Shown here piece by piece: positions 1 through 37,824 of a stretch of 37,824 nt of DNA. Source of the stretch: Microcaldota archaeon (lineage in GTDB: Archaea > Micrarchaeota > Micrarchaeia > Micrarchaeales > Micrarchaeaceae); NCBI GenBank assembly GCA_021790455.1, contig JAJYDY010000004.1:1-37824 (forward strand), given 5' to 3'. The position numbers and the translations under genes are program-made. Each line of letters starts with the position of its first letter. Positions within the stretch are counted from its first letter, which is position 1. The notes beneath the pieces are model-generated. The model was not told the DNA's origin, searched no databases, and worked only from the letters and a program-made list of their open reading frames with translations.

Positions 1-62
1 CCCGCCGCAGTTTCTGCATATTAATTTAAGTTTTAGTAATTTGCAAAGCTCACGCAAGACGC

Positions 63-95
63 AGAAAACAAAAAGAAAAAGGAAAAATCAAAACA
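63..95 (-). terminator. T-rich terminator after the first gene
   Basis: On the minus strand, just after the stop of the membrane-protein gene at 105-482, there are several short T runs separated by single C or G residues. T-rich tracts of this kind terminate archaeal RNA polymerase. There is no stem, so this rests on base composition and position only. The rest of 1-104 shows nothing recognisable. Confidence 0.4.
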
Positions 96-104
96 ACGGG
101 TCCC

Positions 105-482
105 TTACATTCCTGCCCACATAGCTCCCAGATACGATAGTATGAATCCTACTAACGCATATGTGAACCATGCCGTACCTCCAGTCAAGATCAGAAGGGC
201 TATTCCGCCCAGCATGATGAAACGCCACCATATGTTCATCATGCTCTTATCGGACATCCTTCCCATCATCGCTCCCAGACTCATGAAGAATAGGGAGATC
301 GAGCCTATGACTGCCAACGCTAGCACCAACGGGCCGAAGAACTGCGCCGTAGACACCCACGGTGTCAATGCGCCTCCTGCAGCTCCGTAGTACCACGTGA
401 AGACTACGTAGAGGTAGACTAGAGATCCTAGGAACGCTAGGATTCCTCCTGCCATTGCCGCTGACGATTTCTTGGTCGCCAT
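105..482 (-). CDS. Small four-helix membrane protein, unknown function
   Basis: A 125-residue hydrophobic protein with about four predicted membrane helices: near residues 10-30, 42-65, 80-105 and at the C-terminus. The N-terminus is short and basic (MATKKSSAAMAGG). The frame stays open upstream to 569, but I chose ATG 482 because an AT-rich TATA-like element (511-524, minus-strand reading) lies about 30-40 nt before it, as expected for a leaderless or short-leader archaeal transcript. No catalytic motif or family is recognised. It is the most downstream gene on this strand at the window edge and is followed by a T-rich tract. It runs in the same direction as the glycosyltransferase at 575-1741 but has its own promoter, so a functional link is not implied. 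Confidence 0.7.
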   Translation of the reverse strand: MATKKSSAAMAGGILAFLGSLVYLYVVFTWYYGAAGGALTPWVSTAQFFGPLVLALAVIGSISLFFMSLGAMMGRMSDKSMMNIWWRFIMLGGIALLILTGGTAWFTYALVGFILSYLGAMWAGM

Positions 483-510
483 TTTTATCACTGATAGAAA
501 CAGGTATGGG

Positions 511-524
511 AAGCTTTTTAAATC
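511..524 (-). promoter_or_regulatory. TATA element for the 105-482 gene
   Basis: The minus strand reads GATTTAAAAAGCTT here, 29-42 nt upstream of ATG 482. This fits an archaeal TATA box and favours the shorter protein start over the ORF maximum at 569. Confidence 0.5.
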
Positions 525-574
525 TATCCTTAAAGTTCGTAGCTTTAGGGCATCAAGTTTGACAATCAACGAAG

Positions 575-1741
575 TTATTGCTTTTCAGTGGCTTCAGGCA
601 CCCTTCCGCTCTTGAACAGGTTCGCGAAAAGTCCGTCGTAGAATGGGATTACGTTGGAAGATGAGAAGGTCTTGAGCCCATCACTGTTCCTTATATACCG
701 CTCAGGCTTCCCGCTCTTTATTATCTCGATGATCTTCTGGGCAAGCCTCGATTCCATTTCAACCACGCACATGTTCTTTACCTCCTTCGGGATAGGGGAA
801 TCCTCCGGCAGAACTGCAGGCACGCCAAGCGCCAGAGCCTTGAGAGTTATCGCGCTCAGGCCCTCCCTCTCAGACACCATGAGCAGCACCGACGAGCTTG
901 CCAGCTGTTTCCACATCTCCTTCTCCTCAGGATAGAACTGCCTCATGGTGACCACGTTCTCAAGGTGCAGTTCCTTTATCTGCCTCCTCAAAGAGTCAGC
1001 CTCGGGGCCGTCCCCTATAAGCATCGCCTCTGTCTTTGGGAGCTTCGCATGCACGTCCTTCACGACCTTCAGCCAGAGGTCAAGCCTCTTCTCCTTGACA
1101 AATCTTCCCGAGAAAAATATCCTCGGCCTCCTCTTCGCGGATTTCCTTGCCTTCTTGAGCTCCCCCATCTCAAGGTTCGGGTTGAAGAAATATATCCTCT
1201 CGTCGTTTATCCCCTCTGCGCTTAGCCTCCCTGCCGTAACCGAGGAGTTCGCTATGTAGGCCTGCGCGCTGCCGAGGAAGTATGCCGCATACTTGTAGGC
1301 CAGCTCTCCCAGGAACTTGTTCTTGAGGTACTCGCTCCAGTATTTCCTCTCCCAGATCTCAGCGACGTCGAGTATCAGCTTGCAGCGCCGCAACTTGCAG
1401 TAAATCTTCAGGACTGGGATGTGAAGGACGGGGAACATGTTCGCCTCTATTACGTCGAACTTGTGGGGAAAGATCCTTATCATGCTGAGCGTGAACATTA
1501 TCGATGTCCTTATCGACCTCCTCCCATGCCTGTAGAACGTGCTCAAATCTGTTTTTGTAAGCGTGTGGTAGTGGATGTTGTCCTTTACGAAGTCCTTCCC
1601 CATTCCCGGCCAGCGCATGGAGAAGAAGTGCACCTCGTTCCTCCTGTCCTTCGCGAGCTCTACAGCCTCGACCATTTCTGTGTATTCGATGCCTCCCTTG
1701 TTGCCGATATAGGCAGCATCGGAAATAAAAGCAATCTTCAT
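575..1741 (-). CDS. Family 4 (GT-B) glycosyltransferase
   Basis: A 388-residue GT-B fold glycosyltransferase that probably transfers a sugar from a nucleotide-sugar donor during surface glycan or glycoprotein assembly. The N-terminus (MKIAFISDAAYIGNKGGIE) is the usual first strand plus glycine-rich loop of the acceptor-side Rossmann domain. The donor-side domain begins near residue 205 with RIFFSGRFVKEKRLDL, followed by a GDGPEADSL loop. The C-terminal signature EGLSAITLKALALGVPAV matches the EX7E region, but the second glutamate is replaced by lysine. Start ATG 1741 lies about 25 nt from an AT-rich element at 1766-1776 shared with the divergent HerA-like gene. The many N-X-S/T sequons in secreted proteins of this window (10038-11087, 13085-13903) are plausible glycan acceptors, but a link to this enzyme is only inference. 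Confidence 0.85.
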   Translation of the reverse strand: MKIAFISDAAYIGNKGGIEYTEMVEAVELAKDRRNEVHFFSMRWPGMGKDFVKDNIHYHTLTKTDLSTFYRHGRRSIRTSIMFTLSMIRIFPHKFDVIEANMFPVLHIPVLKIYCKLRRCKLILDVAEIWERKYWSEYLKNKFLGELAYKYAAYFLGSAQAYIANSSVTAGRLSAEGINDERIYFFNPNLEMGELKKARKSAKRRPRIFFSGRFVKEKRLDLWLKVVKDVHAKLPKTEAMLIGDGPEADSLRRQIKELHLENVVTMRQFYPEEKEMWKQLASSSVLLMVSEREGLSAITLKALALGVPAVLPEDSPIPKEVKNMCVVEMESRLAQKIIEIIKSGKPERYIRNSDGLKTFSSSNVIPFYDGLFANLFKSGRVPEATEKQ

Positions 1742-1765
1742 TGGATCAACAGGGCATGAGAATTA

Positions 1766-1777
1766 GTTTTAAATAGG
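1766..1777. promoter_or_regulatory. Shared bidirectional TATA element
   Basis: The sequence GTTTTAAATAGG lies 25-35 nt from the glycosyltransferase start (1741, minus) and 32-43 nt from the HerA-like start (1809, plus). It reads as a TATA box on either strand. The gap between the genes is only 67 nt, so one element may serve both. A second weaker AT stretch at about 1786-1796 could serve the plus gene. Confidence 0.45.
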
Positions 1778-1808
1778 CGCACTGGGAATTTAAAGATATT
1801 GTATTGGT

Positions 1809-3386
1809 GTGCTGTTGAACATAAACCTTGGAGAGGGAGTAGACGTTAACGCGCAGACCCTGATGACGGGAAGGGGATGCGTGATAGGGCAGAGCGGGTC
1901 AGGGAAGTCCTATCTGGTGGGGGTGATAGTCGAGGAACTTAGCAGGGCAAGGCTCCCATTCATGATAGTCGACACAGAGGGAGAGTACAGGTCTCTCAAG
2001 AGCGCGTTCAACATCCTGTGGGTGGGCAACGAGAAGGATGCAGATGTAAGGATGGACGTAGACCTGAAGAAGCTGTTCGCGGAGAGCATAGAGAACAACC
2101 TTCCGATAATATTCGACGTTTCAGAGGTCATGGACAAGCAGGCGAGCGTATACTCTGCGCTCTCAGCTCTTTATGAAGTAGAAGAGGAAAAGAAGAGGCC
2201 ATTCCTCGTGGTAATCGAGGAAGCCGACAAATTCGCGCCTCAGATAGTGCACCCGAGGGCGAACCCGGTCGAGGAGATAAGCGTGCGCGGCAGGAAAAGG
2301 GGCATAGGCCTCCTCGTCGCAACGCAGAGGCCGGCCAACGTAAGCAAGAATGTGCTGGCTCAGTGCGGATACGGATTCATAGGGAAGCTAAGCATAGAGA
2401 ACGACCTGCAGGCTGTGAGCGTTTTGTTCGAGGACAGGAAGAAGCTCAACAGCCTTCCAAGCCTTGCGACAGGAACCTTCATGACATTCGGCCTTCCTTT
2501 CAAGAGCGCTGTGGAAGTAAAGAAGAGGCTTGTAGAGCATGTTGGCGGAACTCCCAGGATAGAAGAGGTAAGGGAGCAGAGCGTTAAGGTTGACAGCGTA
2601 ATCAGGGAGCTAAAGTCGTCGAGGGAAGAATACGAAGGAGGGGCTGCCGAGGAGATTTCACAGAAGGGCACGCCTGCAAGGTTCATAAAGATAGACGCGA
2701 TAAAAGGGAGCTTCGGCGTTGACAAGGCAACGGAATTCGCAAGCAGGCTAACGAAGAAGAAGTTTGTGGTGTTCGGATCGAGCGTTGAGCGCGTCGACTC
2801 GGTCAAGCAGAAGTTCGTGCAGGCCACGCTGTTCAGCCTGAGGGTGCCGAGCGGTTCGAAGACCGAGTTCAGCGAGTACTACGCGATCGTGAAGGGGAAC
2901 GAGCTGATCGACTTCAGGAAGAAGCTTAAGTTCACGAAGGCGCACATAGAGAAGCCTGCGAAGATGAGCCCTGACGACGTTGCAGTTGCAACGCTGCTCG
3001 CGAGGAAGGGGAAGGCAAACTTCGATTTCCTGATCAAGAGGTCTGGGCTGAAGGAGGAGAGGCTTATGGGGGCGCTATCGCATCTCAAGAGGGTGAAGAT
3101 AGTGAGCGAGGAGAAGGGCGCGTATTCAATTAAGGACTACAGAAAGTCGCTCCTCAAGGAGATGCCACAGACCGAGAAGCTGAGGGTAGACCAGGGAACC
3201 GTGATGAACTTCGATGCAAAGATGCCGAAGACCGCAGCAGAGCTAATATCCAACCTGCTACCAGGTACGCAGGTGATGAGCGCTACAGACGTATTCATAC
3301 CGATAAATGAGATAACCCTAAGGCAGGACAACAGGGTCAGGCTCTTCCTTCTCGACGGACTCTACGGGGACAGGCTGCAGTCCTGA
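1809..3386 (+). CDS. HerA/FtsK-superfamily DNA-translocating ATPase (DUF87-like)
   Basis: A 525-residue P-loop ATPase of the HerA/FtsK superfamily, a group of hexameric DNA pumps. Walker A is GQSGSGKS near residue 27; Walker B is FLVVIEEADKF near residue 130. A sensor motif GLLVATQRPANVSKNVL follows near residue 165, typical of HerA-like archaeal ATPases, and VRGRKRG just before it could supply the arginine finger. The C-terminal third (about 390-450) looks like a winged helix, suggesting DNA or partner binding. Translation starts at GTG 1809. The usual HerA neighbours (NurA, Mre11, Rad50) are absent, so this may be a stand-alone paralogue rather than the resection helicase. The class assignment is firm; the precise substrate is unknown. 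Confidence 0.85.
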   Translation: MLLNINLGEGVDVNAQTLMTGRGCVIGQSGSGKSYLVGVIVEELSRARLPFMIVDTEGEYRSLKSAFNILWVGNEKDADVRMDVDLKKLFAESIENNLPIIFDVSEVMDKQASVYSALSALYEVEEEKKRPFLVVIEEADKFAPQIVHPRANPVEEISVRGRKRGIGLLVATQRPANVSKNVLAQCGYGFIGKLSIENDLQAVSVLFEDRKKLNSLPSLATGTFMTFGLPFKSAVEVKKRLVEHVGGTPRIEEVREQSVKVDSVIRELKSSREEYEGGAAEEISQKGTPARFIKIDAIKGSFGVDKATEFASRLTKKKFVVFGSSVERVDSVKQKFVQATLFSLRVPSGSKTEFSEYYAIVKGNELIDFRKKLKFTKAHIEKPAKMSPDDVAVATLLARKGKANFDFLIKRSGLKEERLMGALSHLKRVKIVSEEKGAYSIKDYRKSLLKEMPQTEKLRVDQGTVMNFDAKMPKTAAELISNLLPGTQVMSATDVFIPINEITLRQDNRVRLFLLDGLYGDRLQS

Positions 3387-3423
3387 TTTCGTCAATTGTA
3401 TACACCAATGGCACCCGCACGAA

Positions 3424-3483
3424 GGGTATTTAAACCTTATTAACCCAGTTTGGATTGTGAATACAATGGGACAGGACAACTAA
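3424..3483 (+). promoter_or_regulatory. Orphan promoter with a five-codon ORF remnant
   Basis: A good TATA-like element (GGGTATTTAAACC, 3424-3436) is followed about 30 nt later by ATG 3466, which opens only five codons (MGQDN) before TAA at 3481. From about 3481 base composition drops sharply into the AT-rich gene that follows. This looks like the promoter and first codons of a gene cut off where the AT-rich segment was inserted. It could also be a chance promoter or the start of a small RNA. Confidence 0.3.
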
Positions 3484-3530
3484 AATAAAACTCGATAGTT
3501 TATCATTTGTCGTTAATGTAATTTATAATT

Positions 3531-4937
3531 TTATATCTCTTCCTCTTCATCAAGTTCTCCATATTTTTTATTGAAATCTGTAGTGTATAATGGTTTGCTC
3601 ATTTTTATATTGTATCTTGAAATAAGAGAAGAATTTTGTTGTGAGTAGTAATTATCAAATCTTCTATAACAGAATCTGCCTAATATTATGTCAGATACGG
3701 TAAGCACTTCTATTTCAATGCCTTTTACATTTTTACGCAGAAAATTTTCGTACTCACCGAGTTCACCTCCAGAGTAGATTGGGAAAGCTAATAAAACGCC
3801 ATTTGGTGTACCAATATCAGCTGATAAAATATATTTATTAGTTAAGAATTTACTGTCTTCTATTATATCCAGCATTAAGTTTTTCTTTGTCGTATTATAT
3901 TCAGATTGATTTACTACGTTTAATATTGCAATTCCGATGTAGCGTATAAGCAATTTTTGCATATTTATAGTTATTCGCTCTATAATTTTTCTTTCGACTA
4001 ACTTAGTATAGGCGTAGAGCGAAGCGCCATGATCTAATTTGTACTTTTTATCTATTAAAGAAAACTTCTGGCTGCTGTTATTACATAATTCAGCTAGGAC
4101 GTGAAGTTCTCTGGCTGTCGCTTTAATATCTTCACTTTTTTTCTTAAAATTAGTTTCAATTAATCTTATAAATTCCTCCCTTGTAGGTACAAATCCATAA
4201 TGCACATTGAATGGTGTTATTAACCATTCCGAACTATATTTTGCTAATTCGGTTTTACTTCTTAGGTCATAAATAAGATCTCCGGCTTTATCATTAGTTT
4301 TTGCTAAGAAGCAGATTAATAAATCATATTTGCCAGTTGTGCTAAATGCTAATTGAATCCCTGGTTCATTTAGTAAAGAGTTCTTTATCTCTTCAGATGA
4401 TGGTTTCTCCTTTTTAAATTTTATAAATGCTAAATAACTCAAAAATCCAAGTTTTTCTGTATTTACTTCTGGAAGATAAATTATACCATATTCTTTTTCA
4501 ATCTTTTTTCTCAGCTTATAAGCAGCATCAGCTGTCTTTGTTAAATTATACTTATTAATTAAAATAGAATTTTTTATTTTCGCATTCATACTCAGAATAG
4601 TAAGCAACTTGTTTCTCTCATCTAAACTATGTGCTACATCTTCACTAGCACGTTCTTCATTAGGAAGTTCAACTTTGCCTCCTGAAGAAATTATTATAGC
4701 AGCTGCAGCAGAAATATCATTTGATTTTTTAATCCTTTTTGCTAAGAAACTACCATCTTCAAGTATAGTTCCGAGGTATTCTGATTTTATTATTGGACGT
4801 TTTCTTGCACGATCCCATATAGCAGTTTCCTTATAAAGATAATATCTGCCATTAATCTGTTTTAGGGAGATGCGGAACGGTAATTTGTTCTTCAACATTT
4901 CTAAAGTTTCTCCTATCTTCTCTGGCACCCTTTGCAT
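3531..4937 (-). CDS. Tandem HTH-RAM (Lrp-like) regulator with a transposase-like N-terminus, AT-rich
   Basis: A 468-residue protein that I read as a probable DNA-binding regulator built from two Lrp-like halves. Residues about 20-70 (ISLKQINGRYYLYKETAIWD, then KSEYLG) resemble the N-terminal segment of IS4/IS1634-type transposases. Residues about 105-155 look like a helix-turn-helix (LTILSMNAKIKNSILINKYN). Residues about 160-250 resemble a RAM/AsnC ligand domain, with TTGKYDLLICFLAK as its central strand. A second, weaker HTH-RAM pair appears to fill about 275-430. The tail is acidic (GELDEEEEI). Sampled sequence lines are roughly 27-33% G+C, against about 50% outside, so recent acquisition is likely. 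ATG 4937 has a TATA-like element about 25 nt upstream. Domain boundaries are by eye. Confidence 0.6.
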   Translation of the reverse strand: MQRVPEKIGETLEMLKNKLPFRISLKQINGRYYLYKETAIWDRARKRPIIKSEYLGTILEDGSFLAKRIKKSNDISAAAAIIISSGGKVELPNEERASEDVAHSLDERNKLLTILSMNAKIKNSILINKYNLTKTADAAYKLRKKIEKEYGIIYLPEVNTEKLGFLSYLAFIKFKKEKPSSEEIKNSLLNEPGIQLAFSTTGKYDLLICFLAKTNDKAGDLIYDLRSKTELAKYSSEWLITPFNVHYGFVPTREEFIRLIETNFKKKSEDIKATARELHVLAELCNNSSQKFSLIDKKYKLDHGASLYAYTKLVERKIIERITINMQKLLIRYIGIAILNVVNQSEYNTTKKNLMLDIIEDSKFLTNKYILSADIGTPNGVLLAFPIYSGGELGEYENFLRKNVKGIEIEVLTVSDIILGRFCYRRFDNYYSQQNSSLISRYNIKMSKPLYTTDFNKKYGELDEEEEI

Positions 4938-4954
4938 ACTTTATTTATAACGTA

Positions 4955-5010
4955 ATAGATATATAAAACTTACTATAAATCTAGGATTATATAACGTTAT
5001 ATATATCTAT
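4955..5010. promoter_or_regulatory. Imperfect inverted repeat upstream of the tandem RAM regulator
   Basis: The arm ATAGATATATAAAACTT (4955-4971) has an imperfect reverse-complement partner at 4993-5010 (AACGTTATATATATCTAT), separated by about 21 nt. The first arm also holds the likely minus-strand TATA element for the regulator gene (start 4937). An AT-rich dyad overlapping the promoter of an Lrp-like gene is where an autoregulatory operator would be expected. Low sequence complexity makes chance symmetry possible. Confidence 0.35.
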
Positions 5011-5076
5011 TTTATACGAAATTCTATTACTATTTTACATTCTCCGCTATTGAAATAGCCTAAGGAGTTGCTAGCG

Positions 5077-5084
5077 CATATATA
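5077..5084 (+). promoter_or_regulatory. TATA element for the structured RNA
   Basis: CATATATA is centred about 28 nt upstream of G5109, the first base of the long closing stem of the folded RNA candidate. This is the standard TATA-to-start spacing in archaea, so transcription would begin exactly at the 5' strand of that stem. Confidence 0.5.
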
Positions 5085-5108
5085 CTCCAAAGTTCATAAT
5101 AATATACA

Positions 5109-5291
5109 GGGCGGTGCGGGTTGGAAGACAACAATGCAGTGGGTGAAGAAAGTGCTTCTCCAGACTGTCAGGATTCTAGTTCTGCACGTCTGTGGCGCGT
5201 AGCCTCTAATGCGTCAGAAGAAAGTCACCCCAAAGGAAGCACCATGAAGTACAAGGTTTACCTTGTATTCTTCTTCACCTCTGCATCGCCC
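5109..5291 (+). ncRNA. Structured RNA candidate, about 183 nt, family unknown
   Basis: No convincing protein is encoded here, but the segment folds as a set of nested stems. The closing stem pairs 5109-5117 with 5283-5291 (GGGCGGTGC with GCATCGCCC). Stem B pairs 5142-5150 with 5271-5279 (GGTGAAGAA with TTCTTCACC, nine pairs), extended by 5136-5139 with 5281-5284 as an alternative to the closing stem. Stem C pairs 5152-5159 with 5235-5242. Hairpin D pairs 5248-5256 with 5261-5269. Hairpin E pairs 5161-5165 with 5188-5192 and 5169-5173 with 5180-5184. The non-Watson-Crick positions are G-U when read on the plus strand, but would be A-C mismatches on the minus strand, so plus is favoured. A TATA box lies 28 nt upstream. 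It is either an independent RNA or a leader for the small ORFs after 5317. RNase P and SRP signatures were not found. Confidence 0.55.
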
Positions 5292-5316
5292 CTCCCTACA
5301 CCTCAATAATGATTTT

Positions 5317-5403
5317 ATGAGCGACAGAATGGAACTGTTTCTCCAGCGACTCTCCATAGCGACGCTGGTCTCCATTTTCATCTACTTCGCTCTTATCCTT
5401 TGA
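5317..5403 (+). CDS. Possible 28-residue single-pass membrane peptide
   Basis: A short ORF reading MSDRMELFLQRLSIA then TLVSIFIYFALIL and stop. It has a polar N-terminus followed by one hydrophobic segment long enough to span a membrane. It starts 25 nt after the last pair of the folded RNA and ends 10 nt before the zinc-ribbon ORF, in the same direction, so it could be the first cistron of that transcript. There is no clear ribosome-binding site. A chance ORF of this length is quite possible; support is the hydrophobic pattern and tight spacing only. Confidence 0.3.
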   Translation: MSDRMELFLQRLSIATLVSIFIYFALIL

Positions 5404-5413
5404 TGTGATATTC

Positions 5414-5572
5414 ATGAAATGCCCGAGATGCAGCAAGTGCCTGCGGCGAAGCGCTGCAGACGGGACTGTGCGGATGGTCTGCCTCGGTTGCGATTATGGC
5501 GTGGGTGAGAAGAATGAGAACAAGGAATGGAAACAAGAAACGTGGAGTACTCCATCGGTTCTACCTTATTGA
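5414..5572 (+). CDS. Small zinc-ribbon protein
   Basis: A 52-residue ORF beginning MKCPRCSKCLRR with a second pair at MVCLGCDYG. The CxxC...CxxC spacing and the position of the first pair right after the start methionine resemble the N-terminal zinc ribbon of TFS/RPB9-type transcription factors and many small archaeal zinc ribbons. After the second pair the chain becomes a charged linker (GEKNENKEWKQE). Its 3' half overlaps, in another frame, the stand-alone RAM ORF (5514-5786). It may be a separate small protein translationally coupled to it, or the N-terminal domain of a zinc-ribbon/RAM protein split by a frameshift. Exact function is unknown. Confidence 0.5.
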   Translation: MKCPRCSKCLRRSAADGTVRMVCLGCDYGVGEKNENKEWKQETWSTPSVLPY

Positions 5573-5786
5573 ACCGAAGGAGAACGCAGACCTCGACAAA
5601 CTTGCTGATGGTTTGATCAGCCTTAAGCCTGTCGAAGAGGTGCTTATTGCAGATGGGAACTACGGCCTTGTCGTGAAGGTGCGTTTCCAGATTGGAAAAG
5701 AGCCATCCAATGTAGTGGACTTTATAACGAGGAAGATAGGCAGCAGGTTCGGCACCCTGGACAGCTATTATCAATACAGGAAATAG
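5514..5786 (+). CDS. Stand-alone RAM (AsnC-type ligand-binding) domain protein
   Basis: A 90-residue protein consisting of one RAM/AsnC-C-terminal ferredoxin-like domain. HRFYLIEPKENADLDKLAD, then VEEVLIADGNYGLVVKVRF, follow the strand-helix-strand plan of Lrp effector domains, with IADGNYG at the usual G-x-Y/F-D effector-loop position. There is no DNA-binding helix-turn-helix, so it may bind an effector, dimerise with a full regulator, or partner with the overlapping zinc ribbon. I chose ATG 5514 because GGTGA at 5504-5508 is a well-placed ribosome-binding site; ATG 5496 in the same frame is also possible. The tandem RAM regulator at 3531-4937 is the nearest related protein, giving a local cluster of RAM domains. 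Confidence 0.6.
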   Translation: MRTRNGNKKRGVLHRFYLIEPKENADLDKLADGLISLKPVEEVLIADGNYGLVVKVRFQIGKEPSNVVDFITRKIGSRFGTLDSYYQYRK

Positions 5787-5831
5787 GAAAAGCTACGCTG
5801 CTTTTACGTGGTTATTTGCAGCGTTTTACTT

Positions 5832-6236
5832 TTATATGTTCGCTTTCGCGTAATCCATCAGCCTTCTTACAAGCTCCTGCTTGGACATGGCGCTCCTGTA
5901 TTCCTCATCCCTTGCCATGTGGGTCTGCTCCTCATCGTCGTACTCCAGAAGATTCTCGTCCGCCATCATCTCCGCGCGCTCGTCCGGAAGCGATACAAGA
6001 TCATCGAAGATCTCCTCCGGAAGCTCCATCTGCATGGCCATGAACTCCATGCTTGCGCTCTTCGGCGGCTCCCTGTTCTTTCGCTGCGTGTACAGCGCCT
6101 TCAGAATTTTCTCCGTAGCCTTTCGATATAGGATGGATGCAGTGATGTACTCCTTCGCGTCCCCGTACTTCTTAGCCAACTCGAAGTCCTGCGCTGCCCT
6201 TTTCACCAAGTCCACACCTCTTCTTATTCTTCTCAT
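5832..6236 (-). CDS. HEPN-like helical protein
   Basis: A 134-residue protein whose N-terminal half (AAQDFELAKKYGDAKEYITA, then ILYRKATEKILKALY) follows the helical pattern of HEPN domains: an aligned acidic/basic helix followed by a chain of small residues ending in A-x-E-K-x-L-K-A. The Rx4-6H nuclease motif of toxic HEPN RNases is not seen, so ribonuclease activity is not supported. The C-terminal half is acidic (LLEYDDEEQTHMARDEE). ATG 6236 has a TATA-like element about 33-42 nt upstream at 6269-6278 on the minus strand. No minimal nucleotidyltransferase partner lies next to it. It is divergent from the histidine kinase; a shared role is not shown. Confidence 0.55.
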   Translation of the reverse strand: MRRIRRGVDLVKRAAQDFELAKKYGDAKEYITASILYRKATEKILKALYTQRKNREPPKSASMEFMAMQMELPEEIFDDLVSLPDERAEMMADENLLEYDDEEQTHMARDEEYRSAMSKQELVRRLMDYAKANI

Positions 6237-6268
6237 CTTTCCACCCGATTAGAAGTAGCAAAACCATG

Positions 6269-6278
6269 TTTAAATACT
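6269..6278 (-). promoter_or_regulatory. TATA element for the HEPN-like gene
   Basis: The minus strand reads GTATTTAAAC, about 33-42 nt before ATG 6236. This is a clear archaeal TATA-like box. Confidence 0.5.
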
Positions 6279-6352
6279 TTCTCACCCTATTTTGTATTTG
6301 ACTAACACGCGTTAAGATTTTGTCTAATTGCGTCGTTGCCATTAGTGATCCC

Positions 6353-8617
6353 ATGCAAGAGACAACGATGAGCAAGTTCCTCAACGACCTCGTCCCGATA
6401 GCAACGAGCGCGGTCAGTGAGGAGGAGATTTCAAGGCGTTTCACCGATTCTGTTTCCAGGAACTTCGGCATAGATGGCGTTTCCATACTCGATTTGAGGA
6501 GCGACAGAGGGACGGCCATAGACGGGTATCTAAAAAACACGAAAAAAACGTTCGTGGACAACCAGCTCAGCGACTACTCCGCGTTCCCTGAGCTCATAGA
6601 CTACAGGAACAAGGGTTTCAAGAGCTATGCTGCGATGCCCCTCCTCGCCGATGGGAAGGTAATGTCCATGCTCGAGATGGTCTCGCGCAGCGAGAACAAG
6701 TTCAGCGACGACCTGCTCGGCGACGTTGCTGTAGGCGCTTCCTTCATCAGCTTCGTACTGATGTACAAGGGTGAGCTGAGCAGGAGCATACGCCTCGCCA
6801 CATATTTCGACGCAGCATTCAACACCACCTTCCCGCAACTCATAGTGGCAGAGGACGGGACGATAATAAAATACAACAAGGCTGCGATAAAGCAGTTCGA
6901 CCTCAGCACACCTGAGGGAAGGCCGTTCAGCAAGATAATCAAGCTCGATTTCGATTCCATACTAAGGCTGACAAAGGGGAGCACGGCAAACATACTGATA
7001 GACACCACCGCAGGAAGGGAGCGTGTCTTCGCAATCGCTGCGAGCAAGATAAACGACAAGCTGGTGCACGTGGCAGCCAATGACATAACCGATGCTTTCA
7101 CCTACTCCTCCCTCTCCGGGCTCCTCAACAGAAACAGGGACGTCTGCGTCATGTTCCTTGGAGGCAGCTTCGCTGTTAACAACATGTCGCAGAACGTTGA
7201 GCAGATGTTCGGATACACCAGGGCTGGCCTTTCTAACTCTAATTTCCTGAACCTGATGGCGGAGCAGGAGCGCATTGGATTTGAGAAAAGCCTTTCGCAG
7301 CTGAAGGAGGACGAAATAGCGAGCGGCGCGGTTACGCTCGTCTTCCCCGAGTTCGGGCAAAGATACGTTCACTATGCTGCGAAGAGGCACAACAGCGGCT
7401 ACGCAGTAATGCTTGTCAATGCGAATGTGGAGAAGAGCCTGGGCGATGCGCAGAGGGACCTAGACGATTTCATAACCAGCACATCGGACATAGTCTTCGC
7501 GGTCGACAACCTCGGCTACATACGCGAGTGCAACCTTCCTGCCGAGATAGTCCTCGGATACAAGCGGGAGGAGCTTCTCGGTAAGGAGCTGAAGTTCCTC
7601 TATGGGGAGCAGGCCATACTCGACAGGGACATAACATATGTGAGGAACGGCGGAAAGATCGACAACTCATTCGTGACGCTCATAGCGAGGGATATGCTGC
7701 CTATTCCTGCAACGCATTCGTTGAGGCTGCTCCACACCGCATCAGAGAACGGAGCGGAATACCTCGTCTTCATCAAGGAACTCGGGACGAAGAGAAGGCT
7801 GAGCGACCAGGAGGATGCGATAAGGAACCAGACGAACCAGCTCAAGAGGATGAGATCAGAGGGAGAGCTGAAGTCGCAGTTCATCTACAACATCTCCCAC
7901 GAGCTAAAGACCCCTCTCACGAGCATAATGGGTTATTCGAAGCTCCTCCACGACGGAGAATTCGGCCCGCTTAACGATGACCAGAAAGGATACATACAGA
8001 CAACCTTGGATGAAGCCAACAGGCTCATGCTGATAATACAGCAGGTCCTGGACGCAGCGAAGCTAGAGGCGCAGCAGCTAAAGCTGGAACTAAAGGAGGT
8101 TGACCTCGTCAACATGGCGAACAACCCGAGCATAAAGGCGCTCGAGGAGAGCGCGAGGAACAAGGGCCTCGAATTCAAGTGGGATGTCGCCTGGGACGTC
8201 CCTACAGTACAGGCAGACCCGAACAGGCTCATACAGATATTCGTGAACCTCATAGGAAATGCAATAAAGTTCACGCAGAAAGGGAGCATAAGCGTGAAGA
8301 TTCTAAGGAAGAACAAGAGGAACGTCGAGTGCAGGGTCATAGACACAGGAATAGGAATAGCTGAGGACGACAAGAAGAAGCTCAATTTCAGGCGCAAATT
8401 CTATGAGATAAAGAAAGATGCAGAGCTCGTGCAGCAGCCTGGCGCAGGAACAGGGCTGGGGCTTTCGATAACAAAGGAACTTGTAAAACTCCACGAAGGC
8501 AAGATAGGATTCGAGTCGAAACTCGGATCTGGAAGCACCTTCTTCTTCACGCTCCCGATAACCCCGAAGGCGAAGAAGAAGACCAGCGATGCAGCCGCTT
8601 CAGCATCTGCACCTTGA
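6353..8617 (+). CDS. Soluble sensor histidine kinase, GAF-PAS-PAS-PAS-HisKA-HATPase
   Basis: A 754-residue two-component kinase with no membrane segments, so it senses a cytoplasmic signal. An N-terminal GAF-like domain (about 1-145) is followed by three PAS-like domains; the third, containing DIVFAVDNLGYIRECN and GYKREELLG, is the clearest. The dimerisation domain carries the phospho-acceptor in NISHELKTPLTSIMGYS (His about 516). The ATPase domain shows the N box NLIGNAIKFT, G1 box DTGIGI and G2 box GAGTGLGLSI. The tail is lysine- and alanine-rich. The frame opens at TTG 6320, but ATG 6353 or 6368 is more likely. The likely partner is the response regulator at 11221-12432, which is separated by two minus-strand genes, so the pair is not one operon. 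Confidence 0.9.
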   Translation: MQETTMSKFLNDLVPIATSAVSEEEISRRFTDSVSRNFGIDGVSILDLRSDRGTAIDGYLKNTKKTFVDNQLSDYSAFPELIDYRNKGFKSYAAMPLLADGKVMSMLEMVSRSENKFSDDLLGDVAVGASFISFVLMYKGELSRSIRLATYFDAAFNTTFPQLIVAEDGTIIKYNKAAIKQFDLSTPEGRPFSKIIKLDFDSILRLTKGSTANILIDTTAGRERVFAIAASKINDKLVHVAANDITDAFTYSSLSGLLNRNRDVCVMFLGGSFAVNNMSQNVEQMFGYTRAGLSNSNFLNLMAEQERIGFEKSLSQLKEDEIASGAVTLVFPEFGQRYVHYAAKRHNSGYAVMLVNANVEKSLGDAQRDLDDFITSTSDIVFAVDNLGYIRECNLPAEIVLGYKREELLGKELKFLYGEQAILDRDITYVRNGGKIDNSFVTLIARDMLPIPATHSLRLLHTASENGAEYLVFIKELGTKRRLSDQEDAIRNQTNQLKRMRSEGELKSQFIYNISHELKTPLTSIMGYSKLLHDGEFGPLNDDQKGYIQTTLDEANRLMLIIQQVLDAAKLEAQQLKLELKEVDLVNMANNPSIKALEESARNKGLEFKWDVAWDVPTVQADPNRLIQIFVNLIGNAIKFTQKGSISVKILRKNKRNVECRVIDTGIGIAEDDKKKLNFRRKFYEIKKDAELVQQPGAGTGLGLSITKELVKLHEGKIGFESKLGSGSTFFFTLPITPKAKKKTSDAAASASAP

Positions 8618-8637
8618 CGCGCAATGCAGCGGCGGTT

Positions 8638-9993
8638 CTACTCCCGAAAATGCGTCTTGTGGAATTCAGCAATCTGCGGATCAGTGATTATGTGTCTCAT
8701 CTGCAGCTTCCTCTTCAGCACTATCCCCTCTAGCGTAGTGCACCTGCTCAGCGCGACATAAAGCTGACCGTGCGCGAATGTACCTTCACCTACATCGATG
8801 ATGACATGGTCAAATGTCTTCCCCTGGCTTTTGTGTATCGTTACCGCCCAAGCAAGCATCAGCGGATATTGCGTGAAGCTCCCGGTGTTCGTCGATACGA
8901 GCTTCTTCCTCACGCTGTCATAGGACAGCTTGGATGTTTCCCAAGTATGCGGAGCGACTGATTCGTGCGCCCCGCCTTCCAGCGCCACCACGATGCCGCC
9001 ATCAATGCCTTCCCCTCCTATTGAAACGATCCTCCCAAGGCTGCCATTCACCCACCTCTTCTTTGAGTCATTGTTCAGCATCATCACCTGCGCCCCCTCT
9101 TTAAGGCAGAGAAGATCATCGGCCGGATAGACGCTCCTCTTGAATTTGCCGGTGATCGAAGCGCGATATTCATAGCGTCTTGCAGGTATCTTTTCCAGAT
9201 AGATATTGTTGATCCGGTCTGCGATACTGTTCGTGGTCGTCAGAGTTATGTACAAATAGGGTGCAGCTGCCGCTCCGCCAGAAGCATCGAACCTCCTATT
9301 TATCCTTTCCAAGTCCTCTTCGGATGCCGTATTTTCCCGTATTGCATTGAGCAACTCTATGAATTTCTGGTCGCGTTGCCTGTAATGGCTTTTAAGCTCC
9401 ACGAATTCCAGCTCCAGTCCATCGAATGCTATGCTATCGAAGAAGTAGGGGCTTTTGTATGGTCCCTCAAATATCTCCCTCTCCCCTTCGGCCACTACCG
9501 GTGGCAATTGATAGAGGTCGCCAACGAAGATCATCTGGACGCCGCCAAATCGCTTATCTGGATTCCTCCCATTGAGCCTCATAAATCTGTCCAGGCAGTC
9601 AAGAAGATCGGCTCTGACCATCGATATCTCGTCTATCACGATGGCATCGAGGCTCTTGTACATGTTCATCGTGGCGAAAGAAACGTTAGACAGTCTTTCC
9701 ACCGTTTCCGGGGTTATATCCGGCTTGAACCTGCAGAACGAGTGAATCGTCTGGCCGCCAACATTCAGGGCTGCAACGCCAGTAGGAGCCAGGATCACGA
9801 TTCTCTTTGACGTGATGGACCTCAGGTAAGCCAGCAGTGTTGACTTTCCGACGCCGGCCCTGCCTGTCAGGAATAGGTTCTTGTTGCTGCCTTCGATTAT
9901 GGAAAGCGCATTCCGAAACTCCTTGTTCAATTCAATGCCATCAACAGATAGCCGCGGTTGCAGAGCCATAGGTATGTTTTCCCGCAAAACCAT
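8638..9993 (-). CDS. PIF1/RecD-like superfamily 1B DNA helicase
   Basis: A 451-residue 5'-to-3' type helicase. Motif I is FLTGRAGVGKSTLLAYL (residues about 41-57); motif Ia region is ILAPTGVAALNVGG; motif II is VIDEISMV; motif III is FVGDLYQLPPV; motif IV region is ELKSHYRQ; motif V is AVTIHKSQGKTFDHVIID; motif VI is YVALSRCTTLEGI. These identify a PIF1-like enzyme acting on replication barriers, R-loops or recombination intermediates. It is shorter than eukaryotic PIF1 and lacks accessory domains. ATG 9993 is the longest start; ATG 9969 (MALQPRLS) is an alternative that places a TTTTAT element about 25 nt upstream. It overlaps neither neighbour and ends 20 nt from the kinase stop, converging with it. 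Confidence 0.9.
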   Translation of the reverse strand: MVLRENIPMALQPRLSVDGIELNKEFRNALSIIEGSNKNLFLTGRAGVGKSTLLAYLRSITSKRIVILAPTGVAALNVGGQTIHSFCRFKPDITPETVERLSNVSFATMNMYKSLDAIVIDEISMVRADLLDCLDRFMRLNGRNPDKRFGGVQMIFVGDLYQLPPVVAEGEREIFEGPYKSPYFFDSIAFDGLELEFVELKSHYRQRDQKFIELLNAIRENTASEEDLERINRRFDASGGAAAAPYLYITLTTTNSIADRINNIYLEKIPARRYEYRASITGKFKRSVYPADDLLCLKEGAQVMMLNNDSKKRWVNGSLGRIVSIGGEGIDGGIVVALEGGAHESVAPHTWETSKLSYDSVRKKLVSTNTGSFTQYPLMLAWAVTIHKSQGKTFDHVIIDVGEGTFAHGQLYVALSRCTTLEGIVLKRKLQMRHIITDPQIAEFHKTHFRE

Positions 9994-10037
9994 AAAACAC
10001 TTATGTGCTCAGTTGCGGTGCAGCATCTGCTCAGGCA

Positions 10038-11087
10038 TCAGCACGGGTAGGAGCAGGATAGTACGTAAACCCCACACGCATTGTGGATTTTGTTTATGCT
10101 CTGGTAGCTGCTGTAGATTGTCGAGTAGTTGAGCCCTCCGAAGACTCCCGCTGGCACTGAGCTGACTATCTGGTGCCTTGTGAGGTTCATTGTCACAGCA
10201 AGCGCAGGGCCTCCTGTGATGGATGGAGTGTGCGAATAAGTGCTGTATGTGGCAAGCCACACCGGTGCGGATGTGTTCTTGAGGGTGTAATTCAGGTCGT
10301 ACGGGACAATCTTCGTTATGTTCGGGAACGAGTTCGTCGCGTTGGGCTGGTGGCCGTACTTTGTCACGTATGTGAAATTGTAAAGAGTTGAGTTGCAGCT
10401 GCTTGCAGCGTTCTCGTAGACTTTCGTGTAGTTCGCCATTAGCCCATAGTAGACATCGGTCTTGAGAAGGGTCTGCGCTGCTGAATAGTTGCCGCTAGTG
10501 CTGATGGTGGTGCTGCCAGCTGTCGTAGTGCCTGTGGTGCTGGTTGTTGTGGCGCTGGTTGTTGACGTTGTCGCATTTGCCTGCGAAGAGGAGCCCACAG
10601 GAGGCAGTGATGACTGGACTATCGTGATCTTTGAAGAGGTCGGCGCAAGAGCGAGACCAGCAGGTATCGGCGTAATGGTGATAGAGGCAGTGTTGTTGCC
10701 TATTTTTGTAAGCAGGAGCTGCATATCTGCGAAGTTGCCTAGCGTGTTGATGTCGGTTGCATTGTTTGATAGAAGGGACACTTCAAGCGTCGGGTTGACG
10801 AAAACCGGCAGCCTTGTCACCTCGACCTCTGCTGTCGAGGATGCGAGCGACGAAGTTACGAGGTGCATCGCGTATTCGTTCCCGCCCATCGTGAATACGG
10901 TTGTCGAGTTCGTAATCGTGAGGGATGCCGCACCAGTAACATTTACGACAGAGAAAACACCGATTACGAAGCTGATAACCAGGTATGCGATGATGATCAG
11001 GATTATGAGCCCTACCGCAGGCAGTATATATTTCCCATAGTTCGTCCTCGGCCCCTGAGGCCTCCTTCTCGGCGGGTCTATCGGCAT
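10038..11087 (-). CDS. Membrane-anchored surface protein with Thr/Ser-rich linker
   Basis: A 349-residue protein with a proline/arginine-rich cytoplasmic start (MPIDPPRRRPQGP), one strong membrane helix at about 20-45 (ILPAVGLIILIIIAYLVISF), and a long outside region. The ectodomain has a beta-rich N-terminal part, a low-complexity linker of mostly Thr, Ser, Ala and Gly (about residues 170-200), and a C-terminal part ending in ACGVYVLSCSYPC, whose three cysteines may form disulfides. Many N-X-S/T sequons (for example NNAT, NATN, NYS, NLT) suggest heavy N-glycosylation. No enzymatic motif is visible. It diverges from the response regulator 133 nt away. The linker architecture resembles that of the pilin-propeller protein at 27101-28561. 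Confidence 0.75.
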   Translation of the reverse strand: MPIDPPRRRPQGPRTNYGKYILPAVGLIILIIIAYLVISFVIGVFSVVNVTGAASLTITNSTTVFTMGGNEYAMHLVTSSLASSTAEVEVTRLPVFVNPTLEVSLLSNNATDINTLGNFADMQLLLTKIGNNTASITITPIPAGLALAPTSSKITIVQSSLPPVGSSSQANATTSTTSATTTSTTGTTTAGSTTISTSGNYSAAQTLLKTDVYYGLMANYTKVYENAASSCNSTLYNFTYVTKYGHQPNATNSFPNITKIVPYDLNYTLKNTSAPVWLATYSTYSHTPSITGGPALAVTMNLTRHQIVSSVPAGVFGGLNYSTIYSSYQSINKIHNACGVYVLSCSYPC

Positions 11088-11220
11088 GGAATCCCATCTA
11101 TATCTTCAAGCCAAGACTTATAAACATTTTTGTCAGGGAAGGAATGGAAGTTTACATTCCTCTAATAAAAAAGCGGCAAAGCATATTAGCCTTTACGTTG
11201 ATATTTTAGCGGTGACCAGC

Positions 11221-12432
11221 ATGGCGGCAAGCGACGATTTCAGGGAAGACCTAATGAACATCATCAACGAAAGGCAGCAGATCTCATACGGGGAGCTTAG
11301 CGATATCGCGTTTTCAAGGGGCATAGCGGAGAAGGCGCTCAAGGACTCGCTTTCCGAGCTGGAGAAGGCGAAGAAGATCGCATCGAGGAGCAACGGCGGA
11401 ATATTCACGTATTATCTTCTCCTGGGGGAGGACCAGATAAGGAAGGTGCTCATCGTGGAGGATGACCGGAACATCAACAAGCTCATGGCCCTCTCCATCG
11501 GGAAGGGATTCGATATAACACAGATCTACGACGGCGGAGAGGCGATCGCAGCCGTGAGGGAGAAAAGGCCCGAACTCGTAATACTGGATCTTATGCTCCC
11601 GCACAAGGACGGCCTAGACCTCTGCCAGACCATAAAGACGGATCCCATGCTCAGGGAGACGGTTGTCATACTCATAAGTGCGATGGATCCGACGAGCAAC
11701 AGGTTCAAGGGGATAAAGTACGGCGCGGATTATTACATAAAGAAGCCATTCGACCCAAACGACCTCAGGAGCCTTGTCACGCTTTTCCTTAGGAAGAAGG
11801 GCAAGCGCTTCGACCCGCTCATAGACCTGCCCGATGAGGAGAGGATATCAAAGCAGATAGAGCACTCGATAAAGCAGAATGAGAAATACACAATAGGGGA
11901 GCTGAAGATAGACAACCTCGGCACATATGCGAAGAGGTTCGGCGAAAAGTCGGCGATAGTCCTGCTTCGGCTGGTATCGCAGCTGCTCCAGGATGCAATA
12001 AGGAAGCAGCAGTCCAGCACCTTTGTCGGTTTCCTCAACAGCGACGAGTTCATAGTTGCCGGAGCCAACGACAGCGTCGATGCCGTGGTGAAGGAGGTGC
12101 AGCAGGAGTTCGGGGCGGTGCTGCAGTTCGTGCTGCAGGACGCTGGCTTCAAGCAGATAAACATAGACGTGGAGGCGCTTTTCGAGTCAAAGGAGGCGCC
12201 AAAGCTTGCCCTGGTCTTCACCGGGGTTGACAAGGAGAAGCTGAAGGCGAGAAGGAACGAGGTGCTCAAGAGCAAGGGAGTCGCAACTACTGCGCAGGAA
12301 GGCATAGGCTCGTACTCATACGACGAGCTGCAGAAGATCTTCGGCAAGGACGACCTTGACGTTATAATAACAAGGGACGAGAGCGGGGTAAGGCTGCAGG
12401 TCGGCAAGAGCGCGGAGGAGAAGGAGAAGTAA
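11221..12432 (+). CDS. Response regulator: winged helix, receiver and degenerate GGDEF-like domain
   Basis: A 403-residue regulator. Residues about 1-65 look like a winged helix-turn-helix (DLMNIINERQQISYGELSD and the following helices). The receiver domain spans about 75-190: acidic pocket VLIVEDD, phospho-acceptor Asp 123 in VILDLMLPHKDG, and switch lysine in YIKKPFDPND. The C-terminal region follows the GGDEF fold: ELKIDNLGTYAKRFGEKSA at the metal/substrate strand position and FLNSDEFIVAG in place of RxGGDEF, with both glycines lost (Asn 273, Ser 274). A diguanylate cyclase is therefore unlikely, and a sensory or dimerisation role is more plausible. I chose ATG 11221; in-frame GTG 11212 is close by. 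The likely kinase is at 6353-8617. Confidence 0.85.
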   Translation: MAASDDFREDLMNIINERQQISYGELSDIAFSRGIAEKALKDSLSELEKAKKIASRSNGGIFTYYLLLGEDQIRKVLIVEDDRNINKLMALSIGKGFDITQIYDGGEAIAAVREKRPELVILDLMLPHKDGLDLCQTIKTDPMLRETVVILISAMDPTSNRFKGIKYGADYYIKKPFDPNDLRSLVTLFLRKKGKRFDPLIDLPDEERISKQIEHSIKQNEKYTIGELKIDNLGTYAKRFGEKSAIVLLRLVSQLLQDAIRKQQSSTFVGFLNSDEFIVAGANDSVDAVVKEVQQEFGAVLQFVLQDAGFKQINIDVEALFESKEAPKLALVFTGVDKEKLKARRNEVLKSKGVATTAQEGIGSYSYDELQKIFGKDDLDVIITRDESGVRLQVGKSAEEKEK

Positions 12433-12466
12433 TAAAAGTATTGGCAGACCTGTTAACTCGATTCTG

Positions 12467-13000
12467 ATGAAGCAGCAGTCAGCCATAGACTTCATGACCT
12501 CTTACGGCGTCGCCTTAATAATAGTGGTGATAGCCGCTTACGTCGTGCTCAGGCTCGGCATATTCACCGGGAACGTTGCACAGCCGGTCTGCACTTCCGC
12601 ATCCTCATTCTCATGTGGCGCTCTCTCGCTTTCCACAAACGGAATCGCCACCTTCGTCCTGACTCAGGCCGCAGGAGGCACTATAAACATAGTCGGAGTG
12701 GCATGCTCCAGCGGGGTCAACACGGCAGGCACTGGTCCTGCATACGGGAACATAAACGTGCTGAACTACTCGGATGCACCGCAGTATTACCCGAGCACAG
12801 CGCTCCAAAGCGGCCTCCAGATATACAGCGGCTCATCGAAGACCATACAGATAGGCTGCTGGGGTCCATTCGGCCAGTCAAAAGAGAACCTCGGCAACTC
12901 ATATACTGGTTACATATGGATAAACTACACCTATGAGGGCCTGCCCTCGCACCTGTATACTATTACAAGGGTCATAGAGTTCGCTACAAAAGCGACGTAG
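12467..13000 (+). CDS. Pilin-like surface protein with class III signal peptide
   Basis: A 177-residue protein with the pattern MKQQSAIDFMTSYG followed by a hydrophobic helix (VALIIVVIAAYVVLRLG). This is an archaeal class III (type IV pilin) signal peptide: short basic leader, Q-S-A-I-[D/E] at the processing site, and a helix that packs into a filament core or anchors the protein. A PibD/EppA-type peptidase would cut before the QSAID motif. The outer domain is small, contains Cys residues that could pair (VCTSASSFSC, VACSSG, QIGCWG), and includes NYS and NYT sequons. It shares the signal motif with the propeller protein at 27101-28561. It begins 34 nt after the response regulator, so cotranscription is possible. 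Confidence 0.75.
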   Translation: MKQQSAIDFMTSYGVALIIVVIAAYVVLRLGIFTGNVAQPVCTSASSFSCGALSLSTNGIATFVLTQAAGGTINIVGVACSSGVNTAGTGPAYGNINVLNYSDAPQYYPSTALQSGLQIYSGSSKTIQIGCWGPFGQSKENLGNSYTGYIWINYTYEGLPSHLYTITRVIEFATKAT

Positions 13001-13084
13001 ACGAATTTGGCTGCTTAAGCAACACATTTAAAAGTTGACAGGCAATATAAAGCTGGGAACAGCAGTCCAAACAAAGGTAATCTA

Positions 13085-13903
13085 ATGAAAACTCTCCTTC
13101 CAATCTTGCTTATTTCTATAATAGCGTCCACAGCAGCTGCAAACTATGTCACGCTGATAGAGCCGCATGCGGCTGTGGTCTATTCCAACCAGAGCATTGC
13201 ACTGGGGAAGGTAGGGCCTGGCCAGACATTCTACGTAACGATATCGGCAAATGCGACAAACAACACCGGCGCGCTCTTCACGAGGGGTTGGAACAAGGTA
13301 GTAGTAACCGGCCTGCCGCCTGGATGGATAGCTGAGAACTCCTCACTCTACAACCAGGAGCTCTCTGTGAAGGTGACGGCATCTCCGCTTGCGCAGAACG
13401 GCACATATGCGTTCAACCTAACTGCAATCAACTTGGGCAACTATTCTAAACTAGGGACTGTCAGATTCACGGTGCAGATAAATGTGACTCCAGACGTCTT
13501 CAGGCTCGGAGTCACCCCCACCAACATCAGCACAGGACCAGGGCAGCCCGAGAATATCTATGTAACGATCAACAACACGGGCGTTTCAGACAGCCCGTTC
13601 ATAATATCGGTCAACAACCTGCCTGGCTGGAACACGACACAGACCGTCATAGCTCTCCACAACACACGGGAGACCTTCACTTATCCCGTATACGTGAACG
13701 AGCCTGGCGTCTATACTGCGCAGCTTAATGTCTCATCCGCATCGAGCTCACTCGTCTCAAAGAGGGTCGGCGTTTCATTGACCGTGGCAGCGTCAGTCCT
13801 TAACGACTACAAGGCGCTCGGGCAGGGATCCATCGCGTTCCCGGTCATCTACGAGCCAGTGTATGCCATAATGAGCTTCATCAGTTCCCTTTTCAACGGC
13901 TAA
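13085..13903 (+). CDS. Secreted protein with two Ig-like (NEW3/CARDB-type) domains
   Basis: A 272-residue exported protein. The first 20 residues (MKTLLPILLISIIASTAAAN) form a Sec signal peptide, with probable cleavage after Ala-Ala-Ala. The mature part appears to hold two beta-sandwich repeats, about 22-135 and 138-240. Each has a glycine/proline-rich opening (VGPGQTFYVTI, GPGQPENIYVTI), a central NNTG and a G-W turn (LPPGWIAEN, LPGWNTTQ), as in NEW3/CARDB-type surface domains. N-glycosylation sequons are abundant. The C-terminus (FPVIYEPVYAIMSFISSLF) is hydrophobic and may anchor it. It lies in a same-strand run with the pilin-like gene upstream, suggesting a shared cell-surface role. A TATA-like CACATTTAAAAG lies about 60 nt upstream. 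Confidence 0.75.
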   Translation: MKTLLPILLISIIASTAAANYVTLIEPHAAVVYSNQSIALGKVGPGQTFYVTISANATNNTGALFTRGWNKVVVTGLPPGWIAENSSLYNQELSVKVTASPLAQNGTYAFNLTAINLGNYSKLGTVRFTVQINVTPDVFRLGVTPTNISTGPGQPENIYVTINNTGVSDSPFIISVNNLPGWNTTQTVIALHNTRETFTYPVYVNEPGVYTAQLNVSSASSSLVSKRVGVSLTVAASVLNDYKALGQGSIAFPVIYEPVYAIMSFISSLFNG

Positions 13904-13912
13904 TTTTGTGAT

Positions 13913-14611
13913 ATGATGGCGAAGCAGCAGAAGAAGGAGAAGAGGCCGAGCAGGCCAAGTGCGCAGTTCGTGAAGCTTGCCTCTCTCGCCGACCTTGCAA
14001 GGAATGCAACGACGTTCTCCGATTCGGCAAGGCCCATCTTCGCGCTGAAGACAGGGAGTGCATACAGGCTGTTTGAACAGGGCCCCAAGGCGGGGGATGC
14101 GAAGATCATCTTCTACGTCGAGACAAAGGCATCGAGCAGCTTCCTCTGCTACAAGCCGGCGGGAAATGTTGACAGGGAAATCGCAGAACTGAGGGAGACC
14201 GTGTCTTTCACGCCGCAGGGCAGCGAGATGCACAGCATGCCGATAATAGAGATAAAGCAGAGCCCTTTCGAGGAAAAGAAGACAGCGAGCGCGATGAACG
14301 TAGCTGTAGCCGAATATACTGCGATAATAAAGGGCACTATAACGAAGTCGCTAGGCAGCGAAAGCATAGGGAAGGTGTACGCATTCAGGAGTGGGAAAAA
14401 GGCATACATCGGGACTTTCAGCCTGATGGAAGAGGAGGATGACCAGAAGGTCTTCTGCTATGCGCAGATAGAGGCCAGGAGCGCATTCGCATTCTACAGG
14501 TACAACTACCAGACAGACAAGGTTGAGCCGACAGACGTGTTCGGCGAGCACCAGTACCTTTACGTAAGAGTAATAAACCTTGCACAACCATTCTCATTCT
14601 TCAAGGAATGA
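13913..14611 (+). CDS. Hypothetical protein, 232 residues
   Basis: No family recognised. The N-terminus is very basic and proline-rich (AKQQKKEKRPSRPSA), followed by a soluble beta-rich globular region of about 200 residues with no signal peptide or membrane helix. Motif-like patches include FALKTGSAYRLFEQGPKAGD and KVYAFRSGKKAYIGTFSL. ATG 13913 is 9 nt after the previous stop, and the 3' end overlaps the next gene by an ATGA junction (14608-14611), so this gene is translationally coupled to the one downstream. The basic tail would suit nucleic-acid or ribosome contact, but that is speculation. Confidence 0.65.
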   Translation: MMAKQQKKEKRPSRPSAQFVKLASLADLARNATTFSDSARPIFALKTGSAYRLFEQGPKAGDAKIIFYVETKASSSFLCYKPAGNVDREIAELRETVSFTPQGSEMHSMPIIEIKQSPFEEKKTASAMNVAVAEYTAIIKGTITKSLGSESIGKVYAFRSGKKAYIGTFSLMEEEDDQKVFCYAQIEARSAFAFYRYNYQTDKVEPTDVFGEHQYLYVRVINLAQPFSFFKE

Positions 14612-14925
14612 GCATGAGCATGGATCCGAGGAGAGAGGCAGAAAAGCTTGGCTACAGGATAAAGTACGTAAATCATAACACCATAAGGAAGGAAATAGCC
14701 TGCTACAATGTCGTATTCAAGGGGAAAAGCATCGCACCGAAGGTTGCACTGGAACGGTTGCACATTCCAAAGAATGAAATATGGATTTCAAGAAAGTATA
14801 AGAAGCATGAAGGAATAATACTCTTCCATGAATTAAGGGAGATAGCCTACAGGGCAAGGGGCTACTCACAGAAGAAAGCGCACGAAATGGCAAGGAAGGC
14901 AGAAAGATTATACAAGCCCGATTAG
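14608..14925 (+). CDS. Small protein with HELRE...H motif; stop codon lies inside tRNA-Asn
   Basis: A 105-residue soluble basic protein. Residues 70-100 read IILFHELREIAYRARGYSQK then KAHEMARKAERL. The helix HELRE followed about 17 residues later by AHE is reminiscent of zinc metallopeptidase helices (HExxH), but the second histidine position is Glu, so catalysis is unproven. The start overlaps the upstream stop (ATGA). In-frame ATGs at 14614 and 14620 are also possible. The final codons AAG CCC GAT TAG run ten bases into the tRNA-Asn gene (which starts at 14916), so the mRNA and tRNA share sequence. Maturation of the tRNA would trim this mRNA at its stop codon. Confidence 0.65.
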   Translation: MSMSMDPRREAEKLGYRIKYVNHNTIRKEIACYNVVFKGKSIAPKVALERLHIPKNEIWISRKYKKHEGIILFHELREIAYRARGYSQKKAHEMARKAERLYKPD

Positions 14926-14987
14926 CTCAGCGGTAGAGCGACTGGCTGTTAACCAGTAGGTCGCAGGTTCGATCCCTGCATCGGGCG
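14916..14987 (+). tRNA. tRNA-Asn (GTT)
   Basis: A 72-nt cloverleaf. The acceptor stem pairs GCCCGAT (14916-14922) with ATCGGGC (14980-14986), followed by discriminator G. The anticodon stem ACTGG/CCAGT encloses loop CTGTTAA with anticodon GTT at 14948-14950. The T arm has GGTTCGATC. There is no intron, and no CCA is encoded. Its first ten bases are also the last codons and stop of the preceding CDS, so it is probably processed from that operon transcript by RNase P. Confidence 0.95.
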
Positions 14988-15051
14988 ATTACCTTAAGGG
15001 TAGAGCACAGAATACGCTTGCCTATAACTTGGATTATTTAATATATCTTAC

Positions 15052-15504
15052 ATGTCTGAAACATACTGTGATGATTATATGAAAAAGGCAACAGGGGCAG
15101 GCGCCAAGAAGGGACTGTCTAAGGAGGAAATAGCTGCCATGAAGCAGCGCCTCAAAGAGTTGAATGAGAAGACAGAGGGGGAAAGCGCCGTGCTCGCGGC
15201 GATTGCCAAGATGCCTGAGCCGTATCGCACCATGGGTAAGCGTCTCCATGCCATTATCAAAGCCAACGCGCCAAATCTCATTCCAAGGACCTGGTACGGG
15301 ATGCCAGCATATTCGAAGGACGATGCGGTCGTCTGCTTCTTCCGCGGTGGGGACAAGTTCAAGGAGAGGTACATGACGCTCGGCTTCAACAACACGGCGA
15401 AACTCGATGAAGGCCGCATGTGGCCGGTCGCCTACGCACTGGCGGGTTTGACTGCTACCGAGGAGGCAAAGATTGCTGCGCTCATCAGGAAAGCAGCAGC
15501 GTGA
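15052..15504 (+). CDS. DUF1801/YdhG-like protein
   Basis: A 150-residue protein. Its core ([19 protein letters not shown], then [19 protein letters not shown], then [13 protein letters not shown]) matches the DUF1801 (YdhG/frataxin-like) family, common in bacteria, in which W-Y-G-M-P-A and A-x-L-D-E-G-x-M-W-P are hallmarks. The fold is compared with frataxin-like iron-binding proteins, but activity is not established. The N-terminal 60 residues are a charged, lysine-rich helix. A strong AT-rich TATA-like element (ATTATTTAATATATC) lies immediately upstream at about 15030-15044. It stands alone on its transcript, and the family distribution suggests acquisition from bacteria. Confidence 0.75.
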
Positions 15505-15610
15505 GGGAAAGAGTAAATCCGGAGTACAGACCCTGTAGGTCGCCTCTGCTTTAAGTCTCATATTTACCCAGCATAGTCTTTAAATATCAGGCCGAGGAGA
15601 GCAATAGCTA

Positions 15611-16885
15611 GTGAATCAGATGCCTGAAGGGACTGAGAGGGCGCAGAACGGCACTACAAAGGTAGTCGGAGCAATGCAATGGTCTATCGAGCTTAGAAGC
15701 CAGAGCAACAGGGCATACATAAAGGCATTCTACAAAGTGCAATGGGTGGTAGACATGCAATTGAAGATGGGCTACCACATCACAGTGGCAACCACAAATG
15801 ATGCAGTTGCGTTGAGAAGCAGGGACGGCATTCCAATTACAAGGCAGGAGATGGAAACTATTTTCAGCAACGTACAGAAACAGATAGGCATTATGGCAGT
15901 TGGGTTCGAGCGGGATCCGAAATCGCCCATTATTGAGATGGACGTGAAGAATGCCCAAAAAGCCGCCGTAGAGAAGCCAGCTCCGATAGAGACGCACAGG
16001 CGCAAGGAACCAAAGCCTTCGGTGCCTGTCGAAGAGCATCTGCAAATAGCAGGGCCGGCGGCGATCACCGAGGCGCCTAAGTCCGAGCTTGCGCTGAAGC
16101 TTGAGGCGCTCGAAGAGCAGAGGAAATCCTCTCGCGCCGCTCTCGAAGAAGCTAGCACTGCCAGGATCGAGGGCATAAAGGAGCAGGCCAGAGCTGCCAA
16201 GAAAAGGCTCAAGAATGACTATCAGAATAAAAAGACCAAGCTGGCTGAACGCAAGTCAGAGCTGGATTTGATGCGCGAGGGCGTCGACAGCATGGTATCC
16301 CAAGTTCGTGGACTACGCGCAAGCACCATGTTGCGCGTTATCATAGGGTGCCCCCCATTTGCAGGAGCATCCGAGTACATTGCCGCCACCATACTTATAG
16401 ACTTTACGGCCTACAGGCTTGGCTACGAGGAGTCAAAAGAAGCCATGTCCTTGATTCTGCGATGCGAGATGCCCAACGCAAAAGACGCTGCCAAGAGAAC
16501 GAGAGAGATCGCCAGATTCTTCGTGGAGCGGAACAAGAGATCTTTCAACCCTGATGCCAATGCGGTTAAAATAAAAGGCAAGGCATGGCTCGATGCAATC
16601 CGCGAGAGTTCACTGGAGGTTATGAATGTCATCATGTCTGATGAAGAGATATTCAATACTGCAACGCTCCTTAAAGGGCAGTTCCTTACTGCGATAAATG
16701 AGGTAATAGATGAGAAAGCCAGCACCGAAAAGAACTACGGAGCAGATCGTGCAAGGATAGAGCAGGAGTGCGCAGACACGATAAATAAGGTGCAAGAGGA
16801 GCTTCCAACGGCCCTGCAGAAGCTAGAGGAAGACTTTGCGCAGAGGCGTTTGCAACTGGCAGGCATGCAACTGCGCCAGAATTGA
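15611..16885 (+). CDS. Coiled-coil protein, unknown function
   Basis: A 424-residue protein of unrecognised family. Residues about 15-115 form a compact region of mixed strands and helices (MQWSIELRSQSNRAYIKAFY and following). A proline-rich linker follows (PAPIETHRRKEPKPSVPVEE). Residues 160-235 are strongly coiled coil (EALEEQRKSSRAALEEASTA, then IEGIKEQARAAKKRLKND). A helical globular domain fills about 240-370, and a last coiled coil ends the protein. There are no membrane helices or P-loop. Start is GTG 15611 or ATG 15620; a TATA-like CTTTAAATATC at about 15582-15592 lies 25-35 nt upstream. The arrangement suggests an architectural or filament-forming protein, but nothing more precise. 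Confidence 0.65.
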   Translation: MNQMPEGTERAQNGTTKVVGAMQWSIELRSQSNRAYIKAFYKVQWVVDMQLKMGYHITVATTNDAVALRSRDGIPITRQEMETIFSNVQKQIGIMAVGFERDPKSPIIEMDVKNAQKAAVEKPAPIETHRRKEPKPSVPVEEHLQIAGPAAITEAPKSELALKLEALEEQRKSSRAALEEASTARIEGIKEQARAAKKRLKNDYQNKKTKLAERKSELDLMREGVDSMVSQVRGLRASTMLRVIIGCPPFAGASEYIAATILIDFTAYRLGYEESKEAMSLILRCEMPNAKDAAKRTREIARFFVERNKRSFNPDANAVKIKGKAWLDAIRESSLEVMNVIMSDEEIFNTATLLKGQFLTAINEVIDEKASTEKNYGADRARIEQECADTINKVQEELPTALQKLEEDFAQRRLQLAGMQLRQN

Positions 16886-16948
16886 CCTCCGTCGGAGTTT
16901 ATTCTTCTTTATTGCTTCTATCCGCTCCTGAAATCCCTCATGAGGGTT

Positions 16949-18154
16949 TCACATATGTCTCTTAATAAAGAAGAGTGGCTTTATCCTTCCTTTTGCAACT
17001 AATTTGTAGTAGATGGGAGCATATAGCGACAGGACGGGAATTATGAATACGAAATCCATTGTATTTGTAAGAAAGAAAGCAATCAGCAGCATTGGCAGCA
17101 GCACTGCCATTCTTCCCATCATCAGGTAGAATTCCCTGTTCACCCAGAACATCTCCCTGTTTATGTCCCTGTTTTTGTCCAGGAATTTCATGTAATTCAC
17201 GAGCACTGCGTTATCTAGCGGCGTTGAAAATATAGTGTAAAGGCCGCCGAACACAAACGCAGCGGCGAGCGAGCTTATTACGCTAGGGAACAGCAGGACC
17301 AGCGAAGAGATGATCATGCCGGGCACAGCGATGTTCACGAACGGACCGTCTGCCCTAAAGCCCTTTCTAAATACGAAGTTTGTCACCATGCCAAGCAATA
17401 TAATAAAGCCGGCGAAGATTCCCGCAATCAAGTAACTTCGGGTTATCTGGAATACGTATATCGGCAGTATTATCCCAAATGCCTTTACGAAAAGCGCATC
17501 CAGTGCGAAGTAAGCGCTGAACTTAATGTGGCTGTCCCTGCCCCTTATGATATCCTTCTTTAACGAATAGTTCAGGTTATAACCGTCATTGTCCCTGACC
17601 TTGATAATGAAATATATAGACAGGAGCAGGAAGACCGCAGTTATTGCAAAGTCCCAGAAAAACTTCTGCGTTCCTGGCAGGGCGGAGAACTCTATAAGTG
17701 CACCTGCGATGATTGGCGCGAAGAACCGCGCTAATCCACCGAGCGCGTTGTTCGTAGCCACAAAGTTAGTGCGATTCGCTCTCTCTGTTATATCAAACAT
17801 GATTACATTGTTCCCCGCGTAGAACATGCCTATAGCCACTCCCCACGCCGCTCCGAACACGATAGCGCTTGAAAGAAACCCAGTTGAGGACAGCAAGTCA
17901 ATCAGCAGGAATATGAAAAGGGCCGACCCAAGCATATAAACACGGTTCGGCCTATACCTATTCATTAGGTATCCGGATAACGCGAACGCAACAAAGGTAA
18001 AGAGATAAGCGAAAATCTGATAGTAAATGACATCGACGTAGCTGCCTGTCGAGAAAAAGTACAGGTTTATGAAGACTCCGACCAGGCCCATCGCGAAAAC
18101 GTTGAGGTTGAAAGAGAGGTAGTACCTCCTGATGTTCCTGCTGGTTGTTGCCAT
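16949..18154 (-). CDS. Major facilitator superfamily transporter
   Basis: A 401-residue integral membrane protein with about eleven to twelve hydrophobic helices split by a central basic loop (about residues 195-215, LKKDIIRGRDSHIK). The motif GYLMNRYRPNRVYMLGSA after helix 2 is the degenerate MFS motif A (G-x-x-x-D/N-R-x-G-R-R-x). The protein is probably a secondary transporter or exporter; the substrate cannot be read from sequence. It converges with the coiled-coil gene (16885) and lies downstream of the methyltransferase/SDR pair on the same strand, with 66 nt between, so they may be cotranscribed. No ABC motifs are present. Confidence 0.8.
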   Translation of the reverse strand: MATTSRNIRRYYLSFNLNVFAMGLVGVFINLYFFSTGSYVDVIYYQIFAYLFTFVAFALSGYLMNRYRPNRVYMLGSALFIFLLIDLLSSTGFLSSAIVFGAAWGVAIGMFYAGNNVIMFDITERANRTNFVATNNALGGLARFFAPIIAGALIEFSALPGTQKFFWDFAITAVFLLLSIYFIIKVRDNDGYNLNYSLKKDIIRGRDSHIKFSAYFALDALFVKAFGIILPIYVFQITRSYLIAGIFAGFIILLGMVTNFVFRKGFRADGPFVNIAVPGMIISSLVLLFPSVISSLAAAFVFGGLYTIFSTPLDNAVLVNYMKFLDKNRDINREMFWVNREFYLMMGRMAVLLPMLLIAFFLTNTMDFVFIIPVLSLYAPIYYKLVAKGRIKPLFFIKRHM

Positions 18155-18220
18155 ATTATCCTCTTCTAAAGTGTAAAATTAAATAATATTAGGGAAAGGT
18201 CAAAGTGCTGCGCTATACGC

Positions 18221-18925
18221 TTACCTTTTTTGTGCAATTGTAAGTATGTTCGGTGTATTCCTATCCGAGAATTTTGAGCCGTCCATCCCAATCTGTTCCA
18301 GGACCTCAAATCCATTCCTCGCTAAAATCTCTCTAAGTTCTTCCGCGGAATAGAGCTGCATCGTCCATCGTGTCTTTGAGAGCATTTCAGGCTTGCTTGA
18401 ACCTTTCCTTATGGTAAGCAAGTCACGCATTGCCAGCATCCCTGTCCTGCGGTTTAATTTGCACTTTTGAATCTTGTGTATGGTTGCTTTGCCCACCATC
18501 CATGTAGCATCTATATCCCTTGCATTACTCGACTTGTAATTCATGTTGCGGTTGTCTATATCAAAAATGTACAGTCCGCTCCAATTCAGGTTCCTGCCTA
18601 TGTTCCGCAGCGCTTTTTCAAAATCCGCTTTTGTAAGGTGACCAATGGCGTTGTATATCGTTATCGCAGAGTCAAACTTGCCAACTTTTATTGTGCGCAT
18701 ATCGCCCCGAAGCAATCTTACTCTTATTTTCTCGGCGCTCGCTCTGCGTCTTGCATATTTCAGGGCGCCAGCGCTCAAGTCAGATCCAACTACTCTGTAA
18801 CCGTGCTTTGCAAGCCAGAAAACCTGAGAGCCGGTTCCACAAGTAAGGTCGAGGATGGTCTTGACTCCGTATTTTCTAAGTATCTTTTCTATCAGGCGAT
18901 TTTTTAATTCAGCAGCACGCCTCCA
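18221..18925 (-). CDS. Class I SAM-dependent methyltransferase lacking a normal start (5'-damaged or frameshift-dependent)
   Basis: The open frame runs from 18925 to 18221. Its conserved part begins LKNRLIEKILRKYGVKTILD and continues LTCGTGSQVFWLAKHGYRV, giving SAM motif I (LDLTCGTG), then the acidic loop VVGSDLS. Motif post-I (DSAITIYNAIGHL) and a C-terminal AEELREILARNGFEVLEQIG complete the fold. The first ATG/GTG/TTG codon in the frame is TTG 18778, which would delete motif I and inactivate the enzyme. No standard start exists between there and the in-frame stop upstream. The missing N-terminal helix lies where the SDR gene ends (stop at 18904-18906), with overlap in a different frame and an A-rich junction. 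Options are a non-canonical start, -1 slippage from the SDR, or a truncated pseudogene. Confidence 0.6.
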   Translation of the reverse strand, partial: WRRAAELKNRLIEKILRKYGVKTILDLTCGTGSQVFWLAKHGYRVVGSDLSAGALKYARRRASAEKIRVRLLRGDMRTIKVGKFDSAITIYNAIGHLTKADFEKALRNIGRNLNWSGLYIFDIDNRNMNYKSSNARDIDATWMVGKATIHKIQKCKLNRRTGMLAMRDLLTIRKGSSKPEMLSKTRWTMQLYSAEELREILARNGFEVLEQIGMDGSKFSDRNTPNILTIAQKR

Positions 18926-19707
18926 TCAACTACTATCTGCGATCCGGTCATATAGCTGGACATCTCTGATGCGAGGAACAGTGCCGCCTTACCAATGTCA
19001 TCAGGGTCTCCGAACCTCGCCATTGGTATGTTCGCCAGGAACCCCTTAAGCATCTGCTGCGGATTGACTCCTCCAGGCACAGGCACCGCGCCCATGAAGG
19101 CCCGTACGCCTGGCGTGTCTATTCCGCCAGGTGCGATCGCATTCACCCATATCTTATGCGGTGCAAGCTCTAGTGCTATGTTCTTGGTGAAGCCCCACAC
19201 CCCGTGCTTCGATGCGTCGTAGTGGGCAAGCCCGACGCTTGATGGATGCAGCGCATCCACGGATGTTATGTTTATTATCCTGCCCCCTGCCTTCTGCAAA
19301 ATCATCTGGTCTGCAACGTGCTTCGTGCATAGGAAAGTTCCCTTGAGATTCACATCCAGCACTTTGTCGAAGTCTGCGAGCGTCATCTTCAGGAGCGGGA
19401 TTATAGGGTATATGCCGGCGTTGTTGACAAGTATGTTTATCCTCTTGTACTTCTTGACCACAGTGTCAACAAGGTTCTTCACGCTTCTCTCATCGGAGAC
19501 ATCGGTCTGGATCGCGATTGCCTTGAATCCTGCCTTTACGAGCTTGTCTGCTGCTGCAATTCCCTCCTCCTCCGTCCTGTTCGCTATCACCACAGTTGCC
19601 CCAGCCTCGGCCAGCCTGTACGAAATGCCCCACCCGATCCCAATTGCGCCTCCTGTCACTATAGCAACCTTTCCGGACAAGTCAAGAAGACGATCTAGTT
19701 TCTCCAT
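18904..19707 (-). CDS. Short-chain dehydrogenase/reductase (SDR, classical type)
   Basis: A 267-residue NAD(P)-dependent oxidoreductase. The cofactor loop is TGGAIGIGWG (residues about 19-28), the NNAG motif appears as LVNNAGIYP, and the catalytic residues are Ser in NITSVDAL and YxxxK as YDASK. The C-terminus ends MTGSQIVVDGGVLLN, typical of glucose 1-dehydrogenase/3-oxoacyl-ACP-reductase-like SDRs. An acidic residue after the second strand is replaced by the basic pattern ANRTEEE, suggesting NADP(H) preference. Its substrate is unknown. The stop overlaps the reading frame of the methyltransferase downstream. The nearest tRNA (Lys) starts 76 nt upstream on the opposite strand. Confidence 0.9.
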   Translation of the reverse strand: MEKLDRLLDLSGKVAIVTGGAIGIGWGISYRLAEAGATVVIANRTEEEGIAAADKLVKAGFKAIAIQTDVSDERSVKNLVDTVVKKYKRINILVNNAGIYPIIPLLKMTLADFDKVLDVNLKGTFLCTKHVADQMILQKAGGRIINITSVDALHPSSVGLAHYDASKHGVWGFTKNIALELAPHKIWVNAIAPGGIDTPGVRAFMGAVPVPGGVNPQQMLKGFLANIPMARFGDPDDIGKAALFLASEMSSYMTGSQIVVDGGVLLN

Positions 19708-19782
19708 GGGATCACCGATATACTCATATCAAAACAACACTTGCTAAGCTTTAATACATTGCTGTGCATAAAATAGAAGAAA

Positions 19783-19857
19783 GGGCTCGTAACTCAGCTT
19801 GGCCAGAGTGGCTGGCTTTTAACCAGCAAGTCAGGGGTTCAAATCCCCTCGGGCCCA
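19783..19857 (+). tRNA. tRNA-Lys (TTT)
   Basis: A 75-nt cloverleaf. The acceptor stem pairs GGGCTCG (19783-19789) with CGGGCCC (19850-19856), with discriminator A. The anticodon stem GCTGG/CCAGC holds loop CTTTTAA with anticodon TTT at 19818-19820. The T arm is AGGGGTTCAAATCCCCT. There is no intron, and no CCA is encoded. A TATA-like GCTTTAATACA lies about 30 nt upstream. The PAP2-like gene starts 22 nt downstream and may share the transcript. Confidence 0.95.
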
Positions 19858-19879
19858 ATAAAGATATACGACAGATCGC

Positions 19880-20449
19880 ATGCGAGATATAATCTCGATA
19901 ATAACGATGCCGCAGCTCACCCCAGCATTCATGTTCGCCGCGCTTCTGTCCGGCTCCCTAACCTCCAACTGGCTTGCCCTGCTTATCGCGATAGTTTTCT
20001 CTGCGCTGATCCCGACTGCTTCAATAATCGTTTACTGGGAGAGCGGCATGGACTTCTTCGTCGACGACAAGCGGAAGCGCGTTCCCCTGTTTATTACAGG
20101 GACGATTGCGTACTCCATCGGCGCAATCCTGCTGTTCTACATCCACGCTCCGTTCATCGCCACCGCGCTGATGCTTGCTTATGCGATAAACACAATAGTG
20201 GCGGCCGGCCTGAACGTCTTCTACAAGGTGAGCATACACACATGGGGGATAAGTGGTCCGACTGCCGCGCTCTTCTTCCAGTTCGGCGTTGTCGCATTGT
20301 TGATCGGATTCTCCATGGCTTTCCTTGTCGGGATCCAGAGAGTCGCCACGAAGGCGCACACCGTCGGACAGGTCGTTGCCGCCGTGCTTGTATCTTTTCC
20401 ACTGACCATCTTCGTGATATATCATATAGCGCCAGCGCTGATCGTTTAA
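19880..20449 (+). CDS. PAP2-like membrane phosphatase, divergent
   Basis: A 189-residue polytopic protein with about five membrane helices. Two polar patches match the PAP2/lipid-phosphatase pattern: KVSIHTWGISGP (like the PSGH motif, His near residue 120) and QRVATKAHTVGQVVAA (like SRxxxxxHxxxD, His near 162). A basic DDKRKRVPLFI loop precedes them, where the KxxxxxxRP motif lies. Likely work is dephosphorylation of lipid pyrophosphates such as polyprenyl carriers in glycan assembly, which would fit the glycosyltransferase in the window, but this is inference. The family call is moderate because the motifs are degenerate. Confidence 0.6.
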   Translation: MRDIISIITMPQLTPAFMFAALLSGSLTSNWLALLIAIVFSALIPTASIIVYWESGMDFFVDDKRKRVPLFITGTIAYSIGAILLFYIHAPFIATALMLAYAINTIVAAGLNVFYKVSIHTWGISGPTAALFFQFGVVALLIGFSMAFLVGIQRVATKAHTVGQVVAAVLVSFPLTIFVIYHIAPALIV

Positions 20450-20450
20450 A

Positions 20451-20480
20451 ATGAAGAAAAAGTAAAAAAAAACAAAAACT
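20451..20480 (-). terminator. T-rich terminator after the DUF1059 gene
   Basis: The plus strand is nearly all A here, so the minus strand offers a long T tract just beyond the stop of the DUF1059 gene at 20501. No stem is needed for archaeal termination. The call is based on composition and position. Confidence 0.4.
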
Positions 20481-20500
20481 GGATACGCTTCCTGTCCCAA

Positions 20501-20677
20501 TTACGCTTCCTTTATTGCTGCCTTTACCTTGGCCATTGTCGCATCATCAATCTGCTGCATCCCGTGCGCCTTCTTGGCATGGTCAGCTATCTTTGCCATC
20601 AGCTCGTTATCGCTGTTTGCCCTTGCCCTGAAGTTGCAGCTCATTCCGATGTCTCTGCATGCAAAACTCTTTGCCAT
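20501..20677 (-). CDS. DUF1059 small protein
   Basis: A 58-residue protein beginning MAKSFACRDIGMSCNFRARA, with the conserved ELMAKIADHAKKAHGM and a final Lys-rich helix. This is the full pattern of the DUF1059 family (C-x-D-x-G-x-x-C, followed by H-A-K-x-A-H-G). The two cysteines and two histidines could bind metal, but no function is established. The frame opens at 20701, but ATG 20677 gives the standard family N-terminus. It is monocistronic, with a T-rich tract after it. Between it and the fragment at 20805-20933 there is no other gene. Confidence 0.8.
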   Translation of the reverse strand: MAKSFACRDIGMSCNFRARANSDNELMAKIADHAKKAHGMQQIDDATMAKVKAAIKEA

Positions 20678-20804
20678 ACACTCACCATAAAGGTCTCTCA
20701 ATATGGTATTAAAAAGGTGCTCGGCGCCGTTCCGCTACGCAGATAGTTTATTATAACCCCAGCTTTTATTCGGGTTCTTCATCGGAAATCGACGTGGCAC
20801 AAGG

Positions 20805-20933
20805 CTAAGCAATCATCTCCTCATTTTGCTTGTCTTCCTTGCTGTTGTCGTGGCTGTGCCAGAGGTAGAGCGCAGCTATCGACCCGTAAGGCCTCCGCTT
20901 CTCCCTTTCTTTTCTGAGAGAATGTAGCATCAT
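20805..20933 (-). pseudogene. Duplicated 3' fragment of the AlkA-type glycosylase gene
   Basis: A 42-codon open frame whose residues 11-35 (EKRRPYGSIAALYLWHSHDN and the five after it) align with the C-terminus of the DNA glycosylase encoded at 22261-22902; by eye 20 of 25 residues are identical. The catalytic helix-hairpin-helix and Asp are absent. The fragment keeps the original orientation and ends with its own lysine/glutamate-rich tail (KEDKQNEEMIA). It is most simply the remnant of a second glycosylase copy. It could still be expressed as a micropeptide, since ATG 20933 is in frame. The remaining bases 20678-20804 and 20934-20994 show nothing recognisable. Confidence 0.65.
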
Positions 20934-20994
20934 TTCTTCCTTTTTGCGATTGCCACGATAAAACAAGTACACGGGAATTTAATTAAATATTGCA

Positions 20995-21612
20995 TCATGG
21001 AGCTAAGACGAGGTGCGCAGGCACAGCCCCTATTCCAACAAGCGCAGCTACGCCGCTTGCAAGGAACAGGAAGATGCAGAACAGTGCGAGGACCATATAC
21101 CAGCCAGCCCATGGTTTCTTCTGCAGCCCTGGGAGCCTGTCAGCAATGAGCGCTACAGGATATGAAAGGATTCCAGCTATGCCATAGAAGAAATACATCG
21201 CAAGCAGCGCAATAGGCGCGCTTGTAAGGCCTATGTTGTAGCCCTGTATCCCGTAACCTATCGTCATGAATCCGACCATCAGGCCCAGGAAGCCGGCGTA
21301 CTCCAGGCTTACCCTGTACCTTATCGCTAGCGAGAATGCTATCAGCAAGATGCCGAAGGCGATGAGTGGGTCATAGAAGAGGATGTTATAGCTTCCTGGC
21401 AGTGGCCATACGGATTGGCCCCAGAACGCTGAGGCGAACAGGTAAATTCCGACGACCAGCATCGGAACGCTGGACCCTTTCAGGTGCTTCTGGTAATCCT
21501 TTGCATGATTTCTGAAGAAGTCCAGCGACATGGAGAGTACTACGTAAAGGAGCAGGAATCCTCCAAAGCTTATCGCGAAGAGGTTTGCGGCAAGATTGTC
21601 TATGAATACCAT
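20995..21612 (-). CDS. DUF981 membrane protein
   Basis: A 205-residue protein with about six membrane helices. The extracellular/loop motif LPGSYNILFYDPLIAFG matches the conserved LPGxYNxLFGDP signature of the DUF981 family, found widely in archaea and with no known activity. Here the central G-D is replaced by Y-D. The motif is followed by two glycine-rich helices (GFLGLMVGFMTIGYGIQGYN). An AT-rich element, read on the minus strand as ATTAATATATGCAC, lies about 30 nt upstream of ATG 21612. Its stop is about 60 nt from the glycosylase fragment. Confidence 0.75.
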   Translation of the reverse strand: MVFIDNLAANLFAISFGGFLLLYVVLSMSLDFFRNHAKDYQKHLKGSSVPMLVVGIYLFASAFWGQSVWPLPGSYNILFYDPLIAFGILLIAFSLAIRYRVSLEYAGFLGLMVGFMTIGYGIQGYNIGLTSAPIALLAMYFFYGIAGILSYPVALIADRLPGLQKKPWAGWYMVLALFCIFLFLASGVAALVGIGAVPAHLVLAP

Positions 21613-21795
21613 TCAATCGCTTTCTGCCGATTAAACTATCCGTGCATATATTAATAAGCTTAATGCGTCCTCGCCAGTTCCGCCATAAGGTAGATCATTA
21701 TAGCGTGCTGTCTGCCTCGATGAGGCCGTAGCGGGTTCGAAGTAAAACCAGAGGATTCCAAATATATTTAATATCATAAGCCTTGATGGTTAATC

Positions 21796-22260
21796 ATGGT
21801 CAGCCAAATCATGCTCGCAACCACAATAGCTGTAGTACTTATCGGCAGCGCAGTATCATACACCTATCTTACAACAGGCCAGATATTCCCCGTTACATCG
21901 CAGCATACGGTGAACTGCGGAGAGATAGTGTCGCACGGCGATTCGATGCCTCCGATATCGCCAAATGCAACTGCCGATGCGGAGTGCTTCTACAATGCAT
22001 ATGTAAACGCACAAAATGCAACGCTCGATCTTTACTATATGGGAGTCGACACCGGACAGTCAAACAACTTCAGCACAACATCCGTGTCGCGCATTATAAC
22101 AGACCGCGTAAGCGGTTTTGTCGATGTTAGGCAGCAGCCGAGTTCTGTGATATACTGCAGTCTCATGGAGCTTGCGCCTGGCGGCGCTCCTGCCTTGATC
22201 ATAAACGATTGCGCCGGAGGCGCCTCCTTCTCGATACTACTGAACCAGACTACTGCTTGA
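21796..22260 (+). CDS. Small membrane-anchored surface protein
   Basis: A 154-residue protein. Residues 4-25 (QIMLATTIAVVLIGSAVSYT) form an N-terminal membrane helix with almost no leader, so it is either an uncleaved anchor or a Sec signal. The outside domain of about 125 residues has four cysteines (VNCGE, AECFY, IYCSL, NDCAG) that could form two disulfides, and sequons NAT (twice) and NQT. No family is recognised. ATG 21796 has a strong TATA-like AATATATTTAATATC about 25-35 nt upstream. The stop abuts the stop of the convergent glycosylase gene (22261) with no gap. Confidence 0.65.
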   Translation: MVSQIMLATTIAVVLIGSAVSYTYLTTGQIFPVTSQHTVNCGEIVSHGDSMPPISPNATADAECFYNAYVNAQNATLDLYYMGVDTGQSNNFSTTSVSRIITDRVSGFVDVRQQPSSVIYCSLMELAPGGAPALIINDCAGGASFSILLNQTTA

Positions 22261-22902
22261 TCATTTCTCCTTTTTGTTGTTGTCGTGGCTGTGCCAGAGA
22301 TACAGCGCCGCGATTGACCGGTACGGCCTCCACTTTTCTCCAATCTGAACCATTGTCACCCTGTCCGGTTCCCTCTTCAGGCCATAAACCCTCATGACCG
22401 CGTGCCTGATTCCAAGGTCGTCAACAGGCCAGACGTCAGTTCTGCCTAAGCTGAACATGAGGAACATCTCAGCTGTCCACCTACCTATCCCCCTGACATC
22501 ATCGAGCTCCTCAACTATGTCATCGTCAGCCATCTTCTCGAACTTCGCGAGCTCGACATGGCCGTTTTCTATCTTCTGCGCAAGGTCCTTGATATAGGAG
22601 CATTTCTGCGGAGAGATCCCTACGCTCCTTACCCTGTTCTCCGTTGTCCTCAGGAACTGCCTCGGCGTCGGCAGCTTCCCCCCATATAGCGACTCGAACT
22701 TCTTGAGTATTGCGTTAGCAGCAGCCCACGATATCTGCTGCGATATTATGGAGCGTATCAGCGCTTCGTAATAATCATCCTGCAGTGGAATCTTTAGGTA
22801 ACCTACTGCATCAGCGATATTCGCCAGCCGCTTGTCCTTCTTGCCGATCTGCCTCCTCGCCTTCACCCACACCTTCCTATCCGAGATACTCTCAAACTTC
22901 AT
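22261..22902 (-). CDS. DNA-3-methyladenine glycosylase II (AlkA/HhH-GPD)
   Basis: A 213-residue base-excision repair glycosylase that removes alkylated purines. The helix-hairpin-helix is LDDVRGIGRWTAEMFLMFSL (residues about 127-146), followed by the catalytic Asp region TDVWPVDDLGIRHAVMRVYG, with the catalytic Asp in PVDD. The N-terminal half has YYEALIRSIISQQISWAAAN, the standard HhH-GPD entry helix. The C-terminus (RPYRSIAALYLWHSHDNNKK) is duplicated at 20805-20933. There is no iron-sulfur cysteine cluster. It is shorter than E. coli AlkA because it lacks the N-terminal beta domain, as in archaeal and Gram-positive homologues. A TATA-like CTAAATATTTTCC lies about 25 nt upstream of ATG 22902. 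Confidence 0.9.
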   Translation of the reverse strand: MKFESISDRKVWVKARRQIGKKDKRLANIADAVGYLKIPLQDDYYEALIRSIISQQISWAAANAILKKFESLYGGKLPTPRQFLRTTENRVRSVGISPQKCSYIKDLAQKIENGHVELAKFEKMADDDIVEELDDVRGIGRWTAEMFLMFSLGRTDVWPVDDLGIRHAVMRVYGLKREPDRVTMVQIGEKWRPYRSIAALYLWHSHDNNKKEK

Positions 22903-23118
22903 GTTATGGGAGAGGAAGGAAAATATTTAGAGTTGCCTAAGCGCGTCTATCGGTTCCAACCCGGATACTCTCCACATCAGATAAACACCAGCAATCAGTC
23001 ACGACAACGGCAACTAAAAGCCAAAGGCTTATAAATATGAATACAGGAGTATTTACCACGGAGAAGGAAAGCATAAAAGCTCTAATTCTGCGTACAGAAA
23101 GAAGAGAAAGTGAATAAA

Positions 23119-23448
23119 ATGGACGAAGAAGAACAAGGAAGCATGGAAGCTGGCCAATCGGAAGAAGGCCAGGGAGAAGAGAGGCGCGGCGGAAGAATGG
23201 GCGGAAGGCCAGGAGGACGCAGCGGAAGAGGCGGAATGGGCATAAAGCCAAACTATTTCCTACCAAAGCCGGTGAAGCTGGGCGATGAAGTGGAAGTGGA
23301 AGTGGAAGCGGTAGCTTCGAAGGGCGACGGCATAGCCAAGAAGGATGGATTCGTCATCTTTATCAAGGGAGCCCAGCAGGGCTGGAAGGGTAAGGTGAGG
23401 ATCACAGAGGTCAAGGCCAGGTTCGCGCTCGGAGAAATGATAGCCTAG
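23119..23448 (+). CDS. TRAM-domain RNA-binding protein
   Basis: A 109-residue protein made of a flexible Gly/Arg/Glu-rich N-terminus (RRGGRMGGRPGGRSGRGG, RGG-box-like) and a C-terminal TRAM beta-barrel of about 60 residues: VKLGDEVEVEVEAVASKGDG, then IAKKDGFVIFIKGAQQGWKG, then KVRITEVKARFALGEMI. Stand-alone archaeal TRAM proteins bind RNA and act as RNA chaperones. The RGG-like tail probably adds non-specific RNA binding. I chose ATG 23119; in-frame GTG 23110 is the ORF maximum. A TATA-like GGCTTATAAATATG lies at 23027-23040. A T-rich terminator follows the stop. Confidence 0.85.
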   Translation: MDEEEQGSMEAGQSEEGQGEERRGGRMGGRPGGRSGRGGMGIKPNYFLPKPVKLGDEVEVEVEAVASKGDGIAKKDGFVIFIKGAQQGWKGKVRITEVKARFALGEMIA

Positions 23449-23460
23449 GCGCAACAGCTA

Positions 23461-23490
23461 ATTTTTATATTTTTATTTTCTTTTTTATCT
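23461..23490 (+). terminator. T-rich terminator after the TRAM gene
   Basis: A run of T-dominated sequence with T5 to T6 tracts starts 12 nt after the TRAM stop codon and before the ValRS promoter region. It fits factor-independent archaeal termination. Confidence 0.5.
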
Positions 23491-23522
23491 ATTGTCTTAT
23501 TGTAACGTTTAAAGGTCCCTAA

Positions 23523-25982
23523 ATGTATAACGCCCAGGAGATAGAGGAAAAGTGGCGGAAGTATTGGAAAGAGCACCCAGAACTTTTCCGCTTTGATCAA
23601 AAAGACACGAAGAAACCTGTTTTCTCAATAGACACGCCGCCGCCGTTCACAAATGGCGAGCTGCACATGGGCCAGATATTCTGGGTCTCTTACATCGATG
23701 CTATTGCTAGGTACAAGAAGATGAGAGGGGAGAATGTCCTGTGCCCTGTGGGGTGGGACGCGCACGGCTTCCCGACAGAGCTCGCCGTAGAAAAGAAGTA
23801 TGGAAGGAACCTCGGCAGGGAAGAATTCTACAAAAGATGTGTCGAGCTCTCTAACGAGAACATCAAGAAGATGAGGGACCAGATGCTTCAGCTCGGCTTT
23901 GTCTTTGACGAGAAGTATGAGTACCAGACAACCGCACCATCGTATACGAAAAAAGTCCAGCTCTCGGTGCTTCAGATGCATGAGAAGGGGCTCATTTACA
24001 GGAGCGCGCATCCGGTCGAATGGTGCGTGCGGTGCGGGACCGGGATGTCGAGGGAAGAGGCTGTAGAAAAGGAAGAGGTCTCATACCTCAATTATATAAG
24101 CTTCGAGGTTGCAGGTGAGGAAAAGGGAAAGAAGGAGGAGAGAGCAAGCATAACGATTGCGACGTCGAGGCCGGAACTGCTGCACGCATGCGTTGCCGTC
24201 GCAGTCAATCCTACGGATAAAAAATATAAGATCTTCATTGGGAGGAGCGCAAAATTGCCGCTTTTTGAGAGGGAAGTCCCGATAATCGGCGATGATGCCG
24301 TCGAAAAGGAATATGGAACTGGCGCCGAGATGGTATGCACGTTCGGCGACAAGAGGGACATAGCGCTCTATTACAAGCACAAACTCCAGCTGATTGAGGC
24401 GATTGACGAGAGCGGAAGGCTGAAGAATGCGTTTGAGTTCGACGGGCTCACGATCCAAAAGGCGCGCGATGCGGTGGTGGCGAAACTTGAAAAGGAGAAG
24501 CTCCTTAAGAAGCGCGAGAAGATAAAGCACATAATCAAGGTCCATGACAGGGATGATTCGCCGCTAGAGTTCATATCTTCGATGCAGTGGTTCATGAAGA
24601 CAAAGGACAATGCGGAAAAGATCAAGAGGACCGCCAAGGAAATTAAATGGATTCCTGAATCGACCCGCCAGAGGCTCGAGGACTGGGCAAATTTCATAGA
24701 GTGGGACTACAACTTCTCAAGGAACAGGGTCTTCGGGACTCCGATACCCTTTTGGCGCTGCGAAAAGTGCGACTACATATTGCCGGCTGACAAGGGGAAG
24801 CTTCCGATAAACACGCTCGATGAGAGGCCGCCGAGCGAAAAGTGCCCGAAGTGCGGCAGCAAGGTAATCGGCGAGAAGGAGGTGTTCGACGGCTGGGTGG
24901 ACACCGGGATAACCCCGATGGTGATCGCCGGATGGCCGGATGACACCACGCTCTACAAGAGGGCGTTTCCAAACTCGATAAGGATACAGGGAACTGACAT
25001 AGTAAGGACATGGGCGTTCTACACGATATACCGGACCGCGATGCTGACCGGAAACAAGCCGTTCGAGAACATAATAGTGAACGGCATGATACGCGGGACT
25101 GACGGTAGGGAGATGCACAAAAGGTATGGAAACGGGATATTCCTTCCAAACCTCGTGCCAAAGTACCCAATCGATGCGATAAGGCTCTGGGTCGCGCTCA
25201 GCGTCGGCCTGGGGAAGGACAAGATATTCTCCTATATGGAAATGGACTACGCGAAGAGCTTCCTGACCAAGCTGTATAACACCGCAAAGTTTGTCGAGAT
25301 GGCGCTCGCGCAGGGCAAGGCACAAAAGGAGGAGCCGCACAAATACCTGAATGTCTTTGACATATGGATACTCAACAGGCTCAACGACGTAGTCAAGGAG
25401 GTTACAGAGTCGTATGATGGCTTCGTGCTCTACGATGCTATGAACAAGCTCACCAACTTCTACTGGCACGAGTTTGCCGACTACTACATCGAGAACATTA
25501 AGCACCGTGTCTACTCGGAGGACAAGAAGATGGAGAAGAGTAAGGATGCGGCGCTATTCACGCTAAGATATGTCCTCGAAGCATCACTCCAAATGCTCGC
25601 GCCGGTTGTCCCCCACCTTGCAGAGGAGATAAATTCGATGTTCAACAAGAAGGGCAGCATATTTGAGCAGAAAATGCCGGAATATCACGAGCTTGGGTCC
25701 GGGCAGGACTATGTGATAAATGGGCTCATCCAGAAGAGCGAGATGGAGATCGACGCATCTAGCATAGGCACCTTCCTCAACCTCGTAATCGGCGAGGTCA
25801 GGAAAGAAAAGGCTAAAAACCGGATTGCGCTCAACCACGAGATAACATCAATTAATATAAATGTTCCTGATGAATATATTAGCGCGGTCCTGGCCTCTCA
25901 GGATGAGCTCAAAAACATACTGAAAGCGAAGGAGATAACCGCGAAAAAAGGGAAGGAGTTTTCTGTATCAATAAAGATATAA
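23523..25982 (+). CDS. valS: Valyl-tRNA synthetase with altered KMSKS loop
   Basis: An 819-residue class I synthetase attaching valine to tRNA-Val. The HIGH-type motif is PFTNGELHMGQI (residues about 38-49), with the ValRS-type sequence DTPPPFTNG before it. The CP1 editing domain contains TSRPELLHACVAVAVNP. Zinc-binding CxxC pairs are WCVRCG, WRCEKCDY and EKCPKCGS. The anticodon-binding helical domain starts near residue 600 (FDIWILNRLND). The KMSKS position reads GREMHKRYGNG: Met, the second Lys, Gly and Asn are kept, but the first Lys and both Ser are replaced. The protein is at the short end for ValRS. It is followed closely by uS15 and eS1, a translation gene cluster. Only the altered KMSKS raises doubt about the mechanism. 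Confidence 0.92.
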   Translation: MYNAQEIEEKWRKYWKEHPELFRFDQKDTKKPVFSIDTPPPFTNGELHMGQIFWVSYIDAIARYKKMRGENVLCPVGWDAHGFPTELAVEKKYGRNLGREEFYKRCVELSNENIKKMRDQMLQLGFVFDEKYEYQTTAPSYTKKVQLSVLQMHEKGLIYRSAHPVEWCVRCGTGMSREEAVEKEEVSYLNYISFEVAGEEKGKKEERASITIATSRPELLHACVAVAVNPTDKKYKIFIGRSAKLPLFEREVPIIGDDAVEKEYGTGAEMVCTFGDKRDIALYYKHKLQLIEAIDESGRLKNAFEFDGLTIQKARDAVVAKLEKEKLLKKREKIKHIIKVHDRDDSPLEFISSMQWFMKTKDNAEKIKRTAKEIKWIPESTRQRLEDWANFIEWDYNFSRNRVFGTPIPFWRCEKCDYILPADKGKLPINTLDERPPSEKCPKCGSKVIGEKEVFDGWVDTGITPMVIAGWPDDTTLYKRAFPNSIRIQGTDIVRTWAFYTIYRTAMLTGNKPFENIIVNGMIRGTDGREMHKRYGNGIFLPNLVPKYPIDAIRLWVALSVGLGKDKIFSYMEMDYAKSFLTKLYNTAKFVEMALAQGKAQKEEPHKYLNVFDIWILNRLNDVVKEVTESYDGFVLYDAMNKLTNFYWHEFADYYIENIKHRVYSEDKKMEKSKDAALFTLRYVLEASLQMLAPVVPHLAEEINSMFNKKGSIFEQKMPEYHELGSGQDYVINGLIQKSEMEIDASSIGTFLNLVIGEVRKEKAKNRIALNHEITSININVPDEYISAVLASQDELKNILKAKEITAKKGKEFSVSIKI

Positions 25983-26012
25983 GGACTTTTTCTTCATAAA
26001 TCGAGTGTTCTA

Positions 26013-26483
26013 ATGGCACGAATGCACAGCAAGAAGCACGGAAAGGCGAAGTCGAGGAAGCCTGTAGTGGAGCTTGGGGCAGTGCCGACTGGCTCTCCGA
26101 TATCCAAGGGAGAGATAGAGGATCTCGCCGTGAAGTACACGAAGCAGGGGATGAGCCCAGCGCAGATAGGGGAGAAGCTGAAGAGGGAGCACTCGGTGCC
26201 TTATGTGAAGCAGTACACGGGCAAAAGGCTTGTCCAGATACTGAAGGAGAAGAAGGTGGCCGGCCAGATACCGGCTGACCTCATGGACCTTATGAGAAAA
26301 GCGGTAATAATGCACGCGCACATGGAGAAGAACAAGCAGGACAAGCACAACGGGCTGAGGCTGAAGAGGGTGGAATCGAAGATATGGAGGCTTAGCAAGT
26401 ATTACATCCGCGAGGGAGAGCTGCCGGGCAAATGGAAGTACGATCCAAAGCAGGCGGAGCTCCTGATAAAGGGAAAGGGCTGA
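26013..26483 (+). CDS. rps15: Ribosomal protein uS15 (archaeal S15)
   Basis: A 156-residue small-subunit protein binding the central domain of 16S rRNA. It begins MARMHSKKHGKAKSRKP, the archaeal/eukaryotic-specific N-terminal extension, and contains EKLKREHSVPYVKQYTGKRL in the middle. It ends in the conserved DKHNGLRLKRVESKIWRLSK YY region that contacts the rRNA three-way junction (written here in part). Length fits the archaeal family. It lies 30 nt after valS and 16 nt before the eS1 gene, forming a ribosomal pair as in many archaea. Confidence 0.95.
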   Translation: MARMHSKKHGKAKSRKPVVELGAVPTGSPISKGEIEDLAVKYTKQGMSPAQIGEKLKREHSVPYVKQYTGKRLVQILKEKKVAGQIPADLMDLMRKAVIMHAHMEKNKQDKHNGLRLKRVESKIWRLSKYYIREGELPGKWKYDPKQAELLIKGKG

Positions 26484-26499
26484 GGCAGGGAGTGAATAA

Positions 26500-27066
26500 A
26501 TGGCAATACAGAGAGGAGTTGACAAGTGGAAGATGAAGAACTGGTTCACGGTCAGGGCTCCAAAGGTATTCAATGACGCAGCGGTGGGAGAGATGCCTGC
26601 CAACGACGAGAAGGCTGCTGTCGGAAGGAACGTAACGGTAAGCCTCGACTACCTGACGAAGAATCCATCGCACGCTTATACCAACGTCGTCCTGAAGATC
26701 ACGGAAGTGAAGGGCGATGCCGCACAGACAAAGCTGGTCAGGATAGAGCTGCTCCAGAGCTATATGAGGTCATTCGTGAGGAGGTACAGGAGCGTCTCGA
26801 GCGCGGTGATCCCGGTTACGTCGAAGGACGGCGCGTCTGCTGTGGTGAAGCTGATAGCCGTGACCCGCTCAAGGGCAGCGCACACGAAGATTTCAGGAGT
26901 AAGGAGGGAGATGTCGGACTTCACGAAGAGCTACTTTGCGGAGAACGACATGGACAGCATAACAGGCGCGATAATAGAGGGAAAGTTCCAGGCCGAGCTT
27001 GGGGCGAAGCTGGGCCACATAACGGACCTCAACAAAGTGGAAGTAAGGAAGATCGAGCTGAAGTAA
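26500..27066 (+). CDS. rps3ae: Ribosomal protein eS1 (S3Ae)
   Basis: A 188-residue archaeal/eukaryotic small-subunit protein located at the platform near the mRNA exit. It has the family opening KWKMKNWFTVRAPKVFND, the central RSFVRRYRSVSSAV basic patch (here YMRSFVRRYRS) and the HTKISGVRREM segment that is nearly invariant. The C-terminus ends in LNKVEVRKIELK. Archaeal eS1 is usually around 200 residues, so this is complete and slightly short. It follows uS15 by 16 nt on the same strand. Confidence 0.95.
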   Translation: MAIQRGVDKWKMKNWFTVRAPKVFNDAAVGEMPANDEKAAVGRNVTVSLDYLTKNPSHAYTNVVLKITEVKGDAAQTKLVRIELLQSYMRSFVRRYRSVSSAVIPVTSKDGASAVVKLIAVTRSRAAHTKISGVRREMSDFTKSYFAENDMDSITGAIIEGKFQAELGAKLGHITDLNKVEVRKIELK

Positions 27067-27100
27067 AACTCTTTTTATAGCTTACTTCCGCATTAATCAT

Positions 27101-28561
27101 ATGGCTTTCCCGAAGGCGCAGAGCGCAATAGAGTACCTGATGACCTATGGGTGGGCAATACTCATCATCGTGGTAGTACTGGCGATACTGTTCCTGTCAA
27201 ATGTCTTCAACGGCTCTATCTTCATATCGAACAGCTGTGCATCCTCGCAGGGCTTCGTCTGCGGCAGTCCGGTGCTCAACCAATCAGGATATCTCAGCGT
27301 GACTGTCAGCAGATATGGGCAGGCGCTGAATGTGACAGGACTCGCATGCGTGGGCAATACATCCACGCCTTCTGCTTTCATCCCAATTCCAATGACCGAG
27401 CTGAAGGAGAGCTACACATACACTCTCATATTCCGATGCACGCTTCCAAAGAGCACAATAGGGAGCGGATTCACCGGATACATCTGGATGCAGTACAGCG
27501 AGGCTGGCCAGTCAGGCCTTGTCAGCGAGATAGGGAGGGTATCCACCAGCGTTGAGACTGGAGCCATACTCACCACATCTACAACATCAACATCAACTTC
27601 CACATCAACAACTTCCACTTCAACAACTTCTACTTCAACAACAACAATATCATCGATATACTGCGTCGGTGGCGTCTATGGCGGGAACAACGCGAATCTG
27701 GTATATTCCGCACAGGCGTCCGGTGGCACCATTGGATCATGGTCTTCTCAGACAAGTTACCCGACTGATATACAATCGCAGAGCTGTGACATTTCCAATG
27801 GCTATATCTATTGTGTGGGGGGTTACAACAACACTAATGGCTATTATAGTACAAATGCGGTATATTCTGCACCTGCATCCAGTGGAACAATAGGGGGATG
27901 GTCTACGCAGATAAATTATCCAACACAGATTGATGTACATAGCTGCGTAATCTCTAACAACTACATTTATTGCATTGGTGGCCTTGACGCTAACGGCCAC
28001 CTAACCAATATAATAGCATCAGCCAAGATATCCAGCGGCACGATTGGCTCATGGTCATTCCAGGCTAACTATTCAACACCGACAGGATATCTCAGTTGTG
28101 CAGCTTCTGGCGGCTATGTCTACTGCATAGGCGGCGAAACCAATTCCGGAACGTCGAGCGCGGTCTATTCTGCTCCAATCTCTGGAGGAACGATAGGATC
28201 GTGGTCGTCCCAGACAAGCTATCCAACAGTAATCATGGAAACTAGTTGCACTGCCTCAAATGGCTATCTATATTGCATAGGTGGTTACAACAACAGCGGG
28301 ACGACAAGCACTACGTTCTCTGCTCCGATTTCAGTGGGGACTGTAGGTTCATGGACAGGCCAGACCGGCTACACTACAGTAGTAAGGGACCAAAGTTGCT
28401 CCCTTTCAAATGATTATCTATATTGTGTAGGTGGATTCACCAACTCTGGTTTGACAAGCGCAGTCTATTCAACCTCTGCTTCTGGCGGTGCACTAGGATC
28501 ATGGTCTTCACAGACTAGCTACCCCAATACTATACTAGTTCCCTCCTGCATTACTGATTGA
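27101..28561 (+). CDS. Pilin-type N-terminus fused to a six-bladed kelch-like propeller
   Basis: A 486-residue surface protein. The first 35 residues (MAFPKAQSAIEYLMTYGWA, then ILIIVVVLAILFL) are a class III pilin signal peptide and core helix. A beta-rich domain of about 115 residues follows, then a Thr/Ser linker (about 153-183). Residues 186-486 hold six repeats of about 50 residues with core YC[V/I]GG, VYSAP, SGGTIGSWSSQTSYPT and SC. Each SC...YC pair is eight to ten residues apart and suggests one disulfide per blade. The first repeat lacks SC and the last lacks YC, so the ring probably closes by pairing ends. It likely acts as a pilus-displayed or membrane-anchored adhesin or sugar/protein binder. 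A TATA-like CTTTTTATAGC lies about 25 nt upstream. Confidence 0.8.
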   Translation: MAFPKAQSAIEYLMTYGWAILIIVVVLAILFLSNVFNGSIFISNSCASSQGFVCGSPVLNQSGYLSVTVSRYGQALNVTGLACVGNTSTPSAFIPIPMTELKESYTYTLIFRCTLPKSTIGSGFTGYIWMQYSEAGQSGLVSEIGRVSTSVETGAILTTSTTSTSTSTSTTSTSTTSTSTTTISSIYCVGGVYGGNNANLVYSAQASGGTIGSWSSQTSYPTDIQSQSCDISNGYIYCVGGYNNTNGYYSTNAVYSAPASSGTIGGWSTQINYPTQIDVHSCVISNNYIYCIGGLDANGHLTNIIASAKISSGTIGSWSFQANYSTPTGYLSCAASGGYVYCIGGETNSGTSSAVYSAPISGGTIGSWSSQTSYPTVIMETSCTASNGYLYCIGGYNNSGTTSTTFSAPISVGTVGSWTGQTGYTTVVRDQSCSLSNDYLYCVGGFTNSGLTSAVYSTSASGGALGSWSSQTSYPNTILVPSCITD

Positions 28562-28565
28562 GGAC

Positions 28566-28904
28566 TTAACTAAGTCCTATCAGGACCACTCCTAAAAATA
28601 TTACAGCTACACCGATCCATCTTAGAATCGGGACATTCTCGAAGAGGATGAACGCAGCGAAGATAGTCGCAAAGATGTAGCTGAGCCCTCCTATTCCGTA
28701 CGCCCAGCTGAGGTGCACCCTGCTGAGGACGAATAGATATATCAGGGTTGAAATCACGTAAGCTGCAAGCCCGAAAAGTATCCCTGATGCGAGCAGCACC
28801 ATAGACGAGGAGTTGTTGAGGCCGTACTTGAACAGCAGCTGGCCCAGAGCCCCCAGGAATGTTGAAACGAAAAGGAGCGCAAGGTTGTCTTTTCTCTCAC
28901 TCAA
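28566..28904 (-). CDS. Half-size DMT/SMR-type transporter subunit B
   Basis: A 112-residue protein with four membrane helices, in the size range of small multidrug resistance (EmrE-like) subunits and of half an EamA transporter. The first helix carries LGALGQLLFKYGL, matching the conserved SMR/DMT first-helix pattern but with no charged residue at the EmrE Glu-14 position. Helix 3-4 contains YGIGGLSYIFATIFAAFILF, typical of the DMT fold. ATG 28904 is 4 nt beyond the stop of its companion (28909-29277), so the two are almost certainly made together and may form a heterodimer. The substrate could be a lipid-linked sugar (as for ArnE/ArnF) or a cationic compound. Confidence 0.7.
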   Translation of the reverse strand: MSERKDNLALLFVSTFLGALGQLLFKYGLNNSSSMVLLASGILFGLAAYVISTLIYLFVLSRVHLSWAYGIGGLSYIFATIFAAFILFENVPILRWIGVAVIFLGVVLIGLS

Positions 28905-28908
28905 AATA

Positions 28909-29277
28909 TCACCCGAACGTGCTCGCCACTATGACTATGCCGAGGAATATCATTAGCACGCCAGCGACCCTTTTTGTGGGCAGCCTCTCCCTGAGCCAGA
29001 AGTGCGAGATCAGCACTATGAATATGAAAGTGCTTGCGAAGGTGGGGTAGACGATCGATAGCGGCGCAGCGGACAGCGCGTAAAGGTAGATTACAAGCGC
29101 CACAAAATATATGCCAACTCCTGCTACAATGCGCCTATTCCTTATCAGCTTCAGCGTGTCCCTCTTCTTTTCCAGCTTGTTCCCGAGCGCTTTCTTGAAC
29201 AGGAGCTGGGCCAGAGATGAAATCAGCGCAGCGAAAAGTGTTAAAAAGATGACTAAATATATATTCAAGGGGAACAC
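28909..29277 (-). CDS. Half-size DMT/SMR-type transporter subunit A
   Basis: About 122 residues with four membrane helices; it is a divergent sequence relative of the next gene. It contains AALISSLAQLLFKKALG in helix 1 and PTFASTFIFIVLISHFWLRE at the end of helix 3, followed by a final GVLMIFLGIVIVAST helix. The loop between helices 1 and 2 is basic (KLEKKRDTLKLIRNRR), giving an orientation signal. The frame stays open to 29376 but would then overlap the divergent gene at 29288, so I favour GTG 29277 or TTG 29268. Paired four-helix subunits in adjacent genes are seen in heterodimeric SMR-family exporters and ArnE/ArnF flippases. Confidence 0.65.
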   Translation of the reverse strand: MFPLNIYLVIFLTLFAALISSLAQLLFKKALGNKLEKKRDTLKLIRNRRIVAGVGIYFVALVIYLYALSAAPLSIVYPTFASTFIFIVLISHFWLRERLPTKRVAGVLMIFLGIVIVASTFG

Positions 29278-29287
29278 CGGTGGTAAT

Positions 29288-29536
29288 ATGGAAAACCAGA
29301 TTGAAGTAATACTCTCGTTAACTATAATAATATTAGCGATACTCGCAATTGTCGTGTACCTGTATTCCGGCGCCAACGTGGCCTTCTACGGGATATTCAT
29401 AGTTGCACTGGTTATCATGTTCTATACCTGGAGAAGGACCTCCCAGTCGCCGCTGCCTGCGGCACATGCGCCTGCGATGCGAAGAAGGAGGAGCGCAACG
29501 AGAAGAAGGAAGGCAGGGAGAAAAGCAAGAGCCTGA
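29288..29536 (+). CDS. Small membrane protein with basic C-terminal tail
   Basis: An 82-residue protein with two hydrophobic helices (VILSLTIIILAILAIVVYLY and VAFYGIFIVALVIMFYTW) and a strongly basic, arginine/lysine-rich tail (RRRRSATRRRKAGRKARA) that would lie in the cytoplasm and could touch nucleic acid or membrane phosphates. The open frame extends upstream, but ATG 29288 is favoured by a TATA-like ACTAAATATATA about 25-35 nt before it. It is divergent from the transporter pair and precedes topA by about 30 nt on the same strand. No family is recognised. Confidence 0.6.
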   Translation: MENQIEVILSLTIIILAILAIVVYLYSGANVAFYGIFIVALVIMFYTWRRTSQSPLPAAHAPAMRRRRSATRRRKAGRKARA

Positions 29537-29567
29537 TCCTCTGCAGCCTATCTGGTAAATGATGCTC

Positions 29568-31799
29568 ATGAACACATTAATCGTAGCAGAGAAGCCAAGC
29601 GTGGCAAACAGGATAGCCAACGCGCTCGGCGGAGGGAAGGAGCAGAGGAAAGCCGGCAGGGACAAGGTAAGCTACTACGAGTTAGAAACCGGCACAGGGA
29701 CCGTCTACGTCGCAGCAGCGGTCGGACACCTCTTCACGATAAGGCAGTCTGGCAGCGAGAGAGGTTATCCGGTCCTCAACATCGAGTGGGCTCCCTCTTA
29801 CGAGGTAGGAAAGAAATCCGAGCACACGAAGGACTACCTGGACACGCTGAAGGACATAGCGAAGAAATGCGGCAGGTTCATAAACGCGTGCGACTTCGAC
29901 ATAGAGGGTACGGTTATCGGGACAAACATAATCAAGGAGGTGGACAAGAAGAACCTCAAGGAATCCGCGATGAGGATGAAGTTCTCCACGACCACAACGC
30001 AGGATCTGCGAGAGTCATACGAGCACCTGATGCCGCTCGACATGAGCAACTTCTATGCGGGCGAGGCGCGGCATATGCTAGACTGGCTCTGGGGCATAAA
30101 CCTGAGCAGGGCGCTGACTAGCGCAGTCTACGGAGCGAGCATGAGGCAGATGCTAAGCATAGGGAGGGTGCAGGGTCCTGCACTCGCTATAGTCGCTGAG
30201 AGGGAGAAGGAGATAGCCAAGTTCAAGCCAGAGCCGTTCTGGAGGATAATTGCGCTTATAAACAGCATAGAGTTCCTCAACACCAGGGGAGACATCTTCG
30301 AGAAGAAGACAGCGAGCGACGCATTCGAGGAATCGAAGGCGAAGAAAGGAGGAGCGGTAGTCGAGGAGGTAGAGGTAAAGGAGCAGCAGACCGCTCCGTA
30401 CCCGCCATTCGACCTGACCTCCCTTCAGATCGAGGCGAGCAGGGCGCTTCATCTTGATCCGTCTATCACGCTAGCGCTTGCACAGAGCCTTTACGAGAAG
30501 GCTTACATCTCTTATCCAAGAACGTCATCGCAGAAGCTTCCGCCAACGTTGGGGCTTCCACGGATAATATCAGACATATCGAAGAATCCGGCTTATTCGC
30601 AGCTTGCTGGGAAGCTGATTTCAGGAAAGAGGTACACGCCCCACGAAGGGACAAAGACGGATGAGGCGCACCCTGCGATATTCCCGACAGGGGTCATGCC
30701 AAGCGGCCTTACTGCGCAGGAAGCGCGGCTCTATGACATGATAGCAAGAAGGTTCCTCGCTTGCTTCGCGGAATTCGCTACTGTTGGAAGGACAAAGGTC
30801 ACCGCCGCTATCGGCAACGAGAGGTACTCCGCGTCAGGCGCGACGATACTGAAGCCGGGATGGCTGGAGTTCTACACATACGCCAAGATCGACGAGAAGA
30901 TGCTCCCCGATTTCAAAAAAGGTGCGCGTGTCTCCGTTTCAGACGTGCAGATGCAGGACCTCGAGACGCAGCCGCCAAGAAGGTACACGAAGGCTGGCCT
31001 CATCTCCGAGCTGGAGAAGAGGAACGTCGGCACGAAGGCTACGCGCGCACAGGTCATAGACACCCTTTTCAGGAGGAGATATGTCGAGGGAGCAACAAAC
31101 ATAATCGTCACGAACTTCGGGATGAGCGTCTACGACACCCTTGCCGAAAACGCCGGCATGATTGTCGAGGTCGACACTACGAGGCAGCTCGAAGAGGACA
31201 TGGAGAAGATATCGCAGAACAAGATAAAGGAAGAGGACGTTATCGAGGAGGGGAAGAAGATGCTGCTCGATGCGCTCAAGCAGTTCGACAAGAACAAGGA
31301 GCAGATCGCCACCAACATGAGGAAAGGCCTCAGGGAGAGCAGCATACTCGGGAAGTGCCCTGTCGATGGCGGGGACCTGCTTGTGAGGCGGTCGAGGGCA
31401 GGGAAGCAGTTCGTCGCTTGCGGGAACTACCCGAAGTGCACCAACACGTATTCTCTTCCGCAGAACGCTCTGATACTCCCTACCGGGAAGACGTGTGAAC
31501 ACTGCCACACCCCGTTCATAAGGGTGATCAGGAAGGGAAGGAGGCCGTTCGAGATGGACCTTGATCCAAAATGCGTTACGAAGAAGGACTGGGCCGGCTA
31601 CGGCGAAGAGGCTCCTGCGAAGGCAGCAGAAGCAAAGCCGGAGGAGCCAGCGCCTCTGCCTGCGCAGCCAGCGATCCGAGAAGAGAAGAAGCTGGCAAAG
31701 CCAAAGGCAAAGCCGAAAGCGAAGGCGAAGATGAAGAAGAAAGCAGTAAGGAAGAAAAACAAGAGCGATGATGCAGATGTTCCTACCACCACACTATAG
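29568..31799 (+). CDS. topA: DNA topoisomerase I (type IA)
   Basis: A 743-residue enzyme that relaxes negative supercoils by single-strand passage. The Toprim domain opens with TLIVAEKPSVANRIA and has the metal motif NACDFDIEGTVIG (DxD-like, with D-F-D-I-E). The catalytic tyrosine is in EKAYISYPRTSSQKLPP (residues about 310-325). The late conserved motif EKRNVGTKATRAQVIDTLF is present. C-terminal zinc-binding regions are CPVDGGDLLVRRSRAGKQF with CGNYPKC, where the first CxxC pair is incomplete, and CEHCHTPF. A Lys/Ala-rich tail ends it. The annotated ATG is 29568; 29559 is the ORF limit. The 3' end overlaps the TrmI-like gene by about 20-30 nt. Confidence 0.93.
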   Translation: MNTLIVAEKPSVANRIANALGGGKEQRKAGRDKVSYYELETGTGTVYVAAAVGHLFTIRQSGSERGYPVLNIEWAPSYEVGKKSEHTKDYLDTLKDIAKKCGRFINACDFDIEGTVIGTNIIKEVDKKNLKESAMRMKFSTTTTQDLRESYEHLMPLDMSNFYAGEARHMLDWLWGINLSRALTSAVYGASMRQMLSIGRVQGPALAIVAEREKEIAKFKPEPFWRIIALINSIEFLNTRGDIFEKKTASDAFEESKAKKGGAVVEEVEVKEQQTAPYPPFDLTSLQIEASRALHLDPSITLALAQSLYEKAYISYPRTSSQKLPPTLGLPRIISDISKNPAYSQLAGKLISGKRYTPHEGTKTDEAHPAIFPTGVMPSGLTAQEARLYDMIARRFLACFAEFATVGRTKVTAAIGNERYSASGATILKPGWLEFYTYAKIDEKMLPDFKKGARVSVSDVQMQDLETQPPRRYTKAGLISELEKRNVGTKATRAQVIDTLFRRRYVEGATNIIVTNFGMSVYDTLAENAGMIVEVDTTRQLEEDMEKISQNKIKEEDVIEEGKKMLLDALKQFDKNKEQIATNMRKGLRESSILGKCPVDGGDLLVRRSRAGKQFVACGNYPKCTNTYSLPQNALILPTGKTCEHCHTPFIRVIRKGRRPFEMDLDPKCVTKKDWAGYGEEAPAKAAEAKPEEPAPLPAQPAIREEKKLAKPKAKPKAKAKMKKKAVRKKNKSDDADVPTTTL

Positions 31800-32337
31800 A
31801 AGACTGAAGCGCATGCCTCAGGTGATGCTGCCTAAGGACATAGGCTTCATAATAGCGCAGGCCGGCGTCACGCGCGACAGCGTCTGCGTCGATGCAGGTA
31901 CAGGCAGCGGATGGCTTGCGGTGTCGCTTGCCAGGATAGCGAAGCACGTCACAACCTACGACGTGAGGGAGGACTTCATAAAAGTGGCGATGAGGAACAA
32001 GGTCCAGGAGAACTTGGAGAACCTCGATATAAAATATGGGGATGTGACAAGGAAGATCGAAGAGAAGGACGTTGACCTTGTCACGCTCGACATGCCAGAT
32101 TCGGATAAGGCGCTGAAGAACGCCCACAAGGCCCTCAAGGAGAATGGCTATGTCGTCGGCTATCTCCCCCACATGGAGCAAGTAAAGAAGTTCGTAGAGA
32201 CTCTCGATAAGCTGAAGTTCAGGGATTCCCTAACATTCGAGATAATAATGAGGGACATCCTGGTCAGGGAGCAGGGAGTGCGCCCCTCTACAAAAGGAGT
32301 ATGGCACACGGGATATCTTGTTTTCGCGCAGAAGTGA
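31768..32337 (+). CDS. TrmI-like tRNA (adenine-N1)-methyltransferase, short form
   Basis: A 189-residue SAM-dependent enzyme, by similarity the TrmI/Trm61 family that makes m1A at tRNA positions 57/58. Motif I is VCVDAGTGSGWLAVSLARIA (residues about 39-58); RMPQVMLPKDIGFI before it is the conserved RxxQxxYPKD segment. The motif IV region is DLVTLDMPD, and the end is GVRPSTKGVWHTGYLVFAQK, all diagnostic of TrmI. The N-terminal beta domain of about 60-70 residues found in most TrmI is missing. Possible starts are ATG 31768, 31771 or 31777. It overlaps topA and may be translated by coupling. Substrate specificity is inferred from family only. Confidence 0.8.
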   Translation: MMQMFLPPHYRRLKRMPQVMLPKDIGFIIAQAGVTRDSVCVDAGTGSGWLAVSLARIAKHVTTYDVREDFIKVAMRNKVQENLENLDIKYGDVTRKIEEKDVDLVTLDMPDSDKALKNAHKALKENGYVVGYLPHMEQVKKFVETLDKLKFRDSLTFEIIMRDILVREQGVRPSTKGVWHTGYLVFAQK

Positions 32338-32360
32338 GAGGAAGCGCTCTCGCTTGCGGT

Positions 32361-32440
32361 TAAAAAATGAGGCGTATGTTTCCATACGCCCCGGGTGGAT
32401 GAGAATAGGGTTGTTACAGAATTAGCGTAAACTTATTCTC
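32361..32440 (-). ncRNA. Small RNA candidate with terminal hairpin and T run
   Basis: On the minus strand a TATA-like GTTTTAAATATTTTG (32459-32472) precedes, by about 25 nt, a segment that starts GAGAATAAG at 32440. Stem 1 pairs 32434-32440 with 32401-32407 (GAGAATA/TATTCTC). A terminal stem-loop pairs 32383-32390 with 32371-32378 (GGCGTATG with CATACGCC, four-base loop). It is followed by TCATTTTTT (32361-32369), terminator-like on this strand. The product would be about 80 nt. It lies in the convergent gap between the TrmI-like and half-TBP genes, so it may instead be a terminator structure for the TBP transcript. No C/D or H/ACA box pattern is convincing. Confidence 0.35.
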
Positions 32441-32553
32441 GTCGCGGAATGCGACAGCAAAATATTTAAAACGAAAGTATATAAAGTTATGCCTAAATAG
32501 ACGAATGACGGATGCCATTTCGACGAAAAACAGAGGCGCCCTTTTTCTGGCAT

Positions 32554-32889
32554 TTATGCGGCTGTTGGCTTGTTCTTTATCGTCGCCTTGAACCTCTTTA
32601 TCAGGTCTACAGCTTGGCTGACCGCCCTCTTGACGTCTGCCTTTGTCCTCGCCCCCGTGCAGATTATCTTCCCGTTCTTGAACAGCAGGAGCGCAGCCTT
32701 AGGGTCGTGCACCTTGTAGATCGCTCCAGGGAACTGCTCTGGCTCGTAGTCGACATCGTGCGACATCTTCGCAAGCCCGTAAAGGTCAAGGTCCAGCTGA
32801 AGGTCCGCGCTTGCTACTATATTCTCAACGTGATAAGTGGGCTTCAATACAACCCTCTTGTGAGGAGTAGAAACTGCACGCTCTGCCAT
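32554..32889 (-). CDS. Single-repeat TATA-binding protein (half-TBP)
   Basis: A 111-residue protein that matches exactly one of the two repeats of TBP. After a 17-residue N-terminus it has YHVENIVASADLQLDLDLYG, then EPEQFPGAIYKVHDPKAALL, then LFKNGKIICTGARTKADVKR. These include the two intercalating phenylalanines, Phe 53 in FPG and Phe 70 in LLFKNGK, and the TGA motif. Normal archaeal TBP is about 180 residues with two such repeats. Nothing resembling a second repeat is found upstream or downstream, and a TATA element (32919-32926) about 30 nt before ATG 32889 fixes the start. As a homodimer it would recreate the TBP saddle. It might instead be an accessory TBP paralogue. Confidence 0.85.
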   Translation of the reverse strand: MAERAVSTPHKRVVLKPTYHVENIVASADLQLDLDLYGLAKMSHDVDYEPEQFPGAIYKVHDPKAALLLFKNGKIICTGARTKADVKRAVSQAVDLIKRFKATIKNKPTAA

Positions 32890-32918
32890 TCGAACACCGG
32901 TTTAGATTCTCTATGAAC

Positions 32919-32926
32919 GTATAAAT
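32919..32926 (-). promoter_or_regulatory. TATA element for the half-TBP gene
   Basis: The minus strand reads GGTATTTATACG around this position, about 30 nt before ATG 32889. It supports the annotated start and makes an unseen N-terminal repeat unlikely. Confidence 0.5.
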
Positions 32927-32982
32927 ACCTTACGTATGCAATATCTAGTGCTTCCAAGCAATTACGAAATTCAGTGATAACA

Positions 32983-33291
32983 ATGACAAAGAGATCGCAT
33001 GGCCTGTTCGTTGGAAGGACAAGGCATCTCGCAAGGCACCACAAGCCATCATCGCTCAGTGTGAACGATTACATAAAGAAGTTCGAAGTAGGGGAAAAGG
33101 TGGTCATAGTGCCTAAGGGAAATACGCGGGACATCCCGCATCCGAGATACAGGGGAAGGATAGGCGTGATTACGGAAAAGAGGGGAGCCTCTTATGTTAT
33201 AAAGGTAAGGATAATGTCAGCAGAAAGGACCCTAATCGCCCCTGCGATACATCTTGAAAGGGTAAAGGAGCAGCGCGTACAGAAGGCCTGA
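32983..33291 (+). CDS. rpl21e: Ribosomal protein eL21 (L21e)
   Basis: A 102-residue large-subunit protein specific to archaea and eukaryotes. It starts MTKRSHGLFVGRTRHLARHH and contains the conserved YIKKFEVGEKVVIVPKGNTR and HPRYRGRIGVITEKRGASY segments. ATG 32983 gives the usual N-terminus; 32974 is an in-frame ATG. In many archaea rpl21e leads an operon with rpoF and the DUF655 gene; here those two genes are just downstream but on the opposite strand, so the cluster is conserved in content but inverted. Confidence 0.95.
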   Translation: MTKRSHGLFVGRTRHLARHHKPSSLSVNDYIKKFEVGEKVVIVPKGNTRDIPHPRYRGRIGVITEKRGASYVIKVRIMSAERTLIAPAIHLERVKEQRVQKA

Positions 33292-33293
33292 TT

Positions 33294-33318
33294 CTAAAAA
33301 AGAGAAAGAAAAAGGAAA
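33294..33318 (-). terminator. T-rich terminator between eL21 and DUF655 genes
   Basis: The minus strand has T5-T6 tracts just after the DUF655 stop (33321). It lies in the 29 nt gap between two convergent genes. Confidence 0.4.
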
Positions 33319-33320
33319 GA

Positions 33321-33917
33321 TTAGTATCTTCCTCTTCCTCCACCACCATAGCCCTCCCTCCTCACATAGGGCTTCGTGAACATGTAGAACCTCTCAGTGC
33401 CGTGGAGCTCGTTGACTATCCTGTCTGTTATGAGCTTGGCAGGATCCTGCATAAGCGATACCCTTTCTGTAATGTCCTTGAAGCTCTCGAACTTCTTCTC
33501 TCCCCTTGCTTTGAGTATCGCCTCCAGGTGCTTCTTCCCTATCCCGGGAAGCAGCTCGAGCGAATGCTCCCTTATGTTGAGGGGTCCCGCATTGTTGAAA
33601 ACATCGACGAATTTCTTTTCGCGCTCCTTTACGATCCTCATGACCATGTTTGGCAGCTCGTTCTTCGCGGTCTGCGTGAGTTCATCGACGCTTATCCTTG
33701 ACTTGATCAGCGATACCTTCTCCCGCTCATCCTTTCCTATGTAGACCCGCTCCCCTGCCTTTAGCGAAGCGCCCGGCTTCGGGACTGCTTCGAGCAGCGT
33801 GAACCATTCCTCGCCTATCAGCTGTGCGAGCGGCTCAGACCTTCCGGAAAAAGACTTGCCGCTGGACAGGAAGTCGAGCACAAGTGCGTATTCCTCGCGT
33901 TTCTCCTCTCCCAGCAT
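33321..33917 (-). CDS. DUF655 RNA-binding/HhH protein
   Basis: A 198-residue archaeal protein with an N-terminal OB-like region (EEYALVLDFLSSGKSFSGRS and ERVYIGKDEREKVSLIKSRI) and a helix-hairpin-helix near residues 120-150 (SLELLPGIGKKHLEAILKAR). The C-terminus is glycine/arginine-rich (EGYGGGGRGRY). This is the DUF655 family, universally near eL21 and rpoF in archaea and presumed to act in RNA metabolism. The start is ATG 33917, 22 nt after the rpoF stop. The frame runs on to 33965 but would overlap rpoF. Confidence 0.85.
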   Translation of the reverse strand: MLGEEKREEYALVLDFLSSGKSFSGRSEPLAQLIGEEWFTLLEAVPKPGASLKAGERVYIGKDEREKVSLIKSRISVDELTQTAKNELPNMVMRIVKEREKKFVDVFNNAGPLNIREHSLELLPGIGKKHLEAILKARGEKKFESFKDITERVSLMQDPAKLITDRIVNELHGTERFYMFTKPYVRREGYGGGGRGRY

Positions 33918-33939
33918 TTCAATCCACCCATTAAAACCC

Positions 33940-34272
33940 TTATGCGTGCTCCTTAACAGCTGCAAGCATCTTGCTTATCTCATCGTCCGAGAACGTCTTG
34001 TTCTCGTGCGCAAGTATCTGCCTCAGGGTCAGCGCGCTCTTCGGCAGAATGTCCATTATCCTGAAGGCGGTCTTCTCGCTCGCGCCGAGCGAGACCAGCG
34101 CGCTCTTGAGCTTCTCCTCCTTGCCTTTCTCCAGGCCGGCGAACTTCTTCGCGTGGTCGTAGGCGAGCTGCTGTTCGTATGTGAGCTCCTTCTCCTTCTT
34201 CTTGTCATCGAGTATGCGCTTTACCTCCCCAAGGGAGACAATGCTCTCAGACTCGCTCTCTCTTCCTATCAT
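33940..34272 (-). CDS. rpoF: RNA polymerase subunit Rpb4/RpoF
   Basis: A 110-residue archaeal subunit F that pairs with Rpb7/RpoE to form the stalk of RNA polymerase. Its N-terminus is MIGRESESESIVSLGEVKRI, followed by ELTYEQQLAYDHAKKFAGLE and the HRDC-like helical C-terminus DILPKSALTLRQILAHENKT. Starting ATG 34272 matches family length; the open frame to 34464 runs into unrelated sequence. It is cotranscribed with the DUF655 gene. A TATA-like CTTAATATACCC lies roughly 50-65 nt upstream, so a short leader is likely. Confidence 0.9.
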   Translation of the reverse strand: MIGRESESESIVSLGEVKRILDDKKKEKELTYEQQLAYDHAKKFAGLEKGKEEKLKSALVSLGASEKTAFRIMDILPKSALTLRQILAHENKTFSDDEISKMLAAVKEHA

Positions 34273-34462
34273 AAGTATCACTAGGGTTACTCTCTTTCCT
34301 GAAACACTATATTCTGAGGGAAAGGGTATATTAAGGTTTTGTTCCTGCGGGCTTTGCGCGTTAAAAACACTGCCTATTTTTAGCCAGTTCAGGGAATGCC
34401 GATAAAAGAGCGGCTGCATAACATTTTTAAAGTTATGAGCCTCATATAAATCAGGCGATTGC

Positions 34463-34762
34463 ATGAGGCTTTCTGAAATCTACAGCATGGATATATATAG
34501 CGACGGCGGTTCCTACCTCGGAGAAGTTCGTGATGCTATAATAGACCTTGAGAAGGGAGAAGTGAGCAGGCTGCTCATGGATGAATGGAGGACTATGGAC
34601 AGGGACGAGGTAAAGCATATGCTGCAGCAGAAGAGCATACTCTTCAAGAACATCAAGAACGTTGGAGACGTTGTCCTCGTTTCCGTGACCGGCGCAGCTG
34701 CTGGCAAGCCTCCTGAAAGTGGCGCGAGCGCGGAAGTGTCGGACCTTGCGAACAGGCGCTGA
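34463..34762 (+). CDS. PRC-barrel domain protein
   Basis: A 99-residue protein whose first 80 residues follow the PRC-barrel pattern: MRLSEIYSMDIYSDGGSYLG, then EVRDAIIDLEKGEVSRLLMD, then a late strand VGDVVLVSV. PRC-barrel proteins in archaea bind RNA, RNA-processing factors or cell-division machinery. The C-terminus is Ala/Ser/Gly-rich and flexible. ATG 34463 is divergent from rpoF by 190 nt. A TATA-like ACATTTTTAAAG lies about 35 nt upstream. A T-rich tract (34763-34810) follows the stop, so it is probably monocistronic. Confidence 0.75.
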   Translation: MRLSEIYSMDIYSDGGSYLGEVRDAIIDLEKGEVSRLLMDEWRTMDRDEVKHMLQQKSILFKNIKNVGDVVLVSVTGAAAGKPPESGASAEVSDLANRR

Positions 34763-34766
34763 TTTC

Positions 34767-34807
34767 CGTTTTTCTTTTACTCTTTTTTCCTTTTCTTTAC
34801 TTTTCTG
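34767..34807 (+). terminator. T-rich terminator after the PRC-barrel gene
   Basis: Several T4-T6 runs immediately follow the PRC-barrel stop and precede the TATA-like GCTTTAAATATG of the next gene (about 34827-34838). They are consistent with archaeal poly-T termination. Confidence 0.5.
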
Positions 34808-34865
34808 ATTCTTATTCCATGATAGCTTTAAATATGAGAATGGACACACCACTCCTAAGCAGGGT

Positions 34866-36356
34866 GTGCTGGTGGCAAAAGGCATCGTTGTTTCTATCGA
34901 AGGCATAGATGGAGCAGGGAAGACGACGCATGCGAGGCTCCTTAAGGAAGAGCTTGGCGCCCTAGCCATACTGGAGCCTGAGCCTACAATGAGCGACTTA
35001 GGCAGGTGGATAAGGAAAGAGCTTAAGGAGAAATGCCTCAACAACAAGCAGCTGCAGACCCTTTTCATCGCGAACAGGGTGGAGCATTTCGAAAAGCTTA
35101 AGAGGAAGATAGCGAACGGGATAACCGTCATTATGGACAGGGGAGAGATATCTACTGCTACCTATGGTGCATCAACGGGAGACTTCACACTGGAGGAAGT
35201 GCTAGCGACGCATCGGAGAGCAGACGTACCAAAGCCTGACCTCGTCATTTTCCTAAAGCTGTCCAATGAAGAGGCAAAGCGCAGGCGAGAGAGCAGGAAT
35301 GGAGGCAAGGAAAGGTTCGATGATGAGCAGTTCCAGCGTAAACTGGCTGGAACTTATGAAGCGCTTAGGGAGACGGGCGCATACAAGTGGGTAGATGTTG
35401 ATGCAAATCAGGGCGTGGAGGAGACCCACAGACAAATAATGCAGGTGCTGCGTAAGCATTGCGTTTTGGAAGGCAAGAAAATCCCGCGGAGGGACAGCGC
35501 GGCAAGATTCTACGCGACAGAGACCACAGTCGCGCTCGATGAATCGTGCAGGGTGCAGGTTCAGGAGATGGTTGTCGAGAGGTATATGAGCTGCGATAGA
35601 GTCCACTGGCTGAGGATGGAGAAGCCGCCCGAAGAGATCCTGGAAGCCGCAGAGAAGCTCTCCAAATTCGTGGGGCGAGTAGCCAAAGAGGTGGATGCGA
35701 GGTGGTTCGCGCGACAACTCGAGAGACGGGCGATATACAGCCTGTTATACGGCGAGGCGGGAGAGCTCGGAGAATATATTGCAAAGGAAAAGCGCGACGG
35801 AAAAGACTACCATAATGAGATGGCGGCAGAGAGCGTAGACCTTGTTTTCTATCTTGCGAAGGTCGTCACAGATGCAAATGTCGATGTAAAGAGCATGTGG
35901 CAGAAAATGGCGTTCAATGTAAAGCGGCAGAATGAGTTGCTGCTCCTCGGAGAGCAGAGCGCAGAGACAATATCGCAGACGCTTTCATTCGTCTGCGCAG
36001 GCATCGGCTCGCTTTCCAGCAGGCAATCATCAAAAGTCACGATAAACATCAACACAGACCCTGAGCCAGAACCTGAAAAGGACCCAGTATGGCTTGCGCA
36101 CTACAAACATATATCTGGTATGGAAGAAGAGCAGGACATAGAACGTCCATCACACTTCGAGCAGCATCCGCTTTCCTTTGATTTCGATTCCGGATGCACT
36201 ATCGCACTCTATCTCACATTGAAGCTGATTGACAAGCTTGATATGGACTTCGATGCGGCATGGGAGGGAAAGATGAAATTCAACGCTGCAAGGTTCGGGG
36301 CTCTCGCAAATGTTGCAGGAGGCGAAGCAGTCGCAAAAGGGAAACTAAAAGGGTAA
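34866..36356 (+). CDS. Thymidylate kinase fused to a MazG-like C-terminal region
   Basis: A 496-residue fusion. Residues 1-200 are a complete thymidylate kinase: P-loop SIEGIDGAGKTTHARLLKEE, DRGEISTATYGAS in place of the DRY/H motif, and a lid-like RRRESRNGGKERFDDEQF. Kinase action makes dTDP from dTMP. Residues about 280-375 show an all-alpha pyrophosphatase pattern: LLYGEAGELGEYIAKEK, then EMAAESVDLVFYLAKVVTDA and MWQKMAFNVKRQNELLL (E-x2-E, E-x3-D, K-x5-R). Residues 420-485 repeat part of it (ALYLTLKLIDKLDMDFDAAW). The fusion would tie dTTP synthesis to removal of dUTP or other bad nucleotides. Start is GTG 34866 (or 34872); the TATA element lies about 30 nt upstream. The tRNA-Glu begins 35 nt after the stop. 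Confidence 0.8.
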   Translation: MLVAKGIVVSIEGIDGAGKTTHARLLKEELGALAILEPEPTMSDLGRWIRKELKEKCLNNKQLQTLFIANRVEHFEKLKRKIANGITVIMDRGEISTATYGASTGDFTLEEVLATHRRADVPKPDLVIFLKLSNEEAKRRRESRNGGKERFDDEQFQRKLAGTYEALRETGAYKWVDVDANQGVEETHRQIMQVLRKHCVLEGKKIPRRDSAARFYATETTVALDESCRVQVQEMVVERYMSCDRVHWLRMEKPPEEILEAAEKLSKFVGRVAKEVDARWFARQLERRAIYSLLYGEAGELGEYIAKEKRDGKDYHNEMAAESVDLVFYLAKVVTDANVDVKSMWQKMAFNVKRQNELLLLGEQSAETISQTLSFVCAGIGSLSSRQSSKVTININTDPEPEPEKDPVWLAHYKHISGMEEEQDIERPSHFEQHPLSFDFDSGCTIALYLTLKLIDKLDMDFDAAWEGKMKFNAARFGALANVAGGEAVAKGKLKG

Positions 36357-36390
36357 TAGATAAATAACTGATGTCCCTTATTCTCTCTGG

Positions 36391-36465
36391 GCTCCCCTCG
36401 TCTAGCTCGGCCAAGGACACGGGGCTTTCAACCCCGTAACTCGGGTTCAAATCCCGAGGGGAGCA
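36391..36465 (+). tRNA. tRNA-Glu (TTC)
   Basis: A 75-nt cloverleaf. The acceptor stem pairs GCTCCCC (36391-36397) with GGGGAGC (36458-36464), with discriminator A. The anticodon stem CGGGG/CCCCG encloses CTTTCAA, with anticodon TTC at 36427-36429. The T arm is TCGGGTTCAAATCCCGA. There is no intron, and no CCA is encoded. A tyrosine recombinase gene begins 73 nt downstream, so this tRNA could serve as an integration site. Confidence 0.95.
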
Positions 36466-36537
36466 TTTTCATTTACGAGAGAGCAGGTTCATATCTCACA
36501 CCAAAAGTTATATATAGAGACACTTTCATAAGCTATT

Positions 36538-37743
36538 ATGCCATACATGGAAGACCAAGCTACGCTAGATGGTGTATTCGCCCGCGTGACGGAAGACCCG
36601 CTCATATCCAAGCAGAACGCCAAATACATAGAGGCGCATATCGAATTCCTGAAGGCCAAACAGTCAAACGTAAGAACCCTGATCAAGCACCTCTATCATT
36701 TAAGGAGATTCTTCAGGGTGCTGAAAACCCCCAAAAAGGACTTCAAGCGGATTACAAGGGCGGACATGCAGGCCGCAATGGCCGAGATGGAAGGCACGGA
36801 ATACAGCAGCGAGACTAAAAGGAACATAAAGGTCGTCGTCAAGTACTTCTGGAAGCACCTTAAAGGCGATGACGAGTTCTATCCGGTCGAGGTCAGGTGG
36901 ATCGACACATCGGGAGACAGAAAGAACAAGAAGATGCCGGAAGACCTGCTTACTGAGGAGGAGGTAAGGAGGATGATAGAATCCGCGACCACACTCAGGA
37001 ACAAGGCGATCATTGCAATATTATATGACACAGGGTGCAGGATAGGTGAATTGCTCAACATGAGAAAGAAGGATGTAAACCTGATCACAATGCCCGCGCA
37101 CGTCCTGTTGGATGGCAAAACGGGACAGAGGCAGGTTCCCGTCATATTCAGCGCGCCATATGTGGCGCAATACCTGAACTTCATAAAGGAAAAAAAGCCG
37201 AACGAGCCGATGTGGACATCGTATAACAATGGCAGGGATACTGACAGAAAGACGGATTACAGGGGAATATCGAAGATGCTCAAGATGGTTGCAAAGAAGG
37301 CGAAGATAGAGAAGAGGGTGCATCCGCATCTCTTCAGGCACAGCAGGGCGACGGCATACGCCAACAAGCTCACGGAGCAGCAGCTGAAGAACATGTTCGG
37401 ATGGACCAACAGTTCCACCATGGCCGCTACCTACGTTCACCTGAGCGGAAGGGACATAGACAGCGCGGTGATGCAGGCAAACGGCCTGAAACCACGCGAA
37501 GAGGCGGCTGAGCCAAAATTAAGGGCGAAAGTGTGCGAGAGGTGCCAGTTTCCTAATACTATGGATTCGAGCTACTGCAACAGATGTGCCCTGCCTCTCG
37601 ACGCCGGGCTGGCAGCGGAAATGCAGTACAGGGAAGGCAACATAAAGCAGGCAATAATCGATGTCATGAGGGATCCGAAGATAGTAGAGGATATAGTTCA
37701 TACTTATTTGTTAACGCAGGCGAAGAAGGGAAGAAAAGCATAA
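36538..37743 (+). CDS. Tyrosine site-specific recombinase with C-terminal zinc ribbon
   Basis: A 401-residue integrase-family enzyme. An N-terminal SAM-like core-binding domain (about 20-125) contains the LIKHLYHLRRFFRVLKTPKK pattern. The catalytic domain has Arg 168 in DTGCRIGELL, a beta-2/3 lysine in LLDGKTGQRQVPV, HPHLFRHSRATAYA (His and Arg), and the nucleophile Tyr near 299 in MAATYVHLSG. A zinc ribbon follows: VCERCQFPNTMDSSYCNRCA. This combination is common in archaeal chromosomal and element-borne integrases. It starts 73 nt after tRNA-Glu, on the same strand, and is the last gene in the window. Whether it is an element integrase or a resident Xer-like recombinase cannot be decided. 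The final 80 bases (37744-37824) show nothing recognisable. Confidence 0.88.
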   Translation: MPYMEDQATLDGVFARVTEDPLISKQNAKYIEAHIEFLKAKQSNVRTLIKHLYHLRRFFRVLKTPKKDFKRITRADMQAAMAEMEGTEYSSETKRNIKVVVKYFWKHLKGDDEFYPVEVRWIDTSGDRKNKKMPEDLLTEEEVRRMIESATTLRNKAIIAILYDTGCRIGELLNMRKKDVNLITMPAHVLLDGKTGQRQVPVIFSAPYVAQYLNFIKEKKPNEPMWTSYNNGRDTDRKTDYRGISKMLKMVAKKAKIEKRVHPHLFRHSRATAYANKLTEQQLKNMFGWTNSSTMAATYVHLSGRDIDSAVMQANGLKPREEAAEPKLRAKVCERCQFPNTMDSSYCNRCALPLDAGLAAEMQYREGNIKQAIIDVMRDPKIVEDIVHTYLLTQAKKGRKA

Positions 37744-37824
37744 GCAGAAGAGAGCAGACACAGAATAAAGTATAAAAATAGCATAAAATTATCAGTTCAA
37801 CAACACCAAACTAAAAGCATATCA

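Follow-up and report, generated by a model that had tools for sequence, protein, structure and literature searches.

The window, i.e., the whole stretch of 37,824 nucleotides analyzed here, is contig C16 of a 782-kb Micrarchaeota genome that is 84% complete. On its minus strand it carries a gene for a TATA-binding protein (TBP) with a single repeat (paralogue A; 32554..32889), which starts with ATG and encodes 111 amino acids. As read from the sequence, the ATG is preceded at 5 nt by a Shine-Dalgarno-like GGTG (32895..32898, minus strand) and at 30 nt by the TATA box TATTTATA (32920..32927, minus strand), exactly where the first-pass annotation had placed a promoter. The divergent neighbor on the plus strand encodes ribosomal protein eL21 (32983..33291), and it is followed on the minus strand by a gene for a DUF655 protein (33321..33965), both being conserved synteny partners of the primary TBP gene, and by that for RNA polymerase subunit F of the Rpb4 family in the same cluster (33940..34464). 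The palindromic TATA box within 32890-32982 could serve both gene A and eL21 as a bidirectional promoter. Further away, the window encodes a large, possibly surface protein that combines Kelch-like repeats and a Thr/Ser-rich linker with an N-terminus resembling that of pilins (AQSAIEYLMTYGWAILIIVVVLAIL; 27101-28561), a thymidylate kinase domain whose C-terminal fusion partner, about 300 residues long, has no Pfam match (34866-36356) and, close to the contig end, a tyrosine recombinase of the phage integrase family (36538-37743).

TBP is described as a two-repeat protein on which all transcription in archaea and eukaryotes depends (PMC7221094). The product of gene A matched the TBP family profile PF00352 in one stretch, residues 19-100, corresponding to profile positions 2-85 of 85 (E = 9.1e-27; 93.2 bits versus a cut-off of 22.9). 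With the archaeal two-repeat TBP models (NCBIfam PRK00394) it reached about 65-90 bits versus cut-offs of 181-347, covering one stretch only. When all six frames of the window were scanned with a TBP profile, no second repeat appeared (next match E = 0.17), neither in the adjacent frames, where the first-pass annotation had allowed that one might have been missed, nor elsewhere, and none was seen hidden in the flanks of TBP loci. The residues highlighted in that annotation, F53 and F70 with the F53-P54-G55 and T78-G79 motifs, were located as claimed and lie in columns that vary little or not at all across 52 relatives; the central Asn/Thr (N23 and T78) is conserved as well, and E49 and E51 are the glutamate pair of the TFB-contacting stirrup. 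The AlphaFold2 model, based on 52 aligned proteins from the window and the TBP loci, had a pLDDT of 89.7 and the strand-helix pattern of a single TBP lobe. In Foldseek, it superposed on the TBP 2z8u of M. jannaschii with an rmsd of 0.9 Å over 79 columns, and all 44 PDB entries matched at E <= 0.001 were TBPs or TBP-containing chains. The closest PDB relatives of A at the sequence level are archaeal TBPs, each matched twice, one match per lobe. Thus, the gene encodes exactly one TBP repeat, and the model predicts with confidence that its product has the helix-grip fold of a TBP lobe.

Compared with the archaeal TBPs of known structure (M. jannaschii 2z8u, P. woesei 1pcz/1ais and S. acidocaldarius 1mp9), A shares the lobe fold and the two Phe per lobe, with about 43% identity to a 2z8u lobe when the folds were compared. 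Also common to A and the archaeal two-repeat TBPs are the central Asn/Thr and the glutamates that contact TFB. The difference is that A has one lobe per chain instead of two and would need a dimer to form the saddle; moreover, it has FKNGK in place of FxSGK and lacks the asymmetry between N and C lobes. The two-repeat TBPs of other Micrarchaeota have the same eL21/DUF655 locus and the same FKNGK lobes as A, differing in that two lobes lie within one chain. Single TBP-like lobes are also present in bacterial RNase HIII and RnlA, contacting nucleic acid through an aromatic loop residue (PMC7221094), as A would, but these are enzyme domains without TFB signature or TATA function, whereas A is a stand-alone TBP. 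Among 142 distinct single repeats from Micrarchaeota, both intercalating Phe were kept in all 142 and the central Asn in 141. The Glu-Pro-Glu signature of TFB contact was found in 141/142 of them, compared to 26/120 canonical N repeats and 113/116 canonical C repeats. Since the TFB-contacting glutamates are a signature of the C lobe of TBP (PMC7221094) and are present here in every lobe, TFB could bind a symmetric dimer at either end.

TBP-family matches occurred at two places in the genome, gene A in the window and a second gene, B, on contig C22, each with one lobe. The product of B, 121 amino acids as counted from the first in-frame ATG, was modeled as a single lobe with a pLDDT of 88.9. 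Because of this second gene, A is not the only TBP gene of the organism, a possibility raised conditionally in the first-pass annotation. A two-repeat TBP, the presence of which elsewhere in the genome was the other reservation of the first-pass annotation, was absent from the recovered 84%, and a gene missing with the remainder can be excluded only via complete relatives. A single TFB is encoded in the genome, with both cyclin repeats in the same frame; such a TFB, with both repeats in one chain, was found in most of the 41 genomes checked. B adjoins a flavoprotein (locus L002), by reading of its sequence geranylgeranyl-reductase-like, in 34/35 loci of the window's family. Its start is unusual: in this family, B appears to begin at ACG (L002:1400-1480 and orthologous loci). 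This codon stands at the expected place in about 28/35 genomes, preceded by a GGTG motif in 26, and 11 B genes have no ATG, GTG or TTG at all between the upstream stop and the lobe. In the sister family, B genes mostly start at ATG. ACG as a general start codon of the family was rejected, as it was found at 0/121 codons with Shine-Dalgarno spacing in the window and the relative G020.

Comparison with close relatives showed that the single-repeat TBP is a lineage trait. At least two single-repeat genes were present in 34/37 genomes of the window's family, including two genomes assembled as one contig, G020 and G021 (952,257 bp), the latter with A and B as its only TBP genes. Broken down by the number of single-lobe genes, there were 31 genomes with two, two with three, one with a single gene and two without any, and one further genome combined two such genes with a canonical TBP. 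The canonical two-repeat TBP, in G022 (L003, C43), lies on a contig of 8.4 kb and clusters with the repeats of Thaumarchaeota, for which reasons it points to contamination or transfer and was rejected as a sign of a normal TBP in the family. In the sister family, a lone one-lobe gene was found in 15/23 genomes, one of which (G039) is on one contig of 771.5 kb, and two TBP matches in 7/23. The second match in G059 is a partial copy adjoining the first: at the edge of contig C39 (L020), 99/102 bases of this tandem lobe copy are the same as in the next one, reflecting either an ongoing duplication or an artifact at the edge of the assembly. One record, titled Candidatus Marsarchaeota (L158), also carries TBPs of this Micrarchaeota sister family and is probably a mislabelled bin. 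In a survey of 196 genomes of the phylum, some families had one-lobe TBPs only and others a two-repeat TBP. Iainarchaeota have mostly one-lobe TBPs, as short as 88 amino acids; in one genome (G243, C8:9538-10695), an open frame of 726 codons contains four TBP repeats. TBPs of Altiarchaeota were two-repeat wherever full genes were seen. In a pattern-based sample of named archaeal contigs, full-length TBPs likewise had two repeats in all records other than the Micrarchaeota/Iainarchaeota-like ones.

The gene neighborhood links these architectures to each other. The eL21 gene lies beside the TBP gene in 29/36 loci of the window's family, 33/37 of the sister family, 19/26 of the other one-lobe Micrarchaeota, 17/18 of the two-lobe Micrarchaeota and 8/22 of Iainarchaeota. 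The eL21/DUF655 neighborhood was absent from all 113 canonical TBP loci and all 20 Altiarchaeota loci inspected. This shared position makes the one-lobe and two-lobe TBPs of this lineage positional orthologues, and since A, beside eL21 and DUF655, occupies the locus that holds the two-repeat TBP in other Micrarchaeota, it is to be regarded as the main TBP.

In the doubled TBPs of this lineage, the two repeats share 49-76% identity (mean 65%), compared to 25-58% (mean 41%) in canonical TBPs. In a repeat tree (151 repeats, 88 columns, no outgroup root), all Micrarchaeota and Iainarchaeota repeats, single and double, formed one clade (SH-aLRT 99) and the canonical C repeats a separate one (SH-aLRT 96), and a single clade of canonical N repeats was not rejected (AU 0.683), leaving an unresolved trichotomy of N repeats, C repeats and the Micrarchaeota/Iainarchaeota clade. 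This clade and the high identity within proteins suggest one founding lobe, the doubled TBPs having been re-made by tandem duplication or homogenized; every TBP of Micrarchaeota and Iainarchaeota thus appears to descend from one lobe. Alternatively, the ancestor had two homogenized repeats which were trimmed to one several times. The 88-column tree is compatible with an N lobe, a C lobe or a pre-duplication lobe as the founder and cannot tell them apart. A shared origin of the doubled state was rejected across both phyla (p = 0.009), and with it one origin for all re-fused TBPs, but not within Micrarchaeota only (p = 0.195). The B repeats formed a clade with a support of 100, and the duplication into A and B predates the split of the window's family from its sister family. 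A split-gene origin, with A as the N half and B as the C half, was rejected on the grouping of A with B, away from the canonical N and C repeats: B shares one lobe clade with A, so it arose by duplication of a single lobe rather than as the second half of a divided gene.

As the TBP of this lineage is encoded as one-lobe proteins, the saddle probably has to form from two molecules. We consider it likely that A is the primary, one-lobe TBP of the organism and that lobes of separate chains pair, bind a near-palindromic TATA box and leave its direction to TFB. In such a scheme, two lobes from separate polypeptides, A:A and possibly A:B, would pair via the first strand of each lobe, giving the saddle which is otherwise formed within one chain. 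With its four Phe, two from each lobe, the dimer would then bind and kink a TATA box that is nearly palindromic. An ordinary TFB, carrying both cyclin repeats, would bind one of the equivalent glutamate-bearing stirrups and, as the presumed source of polarity, set the direction of transcription. TATA-like promoters and a single TFB, with which A would act in binding and bending TATA DNA and recruiting TFB, are both present. If TBP acts as a dimer, A:A must exist in the sister-family genomes with one single-repeat gene; the conservation of B in the window's family makes a heterodimer possible there.

Such a heterodimer might even be obligate in the window's family, A and B being specialized halves of a split TBP, neither of which works alone. 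Almost every genome of the family indeed keeps both A and B, and NCBIfam models of archaeal TBP align A mainly to their first half and B to the second. However, both proteins fall inside the one Micrarchaeota/Iainarchaeota clade and not with canonical N and C repeats, both have the TFB glutamates of the canonical C repeat, many sister-family genomes manage with A only, and the start of B at a codon other than AUG suggests that the partners are made in unequal amounts. An obligate pair is therefore rather unlikely, although it is the most serious competitor of the preferred reading.

Considerably less probable is that the lineage diverged before the lobe duplication of TBP and preserves the ancestral state. 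The position of its lobes in one clade outside the canonical C repeats, within a trichotomy, would agree with this, but the N/C duplication is common to Altiarchaeota, other DPANN, all other archaea sampled and eukaryotes, so that the lineage would have to be the sister of everything else, and the tree has no rooting outgroup. The resemblance to the ancestral state noted in the first-pass annotation thus holds for the architecture; as history it is not supported, since the repeat tree is silent and the phyletic distribution favors secondary reduction over an ancestral single lobe. Even more improbable is that A is a secondary or regulatory paralogue, with the main two-repeat TBP lying in the missing part of the assembly. 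The 84% completeness and the canonical gene in G022 could speak for it. Against it, near-complete and one-contig relatives have single-lobe TBPs only, the G022 gene is most readily attributed to contamination or transfer, and A occupies the primary TBP locus; synteny and conservation contradict both this option and that of an intact repeat surviving from a longer gene, each of which had been raised at first. Finally, although near-identical tandem repeats could collapse in assembly and G059 has a fresh tandem copy at a contig edge, a truncated or misassembled fragment of a two-repeat gene is hardly conceivable, as dozens of independently assembled genomes, some of them on one contig, show the same architecture complete with a natural start, stop and promoter.

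Promoter symmetry was analyzed in 400 kb of the relative G020, which has both A and B, using TATA-like cores 28-60 nt before crudely called gene starts. An A at position -3 was found in 38/54 promoters, and 37/54 had a T at +3, which mirrors it (p about 1e-8 for either); non-divergent genes kept the pattern (22/27 for A and 19/27 for T). In comparison, Woesearchaeota with a canonical TBP had the upstream A in 29/45 and the downstream T in 12/45 promoters, the latter differing from G020 with a Fisher p of 4.6e-5. In the A-only genome G039, the downstream T was weakly represented (10/28) and not significant (p = 0.13). No usable controls came from Altiarchaeota, Thaumarchaeota and Bathyarchaeota, the promoter motifs of which were too weak. 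The promoter of gene A, AAGG-TATTTATA-CGTT, matches the dyad-symmetric pattern of the family, AAnn-TWTWWAWA-nnTT. Such promoters fit a symmetric recognition, although the downstream T could instead be a BREd-like element.

A broader scenario, which may hold but to which we give somewhat less than an even chance, is that the ancestor of Micrarchaeota and Iainarchaeota swapped its two-lobe TBP for a symmetric dimer of one-lobe proteins, with promoters of the AA-nn-TATA-nn-TT type and direction set by TFB only. Later tandem fusions in several descendants would have replayed the duplication presumed to have made TBP, and in the window's family the ACG-started B would provide a tunable heterodimer.

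Single-lobe TBPs of archaea were mentioned in one sentence in 2020, crediting an earlier study (PMC7221094, ref. 37 therein), and the proteins meant are probably of the same class as A. That sentence in itself names no lineage, copy number, paralogue pair or synteny, nor a test for a sole TBP or a promoter analysis. A search of the open literature found no follow-up and no paper naming the lineage or treating a single lobe as the sole TBP. The study credited is likely that of Brindefalk et al. from 2013. The origin of the internal duplication of TBP is usually regarded as lost in deep time. Here, a living lineage has a single-lobe TBP, and its relatives have one, two or re-fused lobes at one gene position. 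Together with the palindromic-looking promoters, this makes the duplication, the asymmetry of TBP and the direction of promoters directly testable.
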